From a virus, in IMG/VR virus record IMGVR_UViG_3300020447_000001, positions 1-64,000 of that record: a stretch of DNA of 64,000 nt; one strand, given 5' to 3'. Shown one piece after another: positions 1 through 64,000 of the stretch. The position numbers and the translations under genes were made by a program. Positions within the stretch are counted from its first letter, which is position 1, and the number at the start of each line of letters is the position of its first letter. The notes beneath the pieces were generated by a model that was not told the origin of the DNA, made no database searches, and saw only the letters and a program-made list of their open reading frames with translations.

Positions 1-1698
1 TTAGCAAAAAATGACCGGTTTACTGTTCCTGTAACTGGCGTAAAAGACGCCGCTATTCAGACTATTGAACTTGCGGATGATATTGATCCTCTTGTCGACC
101 CAGACGCTTCTGGGGGAGATGAGGTCGGTATCGAGCTGTATATTCGTGAGGCCACGTTGGAAATTCCTCAAAACATTTTAGGAAGCGCTCCAAACACTAA
201 CTGGCAACAGTCTACGACTGAAATTACGCTTTCAAGTAATATTCTGGCGTATGATGATACTTATACTGATGGTGGTGTTCCAGTTGCGATACCAGTATAT
301 AGTTGTGCCAGTTGCTACTACGGTAAAACGTATGTAACGTATCGAGCATGGCTGGCTGATAAAGCTCACTCCGTTTTCAGCATTAGTGATGTTGGCGATA
401 TCGACGACATTTCTGGCACATTGACACCAGATAATCCGTTGAAATGGGGAGTGTATAAAGCACTTGCTAATAGCAACAACACTCCTGTGCTTTACACTGC
501 TGTAGTAGAGCCTTCTGATGCAGACGATTGGGACGAAGTTTTGGACCTTACGCAAGCTCGCGACGATGTCCATGCCATGGTGCCTTTGACTCGTGATCCT
601 ACTGTCCTAGGTTTGTACCAAGGGCATGTCGGGGCAATGTCTACTGAATCGGCAGGTCTTTGGCGGACTGCTTGGTTTAACCTACAGGGCATCCCGGAAA
701 TTCCAATTGTTTCCACGGGATCAACTGTGCCAGGGCATACGCAAGCCACAACTAGTGATGGCGAAGAATGCTTGGCCGTATTTGAAGACGATCCTAACTC
801 TGTAACAGTAGAATATACGCTAGTTCGTAACGAAGCGGGCGGCGAATCTACTGTTAACGCTAAGTTCGAAACTAACGGTGTTCGACCGGGAGATATTGTT
901 CGTACGCTCTATGATCCTGACAATTTTGGTAACTATTCTTATCAGGAGTTTGTTGTTGATACGGTTCTATCGGAACAATCACTCTTGGTGAAAACAGGTC
1001 CGGATCAGGCAATTGAAACCGCAGCTAAGATTGAGATTTGGCGTACTTTAAATCTCACCGAAGAGGCGACGGAAATTGCTAAGGACGCGGGAGCTTACTA
1101 CGATCGTCGTATTATGGCTATTTGGCCTGACGAGATTGAGTCGTCTGGTACGATTCAAGCAGGTTATTACTTGTGTGCGGCGTTAGCTGGTCTTACGTCT
1201 GGCGTTTTGCCCCACCAGGGTCTGACACGATTAGGCGTTTCGACCTTCTCTGACGTTCAGCGTACAACGAGATTTAGTAAATCTCAGCTGGATACGATGG
1301 CTCTTTCCGGAGTTTGGATTGTTATGCAAGCTCCTGACGGGAATATCTTTACTCGTCATGCTGTCACCACTGGTAATTACTCTGACATTAATCAACGGGA
1401 AGAGATGCTTACCCGAAATGTCGACTCGATTAGTTATCGGTTTAAGGACTACTTCGAGCCGTTCATTGGTGTAACTAACGTTACTCCTAGTATGGAGGCG
1501 GTGCTTCGAGCCGGGATTAGTACCTTAATCCTTGTTTTGCAAACGGAGCGATTTACTGTCAATCTCGGCGGACAGCTTATTGATGCTGATCTTACGGAGT
1601 TCTCAGTGCATCCGATTTTCAAAGATCGCTATGTGGCGAAGTTGGAAATAGAAGTTCCGTACGCGTTAAATAACTTTGAAATCCACTTGATAGTATGA
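1..1698 (+). CDS. Contractile tail sheath protein (5' partial)
   Basis: This is the 3' part of the tail sheath gene. The frame is open from base 1, so the true start lies upstream of the window; the TTG at 157 is only an internal codon. The sheath forms the contractile outer tube around the tail tube. The C-terminus shows the usual sheath pattern: a proximal GVLPHQGLTRLGVS segment, then SYRFKDYFEPFIGVTNVTPSMEA, an arginine/leucine helix, GGQLIDAD and a final VPYALNNFEIHLIV strand, which matches the 'P-L-N-x-I-x-V' ending of sheath proteins. The order sheath then tube is that of other myoviruses. A strong terminator follows directly. Family assignment is by recognised motifs, not by a search. 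Confidence 0.88.
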   Translation, partial: LAKNDRFTVPVTGVKDAAIQTIELADDIDPLVDPDASGGDEVGIELYIREATLEIPQNILGSAPNTNWQQSTTEITLSSNILAYDDTYTDGGVPVAIPVYSCASCYYGKTYVTYRAWLADKAHSVFSISDVGDIDDISGTLTPDNPLKWGVYKALANSNNTPVLYTAVVEPSDADDWDEVLDLTQARDDVHAMVPLTRDPTVLGLYQGHVGAMSTESAGLWRTAWFNLQGIPEIPIVSTGSTVPGHTQATTSDGEECLAVFEDDPNSVTVEYTLVRNEAGGESTVNAKFETNGVRPGDIVRTLYDPDNFGNYSYQEFVVDTVLSEQSLLVKTGPDQAIETAAKIEIWRTLNLTEEATEIAKDAGAYYDRRIMAIWPDEIESSGTIQAGYYLCAALAGLTSGVLPHQGLTRLGVSTFSDVQRTTRFSKSQLDTMALSGVWIVMQAPDGNIFTRHAVTTGNYSDINQREEMLTRNVDSISYRFKDYFEPFIGVTNVTPSMEAVLRAGISTLILVLQTERFTVNLGGQLIDADLTEFSVHPIFKDRYVAKLEIEVPYALNNFEIHLIV

Positions 1699-1709
1699 TT
1701 TTAATGGGG

Positions 1710-1743
1710 ATTTCTGGGGGAGTAATTTCCCCCAGAAATTTTC
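1710..1743 (+). terminator. Rho-independent terminator after the sheath gene
   Basis: Perfect 11-bp stem ATTTCTGGGGG (1710-1720) / CCCCCAGAAAT (1729-1739) with an 8-nt loop, ending in TTTT. It separates sheath from tube, so the tube gene may have its own promoter or be reached by read-through. Confidence 0.85.
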
Positions 1744-1815
1744 CTCTCGCTTTGAGTATTATTAAGTTCAACCGTCGCGGGAATGAGTCCCCGACTTATT
1801 TAGGAGAATTTTAAT

Positions 1816-2328
1816 ATGGCAGATTCAGTGTTTACTAGCTCGGCTAATAGCGTGGCCGGAACATTTTCAGTTAATAATGGCGGCATGGCCGCTGGCTTAA
1901 ATGTTCCACTTGGTCTCGTTACTAATGTTGGCATTAACTATTCTCAGTCAATTAACCGCCTTTTTGATATGAATATGGATTTTAGACCTGCTAATAATTC
2001 ATCGCCTATGTATTATGTCGGAGGCAGGGCTCAGGGTAACGCCACCATCGGTAGAATTCTGGGACCAAAAGGTGACGCTGACGATTACTGCGCATTTTAC
2101 AAAGAGTACGGTAATGTTTGCGGAATCAACGAGTCGATTTTGTTCACGTTTAAAGCGGACGATGCTGAACGTCAACCGGGCGGAGCGGGATCAACATGTA
2201 ATAAACGTGATATGAAGTTTACTATTATTGATCCGCTTATGACTAACATTGGCATCACCCAAAACGCTAATGATGTAATCATTAACGAAAACGTGACTCT
2301 GATGTTTGCAGATTTGAAATGTGGATAA
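1816..2328 (+). CDS. Tail tube protein (probable)
   Basis: A 170-residue protein directly behind the sheath gene, the usual place and size for the tail tube, the inner channel through which DNA passes. It is rich in small and beta-forming residues. The segment NVGINYSQSINRLFDM resembles the early strand of tube proteins, where a Q-x-x-x-R-x-[YF] stretch is common. The start ATG has a clear TAGGAGAA ribosome site about 9 bases upstream. Terminators on both sides make it a single-gene unit, consistent with a protein needed in many copies. The role rests on position, size and fold-like pattern; I did not recognise a diagnostic motif. Confidence 0.7.
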   Translation: MADSVFTSSANSVAGTFSVNNGGMAAGLNVPLGLVTNVGINYSQSINRLFDMNMDFRPANNSSPMYYVGGRAQGNATIGRILGPKGDADDYCAFYKEYGNVCGINESILFTFKADDAERQPGGAGSTCNKRDMKFTIIDPLMTNIGITQNANDVIINENVTLMFADLKCG

Positions 2329-2348
2329 TAGTACTAAAGCGAGAGCTT

Positions 2349-2365
2349 TAAATAGTACAATTTAA
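2349..2365 (+). repeat. 17-nt motif TAAATAGTACAATTTAA, copy 1
   Basis: The same 17 bases occur again at 46468-46484, and a 15/17 variant lies at 35019-35035. All three sit just behind a stop codon. This could be a promoter or a processing site; its function is unknown. Confidence 0.5.
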
Positions 2366-2371
2366 GCATTA

Positions 2372-2417
2372 AACCGGCCCCTGGCACCTGTTTTAGGGGC
2401 AGGGGCCGGTTAATTTT
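2372..2417 (+). terminator. Rho-independent terminator after the tube gene
   Basis: Perfect 12-bp GC-rich stem AACCGGCCCCTG (2372-2383) / CAGGGGCCGGTT (2400-2411), followed by AATTTT. It is among the strongest hairpins in the window. Confidence 0.85.
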
Positions 2418-2458
2418 GGGTAATTAATACCCATTAACCGCACCGAAAGGTGAGTATT

Positions 2459-5212
2459 ATGAGCGATTCCAGCGTAGATCCTCCGCAATTTCAGACTAAC
2501 GATGTCTTAATTGACACTCGTGATCCGGCAACGACAGAGCAGGCCAGTAAATCTGAGCGAACTGTTGATCCCCGGCAGCGGAACGTAGCTACAGCTTCTG
2601 ATCCTCTTGGTACGGGTTCTACTTTCCGTACCGCTTTTCAAGATACCGTCTTCTTTGTCGGTAAAGTAGTGGCTGCAATCCCGTATCTGCATCATTACAA
2701 AGTGCAGGTAGCAGGAGGCCCTACCGTTGAAGCTATTTTGCTGGGTAATTCTTCTTCTGTTTCAGTAGGTGCTAGATCAGCTACGTTACTTCCCCCAGGC
2801 TCGCATGTTTGTGTTTATAAGCCGCCGGGTTATGCTCTGCACATTATCCTAGGTTGTATGCCTGCTTTAAGCACTAACGATAAATATAATGTTGCACAGA
2901 TATTGCAGCTAGGTAGTAACAGTCAAGTAAGGTCTCAAGACGGTTATCGTCAACTTACAAAGCTTAAGAATAACGGGGGAATTAACCATTTCGGCGCTGG
3001 TCGACCGTTAGACGGAAATGCGTTTGAGCATAGTATTGTCACAGAGACAGGGGTCAGTCTTTTAATAGATTCGTATCAGGCTGCGTTAAGCATCAACGAA
3101 AGTTGCGGCATATTTTTAAACTGGTGGGATAGCCACACGAGGATATCGGGGCAGCAACTTGACATTCAGTCGTACGCAGACCATATCATGCAGCGATACG
3201 ATGAAGGCGAAAACTTATACGTTCGCGGTGGAATTACATACCCGTGGGAAGCTACGGGTTATTACAAACACGGAGAAGACTTTACTAAAGAGAATAAAGC
3301 AAGTGATTATCAAACTAAGAAGGATAAACCTTTTGGGTTCTACGATTTGAAGGAGGGTGAGTTTGATTTAGCGCCTATTTATCGTTACATGGAATATGGA
3401 GGTTATTTAGGTCAAGGGTATACTCGCATGCTCATGAAGCCTGCGAAAGAAGACGGTAAACGTCAATTCTCAAAATCAGACGATCCTGACTATGGTTTAT
3501 GGCAAGAATCTATTGCTCTAGATGGTAGTTACACGATGCGGTCGGCTAAGAGTGTTTACATCGGTAAATACATTCTTATTCCGATTCCAAAACGTGAAAA
3601 AACACCAGAAGATCAAAAAGACAGCGATGACGCTAGGGAAGATAACTACAAATTCAGCGGTGAGTTCGGCGGTGGCGATGAGCATAAGGTAAAGGATGTT
3701 AAAGCAGAGGGCGACGACGCCCATTTACGTCGTGTTAGCGGTGTTCTTGACCTGTTGACTTACAATTACAACTGGAAGAACACTCACCCGTTTTTTTATC
3801 ACAAGAAGGACTATAAATTTTTCGAGGAGAGCGATTTAGACAAGATGTCGAAAGCGCAAGTCAGTTTAAATTACGGTAGTCCGCAGAAATACGGGTATTT
3901 GAAGGAACCTGAAAACAAACAGCTTAAGATAGACGACCGTTATAACCAAGTTAAGTACTATCAAAGCATGTCTTATCTTACATTTCTGGAAGATGGGGGT
4001 GTTGCGTTAGGCGATGGTTACGGATCGCAGATTTCAATGACAGGCGGCAAGATGCGCTTAGAAGCACCGCTCGACATTATGATATTGCCTGGAGCTCGGT
4101 GTGTCACATTATGTGACGAGGCGTATATTCGCGCAAAGAATAACATTGAATTTTCTACCTCAGAGAAAGACATTCGATTTAAGGCCGAAAAGAACATGCA
4201 GTTCTTAGCTGGCAATAGTGGTTCGGGAGGGATGTTATTTGAGTCTAACTCTTCTGGCTCTGCTCAGGTTTACCAAGACCTCTATGGTGAGCAGGTTTAT
4301 GCAAGCGGAATAGTTTTCTTGGCTAAAAAGTCGGATATCGGGGTCTTGTCAAAAAATGTCTATATACGTAGTGGTGCGGCGGAACAAAAGGGAAGTATTA
4401 CGTTAGATTCCGCACAGGGCGAAGAGGATTTAGTTTGTTATTCTCGTATGACAAATATGTTTAACAGCAAAGGCGTAAACATCTGGCATTCACCTCAAGG
4501 CGAAGAAGGCGGAACTTTTGATGCCAGCCACCGCTTTGCAAAAGACTGTAGTATGATTTCCGGGCATGTTCTTATTGATAAATGGATGATCAGTAGGAAA
4601 GGCGGCCTTATAACCGAAAAGACGATAGGCGCTAATGCTAGTATCATCGCAATAAAGAAAATGGCGCAACAAGGCGGTGGGATGGTTGGCGATAGTAAAG
4701 ACGCAGCGGGTGATATTATAAAAGCTATACAAATGTGCGACACGGGAATGAATACACACAAAGATATGGGAGAACCTATATGGAAAGCAGTGTTAAAACA
4801 GAAGTGGTATCAAAGTCCCATGTTTTTAGGCAACAAAGAGTTGATTACAAAGTATCTAGGGTTTTCTTTTAATGACCGTAAGTCCGGCCCAGGTTTTAAT
4901 CTTGATGCGCAATGGGGCTTAATGGAATCAAGGTGGCAACAGTACGTTCGTTTAAAGCTTGCTAGTGGTGGTACGCAATGGACAGAAAAGAAAGTTATGT
5001 ATCAGGGCTCTGAGCTTTATCCATTCCCAGGCAAAAAACTATGGAAACAAGATACAAAATTCGTGGAGCTGGAGAAATTAAATTTGTTTGATAAGGACAA
5101 AAAACACGCTAAAGACAGAGAGTCCTCAAAGGACAAATACGAAGAACCAGAGTTAGGAGAGTTCAAAGAGAAGGTAGCGGACGGTAATTACAAAATAAAC
5201 AGTTCAAGTTAA
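2459..5212 (+). CDS. Large baseplate spike/hub-like protein (OB-fold plus beta-helix-like)
   Basis: A 917-residue protein. I place the start at the ATG at 2459, eight bases after AAAGG, rather than the GTG at 2450. After a disordered acidic N-terminus, residues about 60-135 look like an OB-fold: a strand-rich stretch from FFVGKVVAAIPYLHHYKVQV to YALHIILGCMP. This resembles the gp5/gpV-type spike proteins at the tip of contractile tails. The C-terminal half contains short repeating strands (for example GKMRLEAPLDIMILPGA, then AYIRAKNNIEFSTSEKDIRF), typical of a beta-helical needle or decoration region. No lysozyme motif is visible. It lies between the tube and the chaperone genes. Its identity as the spike is inferred from these patterns. 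Confidence 0.55.
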   Translation: MSDSSVDPPQFQTNDVLIDTRDPATTEQASKSERTVDPRQRNVATASDPLGTGSTFRTAFQDTVFFVGKVVAAIPYLHHYKVQVAGGPTVEAILLGNSSSVSVGARSATLLPPGSHVCVYKPPGYALHIILGCMPALSTNDKYNVAQILQLGSNSQVRSQDGYRQLTKLKNNGGINHFGAGRPLDGNAFEHSIVTETGVSLLIDSYQAALSINESCGIFLNWWDSHTRISGQQLDIQSYADHIMQRYDEGENLYVRGGITYPWEATGYYKHGEDFTKENKASDYQTKKDKPFGFYDLKEGEFDLAPIYRYMEYGGYLGQGYTRMLMKPAKEDGKRQFSKSDDPDYGLWQESIALDGSYTMRSAKSVYIGKYILIPIPKREKTPEDQKDSDDAREDNYKFSGEFGGGDEHKVKDVKAEGDDAHLRRVSGVLDLLTYNYNWKNTHPFFYHKKDYKFFEESDLDKMSKAQVSLNYGSPQKYGYLKEPENKQLKIDDRYNQVKYYQSMSYLTFLEDGGVALGDGYGSQISMTGGKMRLEAPLDIMILPGARCVTLCDEAYIRAKNNIEFSTSEKDIRFKAEKNMQFLAGNSGSGGMLFESNSSGSAQVYQDLYGEQVYASGIVFLAKKSDIGVLSKNVYIRSGAAEQKGSITLDSAQGEEDLVCYSRMTNMFNSKGVNIWHSPQGEEGGTFDASHRFAKDCSMISGHVLIDKWMISRKGGLITEKTIGANASIIAIKKMAQQGGGMVGDSKDAAGDIIKAIQMCDTGMNTHKDMGEPIWKAVLKQKWYQSPMFLGNKELITKYLGFSFNDRKSGPGFNLDAQWGLMESRWQQYVRLKLASGGTQWTEKKVMYQGSELYPFPGKKLWKQDTKFVELEKLNLFDKDKKHAKDRESSKDKYEEPELGEFKEKVADGNYKINSSS

Positions 5213-5231
5213 TTTTTCAGGAGAAGGTTAG

Positions 5232-6188
5232 ATGGTCGACGAGAACTATAAAGCAGATAGCCCTGAGTTAGAGCTAAATGCAAACATCGATGAGTCGAAA
5301 CTTACTGATGATGAGCGCAAGATGTTAGCAGATTTAAAGACTTCCAGAGCTGAAAAAGGAATTCAGCCGCCAGCAATGGCAGACGTTCAGATGGAAGATT
5401 CAATTGTAAGACAGTCTGAGCCTACAACAACAATAATGGAACCTGCGTCACCGGAGAAAGTCGCAGAAAACATATCGTCTCCTTTTCCTACAACAGCTAA
5501 AATAGGTCCGGAGGCGATAGATGCTGCTCCTCCGCCTTCCTCAGCAGAAGCTTCTCCTTTACTAAAGTCGGAAGAGGAGGGGGATGACGCAGAAGTTGAT
5601 GCTGGAACAGAGGCGTATTTAGAAAGTTGCCCGCATTGTGGGTGGGATTTAGCTCAGCCAACAATAGTGGATCCTACGCCTGACGAAAAGATGGGCTTTT
5701 TACATAGTGTATTGGGGCAGAAAACTTTTATTCAACAGTATGATTTATTCGGCGGCAAAGTTGTTGTTCGGTTTAGAACGTTGACCACTAAAGAAATGGA
5801 TGTGATATACAATTTTGTTTTTAAACAACGAGAAACGGGTGTTATCACAACTATTCAAGATTACTGGGAAAAAGTAAATCGCTACAGATTATATTTACAG
5901 TTAGTCCATTTGTCGGCTACTGACGGTAGTTTTACCCATACACTTCCAGAGTCATATAGTCGTGAAACAAACTCATACGCTACTGATTTTTGGCAGTTTC
6001 CGGCTTATGACCCGGAAATGGGTTATTTAGAACAAATCGAAGAGAAGGTACTGACAGAAGTATTAAGAACGGAAACGATACAACGAACGATTTCAACATA
6101 TTGTGCGAGATTTAATCGGTTAGTCTCTAAATTGGAGGTAATGATAGATAGCTCGGATTTTTGGAACGAGACAGAGCAGCAGTCCTAA
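5232..6188 (+). CDS. Tail assembly chaperone, upstream frame (probable)
   Basis: A 318-residue protein placed between the tube/spike genes and the tape measure, where tail assembly chaperones are encoded. The first 130 residues are acidic, Pro/Ser-rich and probably disordered. A single CPHCGWD motif near residue 135 could bind metal with a partner. The remainder is an alpha/beta domain with the segment GGKVVVRFRTLTTKEMDVIYNFV. The ribosome site is AGGAGAAGG just before the ATG. The next frame (-1) is open across the 3' end and continues as a 179-codon reading frame without a good start, which suggests a programmed frameshift as in lambda G/GT. The chaperone role is inferred from position and architecture. 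Confidence 0.55.
   Translation: MVDENYKADSPELELNANIDESKLTDDERKMLADLKTSRAEKGIQPPAMADVQMEDSIVRQSEPTTTIMEPASPEKVAENISSPFPTTAKIGPEAIDAAPPPSSAEASPLLKSEEEGDDAEVDAGTEAYLESCPHCGWDLAQPTIVDPTPDEKMGFLHSVLGQKTFIQQYDLFGGKVVVRFRTLTTKEMDVIYNFVFKQRETGVITTIQDYWEKVNRYRLYLQLVHLSATDGSFTHTLPESYSRETNSYATDFWQFPAYDPEMGYLEQIEEKVLTEVLRTETIQRTISTYCARFNRLVSKLEVMIDSSDFWNETEQQS
6152..6164 (+). other. Candidate -1 ribosomal frameshift site
   Basis: A run of five T (6158-6162) lies in the overlap between the 5232-6188 frame and the -1 frame. The zero-frame codons are GAT TTT TGG. A Phe tRNA on TTT can re-pair with TTT in the -1 frame, giving a fusion that continues TTG GAA CGA. The -1 frame is open only after the TAG at 6149-6151. 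It is not a classic XXXYYYZ heptamer, so this is tentative. Confidence 0.35.
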
Positions 6189-6700
6189 CGGTTCGGTCGG
6201 CTGCAAACGGTATTATTAACTACCAAGAAGCCGACATAATGGATCGAGGGTGGTGGCGTCGATGGCGGATATTATTAAACGCATTGTCGTCGCAAGAGGA
6301 TAGAGAGTTGTTAGATAAGCTTTATTCTTACCACCTGGCTCTTGTCTCGAATTCAGGACTGACGCAAGACAGTTTTAAATCCACACAAAAAAGTGCGAAA
6401 GATAACTTTGAAGAAATATCAGTATCTATGCGTCCTTGGACAGGTCGTAGTGCTGAGGAGAAGTTAAGTCAGGAGAAGGAGCAAATAGAAGCAGATTGGA
6501 AATACTACTTTGGTTGGGATATGAACGATCCTGATGAAGTAGATAAGTATGTTAAAAAACGAGAAGAAATAGCAAAAGAGCATGTCGAAGCGGAGGCACG
6601 GAGAGCCTCTGAAAACTTTGAGGGCGAGACTAGGATGATTGCTACGCAGGAACGAGTACGTCAACGTAGAGCTAGTGCGTACCAGTCTAGCCGGAAATAA
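6161..6700 (+). CDS. Tail assembly chaperone extension in the -1 frame (probable)
   Basis: A 179-codon reading frame overlapping the end of the preceding gene by 28 bases in the -1 frame. It lacks a credible start: TTG at 6161 has no ribosome site at a useful distance, and the ATG at 6238 (MDRGWWRRW) has only a weak one. The protein is helical and charged, with EAEARRASENFEGETR near the end, and stops just before the tape measure. This is the layout of the T extension of lambda gpGT, where a rare frameshift makes a longer chaperone. It could instead start at 6238 as a separate 153-residue protein. Confidence 0.5.
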   Translation: MERDRAAVLTVRSAANGIINYQEADIMDRGWWRRWRILLNALSSQEDRELLDKLYSYHLALVSNSGLTQDSFKSTQKSAKDNFEEISVSMRPWTGRSAEEKLSQEKEQIEADWKYYFGWDMNDPDEVDKYVKKREEIAKEHVEAEARRASENFEGETRMIATQERVRQRRASAYQSSRK

Positions 6701-6718
6701 TTGCAAGGAAGCAATATT

Positions 6719-9700
6719 GTGCAGAATCCGTACCAGCAACAAATGATGCCATGGAATATGGGTTTTCAGAATCCATATAGCCCTAATCAAGGGCAAGATC
6801 TTATGCTGTTGCAGCAATTGTCACAAGGATTTTCTCCTGTGATGACAATGCCTCAGCAGCAAATGCGAACAGGATTCGAACAGTTACCGGGTTTTAACAG
6901 CCCCGGTTTAACAGGTTTCGCTCTTAATCAGTTTGTTGCTCCAATGTTGCAGCAACAAATGTCTCGTCAGGGGATGGTTCCAGGAGGAATGTCTTCTCAA
7001 AACATGCTGGACTATATGCAAAACCAGCAATTTCAAACCCAACAACAAGATATGCTGCGTCGTGTCGCAGGAGACACTACACAAGCGGGCGTAGTGGATT
7101 TCTTTCGCGGTGCTGCTGAGATGTCTGGTCGTGAGTTTGATGCTCCTCAGCGTTCCGCTGCTCGTCAGGTGGGCTCTATGGCGGCTACGTTTGCCCCGTT
7201 GTTGGCGCAAATCATGCCAGAGCAGTTGGACGCCATGTCAGGCCGCAAGGGCTCAGCGGTCGTTATGGCTCAAAGGATGAGCAACACTAACCGATTTAGA
7301 GTAGACCCTGTCACAGGACTTATGGGTTATGACCCAGAGTCGACTGAACAGCAATTTCGTTCGTTGTTCGATGAGATGTATTCCGACCAAAACATGGCTA
7401 ACATGCGCGGTGTGCGTGCTGGCGAGGTCGGAGGTATGTATCAAGAGCTTTCCAAGCGTGGAATGATTGCCCGAGATTCTCGGCCTACGCATTTACGCAC
7501 AGCAGAAGCAGCGTCGAATGTTTGGGCTACAGGAGGAACTGAAGCACAAAATCGTATTCGGGATGTATTGGGCGATGATGCTCCTATGACTGAGGGAGGC
7601 GGCATCGATTTTAGTAAGTTATCTCCGGACCAAATGACTAAGTTACGTAATCAGACAGATGTTTCTACGCAGTTGCGATCTTTCGATTCTGACAAGATTA
7701 AAGGGTCGTTAGAGGGTTATGTCGATATTGTCAGCACCATGAAGGAGATTTTTGGTGAAGCTGGCCAAGCAAACGCTCCAATGTCTAAGTTGATTGCTAG
7801 CCTAGAGACACTTACTCAAGGCGGTTTGACCCAAGTCAATCCTGGTCGCTTGAATGAGATGGTACGTACAACTACGCAATTGGCACAGACGTCAGGAATG
7901 TCAATTGACGCTGCGTTAATGTTGCAACAGCACTCAGCAGGTGCACTGCAAAATCGCGGTATGAACCCGATAATGGCGATGCAGATTACACAAGGAGGTT
8001 TAGCTTTTGGTCAGGCTATGGGCGCGCAAGGTGCATTTGCAAATCCTGCTTGGGGCCTAGGCAATATGGATCAAAACCGGCAGCTAGATGTAAATTTACG
8101 AGCTAATGCAGCCGCGAGTCCGTTAGTTAACGCAATGGGGGCTGTTACGCGAGCTGGGCAAGAAGCCGGAGGCTATGACGAGGGCTCGGAAGCTTACGCA
8201 TTAGACGCAGCGATTAAAGCTGGTCGTACTTCTTATGTGAATCCAGCTACGGGCAAGACAGTACAACTTAGCGGTTTAACCCCTGCTGGAATGATGGATA
8301 TCATGGCAGCAGGAAATGAAGACATAAGCCGACAGCAGGCTCGTCAATATGTTAACCAAACAGCGGCTAATCAAGAAAGCATCTTTGAGCATGATACAGC
8401 TAATCTTGGCCGACAGTTGCAAGGCGCTCAGATCGGTAGAAACTTATATGAACGTACAGCTCGTAATACGGCAAGAAGTTTCCTTACTGCGGAAGGTTTA
8501 GATGCAGGGATGGCGGATGATATCGGTGTTGCGGTTAGCGGTGCTATGCAGGGTATGACAGCAGAAGAACGGACAAATAAGGAAAAGCGTACGCAAATAA
8601 TGGCTGACGCCATTATGGAATCTAGCGGAGGAGCAATATCTGAGCAAGATGCTCGCATTCAGGCTGGGTTGATGTGGGGGAATATGGAGGAAAGGGTTAG
8701 CGGGCGATTTTCCGACCCACGTTACAGGGGTTACGGAAGTATGCAAAATCTTATGCTTCAGCAGGACCGATCAACTCAATCGTTGTCAGTGTTACAGAGG
8801 AAAATGGGGAAAGTTGACGCAAGAACTAAGAACGCTTTGGGAGGTCTTACGGGCGGATCTTGGATGGGTAAGTTGGTGGGAGCGGTGCAAGACGCAAAAG
8901 AAGGTGGAGAGGGAGCAGCAATTTCAGACGTTTTGGGCAAGGCTGTTGGCGGCGTACGTGCAGAAGAAATAAGGGAGTTGATGGAACCTGAGCTTGTTTC
9001 GTTAAATGCAAGTAGAGAAAAAGTTAAAACCTTAACACAAGAGTTGCAAAATTCAGAGGAAGGGCCAAATAGAGACCGCATTGAACAAGAATTAAACGAA
9101 GAGCAAGCTTTGCTGGAGAGTAAATCGAATGAGTTAAGGACCATGGCAGAAGAAAATGGTTTGCTTGATCAAGAAGCTGCGTTAGATCTTACTGATATTC
9201 AAGAGCAGGAAGAGGCGCAAGCAGTAGTTGCAGATAATCGCCGAAAGGTTCTCACCTTAGATCCAGACGACCCAGACTCAAGAACATTAGATCCTGGAAA
9301 TGCAGAAGACCGGAAAATTATCGAAGGACGTATGGAGATGTTAGAGGCGGGTGGGGGTGGCGCTACCATGCGTCGCGCTGAAAAGGAACTCCGCGCAAAA
9401 AATAGAGAGTTACTTGAAGGAGCGGCACTTGATCCTCGTTTTATGAAAAGGGCAGGCGGTCGCGGTCTTCGAGCTATACAAGAGATGGAAGCGGCAATGC
9501 GAACGCAGACACGTTTATCTTCTTATTTTGGGGGAGATGCTGCACGTCAAAGCACAGGCCTTGTAGACAAAGAAGGGCAGGCAGATCGACTTGAAAATTT
9601 AGTTTTAGCAGAAGAAAGGTCCTTGTTTGATAAAGAGGGGCAGCTTGATCCTAGATTTAAAGGCACAGACGTTGAAGGTTTAACACGTTCTGAGGTTATG

Positions 9701-10939
9701 GCGCAAACGGAAGAGGGCCGACAGCACCGCGTTAATCTTGGTGCTGAGCATGTAAGAATACAGCAAATGGAAGCTAATCGGGCTGTTGATTCGGCAACAA
9801 AACTCTTTAAAGGTGCTTTGACCGCTGAAGGACGGGGATTTCTTTTGACGCCGTCTGGGGAAGTGCTTGATGCTTTGGGTATACCTAGGGACGCAGAGCT
9901 AGAAGGAGAGGAATTGGAACAGGCTCGTAATCTTCAGGGATATCGTAATGTTGCAATGGGCATAAAAGAAACAAAAGATATGTCTGTTGAGGGCATTAAA
10001 GAAATTGCTGACACGGAATGGGAAGACGAAAGCACAGAAGAAGGAAGAGCAGCTAATAAAGCTAAGGCAGAAGCACTTGCAGAGAAACACGGACTACCGG
10101 CAGGTTCTGAGTCTGCCGTTAGGAAGGTAGGCAGGCTTGGAAAACGTATGGGAGTAGTGGGTCGCTTAACCAAAGAAGATGACTCGTCTATCGCTAAGAT
10201 AAAGAGACTAGAGGGAAAACTTAATTGGGAGAAAGTTAGAGAGCACGGCGGAACAGATACCGAGAAGTACCAAGAGCTGCAATCAGAACTTGACGCAGAG
10301 AAAGCAGCGTTAGGAGAGCGACACGAGGGGCATACGGGGGATGAAATTCTTAAAGCACATGCCGATGTAGAGGAAGAGGGTGCGCGTCTTCAACAAGAGG
10401 CCCAAAGAATTACACAGTTAGATAAAGGCGGCGCGGTGGGCGAGCTAGGAGCCTCCTTAGGTTTAGGGGAAGAAGGCGTTAGGAAATTACAAGAAGATTT
10501 TGGTAGTTATGGTCAAACAGACGAAGGAAGCAATATTCTTAAAGATATTTCTATAGCGGCCAAACAATCTAGGGACATTATCGGTAAGTCTGGTTTAGAG
10601 GATAAGGCAGCATTTAGCCTTATTGAACAAGCTAAGGATAATAAATGGACAGCGGACAAGTTAGCTAGTGAAATGGGTGAGGATGTTTCGGCTGATCAAG
10701 CACAGCAATTGTTAACGCACGGAACTACACTCAAACGTTCAGGTATGTTAAGTGGCTTGGCTAAGGGGTTAAAGGGTGAAAAACTTCAGGAGCATGTGTC
10801 TAAAGAGTTAGCCTCCATGGAAGAATCAAAAATGTCCTCAGAAGATTTAAAAGAAAAGGTAATGCAAATAAGAGGGACAGTAACACTTAAGGGTCAAACG
10901 TTAACGTTATCGGAAGTAGAAGGAACACAAGGGCAATAG
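6719..10939 (+). CDS. Tail tape measure protein (probable)
   Basis: A 1406-residue, mostly helical protein directly behind the chaperone genes. Size, composition and position fit a tape measure, which sets tail length and is ejected ahead of the DNA. I chose the GTG at 6719 because AAGGAAG lies nine bases upstream; the TTG at 6701 has no ribosome site. The N-terminal 110 residues are rich in Met, Gln and Pro. The central and C-terminal parts carry long charged coiled-coil stretches. No transmembrane hairpins or peptidoglycan hydrolase motif are obvious, unlike some tape measures. At about 0.15 nm per residue it would fit a tail of roughly 210 nm, which is a family rule of thumb, not a measurement. 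Confidence 0.68.
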   Translation: MQNPYQQQMMPWNMGFQNPYSPNQGQDLMLLQQLSQGFSPVMTMPQQQMRTGFEQLPGFNSPGLTGFALNQFVAPMLQQQMSRQGMVPGGMSSQNMLDYMQNQQFQTQQQDMLRRVAGDTTQAGVVDFFRGAAEMSGREFDAPQRSAARQVGSMAATFAPLLAQIMPEQLDAMSGRKGSAVVMAQRMSNTNRFRVDPVTGLMGYDPESTEQQFRSLFDEMYSDQNMANMRGVRAGEVGGMYQELSKRGMIARDSRPTHLRTAEAASNVWATGGTEAQNRIRDVLGDDAPMTEGGGIDFSKLSPDQMTKLRNQTDVSTQLRSFDSDKIKGSLEGYVDIVSTMKEIFGEAGQANAPMSKLIASLETLTQGGLTQVNPGRLNEMVRTTTQLAQTSGMSIDAALMLQQHSAGALQNRGMNPIMAMQITQGGLAFGQAMGAQGAFANPAWGLGNMDQNRQLDVNLRANAAASPLVNAMGAVTRAGQEAGGYDEGSEAYALDAAIKAGRTSYVNPATGKTVQLSGLTPAGMMDIMAAGNEDISRQQARQYVNQTAANQESIFEHDTANLGRQLQGAQIGRNLYERTARNTARSFLTAEGLDAGMADDIGVAVSGAMQGMTAEERTNKEKRTQIMADAIMESSGGAISEQDARIQAGLMWGNMEERVSGRFSDPRYRGYGSMQNLMLQQDRSTQSLSVLQRKMGKVDARTKNALGGLTGGSWMGKLVGAVQDAKEGGEGAAISDVLGKAVGGVRAEEIRELMEPELVSLNASREKVKTLTQELQNSEEGPNRDRIEQELNEEQALLESKSNELRTMAEENGLLDQEAALDLTDIQEQEEAQAVVADNRRKVLTLDPDDPDSRTLDPGNAEDRKIIEGRMEMLEAGGGGATMRRAEKELRAKNRELLEGAALDPRFMKRAGGRGLRAIQEMEAAMRTQTRLSSYFGGDAARQSTGLVDKEGQADRLENLVLAEERSLFDKEGQLDPRFKGTDVEGLTRSEVMAQTEEGRQHRVNLGAEHVRIQQMEANRAVDSATKLFKGALTAEGRGFLLTPSGEVLDALGIPRDAELEGEELEQARNLQGYRNVAMGIKETKDMSVEGIKEIADTEWEDESTEEGRAANKAKAEALAEKHGLPAGSESAVRKVGRLGKRMGVVGRLTKEDDSSIAKIKRLEGKLNWEKVREHGGTDTEKYQELQSELDAEKAALGERHEGHTGDEILKAHADVEEEGARLQQEAQRITQLDKGGAVGELGASLGLGEEGVRKLQEDFGSYGQTDEGSNILKDISIAAKQSRDIIGKSGLEDKAAFSLIEQAKDNKWTADKLASEMGEDVSADQAQQLLTHGTTLKRSGMLSGLAKGLKGEKLQEHVSKELASMEESKMSSEDLKEKVMQIRGTVTLKGQTLTLSEVEGTQGQ

Positions 10940-10941
10940 AT

Positions 10942-11430
10942 ATGTCTGCATCTGTATATACAGCAACACCAGTTGGTACTGTAAATAAACTTCCGGACGA
11001 AACAAGGTTCGCTACCTTTGCTTTAATAAAACCGGAACCCAGCATATCGTTTGAAATACATAAAGCAATAATAACGAGCTGGGTTTTTAATGAAAACGTT
11101 AACGTACAGTTTACGCACACTATGGGTAACGATATTTATTTAAATGTTTTTGGCAATAGGATGGGTACTCTTTCGATTAATGGCCTTTCGTTTAATGCAG
11201 TAGGTAAACAAAAAAATTGTGACCCCGGACAGAACCACGGCATAGTAGATATTATCAAATGGTATCGCGATAACCGCGTTTCAAACCCCAACGGTCCCGG
11301 TAGAGTAAAAGTAGTACTTGGGGGAGGTGAAACAGTAGAAGGGTATTTGATTGGCGCTTCGTATCGCGCAAATGACCCTGTAAATTACACGGTGGAATAT
11401 TCTTTGCAATTAGCTGCAATCCCTAAATAA
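10942..11430 (+). CDS. Tail/baseplate structural protein, tube-like
   Basis: A 162-residue protein that starts two bases after the tape measure stop. It is strand-rich with the ordered core GNRMGTLSINGLSFNAV, then a helix (GIVDIIKWYRDNRV) and RVKVVLGGGETVEGYLIGASYRANDPVNYTVEYSLQLAAIP. This strand-helix-strand plan is seen in tail-tube-fold proteins such as tube initiators or distal tail proteins, which cap the tube at the baseplate. The position right after the tape measure agrees. I recognise no specific family. Confidence 0.5.
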   Translation: MSASVYTATPVGTVNKLPDETRFATFALIKPEPSISFEIHKAIITSWVFNENVNVQFTHTMGNDIYLNVFGNRMGTLSINGLSFNAVGKQKNCDPGQNHGIVDIIKWYRDNRVSNPNGPGRVKVVLGGGETVEGYLIGASYRANDPVNYTVEYSLQLAAIPK

Positions 11431-11432
11431 TC

Positions 11433-12215
11433 ATGTTTAATCACGCACGTAATTTATTGATAAATATTTCTGGGTCTAATAACCCTGGACCGGATTACCT
11501 CGGGGAAGAGCTTGTACCGTATGAATATTACGCTCGTTCGCTAAGTACTCCTTTACAAAACATTCGGCATCAACTGTTTGGAGCTGATCCGGACAGAGCT
11601 ATGCTTAATTATCGTGCTCATCAGTTGCTGTCCACGATAGAGAAAACCTCTTTGCAGGAGTTTGTTACAGATTTAGACAACCGCATTACCTATCAATTCG
11701 GCAAAGACCATGCTTTAGCACTTCACGACACGTGGAAACCAAAAGTATTACGAGTGGGCGGGGATCTTTCTAATGAATTAACCGTTACTGGCACCCCAGT
11801 TCGTCCCGATTATACGGGCCGACTTTATTATCAATTTTCAGTAGATTTGTCCGGAACGGCTATCACGGTGTCACGAGAAACACCACCCATAAACGCTGAA
11901 AGCACTAACTATTCGTTAACTAACAGTCTTTCACCTGCTTTTGATTTGCTTTACACGGGATACAGCATACACGTTAATACTACAAGCAGTTTAGTCTCCT
12001 GGTCTATTTCAGGTTATTTACGGCCTCAATTATCTTTTGACGATATTGTCCAATCCCTCGACAAGGTAGGGGAACCTACATTAGTAGCGCTATTTGGAAC
12101 AGAAAACGTTGAACCATGGAATACATTTAAGAATCTATGGTACGACAGTCCAGACGTAATATATCGGATAGGCGCTATAACTTTAGCTTTAATTTATAGA
12201 ACAAACGAAGCGTAG
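11433..12215 (+). CDS. Tail/baseplate-region protein of unknown function
   Basis: A 260-residue protein whose ATG lies two bases after the previous stop, with no clear ribosome site, so translation is probably coupled. The N-terminal 110 residues look helical (DPDRAMLNYRAHQLLSTIEKTS). The C-terminal part is strand-rich (YYQFSVDLSGTAITVSRE, YSIHVNTTSSLVSWSISGYLRP). It belongs to the operon between tape measure and baseplate wedge genes, so a virion role is likely. I recognise no family. Confidence 0.5.
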   Translation: MFNHARNLLINISGSNNPGPDYLGEELVPYEYYARSLSTPLQNIRHQLFGADPDRAMLNYRAHQLLSTIEKTSLQEFVTDLDNRITYQFGKDHALALHDTWKPKVLRVGGDLSNELTVTGTPVRPDYTGRLYYQFSVDLSGTAITVSRETPPINAESTNYSLTNSLSPAFDLLYTGYSIHVNTTSSLVSWSISGYLRPQLSFDDIVQSLDKVGEPTLVALFGTENVEPWNTFKNLWYDSPDVIYRIGAITLALIYRTNEA

Positions 12216-12224
12216 GTATGCACG

Positions 12225-13997
12225 ATGGTAAAGTCCGATGGTACTGCACTAGTACGTTTTTATGATGCTCCTAACCCTGAAGCGGCATCACAGCCGACGC
12301 TTTATCTAAAGATAGAGGGTGTAGGAAAATTTGCGGTAATGCAATACAGCTCTACTTTTGCTAAGAACGAAGTGCCTACTGCTACATGTGTTTTAGCTAC
12401 TGGAACTTCAGTGAGCGGTAATACATCAACAGGAATTCCAGAGGAGTTAGCGGAAAATCTTGACGGAGCGGAGCTTACTAAGGCAGAAGTTTTCATGCGG
12501 TTTGGTGAGGGCTCGCGTTGGGAAGGGTCGACGACCAGGGAATGGCCAACAGCCGAAGAATGCATCTTTGAAGGTTATTACGCAGGCTTATCGTATGCTC
12601 GTGTTGGACCTCAGGTGCAAATGACAATTAATCTAGTACATCAGTTAGTGGATTTAACTTTTGGTAGTTTAATGACTGGCTGGCAGCATCCGTCTAACCC
12701 AGCTAATTTTTTAGAACCTGCGGTTGCTCCACTGGTGGGTGGTACAGGAGGTGATTGTGTATCGGCAGATGCTGGAGGAACGCAAGGTAGTTGGACAGTA
12801 GGAACTTTTATGGATACTGTGTCAGGCGGCGGGTCGTCAGATTTTGGTGAAGCTATTCTTATGGCGCTTTTGTGCCTGACGTCACAGGACGTATTTAAAA
12901 CGGATTGTTTGGGCGAAACCCTACCCGATCAACCAAATCAAGCCGCAGCTGAAGTATTAAAAAACATGGGTTCAAAAACCGGTGCTTTGCGGCCACCGTT
13001 AGATACAGACGGATTTTTGAATGCTATCGGTTACTACCTGGGTGCCATTATCGAGGATCAAAACGGGTTAACTTACTGGGACTATCTTGTAGGTAAAGTG
13101 TGTCCTGACTTTGCAATGTCTGTGATTCCATTCCCAAGTAAAAAAAGTGGTCCTGAAGGAATGTATGCTTATCTTGCCCCTGATAATCCTGGTTTAAATA
13201 CAGAATATAGAACACTTTATCTGGAAGACTATACAAACTTTAATCTTAAGGCACGAATGTGGAAACCGCTTTACGCCGTTGGCGTTATGAGCGCAGGAGA
13301 TAATCTTTCGGGGGCGGAGTGTGGCGCTAACGAGTGCCTTCCAGATGGCGGCGCTTTATGTGTAGGCGGTGTGTTCCCAGCTCCTGGTTCGTTGAAAAGA
13401 CAACTAGGACAGTATTTATTAATTCGTCAGCCAGAATGGCTTAAACATCTTAATTTAAACAGTGGTGCTGTGAGGGAATTCGGGGATACCGGCAAAGGAG
13501 CACACGACGCTATAGAGGCAGAGGCTGAACTTAAACCTGACGCGGACAAGGAACCGAAAGCCTTAAATACAAAGCGCAGTGAAGTCTTGGACATGTACGC
13601 GAAGATGTATTATGTGAGCAACGCTATAAACGGGCGTGGCGGGACATTTGACACTAAGTTTCGTTACGATATTGCCCCCGGATCTATTTTAAAGCTAGAT
13701 AAAGGCTTACACCCCAATCACACTCGACACAACGGTACAAATACATACAAAGAGTTACCGGGCACAGTCTATGTACAGGTAAGTCGAGTTACTCATAACG
13801 TAAACGCCGAATCTGCCATGGCCAAGACTTCTTTCGACTGCGTGCATCTTCGCACTGAGAAAGAAAATGACGCGGGTCAGCCCGAAGGACGGTATTCCAT
13901 AGATGAGCATGTGTTTTTGAAAGGCGCAGAAGGCCCTTATAAGGGTATATACTTAATTGAAAATTGGGGCATATGTCATGGTCCTTGTATGGATTAA
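12225..13997 (+). CDS. Baseplate hub-position structural protein
   Basis: A 590-residue protein in the place where Mu-like and T4-like phages encode the baseplate hub, after the tape measure and before the gp25/gp6-like wedge proteins. The N-terminus is strand-rich (FAVMQYSSTFAKNEVPTATCVLATG), and residues 90-150 include EGYYAGLSYARVGPQVQMTINLVHQLVDL, similar in feel to the beta-barrel of hub proteins. A Gly-rich loop near 175-200 and several Cys pairs follow. There is an ATG at 12218 in another frame; 12225 keeps the full frame. The 3' end overlaps the sigma-like gene. The hub role is inferred from gene order only. Confidence 0.45.
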   Translation: MVKSDGTALVRFYDAPNPEAASQPTLYLKIEGVGKFAVMQYSSTFAKNEVPTATCVLATGTSVSGNTSTGIPEELAENLDGAELTKAEVFMRFGEGSRWEGSTTREWPTAEECIFEGYYAGLSYARVGPQVQMTINLVHQLVDLTFGSLMTGWQHPSNPANFLEPAVAPLVGGTGGDCVSADAGGTQGSWTVGTFMDTVSGGGSSDFGEAILMALLCLTSQDVFKTDCLGETLPDQPNQAAAEVLKNMGSKTGALRPPLDTDGFLNAIGYYLGAIIEDQNGLTYWDYLVGKVCPDFAMSVIPFPSKKSGPEGMYAYLAPDNPGLNTEYRTLYLEDYTNFNLKARMWKPLYAVGVMSAGDNLSGAECGANECLPDGGALCVGGVFPAPGSLKRQLGQYLLIRQPEWLKHLNLNSGAVREFGDTGKGAHDAIEAEAELKPDADKEPKALNTKRSEVLDMYAKMYYVSNAINGRGGTFDTKFRYDIAPGSILKLDKGLHPNHTRHNGTNTYKELPGTVYVQVSRVTHNVNAESAMAKTSFDCVHLRTEKENDAGQPEGRYSIDEHVFLKGAEGPYKGIYLIENWGICHGPCMD

Positions 13998-14746
13998 ACA
14001 AACTAACCAACTCACAGAGTGCAATGGATTATTTAGAACCAGAATATAAAGACGCTTACGAAAGCTGGACTCAGGATGATACTCCAGAGGGCAATGCAGC
14101 TATGCTCAAAGCAGTAGATCCGATCGTGCAAAAAGGTGTAGCGATGTATGGGGGCGGTCAGAGCCCATTAACCAAAAGTCGAGCACGCAAGCTTGCGCTG
14201 CAAAGTTTGACTAATTATGACAGGGGACGTTCTCGATTGCAGAGCCATCTACTGAATCAAATGCAAGGGTTACGTCGCATTTCGCAGCAACAACATGCGG
14301 TTATCCACGCGCCTGAACGTGTGATGCTTGATAACCATAAACTGCACCGATACACACAAGAACTTCAGGACGAACTTGGGCGAGAACCCAGCGACGGCGA
14401 GTTATCAAATAAAGCTGGTGTGTCATTGAAAAGAATCAAATACGTGCGAGAATGGCAACCTGGATTAACTACGGGACAGCTTGCGGCAGCAGACCCAGAA
14501 GGTTCCCCAGGCGTTAAATCATTAGACCAAAATAATAACGCTTGGTTGGAGGTTGTTTACGATAGCCTTCCCCCTATAGACCAGAAAATTATGGAATGGT
14601 CTTTAGGGCTACACGGCCACGAGCAACTTTCTAATAAAAAGATTGCTTCAAAATTGTCGCGTAGTCCTGGCGCTATTAGTCAACGCAAGGCAAAGATTCA
14701 GCAACTTATAAGGCAAGAGGAATTTCTCTCGCCGTTTATGGGGTAA
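13973..14746 (+). CDS. Sigma-70-like transcription factor
   Basis: A 257-residue protein that resembles a reduced sigma factor. Residues about 80-112 (NYDRGRSRLQSHLLNQMQGLRR) look like the end of region 2, where sigma factors have F-D-x-x-R-G and a helix contacting the -10 box. Residues about 112-160 match region 3, with the hallmark LGREPSDGELSNKAGVS. Residues about 195-247 look like region 4, with SLPPIDQKIMEW and a helix-turn-helix NKKIASKLSRSPGAISQRKAKI. The start is ATG at 13973 rather than TTG at 13964, and it overlaps the preceding gene by 25 bases. A phage sigma could direct host RNA polymerase to late promoters. Finding it within a baseplate operon is unusual; a structural role of a recruited domain cannot be excluded. 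Confidence 0.72.
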   Translation: MSWSLYGLNKLTNSQSAMDYLEPEYKDAYESWTQDDTPEGNAAMLKAVDPIVQKGVAMYGGGQSPLTKSRARKLALQSLTNYDRGRSRLQSHLLNQMQGLRRISQQQHAVIHAPERVMLDNHKLHRYTQELQDELGREPSDGELSNKAGVSLKRIKYVREWQPGLTTGQLAAADPEGSPGVKSLDQNNNAWLEVVYDSLPPIDQKIMEWSLGLHGHEQLSNKKIASKLSRSPGAISQRKAKIQQLIRQEEFLSPFMG

Positions 14747-14748
14747 TC

Positions 14749-15213
14749 ATGAGCGAACCTAAATCATCACAAAAGTCATCGGTATCAGATATTATAACCT
14801 CTCTCATAGACGAGCTAACGTCACAGGCTAAAGACGAGGCAAAAGATCGCAAGCAAAACAAGCAAGTGAAATGGAAAATGCCACTTAAGAAAGACTGGGA
14901 CGGCGACATTTTTAAATGGGAAAAGATGGATAAACCGTTTGATTCTAAAAAATCTAACGATGAGTTGAAAGACGTTGTTAAAGACCCTAAGAATCCAGGT
15001 AATGTTGGAGACCTAGTTAGTACAATGACTCAGATCGAATATTTAGCCATGGCAGAGCGCGCATTTAGAGCAAGACATACCATGACTTTCCCTAGAAATA
15101 TTGCGCACGCTACTGCAAGACAAAATGGATTTAGTAAGGACAAAGGTCCGTTTAAAATGTCAGTTTTAAAGTATCTAGAAGACATTAGTAAGATGAGCGC
15201 GGGGGATCTTTAA
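14749..15213 (+). CDS. Small charged tail-operon protein, unknown
   Basis: A 154-residue protein, Lys/Asp-rich in the first 90 residues (DEAKDRKQNKQVKWKMPLKKDW), then a helical end with QIEYLAMAERAFRARHTMTFPRNIAHATARQNG. Its ATG follows the sigma-like stop by two bases and its stop overlaps the gp25-like start (TAATG). The tight packing between baseplate genes suggests a baseplate or assembly role. No family recognised. Confidence 0.5.
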   Translation: MSEPKSSQKSSVSDIITSLIDELTSQAKDEAKDRKQNKQVKWKMPLKKDWDGDIFKWEKMDKPFDSKKSNDELKDVVKDPKNPGNVGDLVSTMTQIEYLAMAERAFRARHTMTFPRNIAHATARQNGFSKDKGPFKMSVLKYLEDISKMSAGDL

Positions 15214-15698
15214 TGGCAGAGCAATACGCAACACTTACCGATTATATAGGCAGAACTGTTGATATTGCTGCCTTTAAAGGCTGGAAGGTTAATTCACACG
15301 TTAAGGTAACGCAAGCGCTAGTAATGCCGGGTAAGAGCGGCGAGCTAATAACTGGCATTGAAAAGTTAATTCAGCGGTACACCATCGAATTACTCACTGA
15401 ACAAGGCACGTTAGTTTATTTACCGAATAGAGGGACTGGGTTTATTACGTCTGCTCGGCAGGGGTTTTGGCGCACAACAGCTGACGTACAAGATGCGTTT
15501 AGCTTAGCGTCACCAGACATGTCCCGTAATTTACGGGGCGAAGAAAGTACAAGCGATCCAGATGATGAACGGTTTGACTCTGCAAAGTTATTAGCCGTCT
15601 CGTTACTTGGTGACGAGGTTACAATGTCTATTAAGATTACTAGCTTAGCTGGATCTACATTTACGGCTGTACTACCGATTACAGTAACACCGTTCTAG
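15213..15698 (+). CDS. Baseplate wedge protein, gp25/gpW-like
   Basis: A 161-residue protein. The central segment GIEKLIQRYTIELLTEQGTLVYLPNRGTGFITSARQG fits the gp25/W family pattern, in which a helix with 'I-x-x-x-L-x-T-x-x-G' leads to 'P-x-x-G-T-G-L'. In T4 gp25 and P2 gpW this protein sits between inner baseplate and sheath and starts sheath polymerisation. The following gene is gp6/J-like, the normal partner order. The ATG overlaps the previous stop. Confidence 0.72.
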   Translation: MAEQYATLTDYIGRTVDIAAFKGWKVNSHVKVTQALVMPGKSGELITGIEKLIQRYTIELLTEQGTLVYLPNRGTGFITSARQGFWRTTADVQDAFSLASPDMSRNLRGEESTSDPDDERFDSAKLLAVSLLGDEVTMSIKITSLAGSTFTAVLPITVTPF

Positions 15699-15708
15699 GG
15701 GATGCATT

Positions 15709-17361
15709 ATGGTAACAGAACTTTCAAGCTTATCACAGTTGGACGCTACTAAAGTTGCAACGTTATTAACGCAACTGACAGAAGAAGTACAAGAGGATAA
15801 TGCCGACCTAGACGTAAAACGTGGTGTGTTTCACGACACAGTACTGTATTTTCATGCCGTATTGGAAAGCGCCATTCGCGATAATTTAGATCGCTATCAG
15901 ACTGGGCGTAGCTTGAGGCAAATTGAATTAGATCCCGCAGTCGCTGACGCTGATACGGTGAACGACATACTCTCAAACTGGGGTATTACAAGAAAGGAAG
16001 GAACGCAAGCCAAAGGAACTGTTGTCATAGTAGTTAGCGAGTCTACAAGCGTAACAATTTCTTCGGGTGCTACGTTCGAAGCTAATGGAGTAGTGTTCTC
16101 AGCGGACAATAGTTACACCTCCACGACTAACACAGCGTCTACGACAGAGAACGATAGGTTACTGACGGAATTAAGCGACGGAAATTACATGTTTACAATT
16201 TTTGTCACAGCAAATACCGACGGGCCAACGGGTAAATTAAACGTCAATACTGTGGTTGTACCTAATAATCCAATTTCAAATTATGTCACAAGTTATGCTG
16301 CTTCAGATTTTTCAGATGGTATAAGCACAGAAACAAACGCAGAATTAATGCAGCAACTGCAAGACGGCATATCTGCGAAAGCGTTATCTAATCGAGTTAA
16401 CATGCGTGGGTTATTGCGGTCGCTATCGCAATTTGCTTCGATTACTAATCAATCTATCGTCGGTTATGGTGATTCTGAGATGTTACGGGATCAGCACTCT
16501 ATTTTCCCGATTAGTTACGGTGGACGTGTCGATTGGTATATACGAGGAGAAGTTGATTTAAACACCGTCGGACTAACAAAAGAAGCGACTTTAATGAGTA
16601 TTGATACGTCTACTGATCGTGGTACGTGGCAGTTTACCGTGCTTAAAGACGATGCGCCTGGTTTTTATGAGATTCGTAGTATTCTTCCGTACGGTGTCAC
16701 TCCGGTCGGCACAGAAACGTTTTCTATTACCAGTGAAATACGTGATGTGGACTTAACTGGAACGGGCCTCATCCCAGACATTACTATCCAGCAAGAAGGG
16801 TCTTTTACTTCGTATCAAACAGCCACAATTCAGTTCCTCGATACTGAGACAGATACGACTGCATTAGCGGTTGGCGACAAAAAGAATTATTCCGTAACCG
16901 TAACAGGAAGTGGGCACACTAAAGAATTACAAGACTATTTTGGAAGTCGAGATGCTCGTTGTTTTGGTTCAGACATTCTTGTGAAAGCGCCTGTGCCTTG
17001 TTTTGTGCAGATATCAATGACAGTTAATAAATCGTCTGGCGATGCTGACCCCAATACTGATGACATGAAAAATGCTATTGCAGCTGTTGTCAATGGAACG
17101 GGGTTTATAGGGCGTTTAGACGGCTCTAGAATATTAGAAGTAGCTAATGCTTACATTCAAAACAATATTAGTATTACACAGCTAGATTTAATAGGACGTA
17201 TTTTTACACCTGATTACACAAACGTATGGATTCGCAGTAATGACAGTTTGGTGATACCATCTACCGCTGGTAGTATGGTATCAGCTAAGACGGTTCAATT
17301 TTTTATTGAAGTTGAAGATATTTCGGTCAATATGCAGACCAGCATACCGACATTTAGTTGA
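15709..17361 (+). CDS. Baseplate wedge protein, gp6/gpJ-like
   Basis: A 550-residue protein of the baseplate J-like family. The N-terminal helices (VFHDTVLYFHAVLESAIRDNL), a strand-rich middle with 'GTVVIVVSESTSVTISSGATFEANGVVFS', and the phrase FSDGISTETNAELMQQLQDGI followed by NMRGLLRSL match the family pattern 'GGxDxETDEELRxR'. Together with gp25-like protein it forms the wedges around the hub. The following gap holds an AGGAGG site for the next, holin-like gene, so the wedge block ends here. Confidence 0.8.
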   Translation: MVTELSSLSQLDATKVATLLTQLTEEVQEDNADLDVKRGVFHDTVLYFHAVLESAIRDNLDRYQTGRSLRQIELDPAVADADTVNDILSNWGITRKEGTQAKGTVVIVVSESTSVTISSGATFEANGVVFSADNSYTSTTNTASTTENDRLLTELSDGNYMFTIFVTANTDGPTGKLNVNTVVVPNNPISNYVTSYAASDFSDGISTETNAELMQQLQDGISAKALSNRVNMRGLLRSLSQFASITNQSIVGYGDSEMLRDQHSIFPISYGGRVDWYIRGEVDLNTVGLTKEATLMSIDTSTDRGTWQFTVLKDDAPGFYEIRSILPYGVTPVGTETFSITSEIRDVDLTGTGLIPDITIQQEGSFTSYQTATIQFLDTETDTTALAVGDKKNYSVTVTGSGHTKELQDYFGSRDARCFGSDILVKAPVPCFVQISMTVNKSSGDADPNTDDMKNAIAAVVNGTGFIGRLDGSRILEVANAYIQNNISITQLDLIGRIFTPDYTNVWIRSNDSLVIPSTAGSMVSAKTVQFFIEVEDISVNMQTSIPTFS

Positions 17362-17403
17362 TGAATCCGTTTTAATTACCATTTCCGTCAAGGAGGATAT
17401 GAA

Positions 17404-17619
17404 ATGGCAGACGTAAAAAGTAATAAGTTCACGCTTTCGAAAAAGGATTTTTCGAAACTTGGCTATGGATTAGGGGTCGCGTGTGCAGGAGCTGCGCTTA
17501 CTTATTTAACTGAGTGGGCGACGACAACAGATTTTGGGGAGTACACCCCGCTAGTAGTTTGTGCACTATCTGTTTTTGTGAACACATTACGAAAGTGGAT
17601 GACTAACACTGAAACGTAA
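17404..17619 (+). CDS. Holin-like small membrane protein
   Basis: A 71-residue protein with two predicted membrane segments (about residues 19-37 and 48-64), a basic N-terminus and a short charged tail (RKWMTNTET). Size and topology fit a class II holin, the pore former that times lysis. An AAGGAGG site precedes the ATG. It is followed by another two-segment membrane protein, a lipoprotein and a papain-like peptidase, which together resemble a lysis cassette. Holins share little sequence, so the call rests on topology and neighbours. Confidence 0.55.
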   Translation: MADVKSNKFTLSKKDFSKLGYGLGVACAGAALTYLTEWATTTDFGEYTPLVVCALSVFVNTLRKWMTNTET

Positions 17620-17629
17620 GGAGAATTTC

Positions 17630-18166
17630 ATGGGACTCACGCGAAAAGAGTGGATTGCTACTCTTTTAGGACTAGGATTAGTTTTATATGGAGTAGGAGG
17701 CTATCTAACTTCCCAAGCAGCTGACGCCGAGATGAATTTAAATTGGTGGGCGCAAGTTGGGGGAGTAACAGGCCTAGGAAGTGTAATTTTGCTGTGGGGA
17801 TTAAAGCGGTTCATTTTTGAAACCGGTTTAACTCCAATCGCAGTTATTAACAAACCAGAGAGTCGCGTTCGCGTTGTGCCTAAATCTGACGGGATTATCG
17901 ACAACCAAGAGCAAAGAGATTTAGAGGCGCTTCACCATATGGCTGCTCGTATGCGTGGAAACCCTCAAGGTTTGTCTCTTTGTCGTCAGCTACACGATTG
18001 TTTGTTTGAGCTACACCACGGGGCTATTGTTGTGGAAGAAGGTCACTCTGTAAGCTTCAAATCGTTTCTTGAGACAGATGACCGTGGAACTCGTTTGCAA
18101 CGGTCGAAAATGGTTGCGGAACCTTCTCGTGAAAGTACGGACGAAGATCCCAGAGGAGTGCTATAG
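17630..18166 (+). CDS. Two-segment membrane protein in the lysis cassette
   Basis: A 178-residue protein with two hydrophobic segments (about residues 9-28 and 40-58) and a soluble C-terminal domain of about 115 residues containing HHMAARMRGNPQGLSLCRQLHDCLFELHHGAIV. The AAGGAG site is well placed. It might be a second holin, an antiholin or an inner-membrane spanin, but no coiled coil typical of spanins is clear. Unknown function. Confidence 0.5.
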   Translation: MGLTRKEWIATLLGLGLVLYGVGGYLTSQAADAEMNLNWWAQVGGVTGLGSVILLWGLKRFIFETGLTPIAVINKPESRVRVVPKSDGIIDNQEQRDLEALHHMAARMRGNPQGLSLCRQLHDCLFELHHGAIVVEEGHSVSFKSFLETDDRGTRLQRSKMVAEPSRESTDEDPRGVL

Positions 18167-18219
18167 CGGCGTAATACTGGTTAAGCAAGGACGTTTCATT
18201 AAGCAAGGAAGGCTTACCA

Positions 18220-18693
18220 ATGAGATACCCATTTTTATTGGTTTTATTGTCATTGTCTGGATGTATTTACCCTACGGTAGATAGTTTAAAACCTAAACCC
18301 GATATAAAAGTAATCCCTAATGTCAGCATAGATTTTGAGTTACCCCCGCCGGAGCTCAAAGCACTTGTCGCACCTTTACGTGGCATAGTTACGGACAAGA
18401 AAGATGCGTTAAAGGTGGCTAACTTTTTCTTGGAGTTTGCTGACGTTATTAAACGAGATAAGGATGTAATAACAACAACAGCTATGATTCGAGAAGGGTT
18501 TATACGTGCCGAAAAATTGATGCTGCAACGAACGGCAATGGTGGGAAAGTACCCTGGGTTTGGGGCAGCAAAAGACAATGTACTAAAAGAAACCCTTGGT
18601 CTTGAAAGTGTAGCATTGGACGACGAGAAACGCGAAGAAGCGGTTAACTCGTTTAAAGCTATTGCTTGGGCAGTAGGAGGGGACGATGGCTAA
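18220..18693 (+). CDS. Lipoprotein of the lysis cassette
   Basis: A 157-residue protein with a lipoprotein signal peptide: M-R, a hydrophobic stretch, and the lipobox LSGC with the lipid-carrying Cys at residue 15. The mature part is mostly helical (DALKVANFFLEFADVIKRDKD). A ribosome site AAGGAAGG precedes the ATG. It overlaps the peptidase gene by eight bases, so the two are co-translated. An outer-membrane spanin is possible, though it is longer than typical Rz1 proteins; superinfection exclusion is another option. Confidence 0.55.
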   Translation: MRYPFLLVLLSLSGCIYPTVDSLKPKPDIKVIPNVSIDFELPPPELKALVAPLRGIVTDKKDALKVANFFLEFADVIKRDKDVITTTAMIREGFIRAEKLMLQRTAMVGKYPGFGAAKDNVLKETLGLESVALDDEKREEAVNSFKAIAWAVGGDDG

Positions 18694-19627
18694 ATTTCCT
18701 AAGAACCCTACTCCAGCGGAGCTTCGTCGTGCTTATGCTGACGGGTTTTGTGGCTCGCAGTGCGATCCCAAGGATGTTGCAAAACTGTTAGGGGAGTTGC
18801 CGCATCCTCTTTTCGGCGCTTCCGCTTACGAATTAGACGGTAGCGGCGAAGGGAAAGTGTCACTGCCTTTTAAGTCGTTGTTAAAGTTTGATCCAGGTTT
18901 TGGTCCTGATGAAAAGCAAACCACTGGCGATTGTGTCAGCCATGCCACTCGGAATGCAGTGGATATTACGCGGTGCGTGGAAATTGACGTAAAAAAAGAA
19001 TCGGAATCCTTTATTGCCCGTGGGGCTACCGAGGGTATATACGGCTCTCGGGGGCATAGCGGTCAAGGTATGTCATGTTCGCGTGCAGCTCGTTTTGTGT
19101 CAGACGAAGGCGGTATTTTAATAAGGAAAAATTACGAAGGTGTCATTGATCTCTCGACATATGACAGTTCAATCGGCTCAAAGTGGGGACGCCAAGGTGT
19201 TCCCGATAATGTTGAGAAAATAGGACGTAAACATCAAGTTCTAACTGTTTCGTTAATATCTACGATTGCGGAAGCTAAGGATGCTTTAGCAAATGGCTAT
19301 GCGATTTCGGTGTGTTCAGGGCATGGATTTTCGTCACGTCGTGATGATAACGGCTACGCAAATAAAAAAGGCGGGTGGTCGCACGCGATGGCCTGGATCG
19401 GAAATAACGATACGAAAGCTAATGGCGGTCCTGGTTTCTTGGTTCAGAATAGTTGGGGAGTTTGGAATGGTGGAGGTACTTCGTACGATCAGCCTCCCGG
19501 TAGTTTTTGGATTGACTATAAGAACGCAGAAAGCATGCTAGCTGCACGAGGGTCTTGGGTGTTTTCAGATGTAGATGGATTTCCACCTAGAAAACTGCCA
19601 GACTACGGCGGCTCATTATGGGGATAA
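18686..19627 (+). CDS. Papain-like (C1 family) cysteine peptidase
   Basis: A 313-residue protein with the signature of papain-type peptidases. QTTGDCVSHA places the oxyanion Gln at residue 78 and the nucleophile Cys at 83 (papain: Q-x5-C; here one residue shorter). GGWSHAMAWIGN gives the catalytic His at 233. FLVQNSWGVWNGGG gives the Asn at 255 in the conserved NSWG. No signal peptide is visible, so an accompanying holin would be needed to reach the wall. Location behind holin-like and lipoprotein genes suggests an endolysin or a virion peptidase. A role in processing host or virion proteins is also possible. The family call is firm; the job is inferred. Confidence 0.82.
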   Translation: MAKFPKNPTPAELRRAYADGFCGSQCDPKDVAKLLGELPHPLFGASAYELDGSGEGKVSLPFKSLLKFDPGFGPDEKQTTGDCVSHATRNAVDITRCVEIDVKKESESFIARGATEGIYGSRGHSGQGMSCSRAARFVSDEGGILIRKNYEGVIDLSTYDSSIGSKWGRQGVPDNVEKIGRKHQVLTVSLISTIAEAKDALANGYAISVCSGHGFSSRRDDNGYANKKGGWSHAMAWIGNNDTKANGGPGFLVQNSWGVWNGGGTSYDQPPGSFWIDYKNAESMLAARGSWVFSDVDGFPPRKLPDYGGSLWG

Positions 19628-19631
19628 TATC

Positions 19632-20126
19632 ATGAGCAAATTTATGCTAAGTTTTGTTCTTCCAGTAATCATAACAACCACTTGGTTTCCACCGTTTGAT
19701 AGTCGTGCTGAGGTTGTCCCGCTACGAGACTGGGCACCTGTAATTTCTACACAATTGATGACGGTGTCTTTTGTGGAAGAAGAGGTAAAACCTGATATAC
19801 CGGATCTAGTGCCTAATGAGGATCCTGCAAAATGTCCTTGCAAAGGCACAGGTAAGATAACACACGGCGACGGGCATCAAACTGATTGCCCATTTCACGG
19901 TAACCAAGATTCTACTAGTGATGCAGAGTTACCAGTTTGTCCGCTTAATGCGGAAGGAGAGTCTGCACATAAATGTAAATGTGACACAGATGAAACGTAT
20001 TGTAACTGCAAAGAGGTGCACGGAAAATGCTCGTGCGCAGCCAGGGGTCCAGCTACGAAAAGTCAAGACTCAGATGAGTCCCCGCGTAGAAATCGGAGAT
20101 CCCGTTTATTTAGGGGGAGAACATGA
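19632..20126 (+). CDS. Secreted Cys-rich protein
   Basis: A 164-residue protein starting at the ATG at 19632, four bases after the peptidase stop. An upstream in-frame TTG would run through the peptidase gene. The N-terminus (residues 1-26) looks like a signal peptide. The middle carries CPCKGTGKITHGDG...CPFH, like half of a DnaJ zinc-finger CxCxGxG unit, and later CKCDTDETYCNCKEVHGKCSC, a dense Cys run able to bind metal or form disulfides. The C-terminus is basic (RRNRRSRLFRGRT). Function unknown; its place suggests envelope or lysis involvement. Confidence 0.5.
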   Translation: MSKFMLSFVLPVIITTTWFPPFDSRAEVVPLRDWAPVISTQLMTVSFVEEEVKPDIPDLVPNEDPAKCPCKGTGKITHGDGHQTDCPFHGNQDSTSDAELPVCPLNAEGESAHKCKCDTDETYCNCKEVHGKCSCAARGPATKSQDSDESPRRNRRSRLFRGRT

Positions 20127-20467
20127 ACATAGTTACGCCGTCCTACGGGTTAGGGCCTAAATTGCCTGCTATCGAAGGCGGGGAAGAAATTGTTGCGGAG
20201 ATAGTACAAAAGGTTACTGCTCTCCTAAGTGCTCAAGGGCTTGAGCTAGGCAAGTTTGCTAAAATTAAAGGTGACGACGCTATTAATTTAAAAATCACTG
20301 CGCACCCTTCGGACGGGAGTTTACGTGTGGAGATATTAAGTCCGCAGCCTCGTTTAAACCTTATGGGCTGGTTAAAAAGCAATATTAAAGGCGTTATAGT
20401 TACGCCGAAATTGTTAAAAGTCGAGATGAATGGATTTCCCGACTTGGAGGTGGAAATTAAATCATGA
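20123..20467 (+). CDS. Small hypothetical protein
   Basis: A 114-residue protein overlapping its neighbours by four bases on both sides (ATGA type), with AGGGGGAGAA as ribosome site. It is strand-rich in the second half (SLRVEILSPQPRLNLMGW, GVIVTPKLLKVEMNGFPDLEVEIKS) with a helix at residues 22-45. No family recognised. Co-translation with the secreted Cys-rich protein and a membrane protein suggests a shared envelope-linked task. Confidence 0.45.
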   Translation: MNIVTPSYGLGPKLPAIEGGEEIVAEIVQKVTALLSAQGLELGKFAKIKGDDAINLKITAHPSDGSLRVEILSPQPRLNLMGWLKSNIKGVIVTPKLLKVEMNGFPDLEVEIKS

Positions 20468-20841
20468 GCAAGCCAAAAGATTACGCTTTAAACACGGTTC
20501 AGGACTGGGTGTGTTCTGAACTAAACTACGGTCGTAGTGGTATGCGAGCTAAGATTGCAAAAGGATCATCTTCGAAAGCACTAGAGTGGTGGGCTAAAGA
20601 GGGATTTTTGCAGTTTGGCGCTATTCGTGCAGATGGCAGTGATGAAGTTAAATACAACGCAAGAATTGCGTGTCGTACATTTGTTAGATCTAATTATCGG
20701 TACGGTAATCCATTAATAGCGATTATTTTCTCTATTATTATTCAAGTGGTTATTAGTGCGATCGCTCAAATCATTATCGATTGGTTATTCTCGGATACTG
20801 AGGGCGCAGAATATTACGGGAAAATTTATAACGTTGATTAG
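20464..20841 (+). CDS. Membrane-anchored small protein
   Basis: A 125-residue protein with a soluble N-terminal half and one long hydrophobic segment at about residues 83-108 (IIFSIIIQVVISAIAQIII), ending in an acidic tail. This is tail-anchor-like topology. A GGAGGTG site lies upstream. It closes the lysis/membrane cassette. Function unknown; a late-acting membrane protein is likely. Confidence 0.5.
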   Translation: MSKPKDYALNTVQDWVCSELNYGRSGMRAKIAKGSSSKALEWWAKEGFLQFGAIRADGSDEVKYNARIACRTFVRSNYRYGNPLIAIIFSIIIQVVISAIAQIIIDWLFSDTEGAEYYGKIYNVD

Positions 20842-20843
20842 AC

Positions 20844-22400
20844 ATGGCTAAATACACGTACCCTAATAGTGATTTAGATAAAGCAGACAAACTTCTTAGC
20901 GTTATAGGAAGTTATTGGTCTACTACGTATCTAGGGATGGACTTTTTAAGCGATGTGTTAAAGTCTAAAGCTGGTTTGACGGCACAAACTTGGCTTAACT
21001 TCATGGAGCTTATAGCGTCTATTTCTCGCTTTTCCATACCAATTTTTCACCGCGAAAATTGGTATCCTATTGTAGTTAAAGAGTCTGAAGTTAATTCTTT
21101 TGATACTTTAGTTCCAGATTATATAACTGGATCATCTAATACTTACAGCCTCGGTACGAGTTTGTCTTACGGCAAACCGGTTTCTGCTGACGGTTATTAT
21201 GCCATTTCAACACCCGAAAATTTTAAATCGGTTAGAAATATACTAAGCGGTATCGCTAACCCTTCTGTTATTTGGGTAGACGGCATGGACTACTGGATGC
21301 AAGAGGACGGCATCCTAATACTTAGAAACAACCCGTTTGATGGTGACTTGTTTCCTATAAAAGATATTTTTGTTGGCGGAAAAGTCACTGACCGAGAATG
21401 TATTATTTGGGCATATTCCGGGGAGTGGGACTTTAACACAGTTTACCAGCAGTTTGGATACGCGCTTGAAACGCATATGCAATCTAGCGAAGGCTACTTA
21501 GAGATTATAAACGCTGTTCTGGATGCACTTACTGGAGGAACAAAAGCGAAGGACCTGCAATATGCTTGGTCTGCCATCACCGGTATTCCATTGACATTGT
21601 CAGAATCGGAAACTGTGGAACTTGTGGCAAATGACGCACGGTCAAAAGTAATTGTAACAGACAAAAACGCCTACAAATTCCCCCCAGGATCGGCAGCTAT
21701 TGTGGGTGTTGGGGACGTGGTTTATGCAGGAGACGCTCTTGTCGATACCCTGCAAATCTATGAATTTACTAACGGTTCAGTTCCAGCCTCCCTGACAGGC
21801 CTTGTTATGGGGCCTGGGTTTTTGTCCTTAGGGTTCTTTAGCGAATTAACCTTCGAAAACAAGGATGTTGACGTTGTAGTTGAAGAGAATGTCGACGGAT
21901 ATACGAAGGTTTCGTGGCCGTTGGGTGGATTTATTGAGGACGCTAACAAATTCTGGAAGGATGTCCACGATAAAGGCGTTAAAGAAGGCAAAACGTTAGC
22001 AATGTATATGGACATTCGTCCAGATCCTCAATATCAGCCCACAGCGATAAATTTGCCAGAAACAGTGAACCCGTTGGAGTTCCTTTCGGAGAACTTTCTG
22101 AGGTACAATACCTTCTTGGTCAAGATTAACACCCGATACCTTGGGAAAGACAAATTACCCTCTATTCCAGCGAATTTACTGCGAAAAATAATTCCTCCGC
22201 AGACTGCAATGATTGTGCTGGTAGAATTGGTTCAAAAAGACAATCCTGTTATTATGGAGGGTGCTGGGAGTGCTATTAAGCCAGGATACGAAGAAACATT
22301 TTCCTCTTTTCCTTGCATGGTGACTGGAGAAGCTATCCTTGGGACTTCCGGGATTGAGGAAAGAGTCAAAGTTTACCTGATTTCAGGTCGATGCCAGTAA
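20844..22400 (+). CDS. Baseplate/tail structural protein, after-J position
   Basis: A 518-residue protein that follows the lysis cassette and opens the distal tail block. In Mu- and P2-like phages the gene after J encodes a baseplate wedge protein (gpI type), so a wedge or connector role is plausible. The N-terminal 70 residues are helical; the middle shows domain-like repeats of DLFPIKDIFVGGKV type strands. A stretch at 21748-21775 encoding LQIYEFTNG is identical in DNA to part of the unrelated gene at 43749. No ribosome site is evident before ATG 20844. Confidence 0.45.
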   Translation: MAKYTYPNSDLDKADKLLSVIGSYWSTTYLGMDFLSDVLKSKAGLTAQTWLNFMELIASISRFSIPIFHRENWYPIVVKESEVNSFDTLVPDYITGSSNTYSLGTSLSYGKPVSADGYYAISTPENFKSVRNILSGIANPSVIWVDGMDYWMQEDGILILRNNPFDGDLFPIKDIFVGGKVTDRECIIWAYSGEWDFNTVYQQFGYALETHMQSSEGYLEIINAVLDALTGGTKAKDLQYAWSAITGIPLTLSESETVELVANDARSKVIVTDKNAYKFPPGSAAIVGVGDVVYAGDALVDTLQIYEFTNGSVPASLTGLVMGPGFLSLGFFSELTFENKDVDVVVEENVDGYTKVSWPLGGFIEDANKFWKDVHDKGVKEGKTLAMYMDIRPDPQYQPTAINLPETVNPLEFLSENFLRYNTFLVKINTRYLGKDKLPSIPANLLRKIIPPQTAMIVLVELVQKDNPVIMEGAGSAIKPGYEETFSSFPCMVTGEAILGTSGIEERVKVYLISGRCQ

Positions 22401-22434
22401 AATAACGATATAAGGCCGTTAAAGGACTAACAGC

Positions 22435-23031
22435 ATGGAATTTATTTCGTCAAATCAGTTGAAAGGCCGAGTACGTTGTTACGAAGCTCCTACGGACGAT
22501 ATTGCTACTTGGACACCTATCACAGATTGGGATTCAAACCTAGTTGTTTACGAGTGGGGCTCTATCGTCGGTCATTTGCTTAACGGTTCTGGTGTTAACT
22601 ACAGTGTTGGCGGCATGTATCTTGAGTATCTAAATGGCGGCAGTGCTGTATCCCCAACTCCGTCTTTAGGGCGTGACCGTTCAGTTAGTTATTACAATAA
22701 TTTAGCTGGCCAAACTGACCATGATTATCTAAGAGTACCTCTTACCGCTACGCAATTGTTGTCGTCTGACAATGATTTGTTTCCCAACGGTAATCAGTGC
22801 GTATTTTTTGCACGAAGTGCGGGTACTTCTGGCGTTCACGGTAAACCGTTTAGTGACACTGCCAATACAGGCGGTTCGATGATGTTTGGAGCTTCTTTGG
22901 TAGCGTTTGTTGATGATACTGACGCCACGCAAGATTTGATACTTAGTTCTTTCTATTTTGCTACTTCTGATCAACAACTTAAGCTAGCAACTAGTCAGAT
23001 AGGCATTGAGTGGGAACTCACATTGCAATAA
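22435..23031 (+). CDS. Virion structural protein, unknown
   Basis: A 198-residue beta-rich protein (GVNYSVGGMYLEYLNGG, CVFFARSAGTSG, IGIEWELTLQ) with an AAAGGA site upstream. It sits between baseplate and fibre genes. The single-domain jelly-roll-like composition would suit a baseplate or fibre-attachment protein, but no family is recognised. Confidence 0.45.
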   Translation: MEFISSNQLKGRVRCYEAPTDDIATWTPITDWDSNLVVYEWGSIVGHLLNGSGVNYSVGGMYLEYLNGGSAVSPTPSLGRDRSVSYYNNLAGQTDHDYLRVPLTATQLLSSDNDLFPNGNQCVFFARSAGTSGVHGKPFSDTANTGGSMMFGASLVAFVDDTDATQDLILSSFYFATSDQQLKLATSQIGIEWELTLQ

Positions 23032-23043
23032 GGACGCTCAAGG

Positions 23044-25467
23044 ATGAGCTTAGAACGATTTATAAAGTATATTCAAGAGGGGGAACCAGTTGCTCCTGGT
23101 ACGCCCAATCGCCCTCTTCAGCAATTAGATCAAAACATCAAATATCTTAAGGATATTATTGATGCCGCTCACCTTGGATCTACCGTATATGCCCGTGAGC
23201 AGACCGTAGAATCTACGCTCGAAGTAGGAATGCCGGTCTACTGGAATACTAGTAACGGACGTTTTGAAGCGGCTATAGCAAAGACTGAGACTGACCCAAC
23301 TACGGGTTATGTTAGATCAAGCCCCGCCTCTGAGGTGTGGGGCATTATTGCGATAAAGCATGAAGCAAAGAATGCCGATATTTTGTTGTTTGGTTATGCG
23401 ACTATCGACATTAAAGCCGCTACCGGTTCTAGCGGGGTGGTTCCCGCAGGAACGTATTATCTGTCTGGTGTAAACGAAGGTAAATTGATACTTCAAAAAC
23501 CAGCAATTACAGCCCCGGTTCTACGGGCAGATGGTTCTGGAAATGTTTTTGTTAATCCGTCGTTTGTTGATTTTCTAGATAACCATCAGCACTTCAAATT
23601 TGATTTGTTAATGGAGCCTGCCGGAACTACATTTCCGCCTTACGTAGGTTTCTTCACTGGCGGTTATATGCCCGACCGGACTACCCCGTCCCCAGTAATT
23701 AATCCTGTAATACACACAATTGGTAACGCAGACTCAAGTTTACGTGGGTGGTTACCAGCTGACGATGCTGTGTTTGAAGGCAACGCACCGGACGGTGCAA
23801 AATTTGGCTATAACTTGTCTGCGGAGCCCCAGCTTGATAATCTGTTTCCGCCAATTCCTTTGGAAAGTGTTGATGTTGAGCTACAACGTCCGTCCATATA
23901 TGACTCTATGGGCAGTGTGCAGATTGACATAACTGATGCGTTTAATAAGGCGGATAACGGCAATGTTACTTATTCTGTCGCCTCTGGCTTAACGCGATCT
24001 AAAACCTTTGAAGTTAATCTGCTTAATTCGTCTGGCGGAATTGTAGGGGCATCACCAGAACTTGGCGATACTATCCTTGTAAATACAATGCCCACGCAAG
24101 GCGCCGCATTGGGAGGCGAACATGCAGGCATTGTTTACAAGGTATTTTTGTCGCCCGCAGGTAACCCTGGAGACTCTCCGGTCGTAGAGTTATGCGTTAC
24201 AAATCCCACAACCTCGACAATAAATTTCCCGGACGCTGGCGTACATGTACGACTTACAGTCATAAAAGATAAGAAGAATTGGAAGATGATGACGATGTCC
24301 AAGCAGGTGCTTGATGACTTCGTCAAAATTGATCGTTACGGTATTTGGTGGATGAAGAATTGCTATGATCAAGTACCGTGGCCCACTGAGCTTGATTCTT
24401 TCGCTTCTGCGGATTCTGAATCGTATCCTGATTGTCCCAGTTCCTCTGGGTCTCAAATGCGGCTGTACTTTACGAAAGTAAACTTTGCCACTGATCATGC
24501 TGTCGTTAGCAGCTTAACGTCAGTTGACAGTAGAATCAAAGTCTACTGTGCTGGCAGTACAACCACTCGAGAAGTTGGCGATTTAGACATAGACTTGGAT
24601 TTCAGTTTTGCTACGACAGAAAATGTATCTGGGCATCAAGTACTAAAATATTTAGATGCGGATACGGCTATAATTAAACGAGGACCAGTAACTGAAGGAA
24701 TTTACTCCACGACGCCTGGAACAGTTACATTAATAAGTGACAATACCGCAACCGATACAGCGGTTGTTGGTGGTGTTGATCAGGCTGTTTACCAAGGTAT
24801 AGTGGGTATTGGATTAACGACAGCGCCATCTCAAATTTTAGCGTCACAATTGGTTCGTTTAGACGGTGTTACGGAAGAACACACACCGTTGCTTTATTTA
24901 GGTATGAATCACGAGTACTCTACCTCTTACGTTGTTAAGTTTGAGGTACCTTCTGACGCGCCTGAGTATTCTTTTCTTTCTTTTAGGCTTAGACTGATTG
25001 GACGTGTAATTGGTACATTTCCAAAGTTATCAATTAAATACGAGGTGGCCGCAGAGCCGAGTAGCTCCCCCGCAACAAATACGGGGTATACAAGAACATT
25101 AATCGCAGTACCAAGCACAACTGGCGGAATAATTGATACAACGACCGAGTATACCACACAGGCTCCTAATGAGCGTTTTGGTGTTTTATCTCAATCTGGA
25201 ACAATGATGACGGCGGCAACTGTTAGTGCAGTTGATGTAAGCATTTTAACGTCTGACTTAGCTTATGGAACCCACCCCTTGACTCCCGTCAAGTATGGAG
25301 TTGGATTTGGTGTTAGCCCCGGTGATATTGTTTATATAACTGTTTCCAGAATAATTACCACCGATCAACTAGATGACTACGTAGGTGAGTTGGGCATTAT
25401 TTCTCAAACAGGAGTTCTTAACAGGCCCGTAACAGAATCGCCTTGGTATCCCCCGGACCCGACATAG
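23044..25467 (+). CDS. Large tail fibre or baseplate-fibre connector
   Basis: An 807-residue protein starting with a helical segment containing PGTPNRPLQQLDQNIKYLKDIID, a pattern frequent in phage tail proteins that attach to the baseplate. Then comes a strand-rich domain with VGMPVYWNTSNGRFEAAIA and PSFVDFLDNHQHFKFDLL. The rest is a long series of beta domains with few charged clusters. An AAGGACG site is present. Several Cys occur around residue 455-485. Role inferred from N-terminal pattern, size and place. Confidence 0.5.
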   Translation: MSLERFIKYIQEGEPVAPGTPNRPLQQLDQNIKYLKDIIDAAHLGSTVYAREQTVESTLEVGMPVYWNTSNGRFEAAIAKTETDPTTGYVRSSPASEVWGIIAIKHEAKNADILLFGYATIDIKAATGSSGVVPAGTYYLSGVNEGKLILQKPAITAPVLRADGSGNVFVNPSFVDFLDNHQHFKFDLLMEPAGTTFPPYVGFFTGGYMPDRTTPSPVINPVIHTIGNADSSLRGWLPADDAVFEGNAPDGAKFGYNLSAEPQLDNLFPPIPLESVDVELQRPSIYDSMGSVQIDITDAFNKADNGNVTYSVASGLTRSKTFEVNLLNSSGGIVGASPELGDTILVNTMPTQGAALGGEHAGIVYKVFLSPAGNPGDSPVVELCVTNPTTSTINFPDAGVHVRLTVIKDKKNWKMMTMSKQVLDDFVKIDRYGIWWMKNCYDQVPWPTELDSFASADSESYPDCPSSSGSQMRLYFTKVNFATDHAVVSSLTSVDSRIKVYCAGSTTTREVGDLDIDLDFSFATTENVSGHQVLKYLDADTAIIKRGPVTEGIYSTTPGTVTLISDNTATDTAVVGGVDQAVYQGIVGIGLTTAPSQILASQLVRLDGVTEEHTPLLYLGMNHEYSTSYVVKFEVPSDAPEYSFLSFRLRLIGRVIGTFPKLSIKYEVAAEPSSSPATNTGYTRTLIAVPSTTGGIIDTTTEYTTQAPNERFGVLSQSGTMMTAATVSAVDVSILTSDLAYGTHPLTPVKYGVGFGVSPGDIVYITVSRIITTDQLDDYVGELGIISQTGVLNRPVTESPWYPPDPT

Positions 25468-25520
25468 AAACAAGTACGTTTATTTAATTATTACGCCATT
25501 AGAATATAGCCGAGGTATGG

Positions 25521-26474
25521 ATGCCTCTATCAACATGGAATTTAGAGTGGTTAAATCACAACAGCCAACGAAAATACCCCCTTGCAGATGATGCAAGTAG
25601 GTATGACAGTGGGGCTGATGCTTCGTTTCGAATTCCTGACGACTTTATAGTGCAAATAGATCTACCTATTCATAGCGCTATGGAGATGGATCCCTCAGGA
25701 TTTTTTATTCGTCAAATTGTGGCTACCGGCACGGGCTACTCAATTGTTGTTGCTTTTCAACAAAGCGCAGTATCAGCAGTTGATGTAGCAGCAGCACATA
25801 TACCTATTTCTTCACACACAACGGAGTATAAAACGTACGCGTTAGGCGGAATTGAACCTTTTGACGATACAATAGGAAAGATAACTATTAACAGTCTTGC
25901 TGGTATTTCTCTTCAACCAGCAGGGCTATGGAACTTCACTCGTGCTGGTGCCGGTTTAACTCCGGATGCCATCCGTCCTATTATCCAGGGCGTGCAATCC
26001 ATAAGTGTCGCTCAGAGTGCTGGCATATCTAGTAATAAACTTTACGGCGATATAGAGCTGATAGCCGGAGATAACATCGAGCTTATTGTAGACGGTCAAG
26101 AGGTATGGATTAGTGCAATTGACGGTGCAGGAACTGTTGCTACATGTGAGTGCGAAGGAGATGCTGCGGCTCTTCCGTGTATAAAAACAATTAATGGAAT
26201 ACCCCCTAATAATGAAGGGCAAATGTACTTGGTAGGCGACGATTGCTTAGAGTTTTCTTCAAGCGAAAATGCAATTGAGGTCGCTGATAAGTGTTGTGCT
26301 CCCTGTTGTGGCTGTACTGAGCTAGAAGCCATAACGAAAGATTTAGAGAGATTTCTCCAGCAACAATCGAACTTAGAGGTATTTGTAAAAGAATTGAAAA
26401 CGTCTGTAACTGAAATGAATATTACGGTTCTCGGCTCGCGACTTGGCGATCGAGGATGTATTACCTGTGAATAA
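25521..26474 (+). CDS. Fibre-family protein with W...R-x-YP docking motif (paralogue 1)
   Basis: A 317-residue protein. Its N-terminus reads WLNHNSQRKYPLADDA, which is shared in form with the proteins at 33150, 35038 and 35941. I take this as a common docking domain. A central part SINGIPPNNEGQMYLVGDDCLEF is a strand motif also found in weaker form in the relatives. The segment CCAPCCGC leads into a coiled coil of about 40 residues. A second ATG at 25517 is out of frame. Likely a fibre adaptor or receptor-binding component. Confidence 0.5.
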   Translation: MPLSTWNLEWLNHNSQRKYPLADDASRYDSGADASFRIPDDFIVQIDLPIHSAMEMDPSGFFIRQIVATGTGYSIVVAFQQSAVSAVDVAAAHIPISSHTTEYKTYALGGIEPFDDTIGKITINSLAGISLQPAGLWNFTRAGAGLTPDAIRPIIQGVQSISVAQSAGISSNKLYGDIELIAGDNIELIVDGQEVWISAIDGAGTVATCECEGDAAALPCIKTINGIPPNNEGQMYLVGDDCLEFSSSENAIEVADKCCAPCCGCTELEAITKDLERFLQQQSNLEVFVKELKTSVTEMNITVLGSRLGDRGCITCE

Positions 26475-26485
26475 GGAGAAAAAGG

Positions 26486-26809
26486 ATGGCATTAAGCCCT
26501 GAAGACAAAGAAATCTTGGATCCGTTCATGAATGATCTTCGTGCGTTGTGCGGAGAGATGAGTCGAGTAGCGGGTAACGCTAGGCTTCTGAACGATGCTT
26601 ATTTAGCGACAACTCAAGCAATCATAGACGGTTTAGATGCTGGAGAAGTCGTGGAAAATGCATCTGGTCTGGCTGGCACCACTGATCTAACAAAGGAAGA
26701 AATTCTGACGATGACTGCCTTTTTAGCCCAAGTACCTGCGATGAGTACTGACATTATTCGTCAGCTGTTTACAAAAGCTGTTGGTACCAAGAATATGAGT
26801 TCTTCTTAA
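26486..26809 (+). CDS. Small helical protein in the fibre block
   Basis: A 107-residue, almost wholly helical protein (DLRALCGEMSRVAGNARLLNDAYLATTQAIIDGLDAGE) with a good AAGGAG site. Its stop overlaps the next start (TAATG). A fibre-assembly chaperone or small linker protein is possible. No family recognised. Confidence 0.45.
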   Translation: MALSPEDKEILDPFMNDLRALCGEMSRVAGNARLLNDAYLATTQAIIDGLDAGEVVENASGLAGTTDLTKEEILTMTAFLAQVPAMSTDIIRQLFTKAVGTKNMSSS

Positions 26810-27954
26810 TGACTATAAATCGAAACGAATATTATGTTCGTCCTGTAAATGGTAATGATAGCACTGGCGATGGACTAAGCCACGCTACTGCGTGGTTAAC
26901 CACAGTGCATGCGATGGAGACTATTACCATCGATCTTACTGATGGGGACAGGATTAATATTTGTGATGAAGGGACCGATACTCTTACGGGGATATTACCG
27001 TTTTCGACTTATGGTAGTCATACAAATAACGCAGCTGGGATAGTTTTCGAAGGCTATACGGCTACAGCTGGTGACGGAGGCATATTCACCATTGATGGAA
27101 ACGGTTATCCGATTACGCCTAACTTGACTGATGGTGATTTCATAACCTTTCAGAACGGTAAAATTACGAATTGGGGCCAATGGGGTTTCGCTTGTCAGAT
27201 AGACGATTATTGTTTCTTTGTAAACATGGAATTTGACGGAACAAAATCAGGTACGAATTGCTCTAAAGCTCTATCTCTTGGATCGTATTGCCATATAACC
27301 GGGTGTAAATTTCACAATCTGTCTGACACTAGCGCGGGTTGTATATATGTAAATACAGGAGGACATATAGTCAACAACTATATCGAAGCTTCTGCAAATC
27401 CGGTTGTGCGGCTTTATACCGGCTTGTTTGTAACTGGAAATATAATAATAAATTCTCGCTCTTCTGCCAGTGAATGCATTGAGTTTCGAAATGGCCGCGA
27501 GGGTTCCGTCAGGAATAATACGTTGATCCGTAATGGTGGTGGCACAGGACAAGCTATTGGCGTTTATCATACGGATGCCATATATTCTTCCCAATTAAGT
27601 GTTATAAATAATTACATTGAAGGTTATAGCGGCGTCGGCGCCAAAGGAGTTTATGTTACTTCAGGTGCGGGAAACAATTATGTCTCTAATAACTATTACC
27701 ATAATTGCACTACCGCAGAAGATCTTTCAGGGTCAGCCATATACGAACGAAAGGGACCGACAATTCTTAGCCCGGATTCAGGTCTCATAGACTGGGCTAA
27801 CGGTGATTTCCGCCCGGTAAAAGCCTTAATTGGTGAAGCAGAAACATCCCAATTTTTAACGACAGGTACAACGCGTTCAGTAGACGTTGGCGCAGTCCAA
27901 CGTGCTAGGGGCGCAATTGGTGGTCCAAATATGCAAGCGGGGAGAGCTCGATGA
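26809..27954 (+). CDS. Parallel beta-helix tail spike
   Basis: A 381-residue protein of the right-handed beta-helix type. After the N-terminal YYVRPVNGNDSTGDGLSHATAWLT, a classic opening of pectate-lyase-like spikes, come coils of 20-25 residues with N/G-rich turns: SYCHITGCKFHNLS, GGHIVNNYIEAS, GLFVTGNIIINS, SLRNNTLIRN-like, LSVINNYIEG and GNNYVSNNYYHNC. Such proteins bind or cut surface polysaccharide. I see no certain catalytic pair. Start TAATG overlaps the previous stop; the stop overlaps the next start by ATGA. Confidence 0.78.
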   Translation: MTINRNEYYVRPVNGNDSTGDGLSHATAWLTTVHAMETITIDLTDGDRINICDEGTDTLTGILPFSTYGSHTNNAAGIVFEGYTATAGDGGIFTIDGNGYPITPNLTDGDFITFQNGKITNWGQWGFACQIDDYCFFVNMEFDGTKSGTNCSKALSLGSYCHITGCKFHNLSDTSAGCIYVNTGGHIVNNYIEASANPVVRLYTGLFVTGNIIINSRSSASECIEFRNGREGSVRNNTLIRNGGGTGQAIGVYHTDAIYSSQLSVINNYIEGYSGVGAKGVYVTSGAGNNYVSNNYYHNCTTAEDLSGSAIYERKGPTILSPDSGLIDWANGDFRPVKALIGEAETSQFLTTGTTRSVDVGAVQRARGAIGGPNMQAGRAR

Positions 27955-30758
27955 GACAAGTTAAAGTAGGTTCAGAAGACATTACAACATATGTAATGCT
28001 TGTAGACGAAGTAGACGGATCCCCGAAGACTGGAATCGGGAATACAGCTGTCACTTGCCAATACACTCTCAACCAATCTACTGCTGCAACGCAATCTACT
28101 GGCCAATTTCTCCTGCATCCGGGGAGTTCGCATGTAGATTATGGATTTGTACAAGTTGATGCTACTAATTCGCCAGGATTATATCGGGTGGATTGGCCAA
28201 ATACTGCATTTGCTTCTGGTGATCAAGTATCACTTGCTGTGACTGGTTCTGGTTTTCATCCTGCTATAGAAACGGTCCAGCTTGTGGCTGCTGATGGATC
28301 AGACCTCGCAGCAGTTTTAGAGGACACAATAGATATCCAGTCTCGTATTCCAGCCGCACTGGTTGGCGGGCGGATTGACGCGAGCGCTGGAGCGATTAGC
28401 GCGGATGCCACAGCAGCGGATAACCTGGAAGCCATGCTCGATGGGACTGGCGGTGTAACGCTGTCTCTCGGGCAACTAGCAATCGTAGCGAGCAGCAACG
28501 ACGATGCGATCATTGCCGCTGGCTCAGGGACGGGGCATGGCATCATATCGACTGGAGGCTCTACGGGAATCGGGTTTGAGGTTGTCGGTGGCGGAACCAG
28601 TGGCGATGCAATCAAAGCGAGTGCGACCGATGGACACGGCATGTACCTCGCTGGTGGCACGAGCAACGAAGGGTTCGAGGCTGTTGGTGATGGAACAGCA
28701 GCGGGCATGACCGCCAGAGGAGGTTCCTCTGGTGACGGACTGTACGCTACTTCGGGCTGGAACGGCGGGGAAGGAATTTATGCATATGGCTTGTCTGTCA
28801 CATCGGATGGGCTCAAGGCGTCAGGGGGTGGTGCTGGGAAGGGCATCCGCGCTGACGAGATTGACGACATTCTAGAGGACACTGGAACTACGCTTCCAAC
28901 AACGCTTGCCACCATAGACGGCGAAGTCGGTGACATTCTAGAGGACACTGGCACTACGATTCCAGCGAGGTTACCTAGTGCATTAGATGGTGGTTTTATA
29001 AAAAGCAAACCTATGGCAATACATGATGTTGTTGCCGCAAAGCTTGGAACTTTAGCCATTGGAACCGTAAATGTCGTTACTTCAAATACATCGTTTACTG
29101 TAACTGGCGGCTTTTCGTCGCTGGATAATGTTTACAATGGGCGCACAATTGTCATTGAAGATGCCAACAATTCGTTACAACGGCAGCTTGGCGTTGTTAA
29201 AGACTATGTGGGATACGAAAAGATTGTAGAGTTAGAGATTGATCCTGGTATTTTTACGATATCTAGCACAGATATTGTCTATATGTTAGCTACGCCGCAC
29301 GTTACTGCTATTGCAGACGCAGTATGGGACGAAGACCTTGATCCTGCTCACATTACTGCGGGGACTGCGGGTAAAGCAGTGATAGACATAGAAGTGGACA
29401 CGGCAGAGATTGGAACTGCTGGCGATGGACTGACTGCTGTTTCGAATCAGGTATGGTCAGCAAGCGTACATCCTGGGTCCACGGGAACCGGACTCAAGCT
29501 TTATGACATTAGCGTAGATACCGCAGAGATTGGCACAGCAGGAGATGGCCTGACTGACTTGGGTGGCATGTCCGCTGGCATGAAAGCTGAGATCACAGCC
29601 CAAGCGTGGGACGTTACTGCTTCTTCCTATACTGCCGCCGGTAGCATGGGAAAAATTATGAACAACATGGAGGCAGAGCATGACGATAATACATTGATGT
29701 TGCAAGCAACTATAGCTGCTTATTCGTCAAACACTGAGTTTATTGTTGACAGCGGCAGTACCGTTAATGACACGTATCTTGGCTGCACAATAATTATAAG
29801 AGACGCTAGTGATGCTTCAGTGAAAGCGGTAGGCGTTATTTCTGATTACCTTGGCGCTTCAAAGACTATCACGTTATCTTACGACCCAAATCCGCTTTTT
29901 ACCTTTGCGATTGGTGATAGCGTAAATATCATTGCTGTGCCAAATAAAGTATCTCCTGCTACGCAAACTCAGCTGATAGCTTCAGTGTGGAGTGAAAATA
30001 GTGTTGGATACCCGCTTCCCGGTACTTTCGGTAATATTCTTCGTCACTTAGGCGACGATCTTAATTCGTTGTTATTAAGTACAACTATAGCCACTTACAC
30101 ATCGCAAACGTCATTCGCTCTCACAGCGGGTAGCTCTCTTAATGGTGCGTATGTTGGCTCCACAATAATTATAACCGACCACAACGATGGCGAAAAAGCG
30201 GTATGTATTGTTTCTGCTTATGTTGGCGTAACAAAAACTGTCACGTTACAATATAACCCCGCTAACACCTGGACGTTCGAAGCCGATGACATTGTAAATA
30301 TTATTGCAGCGCCAAGCCAGTTACATTCTTCTATCCCAACCACAATATCGCAGTCTGTATGGACGTCAAGTGTGAATGCTGGTTCCACGGGGACCGGTTT
30401 AAAGCTTTATGATATCAAGGAAGATACAACGAGCCTTTTGACTGACACAGCTACTCTTAAAAGCAGAACGCCAATACATCCGGTAAAAAATGTAGCCCTA
30501 GCTAATTTCCCGTTTTTAATGGTATCTGACGTTGATCATGTATCACCAGTAGCAGATCTAAGCAGTATCACGGCAGAACGTGCTATTGATAACGGTTCAT
30601 TTAGCGCTATAGCCAGCGCAGTTTCAGTTATTGGCAACGGGATGTATAGAGTTGACCTATCTGCTTCCGACATGAATGGAGATACCATCACCCTTCGTTT
30701 TTCTGCGACGAGTGCTGACGATCGTTTAATTATTGTACTAACCCAACCTAAAGAATAA
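27951..30758 (+). CDS. Long chimeric repeat tail fibre
   Basis: A 935-residue fibre. Residues 1-110 form an Ig-like domain. Residues about 140-300 hold a Gly-rich beta-helix-like array (GTGHGIISTGG, GDAIKASATDGHGMYLAGGT), encoded by DNA clearly richer in GC than its surroundings. Then come two copies of ILEDTGTT-[LI]-P, common in phage fibres. Three copies of a roughly 70-residue strand domain follow, starting near 29080, 29700 and 30085 and ending YMLATP, IIAVP and IIAAP. Two copies of VW-x-S-x-V-x-x-GSTGTGLKLYDI join them. The patchwork points to domain acquisition. Function: host surface binding, inferred. Confidence 0.65.
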   Translation: MRQVKVGSEDITTYVMLVDEVDGSPKTGIGNTAVTCQYTLNQSTAATQSTGQFLLHPGSSHVDYGFVQVDATNSPGLYRVDWPNTAFASGDQVSLAVTGSGFHPAIETVQLVAADGSDLAAVLEDTIDIQSRIPAALVGGRIDASAGAISADATAADNLEAMLDGTGGVTLSLGQLAIVASSNDDAIIAAGSGTGHGIISTGGSTGIGFEVVGGGTSGDAIKASATDGHGMYLAGGTSNEGFEAVGDGTAAGMTARGGSSGDGLYATSGWNGGEGIYAYGLSVTSDGLKASGGGAGKGIRADEIDDILEDTGTTLPTTLATIDGEVGDILEDTGTTIPARLPSALDGGFIKSKPMAIHDVVAAKLGTLAIGTVNVVTSNTSFTVTGGFSSLDNVYNGRTIVIEDANNSLQRQLGVVKDYVGYEKIVELEIDPGIFTISSTDIVYMLATPHVTAIADAVWDEDLDPAHITAGTAGKAVIDIEVDTAEIGTAGDGLTAVSNQVWSASVHPGSTGTGLKLYDISVDTAEIGTAGDGLTDLGGMSAGMKAEITAQAWDVTASSYTAAGSMGKIMNNMEAEHDDNTLMLQATIAAYSSNTEFIVDSGSTVNDTYLGCTIIIRDASDASVKAVGVISDYLGASKTITLSYDPNPLFTFAIGDSVNIIAVPNKVSPATQTQLIASVWSENSVGYPLPGTFGNILRHLGDDLNSLLLSTTIATYTSQTSFALTAGSSLNGAYVGSTIIITDHNDGEKAVCIVSAYVGVTKTVTLQYNPANTWTFEADDIVNIIAAPSQLHSSIPTTISQSVWTSSVNAGSTGTGLKLYDIKEDTTSLLTDTATLKSRTPIHPVKNVALANFPFLMVSDVDHVSPVADLSSITAERAIDNGSFSAIASAVSVIGNGMYRVDLSASDMNGDTITLRFSATSADDRLIIVLTQPKE

Positions 30759-30817
30759 CTCCGTAATTATGACGGTTTACGAGCAACAATTACAAAGGTT
30801 AATCAGTTGGGTTCGAA

Positions 30818-33103
30818 ATGATTCACACTTATGGTTCTAACGGAAATTATCATGGTTTTCAAACGTTAGCGTTTGAAGACTTTGGATTTCATTATCAACC
30901 GCCAGACCCAACACCACCTCGTGCCCGTCATTCGATTGGTGTAAATCAACCGCCCAATGGCGGTAATGATTACCCTTTTGTACGGCCCTCTCCTGACGTT
31001 TATTTTTTGTTGGGGGACTTCTACTTATCGTACGCAGACGACACTTGTTCTTATGCGTATCCGTTTCGTATTGAATGGATGTATGGGTTTGGAACAAGGC
31101 AATACTCAGAGTCGGGTTCAGAAGTAGATCCTCTGCCAGGGTACCCTACGCCAACGCACGAGTACGATATTTTAGTCAAAGACGCTAATAATGTTACTGT
31201 GTTTGATTCGACTGTAGTTGGTACTGGTGACGATGCAGATAACGTATCTCCATTTAAATGGAGTGAGTGGTATTCTAGGTATGTCGTTATCGAATGGACA
31301 GATAAAAGTAAAGACATTGTATGTCGATGCACTAAATTTATCGGGTGGGATTCCTACTCCACTGATTACCAGGAGTATGACGAATATATTGTTCCGGTTT
31401 ACAGTACGGGTACAGTAACGGATATCGCAAATTCCGGAGGAAAAACTAAATTAACAGTCACATACGATCAATCTGGTGCTCTGCTTCAAGTAGGTGATGT
31501 GGTTTATGTTAAAGAAACTGACGTTCCGGGTTATAACGTAGCGCACACAGTTGTTACTGAGCTTGGAGGGAAAATAACTGACACCACAGGCGATACTATC
31601 TCGCCAATTTCCGTTATTTCTAACAACCATGGTCTTTCCACAGGCGACCAGGTTTATATCAACGATGTTGAAGGGAATACGGCTGCTAATGGTACTTTTA
31701 TTGTCACAAATCTAGAACCGAACGTTTTTACTCTTGATGGCTCTACTGGAAACGGAGCATATACTAAAGGCGGGACGTGGCGAGCACCAACAAAGGTTGT
31801 TACGGATATCGCGTATTCCCAGGCAATTACTACCGCTGGTATTTGGCAGGATCCAGGCGGTATTTTAGATCCAAGAACTTACAACAAACTTCCTTTAAGG
31901 GTACGCAGTCTAACAGTAAGAGGAATATATGGCGATCTGGGAACTGTTCTCCAAGGCAATATATCTTTTCATTCTAATTACAACATTGAACTACAGGATA
32001 ATCCTGCGTCCATCGGGTTTATAGATTTTAACGCAGAAGAATTAGGCTTTGATTCCGGTAAGCCTGTTATTGAAGGTTCGCGTTTAGTAAATCGCATAGC
32101 TATTAATTCAGAGCCAGGGCTAGGTACCGGTACTTTTCCAAGTTGTAACCCGGATGACGTCCAAGCTCCTTTGCGGCGTCTAAATAACACAAAAGCCGAC
32201 GATACACAAAATATAACTTTGGATTCTGGTGTTGACTGTATTAGGCTACAACGGCCTGTGACGTTAGTAAATGATTGTCCTCGTCAGTTTGAGTTTGACG
32301 CAACAGTCACACCCGACGGAGCGATCACTAACCGGTTTGTTAACGATTGTGTGTCGTGTTGCGACTGCGATTATTTTGCACGCACGTACCAAGGTTTAAA
32401 GCGACAATGGAATGCTTATCAAGTAATTGCGGACGATACTATAGAAGCGAGGGATCAGTTCGAACAAAATGTTACGCGATGGAATTATCAAAAAGAATGC
32501 CGGGAAAGTAATCCGGTTATGTTGATAATTCGTGTATTGCCAAATTGTACTGTAGATGTAGGAGTAACTTTTGGTAATACAAGTGGATGTTGTTTAGTTG
32601 ATGTTCATATGCGATTAACGTTTGAATACTATAACGGTTCTGAATGGGTGATATACCCCACAGACGATTTGTGTGACGAAGGTATTATCCGTTCTATGGA
32701 TGTTAAACTGACTCAAGATCGAGGTGAAGTAAAGACCGCTGTGCCGATTGGTAAGTTCCCCGTTATTGACATTCTAGCAGACTATTTACCGCCATCTGCC
32801 ACGTTCCAAGTTGCAGCTAAATTATGTTTTCCTGGGTGTATACCCGCATCCCAATTTCGATGTCACGTACATATTTGGTGGGAGCACACAATAAACTCCG
32901 TACATCTAACGTGTGATTATCCCGATGCAATAACTGTTGATGCCAGCGTTTTAGCTATTTGGAGCGCCACGTCTATGGACGTGCCGCCTTATGATATTAC
33001 TTACGCGGTATCGTCGCCTACTAAAGATTTAAACACTTCAAGCGCGTTTTGTACCTCTGACAATGCAAGTTGCGAAAGGCCGCCGGAGTGTAGCATTGGT
33101 TGA
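30818..33103 (+). CDS. Tail fibre with FCCH-like domain and Cys-rich motif
   Basis: A 761-residue protein. Residues about 250-330 contain NNHGLSTGDQVYINDVEGNTAANGTF and TLDGSTGNGAYTKGGTW, the pattern of the small beta domain often labelled FCCH-like (as in ubiquitin-activating enzyme E1) in phage fibres; the gene at 35941 carries another copy. Further on, CVSCCDCDYF is followed by a predicted helix, paralleling CCAPCCGC in the gene at 25521. The C-terminal region is strand-rich with many Cys. The start ATG has only a weak ribosome site. Likely a fibre or fibre-network protein. Confidence 0.55.
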   Translation: MIHTYGSNGNYHGFQTLAFEDFGFHYQPPDPTPPRARHSIGVNQPPNGGNDYPFVRPSPDVYFLLGDFYLSYADDTCSYAYPFRIEWMYGFGTRQYSESGSEVDPLPGYPTPTHEYDILVKDANNVTVFDSTVVGTGDDADNVSPFKWSEWYSRYVVIEWTDKSKDIVCRCTKFIGWDSYSTDYQEYDEYIVPVYSTGTVTDIANSGGKTKLTVTYDQSGALLQVGDVVYVKETDVPGYNVAHTVVTELGGKITDTTGDTISPISVISNNHGLSTGDQVYINDVEGNTAANGTFIVTNLEPNVFTLDGSTGNGAYTKGGTWRAPTKVVTDIAYSQAITTAGIWQDPGGILDPRTYNKLPLRVRSLTVRGIYGDLGTVLQGNISFHSNYNIELQDNPASIGFIDFNAEELGFDSGKPVIEGSRLVNRIAINSEPGLGTGTFPSCNPDDVQAPLRRLNNTKADDTQNITLDSGVDCIRLQRPVTLVNDCPRQFEFDATVTPDGAITNRFVNDCVSCCDCDYFARTYQGLKRQWNAYQVIADDTIEARDQFEQNVTRWNYQKECRESNPVMLIIRVLPNCTVDVGVTFGNTSGCCLVDVHMRLTFEYYNGSEWVIYPTDDLCDEGIIRSMDVKLTQDRGEVKTAVPIGKFPVIDILADYLPPSATFQVAAKLCFPGCIPASQFRCHVHIWWEHTINSVHLTCDYPDAITVDASVLAIWSATSMDVPPYDITYAVSSPTKDLNTSSAFCTSDNASCERPPECSIG

Positions 33104-33149
33104 TACCCGTAGATAAGTGCACTGATAAACTACCCGTTGAGTTTTAATT

Positions 33150-35012
33150 ATGGCTGTTGTAAACCAAGATTGGTACAACTTAAATGAGTCGCGGCCTTAC
33201 CCGTTGGCGGATAACGCTACCGCTTTAGATAACGAAGGTAATTTTCTTCCGTCAAATATTATCACAGATTTACGTGTACGATGGCCGGATTGGGCCGGAA
33301 CATACGCCTTTATAGGTTCTGTTGCTGTTTCACCTAGCATAGCTACTGTAACTATTTTAGTAGCAACAAGCCTTTCTAGCGATTCTTCTTATATTCCAAT
33401 AGCTGTAGTTTCCGTTCCACTAGCAGATTTTCAAGAGGGGCGACAGTACTCTCTTGAATCTATGTATCCCGGTGCTTTTGGGTACATAACACTTGGATCG
33501 GGCATAACGGCGAATTATAGCGGTCGGTTTTTAGGCCCGGCTCAGACACTTCTAACTTCCCGAGCAGCAAAGCCCCACCCCGGACTACCGGTTACAAGTT
33601 TAAATAAGCTTAATGACCAAACCGCACTGACTGGTTTAATTAATTTACGTGCGGAATCTCCCCTTTTTATTACTAAAGAAAGGCGGGTCATTGATGGCGA
33701 TTCCAAGGACGCGATTGTATTTTCAATAACTGAAGACGCTAGTAGAATTACTACCGAAGACGCAATAGAAACAGTACTTCAGACGTTAGCCGGGAATTGC
33801 GGTAAAAGACCAGAGTCAGGTAACTGCGGATCTCCCGAGCCAATTGAGTTTGTTAATTCAGTTGGTCCTGATTGTAACGGATTGCTTACGCTGGAATTTA
33901 CTGGTTGCGCTGTAGTGGGCCGTAATGTATCAGATTTAAATACAACTAATTACGATGACGATACTATTATTGTAGATTGCACTTCTGATATTGAAGATAC
34001 CTGCGCTCCGCCGATTTTACCCCGATTGTCCGACGGTAGATTGCCTAGCGAATATACTCCTGTTACGCCAGATCCTCCGGAACCACCTCCTCCGCCACCG
34101 TCTACACATGAGAGTGTGAGTGCACCGTTTAAATCTCCAATCTCACTACCCTACTGTGAGACTTTTGAAGACGACGTAGCGGACAATTTCTTTGACGTAG
34201 GTGAAGTTCCTAACTCAGCAGTGGCGGGTGCATGGAAATTCGAAGTAGCGACAAGTCCGGAAGACATTTGTCGTGATGAATCAATTGACGCGTCAGAATC
34301 TATAATACGATCAGGCAGTTATTCAACTAATACCGAAACGGGCGTTACATCTCGTAACATGTCCGTTTGGTATAGAGACATTGTTTCCAATCCCAATAAT
34401 TTTCCAGATACAAATCAAACGGTTTACCGCACGTTTACGACAGACCTAAGAATTGTAGTGAATTCTACAGACACACCATTAGTAACAACAGCACATCCAG
34501 ATAATGTCCAACAGAACGGTGGACTACTAGTAAATTATCGAATTAATCCTGCTACAGGTGGTCAAACGTTTTGGACGGCTTACGTAGAGACTAGTGTCAC
34601 TCCAGCGTCAGGCACGTTTGGTATTTATTATTATAACGGTGTGCGGTTGGTCAAACTTACGTACCCCAGCGGTGGGTATGCAGAAATGACTGGGCAAAGC
34701 TTATATCCAGATGTTTGGTACCGATTAACATTAGATGTGTCTCTAGAACGAAATACTCACGCAAATAGAAACGTAGTGTTGACGTCGACATTAACTGGGC
34801 CGTTGTCTTCATGGTCGTCTGAACCAGAAACACCGCAAAAACTTACTATAGGTTCTGTGCTTGTGCCTGTTAACGAATACGAAAATGAAGCGACGTACGG
34901 CGACGACGGAGAATCAGGGTTAGCCGGTTTTTACGCCCGCAAATCGGCAACACAGTTTTCCGCCTGGAAAGTAGAAGATAATCGTAGCAGTCCATCACAT
35001 TTGTACTACTAA
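33150..35012 (+). CDS. Fibre-family protein with docking motif (paralogue 2)
   Basis: A 620-residue protein starting MAVVNQDWYNLNESRPYPLADNA, the shared docking motif. Residues 150-260 hold a beta domain with VTSLNKLNDQTALTG. A proline run PPEPPPPPP (about residue 310) acts as a hinge. The C-terminal 290 residues look like a concanavalin/lectin-like beta sandwich (YCETFEDDVADNF, WYRLTLDVSLERN, GLAGFYARKSATQFSAWKV), often used to bind sugars. The ending 'AGFYA...F..W.V' is typical of such folds. A receptor-binding role is inferred. Confidence 0.55.
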   Translation: MAVVNQDWYNLNESRPYPLADNATALDNEGNFLPSNIITDLRVRWPDWAGTYAFIGSVAVSPSIATVTILVATSLSSDSSYIPIAVVSVPLADFQEGRQYSLESMYPGAFGYITLGSGITANYSGRFLGPAQTLLTSRAAKPHPGLPVTSLNKLNDQTALTGLINLRAESPLFITKERRVIDGDSKDAIVFSITEDASRITTEDAIETVLQTLAGNCGKRPESGNCGSPEPIEFVNSVGPDCNGLLTLEFTGCAVVGRNVSDLNTTNYDDDTIIVDCTSDIEDTCAPPILPRLSDGRLPSEYTPVTPDPPEPPPPPPSTHESVSAPFKSPISLPYCETFEDDVADNFFDVGEVPNSAVAGAWKFEVATSPEDICRDESIDASESIIRSGSYSTNTETGVTSRNMSVWYRDIVSNPNNFPDTNQTVYRTFTTDLRIVVNSTDTPLVTTAHPDNVQQNGGLLVNYRINPATGGQTFWTAYVETSVTPASGTFGIYYYNGVRLVKLTYPSGGYAEMTGQSLYPDVWYRLTLDVSLERNTHANRNVVLTSTLTGPLSSWSSEPETPQKLTIGSVLVPVNEYENEATYGDDGESGLAGFYARKSATQFSAWKVEDNRSSPSHLYY

Positions 35013-35018
35013 GACTTT

Positions 35019-35035
35019 TAAATAGTGGAATTTAA
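35019..35035 (+). repeat. Variant copy of the 17-nt motif
   Basis: TAAATAGTGGAATTTAA differs at two positions from the motif at 2349 and 46468. It ends two bases before the ATG of the next gene, so here it is the entire 5' spacer. Confidence 0.4.
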
Positions 35036-35037
35036 CG

Positions 35038-35922
35038 ATGCCCAGCCAAATACGACATCCTGAGTGGCGACCGTCGTTAGAGGGTACGAAGTACCCGTTT
35101 GCCCCTGGTTCGTCTCTAGTAAACAGTGACGGAATATCCCTGCCTGAATCAGGGCTTATTGACGCTCATCTCTACCCGATTGGCGGTAAAGATGGAATTT
35201 ATATGTCTCAAATAGTGATCACTTATGACTACGTTACGTTTCATATTGGAGACAGCGAGAATTTATCTATTGCGTCTGGAGCAGTAGGTATGAATTCTCT
35301 CCTAGCTTCGCCATTAGATAAGCGTGGTGTTATTATACAGCTTTCAGATGGGCATAGTCGTCCTGCTGGTGTTTTAGTTGCTAGCGCTATTGGAGTAGCT
35401 GCTTTCAGTACTTTAGGTCTTGGGACGCATGAATTTCTACAGGCACAGACTGAGTTCGTAACTACAGTATGTATGCCTACTCCTGAAATTGGCGTGCGGG
35501 GTGTAGTTTTGGAAGACGGTTCAATTTTGCCAGAACTACACACCGACGATTTGTGGTTTGTAGGTGGAGATGGTGTTATTTTATCCTACGAATTGAGTAC
35601 CGCTAAAGTTAAATGTTCATCCGCTTTGGATACTTTCCCAGCTATTCGTGTCGACATAGTAGGAGATCCTTTGGCGCTTCGGAAACTTTGTGCGACGGCT
35701 TCTGGTTATGAAACACCCGCGTTTATAAAAACAATTCGTGTTCAAAATACAGTTGACGGTTGTAACACAGAGCAATTTGATATTAATTTAAAAGAACGGG
35801 ATGGGAAATTATTTATACAAGGAAACGACGACTTAGCTGCCCATACGTCATTACGTATTAATACCAGTGCTGAGGGGTCTATTGAAATATCTATTGCCGG
35901 ATCACCTAATTACGAAGTCTGA
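35038..35922 (+). CDS. Fibre-family protein with docking motif (paralogue 3)
   Basis: A 294-residue protein beginning MPSQIRHPEWRPSLEGTKYPFAPGS, the most divergent copy of the docking motif. The next segment, LINSDG-like SLVNSDGISLPESGLIDAHLYPIGG, parallels 'LPxxxIxDL' in the 33150 protein. It is strand-rich throughout and lacks the long C-terminal domains of its relatives, so it may be a minimal docking or adaptor subunit. Confidence 0.5.
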   Translation: MPSQIRHPEWRPSLEGTKYPFAPGSSLVNSDGISLPESGLIDAHLYPIGGKDGIYMSQIVITYDYVTFHIGDSENLSIASGAVGMNSLLASPLDKRGVIIQLSDGHSRPAGVLVASAIGVAAFSTLGLGTHEFLQAQTEFVTTVCMPTPEIGVRGVVLEDGSILPELHTDDLWFVGGDGVILSYELSTAKVKCSSALDTFPAIRVDIVGDPLALRKLCATASGYETPAFIKTIRVQNTVDGCNTEQFDINLKERDGKLFIQGNDDLAAHTSLRINTSAEGSIEISIAGSPNYEV

Positions 35923-35940
35923 CACGTAGGAATTATAAAA

Positions 35941-37278
35941 ATGGCACGTCCTGGTTGGTACAACGATAACGTAAATCGGTCCTTTCCGTTTTTAGAAACG
36001 ACTACAGGCGAATATTATCTTGAGTCACAGGCCGTTTCAGCTATGTCAGGTGATTTGATCACCCCAATAAGCATTTACTCTCCGACTCACGGGTTAGAAT
36101 CCGGCTACGAAATTGTAATCAGCGGTTCAACAGGAAATACCGCAGCTAATGGGACATGGACAATCACTAAGCTAGATGAGAATAACTTTTCGATCAACGA
36201 AACCGGGAATGGAACTTACGAGGCGTACGCAGAGTGGAGTTTGCAAAAGCCGCCGTCAATGAGATATCTCCCGAGTTATTACGTTGTTGATTGTGGGTTT
36301 ACTCTAGGTGGTAACGCTTCTTTTCCTGTGAACACTAGCCGTAGACTTCCCGCAATTGAAAACCTAGAGGCGGCAGTTTACTTAAAAAGAGTTTATCGTG
36401 CTGGCAATGAAGTTACTTTTGAGTTTCGTTGTACAGACCCCCAGATCAACGAGAAATATCCTCTAGTATTTACAAGAGATATTACTGTCCACACTGAGTA
36501 TGACGTAGAGTATGCAGACAGTGATTCTCCGGATGCTCCTGACAGCACTAGCGAGTCTGTGCCTGCTAGTTGCCAGATGCCTTTTTGGAGCGGCTATCTC
36601 GTCACAGGCGATATGGCTTTAATCGCTGCAAATCTGCCGGACGGGGAAAGTATAACCGCGCTAGATTGGGCTTTAACTGCAAGCAATACCCCTGTCGAGG
36701 CGCAAGAGGCTGTAGTTGAGCCGTCTGTTATTCAGAATTTATCTCGTGCAGTTGTATCTGGGATAAACATTGCGAATGACGATCGAACTAGAGCTACTCC
36801 CCCCAACATGAAGACTGAGGACGGGGAAGATACAGACGGTTGTGAGCCTTTTGAATGGCCGTTTGGCCTCATACCAGACGGATATTCGTATGTAACAGAA
36901 CAATGTCTTACGGGGGATGTCCGTTTTAAACCCGGATATAACGCAATAATAGTTTCAGATGCGACTAGTAACACAATTACGTTTCGTGCCGCATTAGGTG
37001 CAGGCGAAGGTCAGCCATGTAATCACGAAACAAAACTATTTCCTGAGGAAACTGGACCTACTTCAGCAGGCAATACTTGGGATAATAACCTGCTAGAAGG
37101 AGGTCCAATTTGTAAGGAGGTGGCGAGATCTGTTAATGGAATCGGTGGTCCGCTTATAAATTTTGTGGGCGGGCAGGGAGTCAGTATTGTTCCAGACCCT
37201 AGTAAAAATAAAGTAACAATTGATGTAGATCTAACAAGCATGGATTTATGTCAATATAGTACATATTCTGTCGGTTAA
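35941..37278 (+). CDS. Fibre-family protein with docking motif and FCCH-like insert (paralogue 4)
   Basis: A 445-residue protein starting MARPGWYNDNVNRSFPFLETT. The docking domain is interrupted at residues 35-105 by an FCCH-like domain (TPISIYSPTHGLESGYEIVI, GNTAANGTWTITKLDENNFSI) like the one in the 30818 protein. After the insert the docking domain resumes (RYLPSYYVVDCGFTLGG). The C-terminus has SVNGIGGPLINFVGGQGVSIV, like the SINGIPP motif of paralogue 1. A TAGGAATT site precedes the ATG. Confidence 0.52.
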   Translation: MARPGWYNDNVNRSFPFLETTTGEYYLESQAVSAMSGDLITPISIYSPTHGLESGYEIVISGSTGNTAANGTWTITKLDENNFSINETGNGTYEAYAEWSLQKPPSMRYLPSYYVVDCGFTLGGNASFPVNTSRRLPAIENLEAAVYLKRVYRAGNEVTFEFRCTDPQINEKYPLVFTRDITVHTEYDVEYADSDSPDAPDSTSESVPASCQMPFWSGYLVTGDMALIAANLPDGESITALDWALTASNTPVEAQEAVVEPSVIQNLSRAVVSGINIANDDRTRATPPNMKTEDGEDTDGCEPFEWPFGLIPDGYSYVTEQCLTGDVRFKPGYNAIIVSDATSNTITFRAALGAGEGQPCNHETKLFPEETGPTSAGNTWDNNLLEGGPICKEVARSVNGIGGPLINFVGGQGVSIVPDPSKNKVTIDVDLTSMDLCQYSTYSVG

Positions 37279-37293
37279 CGAAGAGTTCATATT

Positions 37294-39393
37294 GTGGCTA
37301 CATCCACCGAATGCCCACAAGGCAACCAAACTCCTGTATTTGACATTGAAAAATGTCAAGTTCCGTGCATATTCCCTATTCCCGACGGGACATGGGGTAA
37401 TTTCTGGTTGCCGCAAGGACCTGAGCCTATATTTGACTTTGAAGATCCTGTTCAAATTCCACTAGCGCCGGATATTCCATGTCCTGTGTTTACCGTGGGT
37501 TCCCAAGCTGATGTTTTAGTAAGGGAAGTTACGTTTGTATGCGCAGACGGCGCACAAGGTGCTCAAGTAGCGGGAAAGCTTGAAGTTACACTTACCAAAG
37601 AAGATTGTTGTGCTTTTGACCTAGATTTTGATTTAGAGATACCGTGCCCGGTACTTTTGCCGCAAGTCACAGTTAGTTCGACCACATCGCCCTATCCCAC
37701 GGCTTCGAGTGGATCAGCGGCATCGACTTGGGCTTCTCTTACAATTTTAAGTTGCGGTAGCGGTGGCGCTCAAGAGCAACAAGAGATGAGCGGTTGTGCG
37801 TTCGACTTGGGGCTAGAAATAAATTTCCCGTGCCCATCTATTTCTGGTAGTGGTGCGGGCTCAACAGAAATAGTAGAGGTCGGCGAAGAATCAGCAACAT
37901 TACTTGTTACCAAAGAAGACGAATGTACGCTTGATTTTAATTTAGACATTAAATTTCCGTGCCCCACAATCGCCCTTACCCCGACATCTTCAACAACGGC
38001 TGGTTATCCTGGCGTATTTACCATTGAAGAGGGGGCAGGTAATAACCCAGCCAATTGTGAGTTTGAGTTTGACTTAGAAATTAAATTTCCATGTCCCGCG
38101 ATAACTAAAGGGTCACAAACTAAAAGTGTTGTTGAGATTGGAAGTGAATCTGCCAACCTTGGCATTTCTAAGGGCGGTAGCTGCGACTTCACCTTCACGC
38201 TCGACATTAAATTTCCATGCCCGAAAATTCAAGTTACTCCGGGCGCTGGCGGCACTGGGGGAACAACGTGGCCGATAGTACCTGCTACACAGAGAAAGGC
38301 ATTGCTCACAGTCTCAAAAGGGGATTTTGGAACTGATTGCGACTTCAATTTCGCGCTCGATATAAAATTTCCCTGCCCTAAAATCGATACGTCGGCAGCA
38401 TCTAACAACGCGAAATGGTCTACGGGGGCCGGTAAAGCTGAAATTACGATGCCAGACGAGGGTGAAGGCGACGAAGATTGTGCGTTTGACATGGAATACG
38501 ATATTCAATTTCCATGTCCCACCTTTGAGAAGCATATAGTCACCGTCCTCCCCAATCCGGAAGAGGGACCACCTACTGCCTACATTCAGTTCTCTCGGCA
38601 ATCCACATCTACAAAATGTGAATACGGCTTTACATTTTACATTAAATTTCCTGTTGTGGGACCACAGGGACCAACTGGACCAGCCGGTCCACAGGAGGGA
38701 GCTACCGGATTTACAGGCTACACCGGATTTACTGGGTATACCGGATTTACTGGATATACCGGATATACCGGATTTACTGGATATACTGGATATACTGGAT
38801 ATACAGGCTACACCGGATTTACTGGAGCTACCGGACCAACTGGATATACCGGATTTACTGGATTTACTGGATTTACTGGATTTACTGGATATACCGGATA
38901 TACCGGATTTACTGGATATACTGGAAAGACTGGATATACCGGATTTACTGGAGCTACCGGACCAACTGGATATACCGGATTTACTGGATTTACTGGAGCT
39001 ACCGGACCAACTGGATATACCGGATTTACTGGATTTACTGGAAAGACTGGGCCTACTGGACCAACTGGATATACCGGATTTACTGGATTTACTGGATTTA
39101 CTGGATTTACTGGAAAGACTGGGCCTACTGGACCTACTGGGTTTACTGGATTTACTGGGTTTACTGGAGCTACTGGGTTTACTGGATTTACTGGGTTTAC
39201 TGGAGCTACCGGACCTACTGGAGCTACTGGATTTACTGGATTTACCGGGTTTACTGGAGCGACAGGCGGTGACGGCGGCTATGACTGCGTCGCAGTTATG
39301 AATTGTATCAGTAATGGTGAAACCGGACCTGCGGTTTTATATTTGGATATCAATGGTAATATCTCTTGGAAGTCTGTCTCCGCATGCCCCTAA
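37294..39393 (+). CDS. Collagen-like fibre with FPCP repeats
   Basis: A 699-residue protein starting at GTG, with GAAGAG nine bases upstream. Residues 1-450 hold eight repeats of 60-85 residues, each with a Cys, an acidic strand and an ending of the form DIKFPCP (for example [30 protein letters not shown]). Residues about 460-655 are a collagen-like tract, mainly G-[FYAPK]-T triplets, roughly 62 in number, opened by [12 protein letters not shown] short globular end (CVAVMNC...[10 protein letters not shown]) may trimerise the helix. Collagen-like tracts with Thr in the third place are O-glycosylated in BclA of Bacillus, and a glycosyltransferase gene lies close downstream. Confidence 0.8.
38703..39262 (+). 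repeat. 9-bp tandem coding repeat (collagen triplets)
   Basis: About 62 tandem units of the form GGATTTACT, GGATATACC, GGAGCTACC and variants. This encodes G-x-T. Such tracts change length by slippage or recombination, so fibre length may vary among relatives. The same DNA also leaves a second + frame open (LDIPDLL...), which is a by-product. Confidence 0.9.
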
Positions 39394-39408
39394 GTGTGTT
39401 TAAGCAAT

Positions 39409-40311
39409 ATGCCTTTGTGGTTAAACGACAATAAGATAGTAATTGATTCCTCTGGCTATCCCATTGATTGTGCTCATTGTCCTTGTGACGATATTCCCGA
39501 TGTAGATTGTGAGCAGTGTTCGTATTGGGACACGGATCATTATGTACACACCGCAAAGGAGAATTTAACTTTAACCTATACTGGATTTAGCGAAGGCAGC
39601 TGCGGCTTCCCACAATCAACTGTTCCATCGGTAACATGTAGTTCTGTTCCGGTGGAGTCAGATTGCCCAGCCAGTTGCGCTGCTATGAATAGCTCTTGGA
39701 CACTAGAACATGGGCGTTTCGCAAACGACTGCACATGGTGTGTACCGCATGACCTATGTACGATAAGCACGTGGCCTGGAATTAGCGTATTCGCCCATCA
39801 TTTTTTTGATTCCTCGTGTCTTTACTTCTCAAGCGCTCTAGGTGGTTCGAATGATTATGTCAAGCTGATCCTACAGCTAAATGGGGCAGATTACTCATGG
39901 CATATCCGCTGGGAAAAAGTTGTTGCCCGGCCTGGTCCTCCGCATTATGACCCAGGTTGTCTGGGGCCTGATTATTTCTTCAACTGGTGTGGTGCTGCGG
40001 ATGGTTTGTGTAGCCCACATTATAAACCTGATTGTTCTCAAATGGGAAACGGGGACTGCGCCGTATTTACGGCTGCTGACCTAGCGAGCATATACTGGTT
40101 CGGGATATATTGGTCTCCATCCATCTCGATTCCTTTCGAAAACGATGTTTACACTTGTTCTTTTCCTGGTGGCGATTGCCCCTGCGATGTCGGCTGGGCT
40201 GGCTCTGTGATACCGGCAAGTGGTCCCGGAGCACACCACACGCTCAACCATCAGATAACTACAACGTCGCTACCTGGATCTAGTATTACCGCCACTATTA
40301 CAGGCTGGTAA
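39409..40311 (+). CDS. Cys-rich fibre-associated protein
   Basis: A 300-residue protein from the ATG at 39409 (GTG at 39394 would add five residues). It starts MPLWLNDNKIVID, faintly like the docking motif, then CAHCPCDD and CEQCSYWD. About 25 Cys and many aromatic residues are spread along it, suggesting a disulfide- or metal-stabilised beta structure. It lies between the collagen-like fibre and the glycosyltransferase. Probably part of the fibre tip or its attachment; no family recognised. Confidence 0.45.
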   Translation: MPLWLNDNKIVIDSSGYPIDCAHCPCDDIPDVDCEQCSYWDTDHYVHTAKENLTLTYTGFSEGSCGFPQSTVPSVTCSSVPVESDCPASCAAMNSSWTLEHGRFANDCTWCVPHDLCTISTWPGISVFAHHFFDSSCLYFSSALGGSNDYVKLILQLNGADYSWHIRWEKVVARPGPPHYDPGCLGPDYFFNWCGAADGLCSPHYKPDCSQMGNGDCAVFTAADLASIYWFGIYWSPSISIPFENDVYTCSFPGGDCPCDVGWAGSVIPASGPGAHHTLNHQITTTSLPGSSITATITGW

Positions 40312-40317
40312 TAACAT

Positions 40318-42402
40318 ATGCGCAATAAATACCGATTAATTCTTCGACATCGCTGGGCTCTAGGCGATACGGTATTATTAACTTCCCTTGTTCGAGATAT
40401 TCACCGCGCACATCCAGGTGAGTACGAAATTAAAGTTGAAACAAACTGGTCTCCTGTGTGGACTAACAATCCCCATGTTACTAGTTTCGAAGAAGCCGGA
40501 TTACCGCGAGCACAACGTATTGAAATAGGATGGGGAGACGGCATTAAGTGGAATGGGTATGCAAAGTTTAACGATAAGAAAGAAATGCGGCACATTCTAG
40601 CTTGGTATCATTACGATTTTACTCGTAAGACTGGTATCGAAGTTCCTGTTACCGACCCACGCCCTGACTTACATCTATCGCCTGCTGAAATTAAACCACG
40701 AGTGCAAGGAAGATACTGGGTCATACTATCAGGCGGTAAGCTAGATCTCACTAATAAACATTGGCATGCTCATAGAGTGCAAGAGACTGTAAACAGGCTA
40801 AAATCCTACGGATTACAGTTTGTCCAATGTGGTGCTACTCACAGCAGACATATCCACCCTCCATTAGAGGGTGTTTTAAATCTTGTAGGTAAGACAGACA
40901 ATGTTAGAGATTTCTGGAACGTCGTACTTCATTCTGAAGGCGTTATCTGTCCGGTGACAGGAGCTATGCATATTGCAGCAGCGTTCAATCGCCCATGCGT
41001 AGTTATTGCGGGAGGCCGTGAAGAGCCTTGGTTTGAAGCTTATTGTGACAATTTCGAAGCTTTCGGTCCTTCGGCTAAACCCGTAGTAATGCCACATAAA
41101 TTCCTGCATACTATAGGTTTGTTGGCTTGTTGTGACATTCAGGGGTGCTGGAAAAAACGAGTTATCCCTGTTGATCAATCGGATTTGTCTAGCAAAGCAC
41201 ACACTTTATGTCGTCAACCTGTGCGACCTGTGAATACACATGCTGTGCCAAGGTGCATGGATTTGATAACTGTGGATCATGTAGTGGAGGCTGTAATGGA
41301 CTATTACGATAAAGACGTATTGCCGCCTATTGGGGAGCCTAAGGGAGCATACCCAGACATTGTACCTACAGAAAATACCGCAGCTCCCACTACTGAAAAA
41401 CCAGTAGTAGCTCCAGAAGCTCCGCCTAACATTGTGGTTCCAACAGTAGAATTGCGAGAAGCTCCAAAAATATCCGGAGGCCCCGTTCTTCTTAGAGATC
41501 CGTCAGTTCACGCTAAAACACAACGTCCGGATCAGCAAATGCATCCGCAAGAGGCACAGTTGCAGTTAAATAAACCTCCTCTTAAAGCAAGAGCTGCGGT
41601 CTCGGAGCTTGATAATCCAATTATTGGCGGTCGGTACACAGTATTTGTATTGTGTTACGGTGATCATGTTGAGTTAGTAAAACGTTGTATTGATAGTATC
41701 TTAGAAACAGTACCAATACCTAGAATTGATTTACGTGTTGGAGGCAACGAATTAGGCCCTGCAACTATTCAATATTTGCAAACTGTTCCTGCCACTAAAT
41801 TATATCTTCACGCAGAAAATGCTAAAAAATATCCGCTAATGCGTGAAATGTTTTTTGATCCAAGTCATCCAGTTAACACGTCATATTTGCTGTGGTTTGA
41901 CGACGATGCTTATGTTGTAGACCCCCGTTGGTTATCTTTATTGACGTCAATGATTGTTGGCGGACATAACCAAGATTATCGGCTATATGGCAATAAAATG
42001 TTTCATGACATTAACGCATATAATACAGAAGATCACAATCCTTTACGTTGGTTCAGACATGCCGATTGGTTCACTGGAATGCCGTTACGTACCAGGGGTT
42101 CAGAGAGATTAGCTCCCAACGGTAGTGTCATAGATTTTGCTGTTGGTTGGTTTTGGGCTTTAGACGCCGTTTTAATGAAGACAGCGAATATACCCGATAA
42201 GCGCTTAAATCATAACGGAGGAGATATCACTATTGGAGCACAAGTACATCAGGCGGGATATAAAATACAACAATTTAATAAAGGTAAATCGTTAATCAGT
42301 ACGCCTAAAAAGGAAGAAGGCGGACGGCGTGTAGGCGGTTATGAGGAATCTTTTCCGTGGGTAAACCCTAAAAATGTATTTCAGCGGACATTTACGGTAT
42401 GA
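40318..42402 (+). CDS. Two-domain glycosyltransferase (GT9-like plus GT2-like)
   Basis: A 694-residue protein. Residues 1-335 resemble GT9 heptosyltransferases: an opening RHRWALGDTVLLTSLVRDIHR, a middle WVILSGGKLDLTNKHW, and GVICPVTGAMHIAAAFNRPCVVIAGGREE, where GT9 enzymes bind the sugar nucleotide. A Pro-rich linker covers about 340-435. Residues 437-694 are GT2/GT-A-like: YTVFVLCYGDHVELVKRCIDSIL, then WFDDDAYV (Asp 528-530) as the metal-binding DxD, and a late histidine-containing NHNGGDITIGAQVHQAGY. The pair could build a disaccharide. The nearest candidate acceptor is the Thr-rich collagen tract one gene upstream; host surface sugar or DNA are alternatives. Confidence 0.75.
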   Translation: MRNKYRLILRHRWALGDTVLLTSLVRDIHRAHPGEYEIKVETNWSPVWTNNPHVTSFEEAGLPRAQRIEIGWGDGIKWNGYAKFNDKKEMRHILAWYHYDFTRKTGIEVPVTDPRPDLHLSPAEIKPRVQGRYWVILSGGKLDLTNKHWHAHRVQETVNRLKSYGLQFVQCGATHSRHIHPPLEGVLNLVGKTDNVRDFWNVVLHSEGVICPVTGAMHIAAAFNRPCVVIAGGREEPWFEAYCDNFEAFGPSAKPVVMPHKFLHTIGLLACCDIQGCWKKRVIPVDQSDLSSKAHTLCRQPVRPVNTHAVPRCMDLITVDHVVEAVMDYYDKDVLPPIGEPKGAYPDIVPTENTAAPTTEKPVVAPEAPPNIVVPTVELREAPKISGGPVLLRDPSVHAKTQRPDQQMHPQEAQLQLNKPPLKARAAVSELDNPIIGGRYTVFVLCYGDHVELVKRCIDSILETVPIPRIDLRVGGNELGPATIQYLQTVPATKLYLHAENAKKYPLMREMFFDPSHPVNTSYLLWFDDDAYVVDPRWLSLLTSMIVGGHNQDYRLYGNKMFHDINAYNTEDHNPLRWFRHADWFTGMPLRTRGSERLAPNGSVIDFAVGWFWALDAVLMKTANIPDKRLNHNGGDITIGAQVHQAGYKIQQFNKGKSLISTPKKEEGGRRVGGYEESFPWVNPKNVFQRTFTV

Positions 42403-42779
42403 ATACACGAGTTGGTAAAAAGTTGATTTTAGAGCATAATGTTGTGTATCAAATGTTCTCTGACCCATTGTTTTGGGAAAAAGTGCCAGAATTGCTGGAT
42501 ATGAAAGACGAAGGTGAATTAGCACACTATTTAGCGTTGGATAGGTTTTTCAACCCCCGAGAAGTAGCACCAGGATGTATGGATTGCGCTACCATAAAAA
42601 CAACATTGCAGCCTATTTTAAATAAACTCAGCTTACAAATCGCACAATGGATAGACGAGTCACCGGAAAAGACAGAGAATTTAGTTTCTTACTTAACTAA
42701 ACGTTTAGGCTACCGACCCGAATCAATTGTTATGCGATTAGAAAATAAGGCGGGTAAAACTCGTACTGTTGAATTTTAG
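42399..42779 (+). CDS. Small hypothetical protein
   Basis: A 126-residue protein with an ATGA overlap to the glycosyltransferase. It is helical, with CMDCATIKTTLQPILNKLS in the middle and a strand-like basic end (RLENKAGKTRTVEF). No family recognised. Coupled translation suggests a link with the glycosyltransferase or fibre genes. Confidence 0.5.
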   Translation: MNTRVGKKLILEHNVVYQMFSDPLFWEKVPELLDMKDEGELAHYLALDRFFNPREVAPGCMDCATIKTTLQPILNKLSLQIAQWIDESPEKTENLVSYLTKRLGYRPESIVMRLENKAGKTRTVEF

Positions 42780-42790
42780 GAGAGGTAAGG

Positions 42791-43246
42791 ATGGCTACTC
42801 GCCGAATACGATTAACCAAATATGCTGCGGAAAACGTTAACTACTCGTACTACGGGGCCTACCGCATGAAAGTTGCGGTTACGGACGTAGAGGGGGATGA
42901 TATTGATAAATACATCTTCATTTATCAGCGTCACCCGGACAGTCCGTATACGAATGCTAGCCAAGATGAATTTTCAGCCGTTTGCGGCCCCAGTCAATTT
43001 GCAACAATTCCCGCCGGTGCTCCGGATGCTAATCAAGGGTGGCCTTTCTACAGATTAGATTACGTTGAACTTGATTTCATGTCAGTTAATCAAGCGGATC
43101 AGGCATGGGAAGATATTAAGGTTGAGGTTAGTAAATTAGTTGAAGGCATGGGTAAGTTGACTGCTTTGGTTGCGGTAGAAGACGTTTGGTTTCCGTCCGC
43201 ACCTCCGGCTTCTTCGCAGTCTGAGTCCGCGTCTGATTCGTTGTAA
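42791..43246 (+). CDS. Small hypothetical protein, possibly virion-related
   Basis: A 151-residue protein behind a strong AGGAGAGGTAAGG site. It has a beta-rich N-terminal half (AYRMKVAVTDVEGDDIDKYIFIYQRHP), an aromatic middle, a helix, and a Ser-rich tail SASQ-like (SSQSESASDSL). The composition resembles structural decoration proteins. Function unknown. Confidence 0.5.
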   Translation: MATRRIRLTKYAAENVNYSYYGAYRMKVAVTDVEGDDIDKYIFIYQRHPDSPYTNASQDEFSAVCGPSQFATIPAGAPDANQGWPFYRLDYVELDFMSVNQADQAWEDIKVEVSKLVEGMGKLTALVAVEDVWFPSAPPASSQSESASDSL

Positions 43247-43264
43247 TTATTATTGGAGCAAACA

Positions 43265-43585
43265 ATGGCAGTTGATCCTAGTGTACCGGTAAGGAAACTT
43301 GTAATCATGGAAGACGGTATGATTATTGGATTATCTAATAATCATCAATTTGTGACTGCCTTTCCCTTTTTAGCCCCACTAAAGAAATTAACTAACGCAC
43401 GTGTTGGCGGTTGCGGTAAATGCAATTCAGCTGCTAAGCAACGTGTTCAACTACTAAACTCGGCTAAGATGGCAATCATAGGTCTAGGACAAGACAAGAA
43501 AGACCAAATGAAGAAGCTCATGAATGCTAATAAGATACAGGTTAAATACCTGGCTGGACGAGAAGTCAAGACGCACGAGTTCTAA
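43265..43585 (+). CDS. Small hypothetical protein with CGKC motif
   Basis: A 106-residue protein from ATG 43265 (GGAG six to seven bases upstream; the TTG at 43253 has none). It begins with a strand domain (KLVIMEDGMIIGLSNNHQFVTAF) and has one CGKC motif followed by basic helices (KKDQMKKLMNANKIQVKYL). The gene's 3' end forms the left arm of a hairpin reaching to 43625. Function unknown. Confidence 0.5.
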   Translation: MAVDPSVPVRKLVIMEDGMIIGLSNNHQFVTAFPFLAPLKKLTNARVGGCGKCNSAAKQRVQLLNSAKMAIIGLGQDKKDQMKKLMNANKIQVKYLAGREVKTHEF

Positions 43586-43669
43586 CATGCCTATTTAAGC
43601 ACCTAAATTCTTGGCATTATTGCGTCATTATATAGTGAAGGATAATATCCTTCAGCGACCTCAACGGTC
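43570..43669 (+). promoter_or_regulatory. Hairpin series and candidate promoter
   Basis: Three hairpins precede the terminator that follows. The first pairs GACGCA at the gene end with TGCGTC near 43621. The second is TGAAGGAT/ATCCTTCA (43636-43643 / 43647-43654). The third is GACC/GGTC (43657-43660 / 43666-43669). TTGCGT (43620-43625) and TAATAT (43643-43648) are 17 bases apart and could be a sigma-70 promoter, but the -10 box lies inside the second hairpin. Part of this series recurs at 47009-47100. Confidence 0.35.
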
Positions 43670-43715
43670 AAGCCTTACGAGTGGTATGTACATCCGCTTG
43701 TGAGGCTTTTTTATT
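43670..43715 (+). terminator. Rho-independent terminator
   Basis: 15-bp stem with three G-U pairs (43670-43684 / 43694-43708), 9-nt loop, then a T-rich tail. The next gene's GCAAGGAG site begins about 20 bases downstream. Confidence 0.8.
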
Positions 43716-43748
43716 ACATGTACTTTTTGCAAGCAAGGAGCTAGTAAC

Positions 43749-44315
43749 ATGTTAGTAATTCATTTTTCAAATCAATCCGCTCATTGCATCTTCGGGGGCC
43801 TCGGCATTGACGGGCCCTGGACTTATGAAGAAGACGACAACGACTACACCACTGACTATTTGCTGCCCACGGGAGAATTTTTGATCCTGAGCAATGTTCG
43901 TCATAAGTGGTTTCCCGAACTTAGCCATGGGGAAATGATTTGGCAAACGGATCATTGTCATATGTTTTGGGAACGCGTACCGCGTACGCCGAAGGAAATC
44001 GTGGACAGCTTAGAGTCTCTTTTTAGTACCTCGTACACGGACGATAGCGGTGTAACACACACCTGGACGAAGAACATTTACACTGTGTCGGAGCTTGTTG
44101 TTTTGGGCGTCCAGCAACGAATCCGGAACGGTACACTGTGCGACAAGGATGTGAAAATCATTCTGTATCGTAGTGACACGCCGGAGTGGCGTAGTGGCAA
44201 ACACATGCAACTGAATAAGAAAGGTGAGTTCGTAGATTACTGGCCCGGAGGCCTCGCCCTGCAAATCTATGAATTTACTAACGGCTTCGAAGATTTTGCC
44301 TGCATAGTCCCCTGA
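43749..44315 (+). CDS. Accessory hypothetical protein
   Basis: A 188-residue protein, mixed alpha/beta, rich in Trp and His (WFPELSHGEMIWQTDHCHMFWERVP). The ribosome site is GCAAGGAG. The last 28 codons include LQIYEFTNG, whose DNA (44257-44284) equals 28 bases of the structural gene at 20844. Its stop codon lies in the left arm of a terminator. No family recognised. Confidence 0.5.
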   Translation: MLVIHFSNQSAHCIFGGLGIDGPWTYEEDDNDYTTDYLLPTGEFLILSNVRHKWFPELSHGEMIWQTDHCHMFWERVPRTPKEIVDSLESLFSTSYTDDSGVTHTWTKNIYTVSELVVLGVQQRIRNGTLCDKDVKIILYRSDTPEWRSGKHMQLNKKGEFVDYWPGGLALQIYEFTNGFEDFACIVP

Positions 44316-44335
44316 ACATACAGGGGGCTTTTTTA
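44306..44335 (+). terminator. Rho-independent terminator overlapping the stop codon
   Basis: AGTCCCCTG (44306-44314) pairs with CAGGGGGCT (44321-44329) with one G-U pair, followed by six T. The left arm includes the end of the coding region. Confidence 0.8.
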
Positions 44336-44365
44336 TTACATGTACTTTTGCAAGGAGCTAATAAC

Positions 44366-44956
44366 GTGTCGACTTACAATTCTATGAACGAGTTCTACGA
44401 AGACCACTACGAAGACCAAGAATCTTTTGATGCAGACAACGAGCAAAAAGGAGAAGGCATGGAAATTCTAAAAAAGAGAGTTGTTGTACACGAGCGTGGC
44501 GCACAGAAAAAGATCGTAGAGACTATATTTGACGCAGACTTTCGTTATGACGACCTCGGGCTCGAAGGAATTGTTAATGCCAAGCAAACTGCCGGCATAA
44601 CCGGCAGTAACGCTCTATACGAAATCGATTGCGTACTGGGCGCTGATCATAAGGGTAAAGGTTACACCCAAACTTACGAGGTGGAGAGCCTAAGACTTCA
44701 GCTGGGTGAACGCAGCCTTACAGCGTTGCTGATGATTCTTTCGAAGATGCAAAAGTACGCACATTCCAACCTCCCGCAAACCGACGATGAGCTGGCCCAG
44801 GACGATAGTGCGGATGTGTGCGCCCGCAAATTTTCAGGGGCTCGTTTTCATGTTTCTCCAGAAACGCTTGATGCAACTGTTCATCCAGACCACATAGATC
44901 GGAAGGCGAGACAGAATTTGGCACTAACGGTCAAACTGAGTGAACGCCAAGCCTAA
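44366..44956 (+). CDS. Accessory hypothetical protein
   Basis: A 196-residue protein starting at GTG 44366 behind GCAAGGAGC (the TTG at 44348 precedes the ribosome site). The N-terminus is very acidic (EFYEDHYEDQESFDADNEQ). The rest alternates strands and helices, with a C-terminal VKLSERQA. Its unit is closed by a UUCG-loop terminator. No family recognised. Confidence 0.5.
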   Translation: MSTYNSMNEFYEDHYEDQESFDADNEQKGEGMEILKKRVVVHERGAQKKIVETIFDADFRYDDLGLEGIVNAKQTAGITGSNALYEIDCVLGADHKGKGYTQTYEVESLRLQLGERSLTALLMILSKMQKYAHSNLPQTDDELAQDDSADVCARKFSGARFHVSPETLDATVHPDHIDRKARQNLALTVKLSERQA

Positions 44957-44964
44957 AACACCGT

Positions 44965-44986
44965 GCCCCCTTCGGGGGGCTTTTTT
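44965..44986 (+). terminator. UUCG-tetraloop terminator
   Basis: GCCCCC-TTCG-GGGGGC followed by TTTTTT. The extra-stable tetraloop makes it a strong terminator. Confidence 0.9.
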
Positions 44987-45012
44987 ATTTACTTTTTTGC
45001 AAGGAGCTAATT

Positions 45013-45216
45013 ATGAAGATTGAAGTCGATGGTGTTCTCGTTTCAGTCTGTCAGTCATGCCTGGACGGAGAACACAAGAGTTATGGTGAGGATCATCGCA
45101 ACGGCCCACCGGAACGTTGCGACTGTAAAAATATACTGGACGACAAAACACAGTGTATGTGTAGTCCAGAGTGGCCTGAATTAATGACAGCAATTCGCAT
45201 GCAAGAAAGGAGCTAA
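45013..45216 (+). CDS. Small Cys-rich protein
   Basis: A 67-residue protein with a GCAAGGAG site. Cys pairs CQSC near residue 13, CDC near 37 and CMC near 48 could bind one zinc ion. It overlaps nothing; the next start follows two bases after its stop. Such small zinc proteins are common among phage host-takeover genes, but the role here is unknown. Confidence 0.5.
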   Translation: MKIEVDGVLVSVCQSCLDGEHKSYGEDHRNGPPERCDCKNILDDKTQCMCSPEWPELMTAIRMQERS

Positions 45217-45218
45217 TT

Positions 45219-45509
45219 ATGCCCATGGACTTTCCGAATATGGAATCGCTAACGCGGCGTGCTACGCAGCGAGATTTCCGTCAGCCCCACGAGGGCGAGA
45301 CAGAGGTCCAGTATCGAGAGGCGTTCGCGGATTTCATGAAGGACATTGATCTTGTCGAAAGTCATGAGATTCGTGGCGGGTGCGGGTGGGACAGAATGAC
45401 TGATCAGCAAACTACTGAGATGCTGGTCGATCAAGTTGGCGGTAGGGAGAAGTTGCTTAAACTCTTCGCAGATCTCCAAGGAGGAATCAAAGGACAAAAG
45501 GAAGAATGA
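45219..45509 (+). CDS. Small accessory protein
   Basis: A 96-residue helical, acidic protein (EGETEVQYREAFADFMKDIDLVESHEIRGGCGW). AAAGGAGC lies upstream and it overlaps the next gene by four bases. No family recognised. Confidence 0.5.
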   Translation: MPMDFPNMESLTRRATQRDFRQPHEGETEVQYREAFADFMKDIDLVESHEIRGGCGWDRMTDQQTTEMLVDQVGGREKLLKLFADLQGGIKGQKEE

Positions 45510-45730
45510 TGAAAGTAATGTCTGACGGTCAGAACGTTGTAGAACTGTTCTCGGTGCTACTCACTGAAGGAGAAGCACTAGAGTTGATCGAGGGTTTGAG
45601 TAGGCAGCTTAAGCGTCGCAAAGACTTCAAATTTTCTGAATTCGGACGCCTTGAGGTCCAATCAGACAGCGACGAAAGCGGCGAAAGTTTCGCCGCCCTC
45701 ATACACTTCCCCACTTGGGCTGGCTCGTAA
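45506..45730 (+). CDS. Small accessory protein
   Basis: A 74-residue protein with a helix (TEGEALELIEGLSRQLKRRKDF) followed by strands (FGRLEVQSDSDESGESFAALIHF). Translation is coupled to the upstream gene by ATGA; the second Met could also serve. No family recognised. Confidence 0.5.
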   Translation: MMKVMSDGQNVVELFSVLLTEGEALELIEGLSRQLKRRKDFKFSEFGRLEVQSDSDESGESFAALIHFPTWAGS

Positions 45731-45736
45731 CATCGT

Positions 45737-45756
45737 GCCCCTTCGGGGGCTTTTTT
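45737..45756 (+). terminator. UUCG-tetraloop terminator
   Basis: GCCCC-TTCG-GGGGC followed by six T. It is a shorter twin of the one at 44965. Confidence 0.88.
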
Positions 45757-45790
45757 ATTATATGTACTTTTTTGTAAGAAAGGAGCTAAT

Positions 45791-46474
45791 ATGAGTGACC
45801 CTTTAGGGTATATCACTGAACTACGAAATTCACTCGATTCGCCAGTCGTGAAATCGGTGTTCGACAACACCGTAGTTCCTTTTGAGGAGCTAGATGAAGA
45901 CGCGAAAGCTACACTTTACAGTATGGTGTCGGCGTTAGGGTTTATCCGCCTATACGGCATTGATGTGCCGGTGGATGTTGCTATTCGGCTGGCTACTTTC
46001 TCTGTCGCCTGCGTAGCTACAACTATTGAATTCCACATGATTCACGCAGTGAAACATAGGGCGTACGGGCTTATGTCAGAAATAACGGATATGGCGCAGT
46101 CGTTTCCGGAGCGGTTTGACGAGGACGATTTGGAAGAAGGCGAGATTACGAGTATTTTTCACCTGCTCATGGAGTTATGGGCAGTCCGCGCGGCCAGTTC
46201 GCGCTTGGTACCACCAACTAGCGGGAAATTGTTCTGGGTGCCAGCTGAGATCGTGTTGGATACCAAGCTCCATAACAAAGGCCTAAAGGAGGTCCTGTCT
46301 AGCGTCACGTCACTTCCGCTTTTTGACAACTGGCGGAAAATGCTGGTCAAGCCATATTGTGATGATCTGCCTTGGTGGCTCGACGGGACTTTGGAAAAGG
46401 TCGCGAAGAAAATTGGCGATGACATTGACGATGATGAGGTGTACTCATTGAAACGCATTGGGAGTAGTAAATAG
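45791..46474 (+). CDS. Accessory hypothetical protein
   Basis: A 227-residue mostly helical protein behind AGAAAGGAGC. A hydrophobic stretch at residues 58-80 (VDVAIRLATFSVACVATTIEF) may be a buried helix or a membrane contact. An acidic cluster follows (ERFDEDDLEEGE). The C-terminus is charged. The 17-nt repeated motif lies across its stop codon. No family recognised. Confidence 0.5.
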   Translation: MSDPLGYITELRNSLDSPVVKSVFDNTVVPFEELDEDAKATLYSMVSALGFIRLYGIDVPVDVAIRLATFSVACVATTIEFHMIHAVKHRAYGLMSEITDMAQSFPERFDEDDLEEGEITSIFHLLMELWAVRAASSRLVPPTSGKLFWVPAEIVLDTKLHNKGLKEVLSSVTSLPLFDNWRKMLVKPYCDDLPWWLDGTLEKVAKKIGDDIDDDEVYSLKRIGSSK

Positions 46475-46484
46475 TACAATTTAA
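46468..46484 (+). repeat. 17-nt motif TAAATAGTACAATTTAA, copy 2
   Basis: Identical to 2349-2365. Here it covers the stop codon of the upstream gene and ends 16 bases before the lipoprotein start codon. Confidence 0.5.
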
Positions 46485-46500
46485 CAGGGAGGGACTAGTG

Positions 46501-46641
46501 ATGATTTCACGGATGATACTTATCGTTTTACTTCTGTTCGCTTCGGGATGTGCAACCACCACGAACTTCACTGTGAAGCAAGTGGTCCCGGAGCATCACC
46601 TGTCGTGGGAAGTTTGCCACGGTGTTACAAGGACTTGGTAA
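46501..46641 (+). CDS. Small phage lipoprotein
   Basis: A 46-residue protein, too short for many gene finders. It has M-I-S-R, a hydrophobic run, and the lipobox ASGC with the lipidated Cys at residue 17, leaving a mature peptide of 30 residues (CATTTNFTVKQ...). GGGAGGGA sits seven bases before the ATG. Small lipoproteins of phages act as outer-membrane spanins (Rz1) or as receptor-blocking superinfection exclusion proteins (Llp of T5). It is far from the lysis cassette, which favours exclusion, but this is inference. Confidence 0.68.
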   Translation: MISRMILIVLLLFASGCATTTNFTVKQVVPEHHLSWEVCHGVTRTW

Positions 46642-46653
46642 GGAGGACAACTC

Positions 46654-47025
46654 ATGAGCGAAGAAGAGTATGTTGGTTTTAAAGGAGTAGTAGAGTATCT
46701 AAAAGGTGGAGTCCCCGGCGCAGGAAAAAGTCACGCCATTAAATGTGTTGCTGGAGAATATAATAAGGTCGTTGAGACTGACAAGAACTTGTCTCGGGCG
46801 ATTGACATGCTGGAAAAGTGGGCGGGAAAAGGAGGCCGATTCATTCTGTTATATGAACAGCTCAGGGAAGAAGGCCTGAATCAGGAAGAGGCCATGAAAG
46901 TGGTCAAAGAAGAAGTAGAGATTCAAAAGTTAGAAGCAAAGGGCATGACTCGGAGTGATGCCCAGGGGGTGGTGGAGCTTAACGATCCAAATCACCCAAG
47001 TAACAAGGGACGCAAAAACACCTAA
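46654..47025 (+). CDS. Miniature, internally deleted copy of the Ycf46-like AAA ATPase
   Basis: A 123-residue protein derived from the ATPase encoded at 52588-54486. GFKGVVEYLKG corresponds to GFEGVKDYMRRG of the large protein. GVPGAGKSHAIKCVAGE corresponds to its Walker A region. TDKNLSRAIDMLEKW corresponds to TDKNLSRMLKTIE. The pieces between are missing and the Walker B motif is absent. At DNA level 24 bases are identical (46773-46796 and 53850-53873). The second half is a charged helical extension not found in the parent. AAGGAGG precedes the ATG, so it is probably translated. It could bind ATP or the ATPase ring and poison it, or be a decaying duplicate. Confidence 0.75.
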   Translation: MSEEEYVGFKGVVEYLKGGVPGAGKSHAIKCVAGEYNKVVETDKNLSRAIDMLEKWAGKGGRFILLYEQLREEGLNQEEAMKVVKEEVEIQKLEAKGMTRSDAQGVVELNDPNHPSNKGRKNT

Positions 47026-47045
47026 ATTTTGGGTGTTTTTGCGTC
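47009..47045 (+). terminator. Perfect 14-bp hairpin at the gene end
   Basis: GACGCAAAAACACC (47009-47022) pairs with GGTGTTTTTGCGTC (47032-47045). It contains the stop codon of the preceding gene in its loop. No T-run follows directly; a second hairpin GGGAATCC/GGATTCCC (47059-47077) comes next. Confidence 0.6.
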
Positions 47046-47077
47046 ATTATTATATGAAGGGAATCCTTAGGATTCCC

Positions 47078-47100
47078 AGGCCCTTTATCGGGCCTTTTTT
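47078..47100 (+). terminator. Rho-independent terminator, copy 1 of an identical pair
   Basis: AGGCCC-TTTATC-GGGCCT followed by a T-run. The same hairpin and tail appear at 47453-47474. Confidence 0.82.
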
Positions 47101-47102
47101 AT

Positions 47103-47452
47103 TACTTTGGCAACTAGCTGCCGAAGGCCTGCTCGGGCGCGGAGTATATACAGTTTAAATGCCAGTCCCTAGGTCCTGGCTGTCCGTGTGACCATTAGGC
47201 GAGCCTCTGAGCTCAAGAGCACGGAGCAGCAGCATGTGAAGAGAAATCATGCTGCAAATCTTCAACACACGAGATCGACCGTGGTAGGAATGACAGCGTA
47301 AAGCTGCCTTCCACGGGGGATGCTGTACGACGTAAGTGCCCGTGAGGAAATGTACTCCTCTATGGCCAAACGTGCAGATAATGGAAGTGTGCTCTGGGGT
47401 CGCCAAGCTGGGCGTTAAACGTAGCTAGTGTGACACTTCTTTTACTTTCACT
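47103..47452 (+). ncRNA. Candidate structured non-coding RNA
   Basis: 350 bases with no credible gene, bounded by two identical terminators. Many local inverted repeats occur. GCAGCATG/CATGCTGC pairs at 47229-47236 and 47248-47255. CCGTGG/CCACGG (47279-47284 / 47311-47316) encloses AGG/CCT and CAGC-GTAAA-GCTG. Others are GAGG/CCTC near 47344-47360, CGCC/GGCG at 47401-47414 and AGTG/CACT near 47428-47438. A promoter is not clear. The density of nested stems suggests a functional RNA. It does not look like a tRNA or tmRNA to me, and I cannot assign it to a known class. Confidence 0.5.
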
Positions 47453-47474
47453 GGCCCTTTATCGGGCCTTTTTT
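47453..47474 (+). terminator. Rho-independent terminator, copy 2 of an identical pair
   Basis: GGCCC-TTTATC-GGGCC and a T-run. It closes the candidate RNA region and lies about 27 bases before the next gene. Confidence 0.82.
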
Positions 47475-47501
47475 ATTACCTTTTAGCAAGGAGAGCTTGA
47501 G

Positions 47502-47780
47502 ATGAAAGTAGCAATATTTGGGAGCCGAGGATGTTGTGGATACAAAGTGACCGTAAGCGAGGATCGGTTGGAAGCCACGCTGGAGGCCATTAGGGCGGCG
47601 GGAGCGGAAGATATTTCGCACCTCATTAGACACACTAGTGAGCCGTGTGACGATCCCGTGCTCAATGACAACAAAAAGCTTGTGCCACTTCCACGCTATG
47701 TCGCCCACACGTGGGCTGACATCTCTTTCACATGTACGGAAGAGATTTACGACCGCCTGAAAGATGGCGGAACATTTTAG
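47502..47780 (+). CDS. Small accessory protein
   Basis: A 92-residue protein with an AGCAAGGAGAG site. It opens MKVAIFGSRGCCGYKVTV, the start of a Rossmann-like strand-loop, then a helix (EDRLEATLEAIRAAGAEDISHLI). The opening resembles small nucleotide- or sugar-nucleotide-binding folds such as SLOG-like proteins (IFGSRG), but it is short and the resemblance is limited. Function unknown. Confidence 0.5.
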   Translation: MKVAIFGSRGCCGYKVTVSEDRLEATLEAIRAAGAEDISHLIRHTSEPCDDPVLNDNKKLVPLPRYVAHTWADISFTCTEEIYDRLKDGGTF

Positions 47781-47934
47781 CCTGATGGGCTTGAGTTTAC
47801 GCTGCGATCGTGGAGATGACACCTGTAAGTCCTTCAAAGTATGGCTGTAGTGGAGCTAGAAACGATCCGGAAGTCTTAGCTAGTCTTGCGGGGGATACAA
47901 CGGGTAAGGCTTTATCCCATGCTTTGTCGCGGGT

Positions 47935-47965
47935 GTTGCAGGGTTCGACTCCCTGCCGTGGCATC
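47935..47965 (+). ncRNA. tRNA-like T-arm, full cloverleaf not found
   Basis: CAGGGTTCGACTCCCTG is a perfect T-arm: 5-bp stem with loop TTCGACT. CCGTGGCA follows where the acceptor strand would be. Possible 5' partners upstream (GCTGTAG at 47844, GCTGCGA at 47801) pair at only six of seven positions and give unusual lengths. It may be a degraded tRNA, a tRNA-like element, or an odd tRNA. The 202-base gap from 47781 to 47982 holds nothing else I can call. Confidence 0.3.
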
Positions 47966-47982
47966 TTTTAGGGGGGGCAAAT

Positions 47983-48069
47983 ATGAGCGGAAAAAGAGCT
48001 GGATGTATTTGGGTAGCAATAGAACTGACGATTTTCGTTATCGTTTTGTTGTACTTTATGACACTTTAA
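47983..48069 (+). CDS. Tiny membrane protein (28 residues)
   Basis: ATG at 47983 behind a GGGGGGG ribosome site. The peptide is MSGKRAGCIWVAIELTIFVI followed by VLLYFMTL, a basic start then one membrane span (about residues 8-27). A terminator follows. Single-span peptides of this size in phages often alter host membrane proteins. Function unknown; codes for a plausible peptide with good signals, but not proven to be translated. Confidence 0.5.
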   Translation: MSGKRAGCIWVAIELTIFVIVLLYFMTL

Positions 48070-48087
48070 TTATTATTCTTTTCATAC

Positions 48088-48123
48088 CCCGCCCCAGGAA
48101 AATCTTCTTGGGGCGGGTCTTTT
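48088..48123 (+). terminator. Rho-independent terminator
   Basis: CCCGCCCCA (48088-48096) pairs with TGGGGCGGG (48109-48117), then TCTTTT. The GCAAGGAG site of the next gene begins right after. Confidence 0.88.
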
Positions 48124-48137
48124 GCAAGGAGAAAGAT

Positions 48138-48257
48138 ATGCGTCGTTCTGGTTATGCGCTTCCGGAAGCAATTATGGGTGTGATACTGGTAACTTTGGTA
48201 TTCACCGCAGGCATAGGCGTATACCGCCTTGTCTGCACGGTTCTCGGAAGTCTCTAG
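48138..48257 (+). CDS. Prepilin-like 39-residue membrane peptide
   Basis: Start ATG 48138 behind GCAAGGAGAAAG. The longer open frame from 47886 runs across a terminator and the tRNA-like element and is not credible. The peptide begins MRRSG-YALPE, followed by about 22 hydrophobic residues. This matches a type IV prepilin signal: a short basic leader ending in Gly, then an aromatic +1 residue, Glu at +5 and a hydrophobic helix. Without a globular domain it would be an isolated pilin stem. It might be cut by prepilin peptidase and disturb pilus assembly. The match might also be chance in a small membrane protein. Confidence 0.6.
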   Translation: MRRSGYALPEAIMGVILVTLVFTAGIGVYRLVCTVLGSL

Positions 48258-48276
48258 TTTAAGTTTTTAATGTTGT

Positions 48277-48314
48277 AGCCCGGTAGCGTCTTCGGATTCT
48301 ACCGGGCTTTTTTT
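48277..48314 (+). terminator. Rho-independent terminator
   Basis: AGCCCGGTAG (48277-48286) pairs with CTACCGGGCT (48299-48308), followed by TTTTTT. Confidence 0.9.
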
Positions 48315-48338
48315 ATTCCTAATTCGAAAGGATCGAAA

Positions 48339-48695
48339 ATGTGTACTCATGAGAAAGGTACTTGTGTACGTTGTGCGACAGAGGAGCAGGTTGAAGCCGA
48401 AGCACGGCTAGGCGAACGTCTAGACTCCCACACTGCGAAGTTTATGCTGCGGAATCTCAGCAATGGCGTTCCGGCCACCGTCGATCGGTTTATAAAGTCC
48501 CCAGCCGTCGTATTGGAGCCTTTGCTGCCTACAGCTAGCTTGGCCAATGGTCAAGCGAGCTTGCCAAACGAGGCCCAGCCGCTTTCTAGTTTTGTATCGG
48601 CAGCTAGAGAACAAAAGCACATTTCTGATCGCACTGTGCGAGCAGACGAGTGGTGGGACAAAGTCCAAACGGAGAGAGGAGTAGGGGTAGCATGA
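48339..48695 (+). CDS. Small accessory protein with Cys-x2-Cys
   Basis: A 118-residue protein opening MCTHEKGTCVRCATEEQVEAEARLGERL: C-H...C-x2-C may bind zinc. The rest is helical with a Pro-rich middle. AAAGGATCG lies upstream. It overlaps the next start (ATGA). No family recognised. Confidence 0.5.
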   Translation: MCTHEKGTCVRCATEEQVEAEARLGERLDSHTAKFMLRNLSNGVPATVDRFIKSPAVVLEPLLPTASLANGQASLPNEAQPLSSFVSAAREQKHISDRTVRADEWWDKVQTERGVGVA

Positions 48696-48976
48696 CAAAG
48701 GCAACTACTAATGGAAGAGGTTTGTGTCTAAGCCAGACCTCGAAAGAGGACGTGATCGTGCGTCCATCCCAAGACTTCTTGGTCGCATATTTTACGTGCG
48801 ACATGAACCTCTCACGAGAGGAAGCAGAAGCAGAAGCAAGTAAGTTAATCTTGCTCCAAACGTTACGGATAAAAACAATTGGAGCCCGAACAAAGCAGCT
48901 TTTTCAGGGGGAGAAAGCCGTACAGGTAATTAGAGTTCCTGCCGGAAAAGATGTTGTAGAATTGTCCCCGGTTTAA
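48692..48976 (+). CDS. Small accessory protein
   Basis: A 94-residue protein from ATG 48692, coupled to the gene before it; a longer frame from 48650 has no ribosome site. Helices dominate (SREEAEAEASKLILLQTLRIKT), with a strand-like end. Function unknown. Confidence 0.5.
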   Translation: MTKATTNGRGLCLSQTSKEDVIVRPSQDFLVAYFTCDMNLSREEAEAEASKLILLQTLRIKTIGARTKQLFQGEKAVQVIRVPAGKDVVELSPV

Positions 48977-48999
48977 CTATTTTTGCAAGGAGAAAAAGA

Positions 49000-49242
49000 A
49001 TGGCTACGCAGAAGAAAAAGGCTACAAAAAGTTCGTTCGTAAATGGTGTAGAGACTGGCGAGGAACTTATCCAGCAAACGGCTGGGATTCTTGTTGGTGT
49101 TACTAAAGTGTTTGTAAATACTACTGTGGTGGCACCACTGCGATACGTCGCAACTGTCGCTCAGGCATCTCTTCCAGTTAAGTCGAGTGGGAAGCGGCGA
49201 AAACCGTTTTCGTACACACCACGACGTAATCGAGTAAAATAG
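49000..49242 (+). CDS. Small basic protein
   Basis: An 80-residue protein behind GCAAGGAG. Both ends are basic (ATQKKKATKSS, GKRRKPFSYTPRRNRVK) around a hydrophobic middle (residues 26-60) without a clear membrane span. The ends could bind nucleic acid or membrane phospholipid. Unknown function. Confidence 0.5.
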   Translation: MATQKKKATKSSFVNGVETGEELIQQTAGILVGVTKVFVNTTVVAPLRYVATVAQASLPVKSSGKRRKPFSYTPRRNRVK

Positions 49243-49262
49243 GGCAATGCCAAGAGGTATTG

Positions 49263-49333
49263 TCGTCCTGCATGGAATCGCGGATAAACTGTAAGGAACA
49301 TTTCCCCAGTTTGCTACGTTCCATGCAGGACGA
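49263..49333 (+). other. Nested palindromic hairpin
   Basis: A perfect 15-bp inverted repeat TCGTCCTGCATGGAA / TTCCATGCAGGACGA (49263-49277, 49319-49333) encloses AAACTG/CAGTTT (49286-49291, 49307-49312), which encloses GGAA-CAT-TTCC. There is no T-run. It lies alone in a 155-base gap. It could be a stable RNA, an operator-like or replication-related site, or a remnant of a small mobile hairpin. Confidence 0.6.
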
Positions 49334-49397
49334 GAGGTTTGTAATATGTTACATTATTGTACCTTACCTTTAGCTATCAGTGAAAAGGAGACATTAA

Positions 49398-49712
49398 ATG
49401 TCCTTAAAAGTAGTAGAGTCAGCGTCAAAGATAACTTCAGATACTACCGCAACTGTTGTTGTCGAAAGTGATTTGCGAGACGGCAAAGCTCATTATGAGC
49501 TAGAACTAAAAGGCTGGGAAACGGCAAGAGACTGGGCGAACAAGAACGGTATCTCTAGTCCGGGTCTTGGCAATACTACACAATCTCCGTACGCAGTAAA
49601 TCATAAAGGCGAAGAGATCGGAACTGAACAATACAATCTTCCGCCAGAATCCCCTGAGCGGCAGGCTACGGCATATCGTATAGATGTTACAGTGCATGGC
49701 CGTATGCGATGA
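49398..49712 (+). CDS. Hypothetical protein
   Basis: A 104-residue protein with AAAGGAG upstream, first of a chain of overlapping genes. It is strand-rich at both ends (TTATVVVESDLRDGKAHYELELKG, AYRIDVTVHGRMR). Ends in an ATGA overlap. No family recognised. Confidence 0.5.
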   Translation: MSLKVVESASKITSDTTATVVVESDLRDGKAHYELELKGWETARDWANKNGISSPGLGNTTQSPYAVNHKGEEIGTEQYNLPPESPERQATAYRIDVTVHGRMR

Positions 49713-50170
49713 CTGTTGATCAGTGGCGAAAATGTCTAACAGTTCTAGACGAGAGCCAATCTAAACGGCTGCTCAAAAGTTTAGACATTATTGTTTCACC
49801 AGAAGATGAGTTAGAGCCCTTGGTAGGACTAAAGATGGCCGTGGCAGATTGGGTCTCGCATCTGGGGTTATTCACGGACGCACAGATATACCAACTATTA
49901 TCTGCTATTGACAATCCGTTAAAATCTCTCGCAAATACACTTAATGATACAGAAGTTCCTGTGTTTACTTTAGTGATATGTGATGGTCGTTGGGCGTCAT
50001 GCTCCGGTAAAGAACGTTTCTTTGATCTGCAAGAGTACGAAGAAGTAGAGCAATTACCCGAGTATAGTATTACACATATTATGTGTGATGTGACGCAATT
50101 ATACGCTAGAATGGAATATCGCGTTAATCGCATGGGGAAGGGCAAGGAAGCTCCGGATGTTAACAACTAA
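49709..50170 (+). CDS. Hypothetical protein
   Basis: A 153-residue protein coupled to neighbours at both ends. Helical first half (DEAQ-like QSKRLLKSLDIIVSPEDELEPLVGLKM), then a beta segment (VPVFTLVICDGRWASCSG). No family recognised. Confidence 0.5.
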   Translation: MTVDQWRKCLTVLDESQSKRLLKSLDIIVSPEDELEPLVGLKMAVADWVSHLGLFTDAQIYQLLSAIDNPLKSLANTLNDTEVPVFTLVICDGRWASCSGKERFFDLQEYEEVEQLPEYSITHIMCDVTQLYARMEYRVNRMGKGKEAPDVNN

Positions 50171-50927
50171 AGCTGCAAACTTGTTAATGCGTTCGGCTAC
50201 GTCAAGAGCTGCGACGCCCAATACACGTGCGGTTTTACGGTCTTTTCTAGGATCGGACGAGACGTACGCCACAGTTCTGTTATTACTATTAACAGACAAG
50301 TACGGTCATGAAGCTTTAGAATGGTCACCGTCCACTATTCGAATGCAGCTGGAAGAAGATTTTTCCGTTACGTTACCAGACAGTAATTTGGACAAGCTGA
50401 TGTCTGCAATTACTGTTGTTACCACAAACTATTTCTACCAGGACCCCATCAGATTTGTAGAGTTGTGTAACATCTTTAGCGGCGATAGCGCAGAACACGA
50501 TGAATTTGATCCTGCGGATGTCTCTGAAATTCTTTGGGGCATCTCAGAAGCATTTTTGTTATGGCCACCGGAACAAGAAGATGCTCCTTATGACACACAC
50601 TTCTCTAAGGAAATAATTGAGTACATACGACAAACACTTACTGAAGAGGGGTTCTTAAAGGCCCCTGATGTATTAAACGTATCCGGGCTAGACGAAACAT
50701 CGTTTGTTCGAGATACATGGTCAGATGACCCGGAAATGTACCAGGCAATTTATGAACTCCAGCAACAAAAAATGGACGACATGAAAATGTTCTTGTACAA
50801 TAATTTCCGTGATTTACACGAACAATTACGGGTCCTTCCAATTGAGGAGGGGGATAAGGAAGCGTTAATGAAACGAATTTCAGCTGGAGAAGAACATGTC
50901 CAATCCAAATATACCGCCGACCCCTGA
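50157..50927 (+). CDS. Hypothetical helical protein
   Basis: A 256-residue helical protein overlapping the previous gene by 14 bases. Hydrophobic helix TYATVLLLLLTDKYGHEALEW near residue 35. Acidic middle (SGDSAEHDEFDPADVSEILWG). Its 3' end overlaps the acidic mini-protein gene. No family recognised. Confidence 0.5.
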   Translation: MLTTKAANLLMRSATSRAATPNTRAVLRSFLGSDETYATVLLLLLTDKYGHEALEWSPSTIRMQLEEDFSVTLPDSNLDKLMSAITVVTTNYFYQDPIRFVELCNIFSGDSAEHDEFDPADVSEILWGISEAFLLWPPEQEDAPYDTHFSKEIIEYIRQTLTEEGFLKAPDVLNVSGLDETSFVRDTWSDDPEMYQAIYELQQQKMDDMKMFLYNNFRDLHEQLRVLPIEEGDKEALMKRISAGEEHVQSKYTADP

Positions 50928-51051
50928 TAACTACGACGACGAAGAGTCTTGGGCCTACGAGTGGGATGATGCGTGGGATGACGTGTTAGACACGCTGGAA
51001 TTCGAAGACGAAGAAGAGGACGAAGGCGAGGACGAAGGCGAGGATTTTTAA
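50896..51051 (+). CDS. Highly acidic 51-residue protein
   Basis: ATG 50896 behind GGAGAAG, overlapping the end of the preceding gene in another frame. Of 51 residues 24 are Asp or Glu, and there is no Lys or Arg (for example FEDEEEDEGEDEGEDF). Strongly acidic small phage proteins often mimic DNA and block DNA-binding proteins such as restriction enzymes or nucleoid proteins. That is a suggestion from composition only. A terminator follows. Confidence 0.6.
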   Translation: MSNPNIPPTPDNYDDEESWAYEWDDAWDDVLDTLEFEDEEEDEGEDEGEDF

Positions 51052-51069
51052 TCCAAGAAATTTGGCATG

Positions 51070-51105
51070 AAGCCTGCACACCGTTTGGTTTGCGGGCTTT
51101 TTTTT
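51070..51105 (+). terminator. Rho-independent terminator
   Basis: AAGCCTGCA (51070-51078) pairs with TGCGGGCTT (51091-51099) with one G-U pair, followed by a long T-run. Confidence 0.85.
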
Positions 51106-51116
51106 ATGGAGATACT

Positions 51117-51458
51117 ATGAGTGGAATAAACCGACGATATTTAAAAGCGATGGCTCAGAGGTTAGAAAAGGCAGGGTGGCTATTCACGTCAGAACCTGAG
51201 TTACCGAGAGAGTACGTGGTGGATCAAGCAGTCGAGTGCATGGGCGAGGAGTGGCAGGACAAAGCAGCTGTCGTTTGGGGAGTGGATGACATTCTTACAG
51301 CAGCGCACCCAGCCGACACGCCCGAATGGATGACTAAGAACGAAGCTACTGCAATTCTTTGTGAGGCAGTAAACCAACACGATCCAACACAGGGTATTAC
51401 CTGGGATATTATTGAGGCGTTAATCCAAGAGTTTAAAAACGAAAAGGAGAAGGTATGA
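51117..51458 (+). CDS. Hypothetical protein upstream of the ATPase module
   Basis: A 113-residue protein from ATG 51117, just after the terminator; a longer frame from 51090 would start inside the hairpin. Helical, acidic, with three Trp-rich turns (GWLFTSEPELPREYVVDQAVECMGEEW). It overlaps the DUF1257-like gene by four bases. No family recognised. Confidence 0.5.
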   Translation: MSGINRRYLKAMAQRLEKAGWLFTSEPELPREYVVDQAVECMGEEWQDKAAVVWGVDDILTAAHPADTPEWMTKNEATAILCEAVNQHDPTQGITWDIIEALIQEFKNEKEKV

Positions 51459-52195
51459 GTCATGTATCAGCTGGAAAGTATCCGGTCACAGATCTTGCGG
51501 CATTACTTCAGGCAGTGAAAGGGATGCCTGAGTACGGCATAGATGGATGTCCAGAACTCGAGCTAGTTAAACAAAACACGTACAAATGGTTCGGTAGTAT
51601 TGTGGGTGATTCTGCGCCTACGCCGGTCTACCAGCTCCAGGCCATGATCTACATGGTTAAAGATCTGGGGCTTTCGTGGGAAGAAGTACGAGAGTTAGCA
51701 AAAGGTGCTGGGGTAGAATTACCTGAAAGTCCTCTTCAGATTGAGGAGAATCCACTCGATCTGAATGAGACTCGCAAGCTCCTTCAAATAGCACAATTTA
51801 AGGAGGCGTTCGACAAGCAGAACGAGAAGATTGGTAAGGATGCTGAGTATGTTATTCGCTACAAGAAGGAGCACAGTAGAAGCTCCGAATCATACGAGAT
51901 CGGTGTGATCGAACATCCTGTTCGAAAAGGTGAGTATTGGTTGAGTGCCGACTACTGGCAAAACGGCCAGGGGTTGATGCGCGCCAAGGGTTTAGGCGGA
52001 GTGGTTCATGAAAGAAAAATGGAAGTTGGTCCCGACGGTAAAGAGACAGAAGTCGTTACCACAGAGTGGGGACAAGAGCTGAAGCAACGATATACCGCAG
52101 CGGCTACGGCCAACATAGCTAAACAAGCTGGAAGAAAGGTTAAGTCTGTTGAAAAGTTGCCTGACGGTAAAATATGTGTGGAGACAGAGGAATGA
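51455..52195 (+). CDS. DUF1257-like protein of the Ycf46 module
   Basis: A 246-residue protein. The start MSHVSAGKYPVTDLAALLQAVKGM matches DUF1257 proteins, which begin MSHFS-x-I with a following 'DLxALxxAL'. The C-terminus (LKQRYTAAATANIAKQAGRKVKSVEKLPDGKICVETEE) matches their ending 'QRYA...A...G..V...E.L.DG.I.V'. In cyanobacteria and other bacteria this family sits with DUF2997 and Ycf46 proteins; two genes on in this phage the same pair appears. Its biochemical role is not known. AAAAGGAGAAGG precedes the start. Assigned by pattern from memory. Confidence 0.6.
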   Translation: MSHVSAGKYPVTDLAALLQAVKGMPEYGIDGCPELELVKQNTYKWFGSIVGDSAPTPVYQLQAMIYMVKDLGLSWEEVRELAKGAGVELPESPLQIEENPLDLNETRKLLQIAQFKEAFDKQNEKIGKDAEYVIRYKKEHSRSSESYEIGVIEHPVRKGEYWLSADYWQNGQGLMRAKGLGGVVHERKMEVGPDGKETEVVTTEWGQELKQRYTAAATANIAKQAGRKVKSVEKLPDGKICVETEE

Positions 52196-52401
52196 CTTTT
52201 AAAGATCGGTACGTGTGGTTGACCGTTAAAGGCATTGAATTTTCAGCCAAGTTAGATGACAAGGGTGTTGTAGTGGACGCTTGGGAGGGCGATGAGTGTA
52301 TCGCATCTACCTGGAAAACATACCCAGAGTTTGGCGTAAGAGCTATGTTTTTCGATTCGCACGTACAACAACCTCTAAAGGAGGAAAAAGATGAGTCGTA
52401 A
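52192..52401 (+). CDS. Small hypothetical protein in the Ycf46 module
   Basis: A 69-residue protein from ATG 52192, coupled to the DUF1257-like gene (ATGA). Strands with many aromatic residues (RYVWLTVKGIEFSAKLDDKGVVVDAWEG), ending in charged EEKDES, inside which the next gene starts. No family recognised. Confidence 0.5.
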   Translation: MTFKDRYVWLTVKGIEFSAKLDDKGVVVDAWEGDECIASTWKTYPEFGVRAMFFDSHVQQPLKEEKDES

Positions 52402-52591
52402 GAAAGTATTGATAACGATTGCGAAAAACGGGGACATAGAAAGTATTCAACCCGTAGGATATTCGGGACCAAATGCCTGTTACAAGGCTACTGAACCGTT
52501 TGATAAGGCGTTAGCTCCTAATACTAAAACAGACAAAAAGACACCGGACTATTATAAATCCGAAGCAAACAAATTGAGGGAGACAGAATGA
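52391..52591 (+). CDS. DUF2997-like protein of the Ycf46 module
   Basis: A 66-residue protein, MSRKKVLITIAKNGDIESIQPVGYSGPNACYKATEPFDKAL. DUF2997 members have the same layout: a first strand pair 'I-x-I-x-x-x-G-x-[VI]', then 'G-x-x-G-x-x-C' and a helix with 'T-x-x-[LF]-x-x-x-L', ending near 65 residues. AAAGGAGG lies before the start. It overlaps both neighbours slightly, so stoichiometric production with the ATPase is likely. Confidence 0.6.
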   Translation: MSRKKVLITIAKNGDIESIQPVGYSGPNACYKATEPFDKALAPNTKTDKKTPDYYKSEANKLRETE

Positions 52592-54486
52592 GTAAACTAA
52601 CTACTGAGCTAAACGAAGCGCAGGCGTGCCACGAAAGCGCAATTGTTATTGAAACAACTGAGCCAAGAGAAGTGGAGAATGAGATTCGGGAATTGGTGTA
52701 TAGTCAAAACAAATCGGTAGACGATGCCGACAAATCAGTTTTATTGGCTATTCATGATCCGGTTAAAGGGCTTTGCGATTCTGAGGGAATGCCGTTCAAT
52801 GGCGGTGCAGGAGCACAAGACCCTGAGTTAGCAAAGCTAGGTATTGTGCCACAAGCACAGGGCGCTGAAGATGCCCTAACCGCAGTCCAGTTCTTTATGG
52901 ATATAGCACAGGAGCGACTTACCCGGCTAGAGAATGACGAAGCTCAACCTGGGGATAGTTCGCTTCAGATTCTGATGCTGAAGTACTTCGATCGTCAACT
53001 AATGCCTAACGGGTCAGACTCAAACGCTGATCCAATATTATTGACGGCAATTGACCATCTATGTCGCATAGGTGCTCAAGTCAACGTATGCGCAATTTTG
53101 TTAACTCAACCCGGAGCAAAGCTTCCAGCTGAGTTCATTGAGTACTGTGCAGTTATTGATCACGAGCTTCCTCCGAATGATGTGAGAGAACTCATCATTG
53201 AGGATCTTGTTGAGACGTGTTCGTTTGCTTCGGACATATCTAAAGAAGAGATAACTGCAACTATAAAAGTCACGAGCGGCTTGAGTTACTCAGGTACCGA
53301 ACGAATTGTAGCGAGAAGTCTTACTAAGCATAAGGGTTTGAACCCATCCGCTATGTTGCGGGAGAAAGGAAAACAGTTAGCAAAGCGAGACCTGGGGTTC
53401 TGGTGTGCTGACATGGACCCCTTTGTATTGTGGCCCGTTCCGGATAATGAGTTTAACCAATACCGCGAGGTTATTTGTCTGGCGGAGGAAACTCATCAGA
53501 TGAATTCTCAAGTTCCAGACGGTCATGTTAGAGCCCGTGTTCGATATTTAGATGAGGAGATTAAAAAGGAACACTGGCTTGATCCAATGCCTCTCGTAGA
53601 CTTCGAATCGCAATTTCGCCCTGAGCGAGATTATTTCAGTTACAAAAACTGGATTGGGTTTGAAGGCGTTAAAGATTATATGCGTAGGGGCGCAGGTACG
53701 GTGCAGCCAGATCGTTGCCATATGAAGGGCATCTTGTTTGTTGGCGTTCCTGGGGCTGGTAAATCCTTCGGTATTAAGTGTACCGCAGGAGAACTAAAAA
53801 TGCCCGTTACCTCAATTGAATCGGGTAAGTTGTTTAGCATGTGGCAAGGTGAGACTGACAAGAACTTGTCTCGTATGCTGAAAACTATCGAAGCGATTGG
53901 GGGAATGCTCGCTATTGACGAATACCAACGATTCATCAGCGAAAAGAAAGATAGTTCTGGTAAGTCATCTGGTGACGGAGGCACCGGCGAGCGAGTATCT
54001 GGAGGTATTCTAACTTGGCAGCAAAACCAGAACGGCGTGTTCATTTTTGGATGTGCTAACGATATCAGTTCTATCCCGTCTGCGTTTACAAGGTCCGGGC
54101 GTTTTCAAAGCACCTTTGTTGTCGGTTTTCCTGGTCGTAAGGCTAAGGATAAAGGCTGGGAAGGGTATAGAAAACGTCATTGTCTTGAGCAACAGGAGCC
54201 GCCAAACGACGAAAACTGGACCGTCGGTGAGATTGCAGAATGCTGCAAGATTGCCGAGCAACAGCGCCTTTCCCTTAAAGACGCAGAAAAGTACGTCAAA
54301 CGCGTCTATAAGGGAGATGGTAAAAAGGAGCAAGACGCTTTATTTGAATGGGCAGAAGACGCTGATTGCATGTGCGTAGAAACTGGCGAGAAGTTTGTGC
54401 ATCCGCGCAAGCAGAAAAGAACTAAGTCAGCTAGTTCTAAGCCCACTACTCGTGCACCTCGTCGAGGTGTCAGAAAGGTTGATTAA
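52588..54486 (+). CDS. AAA ATPase, Ycf46-like
   Basis: A 632-residue ATPase. Residues 1-250 match the N-terminal part of Ycf46 proteins: a loss-of-order start, then 'VCAILLTQPGAKLPAEFIEYCAVIDHELP', where Ycf46 has 'LPxELxxxxxxxxxxLP'. The AAA core has Walker A GVPGAGKS (386-393), sensor-proximal TDKNLSR, and Walker B MLAIDEYQRF with Asp 444 and Glu 445, then a GERVSGGILTWQQNQNGVFIFGCANDISSIPSAFTRSGRF stretch with the arginine finger and sensor residues. The tail is basic. The ring probably remodels proteins; partners are likely the DUF1257- and DUF2997-like proteins. A truncated copy lies at 46654. Confidence 0.75.
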   Translation: MSKLTTELNEAQACHESAIVIETTEPREVENEIRELVYSQNKSVDDADKSVLLAIHDPVKGLCDSEGMPFNGGAGAQDPELAKLGIVPQAQGAEDALTAVQFFMDIAQERLTRLENDEAQPGDSSLQILMLKYFDRQLMPNGSDSNADPILLTAIDHLCRIGAQVNVCAILLTQPGAKLPAEFIEYCAVIDHELPPNDVRELIIEDLVETCSFASDISKEEITATIKVTSGLSYSGTERIVARSLTKHKGLNPSAMLREKGKQLAKRDLGFWCADMDPFVLWPVPDNEFNQYREVICLAEETHQMNSQVPDGHVRARVRYLDEEIKKEHWLDPMPLVDFESQFRPERDYFSYKNWIGFEGVKDYMRRGAGTVQPDRCHMKGILFVGVPGAGKSFGIKCTAGELKMPVTSIESGKLFSMWQGETDKNLSRMLKTIEAIGGMLAIDEYQRFISEKKDSSGKSSGDGGTGERVSGGILTWQQNQNGVFIFGCANDISSIPSAFTRSGRFQSTFVVGFPGRKAKDKGWEGYRKRHCLEQQEPPNDENWTVGEIAECCKIAEQQRLSLKDAEKYVKRVYKGDGKKEQDALFEWAEDADCMCVETGEKFVHPRKQKRTKSASSKPTTRAPRRGVRKVD

Positions 54487-54488
54487 GT

Positions 54489-54725
54489 ATGATTTCTAGC
54501 GATCCTTTAGTGGGAACGTTGGAAGAGAAAGCAATCGAAAATCCCCACGAGTCGCAAGATGAGTGGGGATTTTTGCATTCTCCTCCGAAGTCAGTGAAGA
54601 TTATTTATAAGACCACGGCATACGCAGGAATGATAGTGGGAATTGCTTTAGCGTTTCCGCTCATCGCTGTATCTAGCGCTAAGAAGTGGTACGACAAAAG
54701 TAGAAAGGACAAATACGGTGAGTAG
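54489..54725 (+). CDS. Single-span membrane protein
   Basis: A 78-residue protein following the ATPase by two bases. An acidic N-terminal part is followed by a membrane span at about residues 42-63 (TTAYAGMIVGIALAFPLIAV) and a basic tail (KKWYDKSRKDKYGE). It may anchor the ATPase partners at the membrane. Overlaps the next gene (GTGAGTAG). Confidence 0.5.
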   Translation: MISSDPLVGTLEEKAIENPHESQDEWGFLHSPPKSVKIIYKTTAYAGMIVGIALAFPLIAVSSAKKWYDKSRKDKYGE

Positions 54726-56163
54726 TAATGAACAATGGGAGCCGTTTTTCAACGCGTATCCCGAGCAAAGTGACGATCTACTCTTACAAACGATGGAGGA
54801 AGAAATGGCAGAAAATGCACAGGAACCTACCCCACAAACACCGCAGGATGCAGTAGATAATTTGGGTGAAATTGACGTGGATCAAGCAGCGAATTGGGTG
54901 GGCAGTAATTGTTCATTCTTTTGTTATAGCATTAGCAGCCCGCCCAAAAGTCGGACGATTCCTAGGAATGAGATGGAAGTTATTGCGTCTGCTGCTCATG
55001 CAGATCCGGATGCAGTTCAAACTTCTTTGAAGATCTTTGATCCGAAGGAATTTCCTATTATCAAGGAGGGAGCGGCAGTACAAAAGCGCTTTGACGCGCT
55101 CATTAACAAATACGCAGTTCCGAAGCAAACACTTGTGCGGGGGTTAGCTGCAAAGACCGCAGAGGAAAATGGTGGTCTTAAACAAGTTGTAGACAACGAG
55201 CGCGATAAAGGACGTTATATGATTCTCAACGAGAACATTGAAACGTTCGTGACGCAGTTCGATGTGATTATGGCTTCTTACATGGATTGGGGGCAACGAT
55301 TGTTGCAACGATATGAAACCATTAAAGAACGCGATAAGACGCGATTAGCTGATTTCTGGTCGTTGATTCGCCATAAGTATCCGAGTCAAGCTTATGTGGA
55401 GTCAAAGATTCGTGTTCGCTCGCCCTCGTTTGAAGCAGCTAATCACATGCTGAGTACGACTCATTTGCCGCAAAGGATGCGAGAAGCATTAACTGAGCAA
55501 TATAAGTCCGAAGCTGCTTCGCAGGTTCAGGCTTGTTGTGAGGCTATGATGCAAGCGCTTCTGGATGCGGTGACGCTCGCCACTAAGCAGTTGGGACGAA
55601 GGACTCGAGTTAATCCTGCAATTGAGGATCCGGATTACGCCCATCTTCGAGATGGAGAAGTAGCTTTCTTTGAGAGTCACGAAGACGCCAAGGAAGATAT
55701 TCCGGAGGATTTTGTTCGTGTGAAAATCCAACTCGTTAAGACAGACGAGAACGGAAAGCGAACGAATAAGCGTGATCAGCAGGGTAATCCAGCGACGGAA
55801 GTGTTATTAATTCCCGAGGAAGAGTTTACTTCGCGTTTAAAGCCTCGCCAAACGAATGACGAGTATTGTCGCTTGTTCGACGGACAAATACAGGCTTTGA
55901 TTGATATGGGCGAGAAGCTGCATAAGTTCGAGGGATTGTTGGACGTAGGGAATAGCCCGTTGAAATCGTTTTCAGACCAAGTGCAAACTATCTTGACTGC
56001 ACATGGTGAATCTAGTTCGTCTATCACTAACAGCCTCAAAAATAGTGGATTACGACGAGATACTGTGCATGGTCAATTGTCTGATTTAAAAGGAAAATTG
56101 GCGGAGCAACTTACTATTCAAAGTAAGAAGAAAAAGGTAAGTCGACGTAACTTAGGCGTTTAG
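54718..56163 (+). CDS. Coiled-coil protein with RRNLGV tail
   Basis: A 481-residue protein starting at GTG 54718 within the end of the previous gene. After an acidic start and one Cys-rich patch (GSNCSFFCYSISSPP) it is mainly helical: residues about 140-300 and 380-460 look like long coiled coils. The end reads KKKKVSRRNLGV, matching the KKKIARRNLGV end of the next protein. Its position next to an AAA ATPase and its helical layout recall DUF3150-type partners of such ATPases, but I could not confirm it. Confidence 0.5.
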   Translation: MSSNEQWEPFFNAYPEQSDDLLLQTMEEEMAENAQEPTPQTPQDAVDNLGEIDVDQAANWVGSNCSFFCYSISSPPKSRTIPRNEMEVIASAAHADPDAVQTSLKIFDPKEFPIIKEGAAVQKRFDALINKYAVPKQTLVRGLAAKTAEENGGLKQVVDNERDKGRYMILNENIETFVTQFDVIMASYMDWGQRLLQRYETIKERDKTRLADFWSLIRHKYPSQAYVESKIRVRSPSFEAANHMLSTTHLPQRMREALTEQYKSEAASQVQACCEAMMQALLDAVTLATKQLGRRTRVNPAIEDPDYAHLRDGEVAFFESHEDAKEDIPEDFVRVKIQLVKTDENGKRTNKRDQQGNPATEVLLIPEEEFTSRLKPRQTNDEYCRLFDGQIQALIDMGEKLHKFEGLLDVGNSPLKSFSDQVQTILTAHGESSSSITNSLKNSGLRRDTVHGQLSDLKGKLAEQLTIQSKKKKVSRRNLGV

Positions 56164-56175
56164 TAGGAGTTTAGT

Positions 56176-56541
56176 ATGTCTCTAACTACTCGTGACATGG
56201 AGCATGCACGACAACGGGTAGCTGGTATGACTCCGCCTCAATTACTGACTAGACTAAATCGTATAACGAAGCCGGAAAAGTTGCATGCTTTTTCTGCCGC
56301 AGTTGCAGAGCATCTTGAGGCGTGTAACTCAGAGCGTGAGGTTAAAAGATACCATCGTGTACTTGTACGCATTGATGAACGTCGAGATAGCAATACGCTA
56401 GATTTAGAGTATTACCTAGGTAGATTTCAGGCAACAAAAATGCCCGAGAAACCTAAGGTTAAGGAAGTAATTGTTAAGCAACCAGTTATTCAACTACCTA
56501 AACCTAAGAAGAAGATAGCGAGGAGAAACTTAGGCGTATGA
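56176..56541 (+). CDS. Basic helical protein with RRNLGV tail
   Basis: A 121-residue protein with an AGGAG site. Two helices (MTPPQLLTRLNRITKPEKL, AVAEHLEACNSEREVKRYHRVLVRIDERRD), then a Pro/Lys-rich stretch (KPKVKEVIVKQPVIQLPKPKKK) and the tail ARRNLGV. The same tail in the upstream protein uses other Arg codons, so it looks maintained by selection. No family recognised. Confidence 0.5.
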   Translation: MSLTTRDMEHARQRVAGMTPPQLLTRLNRITKPEKLHAFSAAVAEHLEACNSEREVKRYHRVLVRIDERRDSNTLDLEYYLGRFQATKMPEKPKVKEVIVKQPVIQLPKPKKKIARRNLGV

Positions 56542-56846
56542 AGATCGTGATCGATAAGGACGCTACTGTCCATAAGATCTACGAAAAAGAATTTGATGAT
56601 GAGCTTGGTCTCACGCATCAACGGGCATCGCACGTTGAGCCGGTTAATCCGGTTCTTCGTGCGTTGTTCCATCTTATTCGTAGGTGGGTGCACGACACCA
56701 GCATCCTGGCAGACTTTACACGGCTATGGCCCTGTAAGTGGAGAGCCAGGATATTTGACGGCCCTACGTTGGGTCCGTTTAGCCGCAGGAGCGACGCCAT
56801 CGGGGCAGAAATTAAACACATTGAAAGACAGTTTTTGAAAGGGTAA
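56538..56846 (+). CDS. Small hypothetical protein
   Basis: A 102-residue protein coupled by ATGA to the previous gene. Arg/His/Trp-rich second half (HLIRRWVHDTSILADFTRLWPCKWRARIFDG). It could contact nucleic acid. No family recognised. Confidence 0.45.
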   Translation: MKIVIDKDATVHKIYEKEFDDELGLTHQRASHVEPVNPVLRALFHLIRRWVHDTSILADFTRLWPCKWRARIFDGPTLGPFSRRSDAIGAEIKHIERQFLKG

Positions 56847-56850
56847 CAAA

Positions 56851-57291
56851 ATGACAGTAACACTAGATGACGTAACAACAGCAGCACTAGCAAAGTATTA
56901 CACCAAGGAAAGCAAAAACATCGATGTTGCGCCTGGCGCACATACGATTGACGAAGAATTCTCCGTTCGTGTCGTTGGAACGATTGAGCGAAAGCCTGAC
57001 ACAGAAGCAAAGCCGCCTATGCGGATTCCAATCGCACATGTGTTAGCTGTGTTCATTGGAAACATCGATACCTACCATCCGGAAATTGCAGATGACGTAC
57101 GGGAGGATCTGCAAAAAACGTTGAAAGAATGCGCCACAAAACCAGAGCGTATAGAGAGAAACTATCCGGCTGAGCTAGCGATCACCAAAGACATGGTGGA
57201 CGATGCAGAAGCTTATTACAAGAAGCGTGTTGACGCTAAGCCCCGAAAAGGTGCGACGTCTTTCCACGGCAAAGTAACGGTTATCAGCTAA
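56851..57291 (+). CDS. Hypothetical protein
   Basis: A 146-residue protein, first part strand-rich (HTIDEEFSVRVVGTIERKPDTE), second part helical and acidic/basic mixed (ADDVREDLQKTLKECATKPERIERNYPAELAITKDMVDDAEAYYKKR). A basic patch follows and it ends FHGKVTVIS. A terminator lies 16 bases beyond. No family recognised. Confidence 0.5.
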   Translation: MTVTLDDVTTAALAKYYTKESKNIDVAPGAHTIDEEFSVRVVGTIERKPDTEAKPPMRIPIAHVLAVFIGNIDTYHPEIADDVREDLQKTLKECATKPERIERNYPAELAITKDMVDDAEAYYKKRVDAKPRKGATSFHGKVTVIS

Positions 57292-57306
57292 TAACTAAAC
57301 TAGCTT

Positions 57307-57340
57307 ACGGGGGCGGCATATTAGTGTCGCCCCCGTTTTT
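57307..57340 (+). terminator. Rho-independent terminator
   Basis: ACGGGGGCG (57307-57315) pairs perfectly with CGCCCCCGT (57328-57336), followed by TTTT. It separates the ATPase operon from the GHKL-peptidase gene. Confidence 0.9.
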
Positions 57341-57350
57341 GGAGGTACAC

Positions 57351-58868
57351 ATGAGTTGGTTTGAAGTAGATCGAAAAGGGATGAGGCAGGTTAATCAGAG
57401 GATTGTTGATCGCCGTGGATTCGGCATCATGATGGGAGAGTTGTATCAGAATGTAATGGATACAGATGCGACGGAGTGTTTCATCACTACGACAAATCTA
57501 GAAGGACGTTCTCGAGTTGAGGTAGTTATAACAGACAATGGTCCTGGTTTTGCTCGTCTTTCGGACGCCTGGACAATGTTTGCACCGTCCATGAAGAAAG
57601 ACGATCCTACAAAAGCCGGTCGTTTCAACCTGGGCGAGAAGATGGTGCTATCGTTCTGCCACAGTGCGCAGATCGAGACGACGAGCGGTACTGTTGAGTT
57701 TAATGAGGATGATGACGATCGAAAACTGGATGTGCGACGAAAATACGCGGACGGTACTCGAGTTACGTTGGAGTTGATGTGTAATCAAAAACAGTTCGAT
57801 GAAATGCTGGATTACATACCTACACTTATTGTGCGTGAAGGATTACGTCTTTGCGTAAACGGCGCGGAGATACATCATCGCGAACCTATCGCAACGTGGG
57901 AAGAAACTATCCCTACCGAGATCGGAGAAGATTTACGGAAGAGCCGCCGTAAAACAGAAGTTCGTATCTATGAGCCTGAAATAGGCGAAGTACCTATGCT
58001 TTACGAAATGGGTATCCCCGTCGTTGAGACAGGAGATAAGTGGCATGTTTCTGTTGAGCAGAAGGTTCCTCTCAATACAGAGCGGGACAACGTAACGCCT
58101 TCGTTCCTGAAGGAAGTCCGCGTGTCTGTTGTTAACAACATGCACGAGCAGTTGGACGAGGAAGATACTCAAGCGGCGTGGGTCAATGAGGCTACGTCCG
58201 ATAAGCGTTGTAATGACGATGCATCTGAGACTTTTCGCATTAAGAAGTATGGCGAGAAAAGTGTGGCGTTTGATCCCTCCAACCCCGAGGCAAACGCTGT
58301 AGCCATGAGTGAGGGATACACGATTATCCCTTCGCGTGGTCTTACGTCTGGGCAGCGAGATAATCTGAAAGGCGCTGGAACATTAAGTTCGTCATCTCAA
58401 GAGTTTCCTACCGCAGGTGTAGGAGCGTACAGCGACGATCCTACATCTCCACCAGTGGAAGTACTTGCAGAGGATGACTTAACCGAAGCTATGGTGGAGG
58501 TTCGTCAGTACTCCAAGGTGCTTGGTATGGAGCTTTTGGGTGTGGCAATCAGCGTTAGGTTTGTCCGCATGAAGAGGTTCCCAGGAAAACCCTGGATTGC
58601 GGCTTTTGGGGCCAAACAATTGGACTTTAATGTCCATAAGATTGGTAAGAAAGCATTTGCCACAAAGTACGCAGTTGGAACCGAAAATCTAGACTCGCTA
58701 TTGATTCACGAGTTTGGTCATCATTTCGAGTCTGATCATCTTAGCTCTAAGTACCACGAAGCTTTGTGTAACTTAGGTGCGAAACTAAAGGCTGTGACTT
58801 TAAACCAATTGCAGGCCGCTCAAAAGGCTAATGACGACGGAGTCTCTTATGAGAAGGTACAGAAATGA
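57351..58868 (+). CDS. GHKL ATPase fused to HExxH metallopeptidase
   Basis: A 505-residue protein from ATG 57351 behind GGAGG. The N-terminal 190 residues carry the ATP-binding signs of the GHKL superfamily (Hsp90, MutL, histidine kinases, T4 rIIA): MGELYQNVMDTDATE (N-box with Glu, Asn, Asp), ITDNGPGF (G1) and GRFNLGEKM (G2, lid). A middle domain holds strands like a transducer. Near the C-terminus LLIHEFGHHFESDH gives a zinc peptidase motif, H453-E454-x-x-H457 and a possible third ligand H463 at the metzincin spacing, though Glu replaces the usual Gly. ATP-driven shape change might control peptidase activity. I know of no named protein with this arrangement. Confidence 0.8.
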   Translation: MSWFEVDRKGMRQVNQRIVDRRGFGIMMGELYQNVMDTDATECFITTTNLEGRSRVEVVITDNGPGFARLSDAWTMFAPSMKKDDPTKAGRFNLGEKMVLSFCHSAQIETTSGTVEFNEDDDDRKLDVRRKYADGTRVTLELMCNQKQFDEMLDYIPTLIVREGLRLCVNGAEIHHREPIATWEETIPTEIGEDLRKSRRKTEVRIYEPEIGEVPMLYEMGIPVVETGDKWHVSVEQKVPLNTERDNVTPSFLKEVRVSVVNNMHEQLDEEDTQAAWVNEATSDKRCNDDASETFRIKKYGEKSVAFDPSNPEANAVAMSEGYTIIPSRGLTSGQRDNLKGAGTLSSSSQEFPTAGVGAYSDDPTSPPVEVLAEDDLTEAMVEVRQYSKVLGMELLGVAISVRFVRMKRFPGKPWIAAFGAKQLDFNVHKIGKKAFATKYAVGTENLDSLLIHEFGHHFESDHLSSKYHEALCNLGAKLKAVTLNQLQAAQKANDDGVSYEKVQK

Positions 58869-59005
58869 CATTTTTTGTGTACGCAGAAACAATGATTGCT
58901 TCGGATGCGGAATCGGAAGAAGACGCTAAGGAGGAGGCTCGACAAACGTTGATTGAGCGCCTGCTGAAAAACGAAGTTGAATGGCTAGTAGAGGAGGAAG
59001 AATAA
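58865..59005 (+). CDS. Small acidic protein
   Basis: A 46-residue protein overlapping the GHKL-peptidase stop (ATGA) and the next start. One strand (TFFVYAETMIAS) and a charged helix (ESEEDAKEEARQTLIERLLKNEVEWLVEEEE). Coupled translation suggests a partner of the fusion protein. Not in most gene size limits, but its signals are good. Confidence 0.55.
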   Translation: MTFFVYAETMIASDAESEEDAKEEARQTLIERLLKNEVEWLVEEEE

Positions 59006-59442
59006 TGGGAGCTGATCTTATTTTAACTTCACTTCCTCGTTGTCAACTTACTGACGAGAGGAAAGTAAAGATTAGAGAAGCAGTAGAAGGAGTACCCGAT
59101 AAGGAGGTCCTTGCATTTAATAGCGATTTTCGCTGCATGGAGTTATCGGACGAGAAAGATCCTTCTAGTTTAAGCGAGGAGGAACACGATAAGGAACTTG
59201 CCAAGGAAGTGCGAGAAGATATTCTTGAAGCCTGCCTTGAGATTTTGCGCGATGCTGACGAACCTCGAGATATGAGTACTATACGTTTTCCAGGAATGAA
59301 ATATGACGTCCTGATAAGCGGAGGTATGTCTTGGGGGGATATGCCTACAGACAGCTGCGACTTGTTTGACCGGTGTCAAAACTTTGAGCCTATTTGGGAT
59401 CTTCTTCAAGCATTTGCGGAGGAGGATTTTAAATGTCAGTAA
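59005..59442 (+). CDS. Hypothetical protein
   Basis: A 145-residue acidic protein from ATG 59005, behind GAGGAGGAAG. Opening MGADLILTSLPRCQLTDERK; later the strand and loop YDVLISGGMSWGDMPTDSCDLFDRC. The pattern 'GxSWGDxPT' occurs in small phage proteins of unknown role. Overlaps the next gene by ten bases. Confidence 0.5.
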   Translation: MGADLILTSLPRCQLTDERKVKIREAVEGVPDKEVLAFNSDFRCMELSDEKDPSSLSEEEHDKELAKEVREDILEACLEILRDADEPRDMSTIRFPGMKYDVLISGGMSWGDMPTDSCDLFDRCQNFEPIWDLLQAFAEEDFKCQ

Positions 59443-60122
59443 CAGCGGGTAATACCAAGCTGGGGAAACTCATTTGGTGTTGGTCGTTGCCTACGTTAGC
59501 GGCTATCTGTGTTGGATCCACAGAGGTCTGTAGAAAATTATGCTATGCAATGAAGGGCTTCTTTCGAATGCCCAGTGTGAAGGATGCACATTACAAAAAC
59601 TACCAAATGTCCCAAGAGAAGGACTTCTCGCAGTATATGAGTATGGCCCTGAGCAATATCTTTGCCAGGGTCGTACGCGTCCATGTAAGCGGGGACTTCT
59701 ATAATGAGGCCTACGTACGGAAATGGCTCAAGATCGTCCGTAGGAGGCCATATATTGCGTTCTATGCCTATACACGGAGCTGGCGTAGCGACGAGATACT
59801 TCCAGCGCTGAAAGAGCTGGCAAAAGAGCCTAATTTCTTCATGTGGTGGTCCTGTGACAAAGACACAGGGGCTCCGCCGCGTAGTAGATATGTTAGGCGA
59901 GCTTACTTAATGGAGAACGACGATGACATCGCTTCTTACAAGGTTGATCTCGTATTTCGAGACAAATGCAAGACAGTGATGAAATATGACCCGAAGGGCA
60001 ATCAAGTGTGCCCGTACGATAACGGGGTAACACTTACAACTTGCTCTAAGTGCAAGCTGTGCTTTACAGACGAGGTAATAGCTAAGAAAAAGCTCGTCGA
60101 GCTTAGCCCATCAGTCGTATAG
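59433..60122 (+). CDS. Gp88-like phage protein
   Basis: A 229-residue protein. It resembles the phage 'gene product 88' family: an opening GNTKLGKLIWCWSLPTLAAICVGSTEVC, the core RVHVSGDFYNEAYVRKWLKIVRRRPYIAFYAYTRSW, and late Cys pairs (CPYDN, CSKCKLC). Such proteins may bind metal and are of unknown function. The 'H-x-S-G-D-F' segment and Cys spacing are the strongest signs. It ends in convergent orientation with the next gene, overlapping by 12 bases. Confidence 0.55.
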   Translation: MSVTAGNTKLGKLIWCWSLPTLAAICVGSTEVCRKLCYAMKGFFRMPSVKDAHYKNYQMSQEKDFSQYMSMALSNIFARVVRVHVSGDFYNEAYVRKWLKIVRRRPYIAFYAYTRSWRSDEILPALKELAKEPNFFMWWSCDKDTGAPPRSRYVRRAYLMENDDDIASYKVDLVFRDKCKTVMKYDPKGNQVCPYDNGVTLTTCSKCKLCFTDEVIAKKKLVELSPSVV

Positions 60123-61283
60123 TTTAGCTAGAGCTTCTAGAACCTCTTGAGGAGGTCCTTCATGCGAAGCTGTTTTCCCGAAAGCCGGGTCTTGTCCAGA
60201 TTCTGCCAGTAAATGCTCTAGTAGTTCTGCGTCAGGGGTGGGCAGTGTATGTGCAATTTCAGCCATTTTTTCTGAATCAATCTCTAATCCGGTACAAACT
60301 TCATTAGCAAAATCAGAGCCAAACAAAGACTCTACATCGTCTTTAGCTAACTTGGCTAGTTGATTTTTATTATAGACACTACCGGTTTGAAGAGTGCACA
60401 ACTCTGCCTGCTCTGATGCAGCTTTAGTAAAAGTAACTTTGAAGATAACGTCTTCAGGGCGTTGGATATTATCTGTGTACTTGCCTTTGATATGCAACGC
60501 ACTATCGATAATATCGATTGTCTCCGCTAGCTTAACGAGCTCTGTTGGTTGTAAAGCAATACGTGCGTGATTTTTTACTGCTGAAGCTAGCTTAAGAATT
60601 TCTTCTTTATACGTAGCTTTTGTAGCTAAATTAGCACGTTGTTTAATCATAGAAATAACTTCGTCAGGATCGGGAATACCGTGTCCTGCTTGTTTTTCTG
60701 TATGCTCGCCCAATTGCTCCCCTAAGTTAGTACCAGTATTACCGGCCTTTTCCAGGATCTTTTTGGCAATAACATTCCGGTCTGAAAACGGTAACCGGTC
60801 TTGGTACTTATGCAGCCACTCAGCGGCTGCCTTAATGTTCATAGAGGAATTAAGCGGAAGATATCTTTCTTTACCTCCCCGATCGTCTACCCACACGTAA
60901 GCGTAGGAAGAATCGGGAAGTTCTTGTGAAATCAGGTCGTTTGCTTGTTTAACTAAAGCGTCGTAAGCGGGACGAATTCGCCAGTAATTAACGTAATTTT
61001 CTAGCCTAGATTCAATACGTTGCCGGTCTTTGGGGTGATATTCGGCCTTCTTTTCGTGGAAATACATTCCTGAAACCCATGTAGCAGCAGCGGTATGGCA
61101 CGCAAACTTTTGACGTACAGGATCTGCGTACGAATTAATAGCAATACCATCAGGATTCATAGTAAAATCTAAGTTGGCCTGCTTTACGAAGGCAGGAATC
61201 TCGTACAATTTAACCATACGAGCCAGTTCTTCGCGATTTGTATCGCTAGCTGCATCAATAATTAAAGCATTTGCTGAAGGCAT
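60111..61283 (-). CDS. Hypothetical protein, minus strand
   Basis: A 390-residue protein. I choose the second of two adjacent ATGs (61283) because GGAGA lies six bases upstream; 61286 is also possible. It is helical and Lys/Ala-rich, with repeated KQA/LAxxA phrases, such as VKQANDLISQELPDSSYAYVWVDD. The segment CHTAAATWVSGMYFHEKKAEYHPKDRQRIESRL is the most distinctive. It may be a virion-inside or replication-associated protein. No family recognised. The start overlaps that of the divergent gene. Confidence 0.5.
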   Translation of the reverse strand: MPSANALIIDAASDTNREELARMVKLYEIPAFVKQANLDFTMNPDGIAINSYADPVRQKFACHTAAATWVSGMYFHEKKAEYHPKDRQRIESRLENYVNYWRIRPAYDALVKQANDLISQELPDSSYAYVWVDDRGGKERYLPLNSSMNIKAAAEWLHKYQDRLPFSDRNVIAKKILEKAGNTGTNLGEQLGEHTEKQAGHGIPDPDEVISMIKQRANLATKATYKEEILKLASAVKNHARIALQPTELVKLAETIDIIDSALHIKGKYTDNIQRPEDVIFKVTFTKAASEQAELCTLQTGSVYNKNQLAKLAKDDVESLFGSDFANEVCTGLEIDSEKMAEIAHTLPTPDAELLEHLLAESGQDPAFGKTASHEGPPQEVLEALAKLYD

Positions 61284-61284
61284 C

Positions 61285-63540
61285 ATGAGTCTCCATCAGT
61301 TAACGTGGCCGGTGATTGCCCCTTCATTGGGGTTGCCACAAACAAATCCGGTATTTCCAGTACAGACGTTGTGCCCTCTGTGTGAGGGAGCATTGTCCAT
61401 ATATAAGGATAACAAAAGTGGCGAAGAATGGGCATACTGTTTGGATTGCCAGTGGTCTTCCTCCGCGCTGCAATTAGCTGCACATCTTTGGAACGTCCCT
61501 CTTTCAGTAGCAGTCGAACGTCTCGCAGAGTTACATAATACTAGCGTAACTGAGAGCGAGATTCAAACCTATATCAAACGATGTGTCTTAACCCACGAAA
61601 AAGCAAATAAGCTGTGGAATAAGGCACAAAATAATATAAGTCGTCCTAGCCCAGGGTTGTCTAAATTGAGAACGCACTTTGGGCTGAACATTGGTCAGCT
61701 GAGCATCTCTCGTATTGTAGACGGGCCTGCCCGCTTGTTTGGCATTATACACGTCGCCGATGTAAAACGTTTATGGGTATACGGGGGGAAGAATCGAGCC
61801 TATCGAAAGGCAGAGTTTTTCAAAGGCAAAGGGTGGGAAGATGTGCTGGTAATTCCGTACTTTAAGGCTCCCGGAAACGTGGCCAGTATTTTATTTGTAG
61901 GTAGAGAAGGCAAAGAAACCAGCGATCAAATTTTTCAGACTTACGCTAGGCGAGGAAGAAGTAGTAACTCAAGTAATGCGTCTTCTGGTTTTGCGGGACT
62001 GCATTCAGTTATTGATTATGATTGTGGTCACGTCATATTAACGAGCGACGTGTTAGCTAATTTCCGTATACAGACACGACATTTTTTAACTAGTGTAACT
62101 CCATTACCATTGGTTTCTTGGTACGACGATCCTGGTGGCGTTTATGCGTCTAACTGGGGTCTTTTTAGCGGTAAACGTTTAGTGTTCTGGGAGTGGGAAC
62201 CAAAAGCTAGTGTGTTGTATCAGTGCATGACAACAAACGCAGATTTGGTTATCAACGTTGGCCCTAAGAAATATGACGTACGAAACATTAGTCATTGGGT
62301 GCGGAATCAAAAATCTATGTTGGACATAGAGCGACAAGTTGTACGAGAGGCGAAACCATGGAAAAAAGCATTACGAAACTGGATTCGAACTAGAGACGCA
62401 ACGGAAGGACGAATTTCAACTTTATTGTTAGAATGTAACAATCTAAGCTCCAAGCTTGCGGAAGAAGTCCGCTCTGCAATTGGGTGGGAACGTACACAAG
62501 CTAAACATTACACACGTTCTGTTACGATAAATAGCAATACATATACTGATCGTGGTGGAGTGTGGTATCAAAACAGTACGGAAAAACCGTTATTTGACGG
62601 TAACATTCGTGTAGACCGTGTGATCGTTCGAGACGGTTGTTTACCGGAGTATGTGGGAGAAATATTTATACAGGATTCCGCAATGCCGTTTCGTGTGAAA
62701 GGGCGTACACGAGCTAAGCTAAATAAAGCTATCTGGGATGTTATTGAATCCTCCGGCTATTTTTCAGAAAGAAAAGCCCCTTGTGGTGTGGGGCTTATTC
62801 AATTGGCGTTGGCTTTTTATAAGCCTGACATCTGGAAAGGCAAAGACATACTTGGGTGGGACGGAACTGGCTTTCAGTTACAAAACTGTAAAATTGTTCG
62901 TGGCAAATACGAGAAGACTCCGCCAGAGTTATTTTCACATCAATTTGAGGGTCCAGCCGGTAGTTCCTACAGATGGCGTGCTGAAGTAGTAAGTTCATTA
63001 CTTCAAGCTACGTCCCTAGAGTCAACATGGGCGTGGTCTATAGTGTTCGGGTGTATCAACCAGATTTTGTCCCCTGTGGCTCAACATCCTGTGTCAAAAC
63101 TCGTGTTTGAGTACGATGAATATCATAATACAGCTTTTACACGTATCTTGCGTTTGTTGGGTGTTCCAACTACCACAGAATTTTGGAAGCACAATTGGCC
63201 TGCTATATCAATAGAAAAGCCGACCCGACACCAAAAATTTAAAGCTGTTACTGTATCGTCACAAGACGAGATAATAAAAGGCAGAGGTATCTATCTAATT
63301 AAAGCGCCTTCTGCCCACGAATTGCGACCTGTAAATATTCCTACAGCGTTTAGAACTGTGATTCCAAACTTTTTAGCGTGGTTTACGCTACAGGACTTTG
63401 CTACTTGCTTTAACGAGCAAAGTTCGTGGGAAAAGCAGACGTTGAGTCTTGTGCAGAAATGGGCCACAGAGAGAGAAATTAAAAAGCTATTTCCTGTGTT
63501 TCAAGCGGCAATACAACTCACTCGTCCTCCCAATCATTAA
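61285..63540 (+). CDS. Zinc-finger replication protein, possibly primase-like
   Basis: A 751-residue protein from ATG 61285. The N-terminus has LCPLCEGALSIYKDNKSGEEWAYCLDCQW, a four-Cys zinc ribbon with the spacing of DnaG/T7-type primases. The next part, SSALQLAAHLWNVPLSVAVERLAELH, also follows primase-like finger domains. A region around 265-300 (HVILTSDVLANFRIQ) may be a TOPRIM-like remnant. No Walker A motif is visible; the C-terminal 300 residues are unlike known helicases. Longer open frame to 61174 has no start signal. Primase or primase-derived role is inferred. Confidence 0.5.
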   Translation: MSLHQLTWPVIAPSLGLPQTNPVFPVQTLCPLCEGALSIYKDNKSGEEWAYCLDCQWSSSALQLAAHLWNVPLSVAVERLAELHNTSVTESEIQTYIKRCVLTHEKANKLWNKAQNNISRPSPGLSKLRTHFGLNIGQLSISRIVDGPARLFGIIHVADVKRLWVYGGKNRAYRKAEFFKGKGWEDVLVIPYFKAPGNVASILFVGREGKETSDQIFQTYARRGRSSNSSNASSGFAGLHSVIDYDCGHVILTSDVLANFRIQTRHFLTSVTPLPLVSWYDDPGGVYASNWGLFSGKRLVFWEWEPKASVLYQCMTTNADLVINVGPKKYDVRNISHWVRNQKSMLDIERQVVREAKPWKKALRNWIRTRDATEGRISTLLLECNNLSSKLAEEVRSAIGWERTQAKHYTRSVTINSNTYTDRGGVWYQNSTEKPLFDGNIRVDRVIVRDGCLPEYVGEIFIQDSAMPFRVKGRTRAKLNKAIWDVIESSGYFSERKAPCGVGLIQLALAFYKPDIWKGKDILGWDGTGFQLQNCKIVRGKYEKTPPELFSHQFEGPAGSSYRWRAEVVSSLLQATSLESTWAWSIVFGCINQILSPVAQHPVSKLVFEYDEYHNTAFTRILRLLGVPTTTEFWKHNWPAISIEKPTRHQKFKAVTVSSQDEIIKGRGIYLIKAPSAHELRPVNIPTAFRTVIPNFLAWFTLQDFATCFNEQSSWEKQTLSLVQKWATEREIKKLFPVFQAAIQLTRPPNH

Positions 63541-63985
63541 CAGTTATTGGTTGGACTGCCTGCTTTACTTCATCTCCCATTGATACATTTTCATACTCAG
63601 CCAGATTAGGCCATTGTCCTGACATGTGGCAAAGCATCATAGTACCCATATTGACTGCCTGTGCAAAATCATCAGGACCAGCTGGGTCTCTAAGAATTTG
63701 ATACCGATCTCTGCCAAATCCTGTTTCTGACTTATCTTCAATGAGATAAAGAAAATCATGTAGCAATCCAGGCTCACCAGAACTTATATAATCGTAAGTA
63801 AAGAACCTGAGAACACCAGATTTAATAAATTGACAGGTGTAACTAAGACTTCGAGCTTTCTCCATATTAAAGTGTTCACGAGGATGGAGCGAGGTTGCAG
63901 GCTTAAACTGAAGAACATTGCCTTTTGCAGGTCCCGTATATGCAATCGGTATGATATTAGCCAGCGGCAACCCTGCGTGATTCAT
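63518..63985 (-). CDS. Hypothetical protein, minus strand, possibly 5' incomplete
   Basis: A 155-residue protein if ATG 63985 is the start; the frame stays open to the window end, so it may be longer. Its end overlaps the end of the plus-strand gene by 23 bases. Mixed helices and strands; 'PGLLHDFLYLIEDKSETGFGRDRYQILRDP' resembles small phage proteins of unknown role with H-D-x-L...R motifs (DUF1353-like). The similarity is suggestive only. Confidence 0.45.
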   Translation of the reverse strand: MNHAGLPLANIIPIAYTGPAKGNVLQFKPATSLHPREHFNMEKARSLSYTCQFIKSGVLRFFTYDYISSGEPGLLHDFLYLIEDKSETGFGRDRYQILRDPAGPDDFAQAVNMGTMMLCHMSGQWPNLAEYENVSMGDEVKQAVQPITVNDWEDE

Positions 63986-64000
63986 CACGGTTTCTCGAAT

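Follow-up and report, generated by a model that had tools for sequence, protein, structure and literature searches.

A phage gene whose 5' half derives from pieces of an AAA ATPase gene

The open reading frame (ORF) at 46654-47025 carries a Walker A motif, and an earlier note, made from the sequence alone, described it as a miniature AAA ATPase lacking Walker B and copied from the full-length ATPase gene at 52588. This raises the question of where the sequence of such a short gene comes from, and whether anything of an ATPase is left in it. The window analysed here, a stretch of 64,000 nt, is the first part (bases 1-64000) of a virus record of 116,382 bases. The features discussed are collected in Table 1.

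Table 1. Features of the chimeric gene, its surroundings and the full-length ATPase gene, in window coordinates. L003 is the related contig described in the text.
Feature	Position	Strand	Remarks
Small lipoprotein gene, 46 aa, o-spanin/Rz1-like	46501..46641	+	Just upstream of the chimeric ORF; in L003, 91% identical
Divergent block (cassette)	46623..46888	+	Flanks nearly identical to L003; about 200 bp without L003 counterpart
Shine-Dalgarno AAGGAGG	46640..46646	+	7 nt before the ATG of the chimeric ORF
Chimeric ORF, 123 aa	46654..47025	+	ATG start; ATPase-derived residues about 4-58, native helical domain 62-123
ATPase piece 1, EEYVGFKGVVEYLKG	46663..46707	+	Helix before β-1; 5/14 aa identical to window ATPase, 3/14 to L003
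ATPase piece 2, GVPGAGKSHAIKCVAGEYNKVV	46708..46773	+	Walker A loop and helix α-1
ATPase piece 3, ETDKNLSR...	46773..46827	+	Helix α-2; first 24 nt as in window ATPase 53850-53873
Native C-terminal helical domain	46837..47022	+	Homologous to L003 60-aa ORF; near-identical DNA from 46889
Terminator-like hairpin, 17-bp stem	47009..47045	+	Overlaps the last codons of the chimeric ORF
Full-length AAA ATPase, 632 aa	52588..54486	+	Source family of the pieces; PF00004 match 3.4e-16
ATPase segment deleted at gap 1	53692..53742	+	Includes strand β-1, GILFV
ATPase segment deleted at gap 2	53809..53850	+	Strand β-2 and pore loop 1 (MWQG), TSIESGKLFSMWQG

Two sources for one short gene

The similarity between the two proteins is real (blastp E = 4e-11). 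It consists of a single colinear alignment in three pieces separated by gaps of 18 and 14 residues, in agreement with the internal deletions noted before, and it extends beyond the generic P-loop, as the pieces before and after Walker A match too. A permissive local alignment scores 134, compared with a mean of 46 (sd 6.6, maximum 75.5) for 500 shuffled sequences. The 24 identical bases reported earlier (46773-46796 and 53850-53873) are an exact match. Both proteins have the eight residues ETDKNLSR, and given these shared residues and the codon usage of this genome, the first seven codons would be identical by chance with P of about 7e-4. The sequence that follows the 24 bp in the chimera is strongly diverged, as is piece 1. 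The similarity ends at about residue 58, with nothing significant further on; it stops short of LAIDE, and Walker B is indeed missing. The other partial duplications of proteins in the genome above E = 1e-4 are between diverged paralogues of 24–45% identity, and the chimera and the ATPase form the only pair of the deleted-fragment kind.

The remainder of the gene has a different origin, which the earlier note missed: residues 62-123 come from a small gene with no relation to the ATPase. The sole related contig that was found is IMGVR_UViG_3300031623_000011 (L003). Syntenic with the window, it contains a 60-aa ORF (10010-10192) that matches residues 61-123 of the chimera with 79% amino acid identity (E 8e-30). 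In L003 this ORF comes directly after the upstream lipoprotein gene, its start ATG overlapping the stop codon of that gene (TAATG). The Shine-Dalgarno sequence of the chimeric ORF is missing there, and there is no ATPase-like sequence at the corresponding locus (9836-10282). The chimera is therefore related to two genes, its N-terminal part to the ATPase and its C-terminal part to the 60-aa ORF. Scans of viral contigs using proteins, alignments and degenerate DNA revealed no relative besides L003, and a genome scan for relatives gave no more than one distant AAA. A phage collection, searched at the protein and DNA level, held no convincing gene similar to the chimera.

The relative makes it possible to ask which ATPase allele the pieces resemble. 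Piece 2 is identical to the L003 ATPase at 58/66 nt and 21/22 aa, and to the window ATPase at 41/66 nt and 15/22 aa. Conversely, the eight codons of 46773-46796, which are those of the window ATPase, agree with the L003 ATPase at only 16/24 nt. At the sites that distinguish the two ATPases, piece 2 favours L003 by 20:3 and piece 3 favours the window by 7:0 (Fisher p = 6e-5). Piece 1 is diverged from both. From these preferences of pieces 2 and 3, it follows that the added segment is mosaic, combining more than one ATPase allele, and is no straightforward copy of the 52588 gene. Descent from the ATPase is the only sensible direction, because the ATPase has the complete AAA fold. The idea of a copy of the full ATPase thus stands as far as descent from the ATPase family is concerned; it does not stand for the Walker A piece, which comes from another allele, closest to that of L003, nor for the C-terminal half, a separate small gene that is found on its own in L003.

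Seven of the eight differences between piece 2 and the L003 ATPase are synonymous. This bias could predate the copying, having arisen in the donor ATPase, and is no evidence of selection on the chimera. The viral contig scans did not yield the exact donor allele, which would be expected to read EEYVGFKGV...GVPGAGKSHAIKCVAGEYNKVV...ETDKNLSRAIDMLEKW. Neither the genome of the window nor L003 contains a convincing source elsewhere for piece 1 or for 46797-46844. The existence of several alleles is in keeping with the ATPases themselves: the 52588 ATPase and its L003 counterpart have 59% amino acid identity, compared with 74–98% for the other compared genes. The ATPase is the most divergent of these genes, so that several alleles evidently circulate.

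It is worth adding that the 24 bp contain an imperfect palindrome (GACAAGAACTTGTC) and were considered as a conserved operator. This candidate was rejected: the L003 ATPase lacks the sequence at the same place, and the window has no further exact or one-mismatch copy.

What remains of the AAA fold

The missing strands were located from an alignment of the ATPase to p97/CDC48 together with the known AAA fold. An AlphaFold2 model of the full ATPase, based on a two-sequence alignment, was too poor (pLDDT 33), and the strands were therefore mapped by alignment. The chimera retains the helix before β-1 (α-0), the P-loop with α-1, and α-2, and not one core strand. The Walker A motif is present (GVPGAGKS, residues 19-26, matching GxxGxGK[ST]), but the strand that positions it is gone. 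Nothing is left from Walker B onwards, and sensor 1, the arginine finger and the lid domain are all absent. The description as a miniature AAA ATPase is not supported, since β-1, β-2 and pore loop 1 are lost as well.

Searches with the chimeric protein agree with this. PF00004 has no match in the 123-aa protein at E ≤ 1. A single-sequence AlphaFold2 model, which is weak evidence on the N-terminal half, consists of helices only, with no strand; its pLDDT stays under 50 for most of residues 1-58 and is about 81–87 over residues 71-110. Foldseek run with this model gave nothing significant, and no AAA fold. Because the core strands are missing from the extension, neither ATP binding and hydrolysis in the manner of an AAA domain nor entry into the ring would be expected of it. 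In small phage ORFs, a Walker A motif is not enough to indicate an ATPase.

The locus and its reading frame

At the DNA level, the window and L003 are fully identical over 46573-46622 and almost identical from 46889 on. Between these points, 6/20 positions differ at 46623-46642 and 22/44 at 46845-46888, a significant clustering of mismatches both upstream (p = 0.0017) and downstream (p = 1.7e-10). Sharp breaks in identity at about 46622 and 46889 therefore bound the added segment, and a divergent block between near-identical flanks points to recombination with a more diverged relative. Protein identities between the two contigs are 97% for a 694-aa glycosyltransferase, 98% for a 256-aa protein, 95% for the DUF3150-like protein and 89% for the DUF1257-like protein. 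Two neighbouring parts of the window (43722-46467 and 47113-47453) are unmatched in L003, as is L003 7828-9708 in the window. On this comparison, the locus of the chimera is a region of cassette gain and loss.

The reading frame is intact across the chimera. Every junction is in frame, and the frame contains no stop. The ribosome site, which the earlier note judged to be good, is near-perfect and lies directly 5' of the ATG. Codon usage in the N-terminal half scores 0.157 in frame, resembling the 0.189 of the ATPase, while the other frames are near or below zero. The 5' arm of the strong hairpin at 47009-47045 is made up of the last codons of the ORF, and the folding of the surrounding region has a z of -6.2 (46960-47110). 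The fusion is in frame with a good ribosome site, and judging from the sequence the ORF is probably translated.

Several other features of the region were noted. The 46-aa lipoprotein has a weak match to phrog_456, an Rz-like spanin (E 0.006), and resembles Rz1-type outer spanins. L003 7828-9708 is a cassette that the window lacks at 43585-43592; its four ORFs lie on the reverse strand and by eye look nucleotidyltransferase-, cupin-, HAD- and sugar-kinase-like. Window 47113-47453 is a 340-bp insertion relative to L003, flanked by near-identical terminators (47078-47095 and 47453-47468). It has no good ORF, it folds somewhat better than shuffled sequences (z -2.0), and Rfam gave no match to it; it is possibly a non-coding RNA cassette. 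In the Rfam search as a whole no family reached the gathering score, and near the chimeric gene there was nothing credible.

Further genes deserve mention. The full-length ATPase (52588) lies in a gene set at 51455-56163 together with DUF1257-like (51455, E 0.014), DUF2997-like (52391, E 0.006) and DUF3150-like (54718, E 6e-5) genes. Within this set the ATPase diverges fastest (59% versus 80–95%). The set resembles the cyanobacterial ycf35-DUF2997-ycf46 set. A 514-aa protein at 57324-58868 has a HATPase_c (GHKL) domain at its N-terminal end (E 1e-5), and close to the C-terminus lies a possible metallopeptidase motif, HEFGHH. The 1158-aa protein at G000 92293-95769 (L009 8293-11769) combines a uracil-DNA glycosylase (E 3e-19) with a family A DNA polymerase (E 2.5e-40).

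Origin of the chimera

On the basis of these observations, we consider it probable that the gene is an in-frame chimera that arose through recombination in a tailed phage, in a region where cassettes vary. We hypothesise that short-homology recombination among related phages, illegitimate or homeologous, placed pieces of an ATPase gene in front of the small gene, and that this event brought or created the strong ribosome site. The product would be the small helical protein with an N-terminal extension. Its working part, if it has one, would be the C-terminal domain, with the ATPase-derived part as passenger sequence or a structural extension. The comparison with one relative is compatible with a gain of the ATPase segment here and with its loss in L003.

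The main rival is that the N-terminal part is a decaying, internally deleted fragment of an ATPase gene, its open frame a coincidence, and that only the C-terminal small gene is still expressed, from an internal start. The pieces are indeed heavily deleted and have lost the core of the fold, divergence is strong in piece 1 and beyond the 24 bp, and L003 lives without the ATPase-derived part. However, the frame is kept at the two internal deletions and at the fusion, which for three junctions would happen about 1 in 27 times at random; it has no stop, and a near-perfect ribosome site stands right before the chimeric ATG. We therefore regard decay as rather unlikely, and of the decaying copy suggested earlier only the N-terminal part still comes into consideration. 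The in-frame junctions and the ribosome site argue against pure decay but are no proof of function.

The earlier note also proposed a dominant-negative or a regulator of the ATPase ring, in which case the helices might mimic a subunit face or an adaptor-binding surface. The sequence shared with the ATPase, including helix α-2 with its 24 identical bases, and the good ribosome site fit such a role, but no positive evidence for it emerged. All core strands, Walker B, sensor 1, the arginine finger and the lid are gone, and no AAA fold is seen in the model or by Foldseek. The chimera lies 5.5 kb from the ATPase gene with its own terminator-like hairpin at the end, and its Walker A piece is closer to another allele than to the ATPase of this genome. 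Poisoning of the ring is unlikely, as hardly anything required to assemble a ring or to hydrolyse nucleotides has been kept, and we consider a regulatory role improbable.

The match of the pieces to two different ATPase alleles would also be expected if the sequences of related phages in a mixed population had been merged during assembly. Such an assembly chimera is highly improbable given the synteny with L003 on both flanks and the intact frame, and the shared 24 bp appear to be below the usual assembly overlap length. Least credible of all is that the chimeric gene serves as a reserve of sequence and swaps short tracts with the ATPase gene, although such gene conversion, if it took place, would explain both the 24-bp identity and the low conservation of the ATPase between the phages (59%, compared with 74–98% for its neighbours).

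Recombination thus remains the preferred origin, and the locus is a readable case in which a new 5' end of a phage gene has been built from pieces smaller than a domain that belong to a different phage gene family; L003 shows the same gene without the added 5' end. It looks like a snapshot of phage gene shuffling rather than a miniature motor protein.

The chimera can be compared with three known systems. It has the Walker A loop, α-1 and α-2 in common with classic AAA ATPases (PF00004; CDC48/p97-like), but lacks their β-1, β-2, pore loop, Walker B, sensor 1, arginine finger and lid. Phage recombinases recombine diverged phage sequences (PMC2327257, PMC3945230), and such homeologous recombination is expected to leave sharp breaks between near-identical and diverged sequence, as seen here. 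The chimera also resembles the in-frame shuffling of protein fragments, or domain mosaicism, documented in phages (PMC10684548), where protein fragments are likewise fused in frame to an unrelated protein. The difference is that here the fragments are three sub-domain pieces of an AAA ATPase, and no foldable domain. The chimera is a further instance of known phage fragment shuffling, unusual in that its fragments are smaller than a domain.
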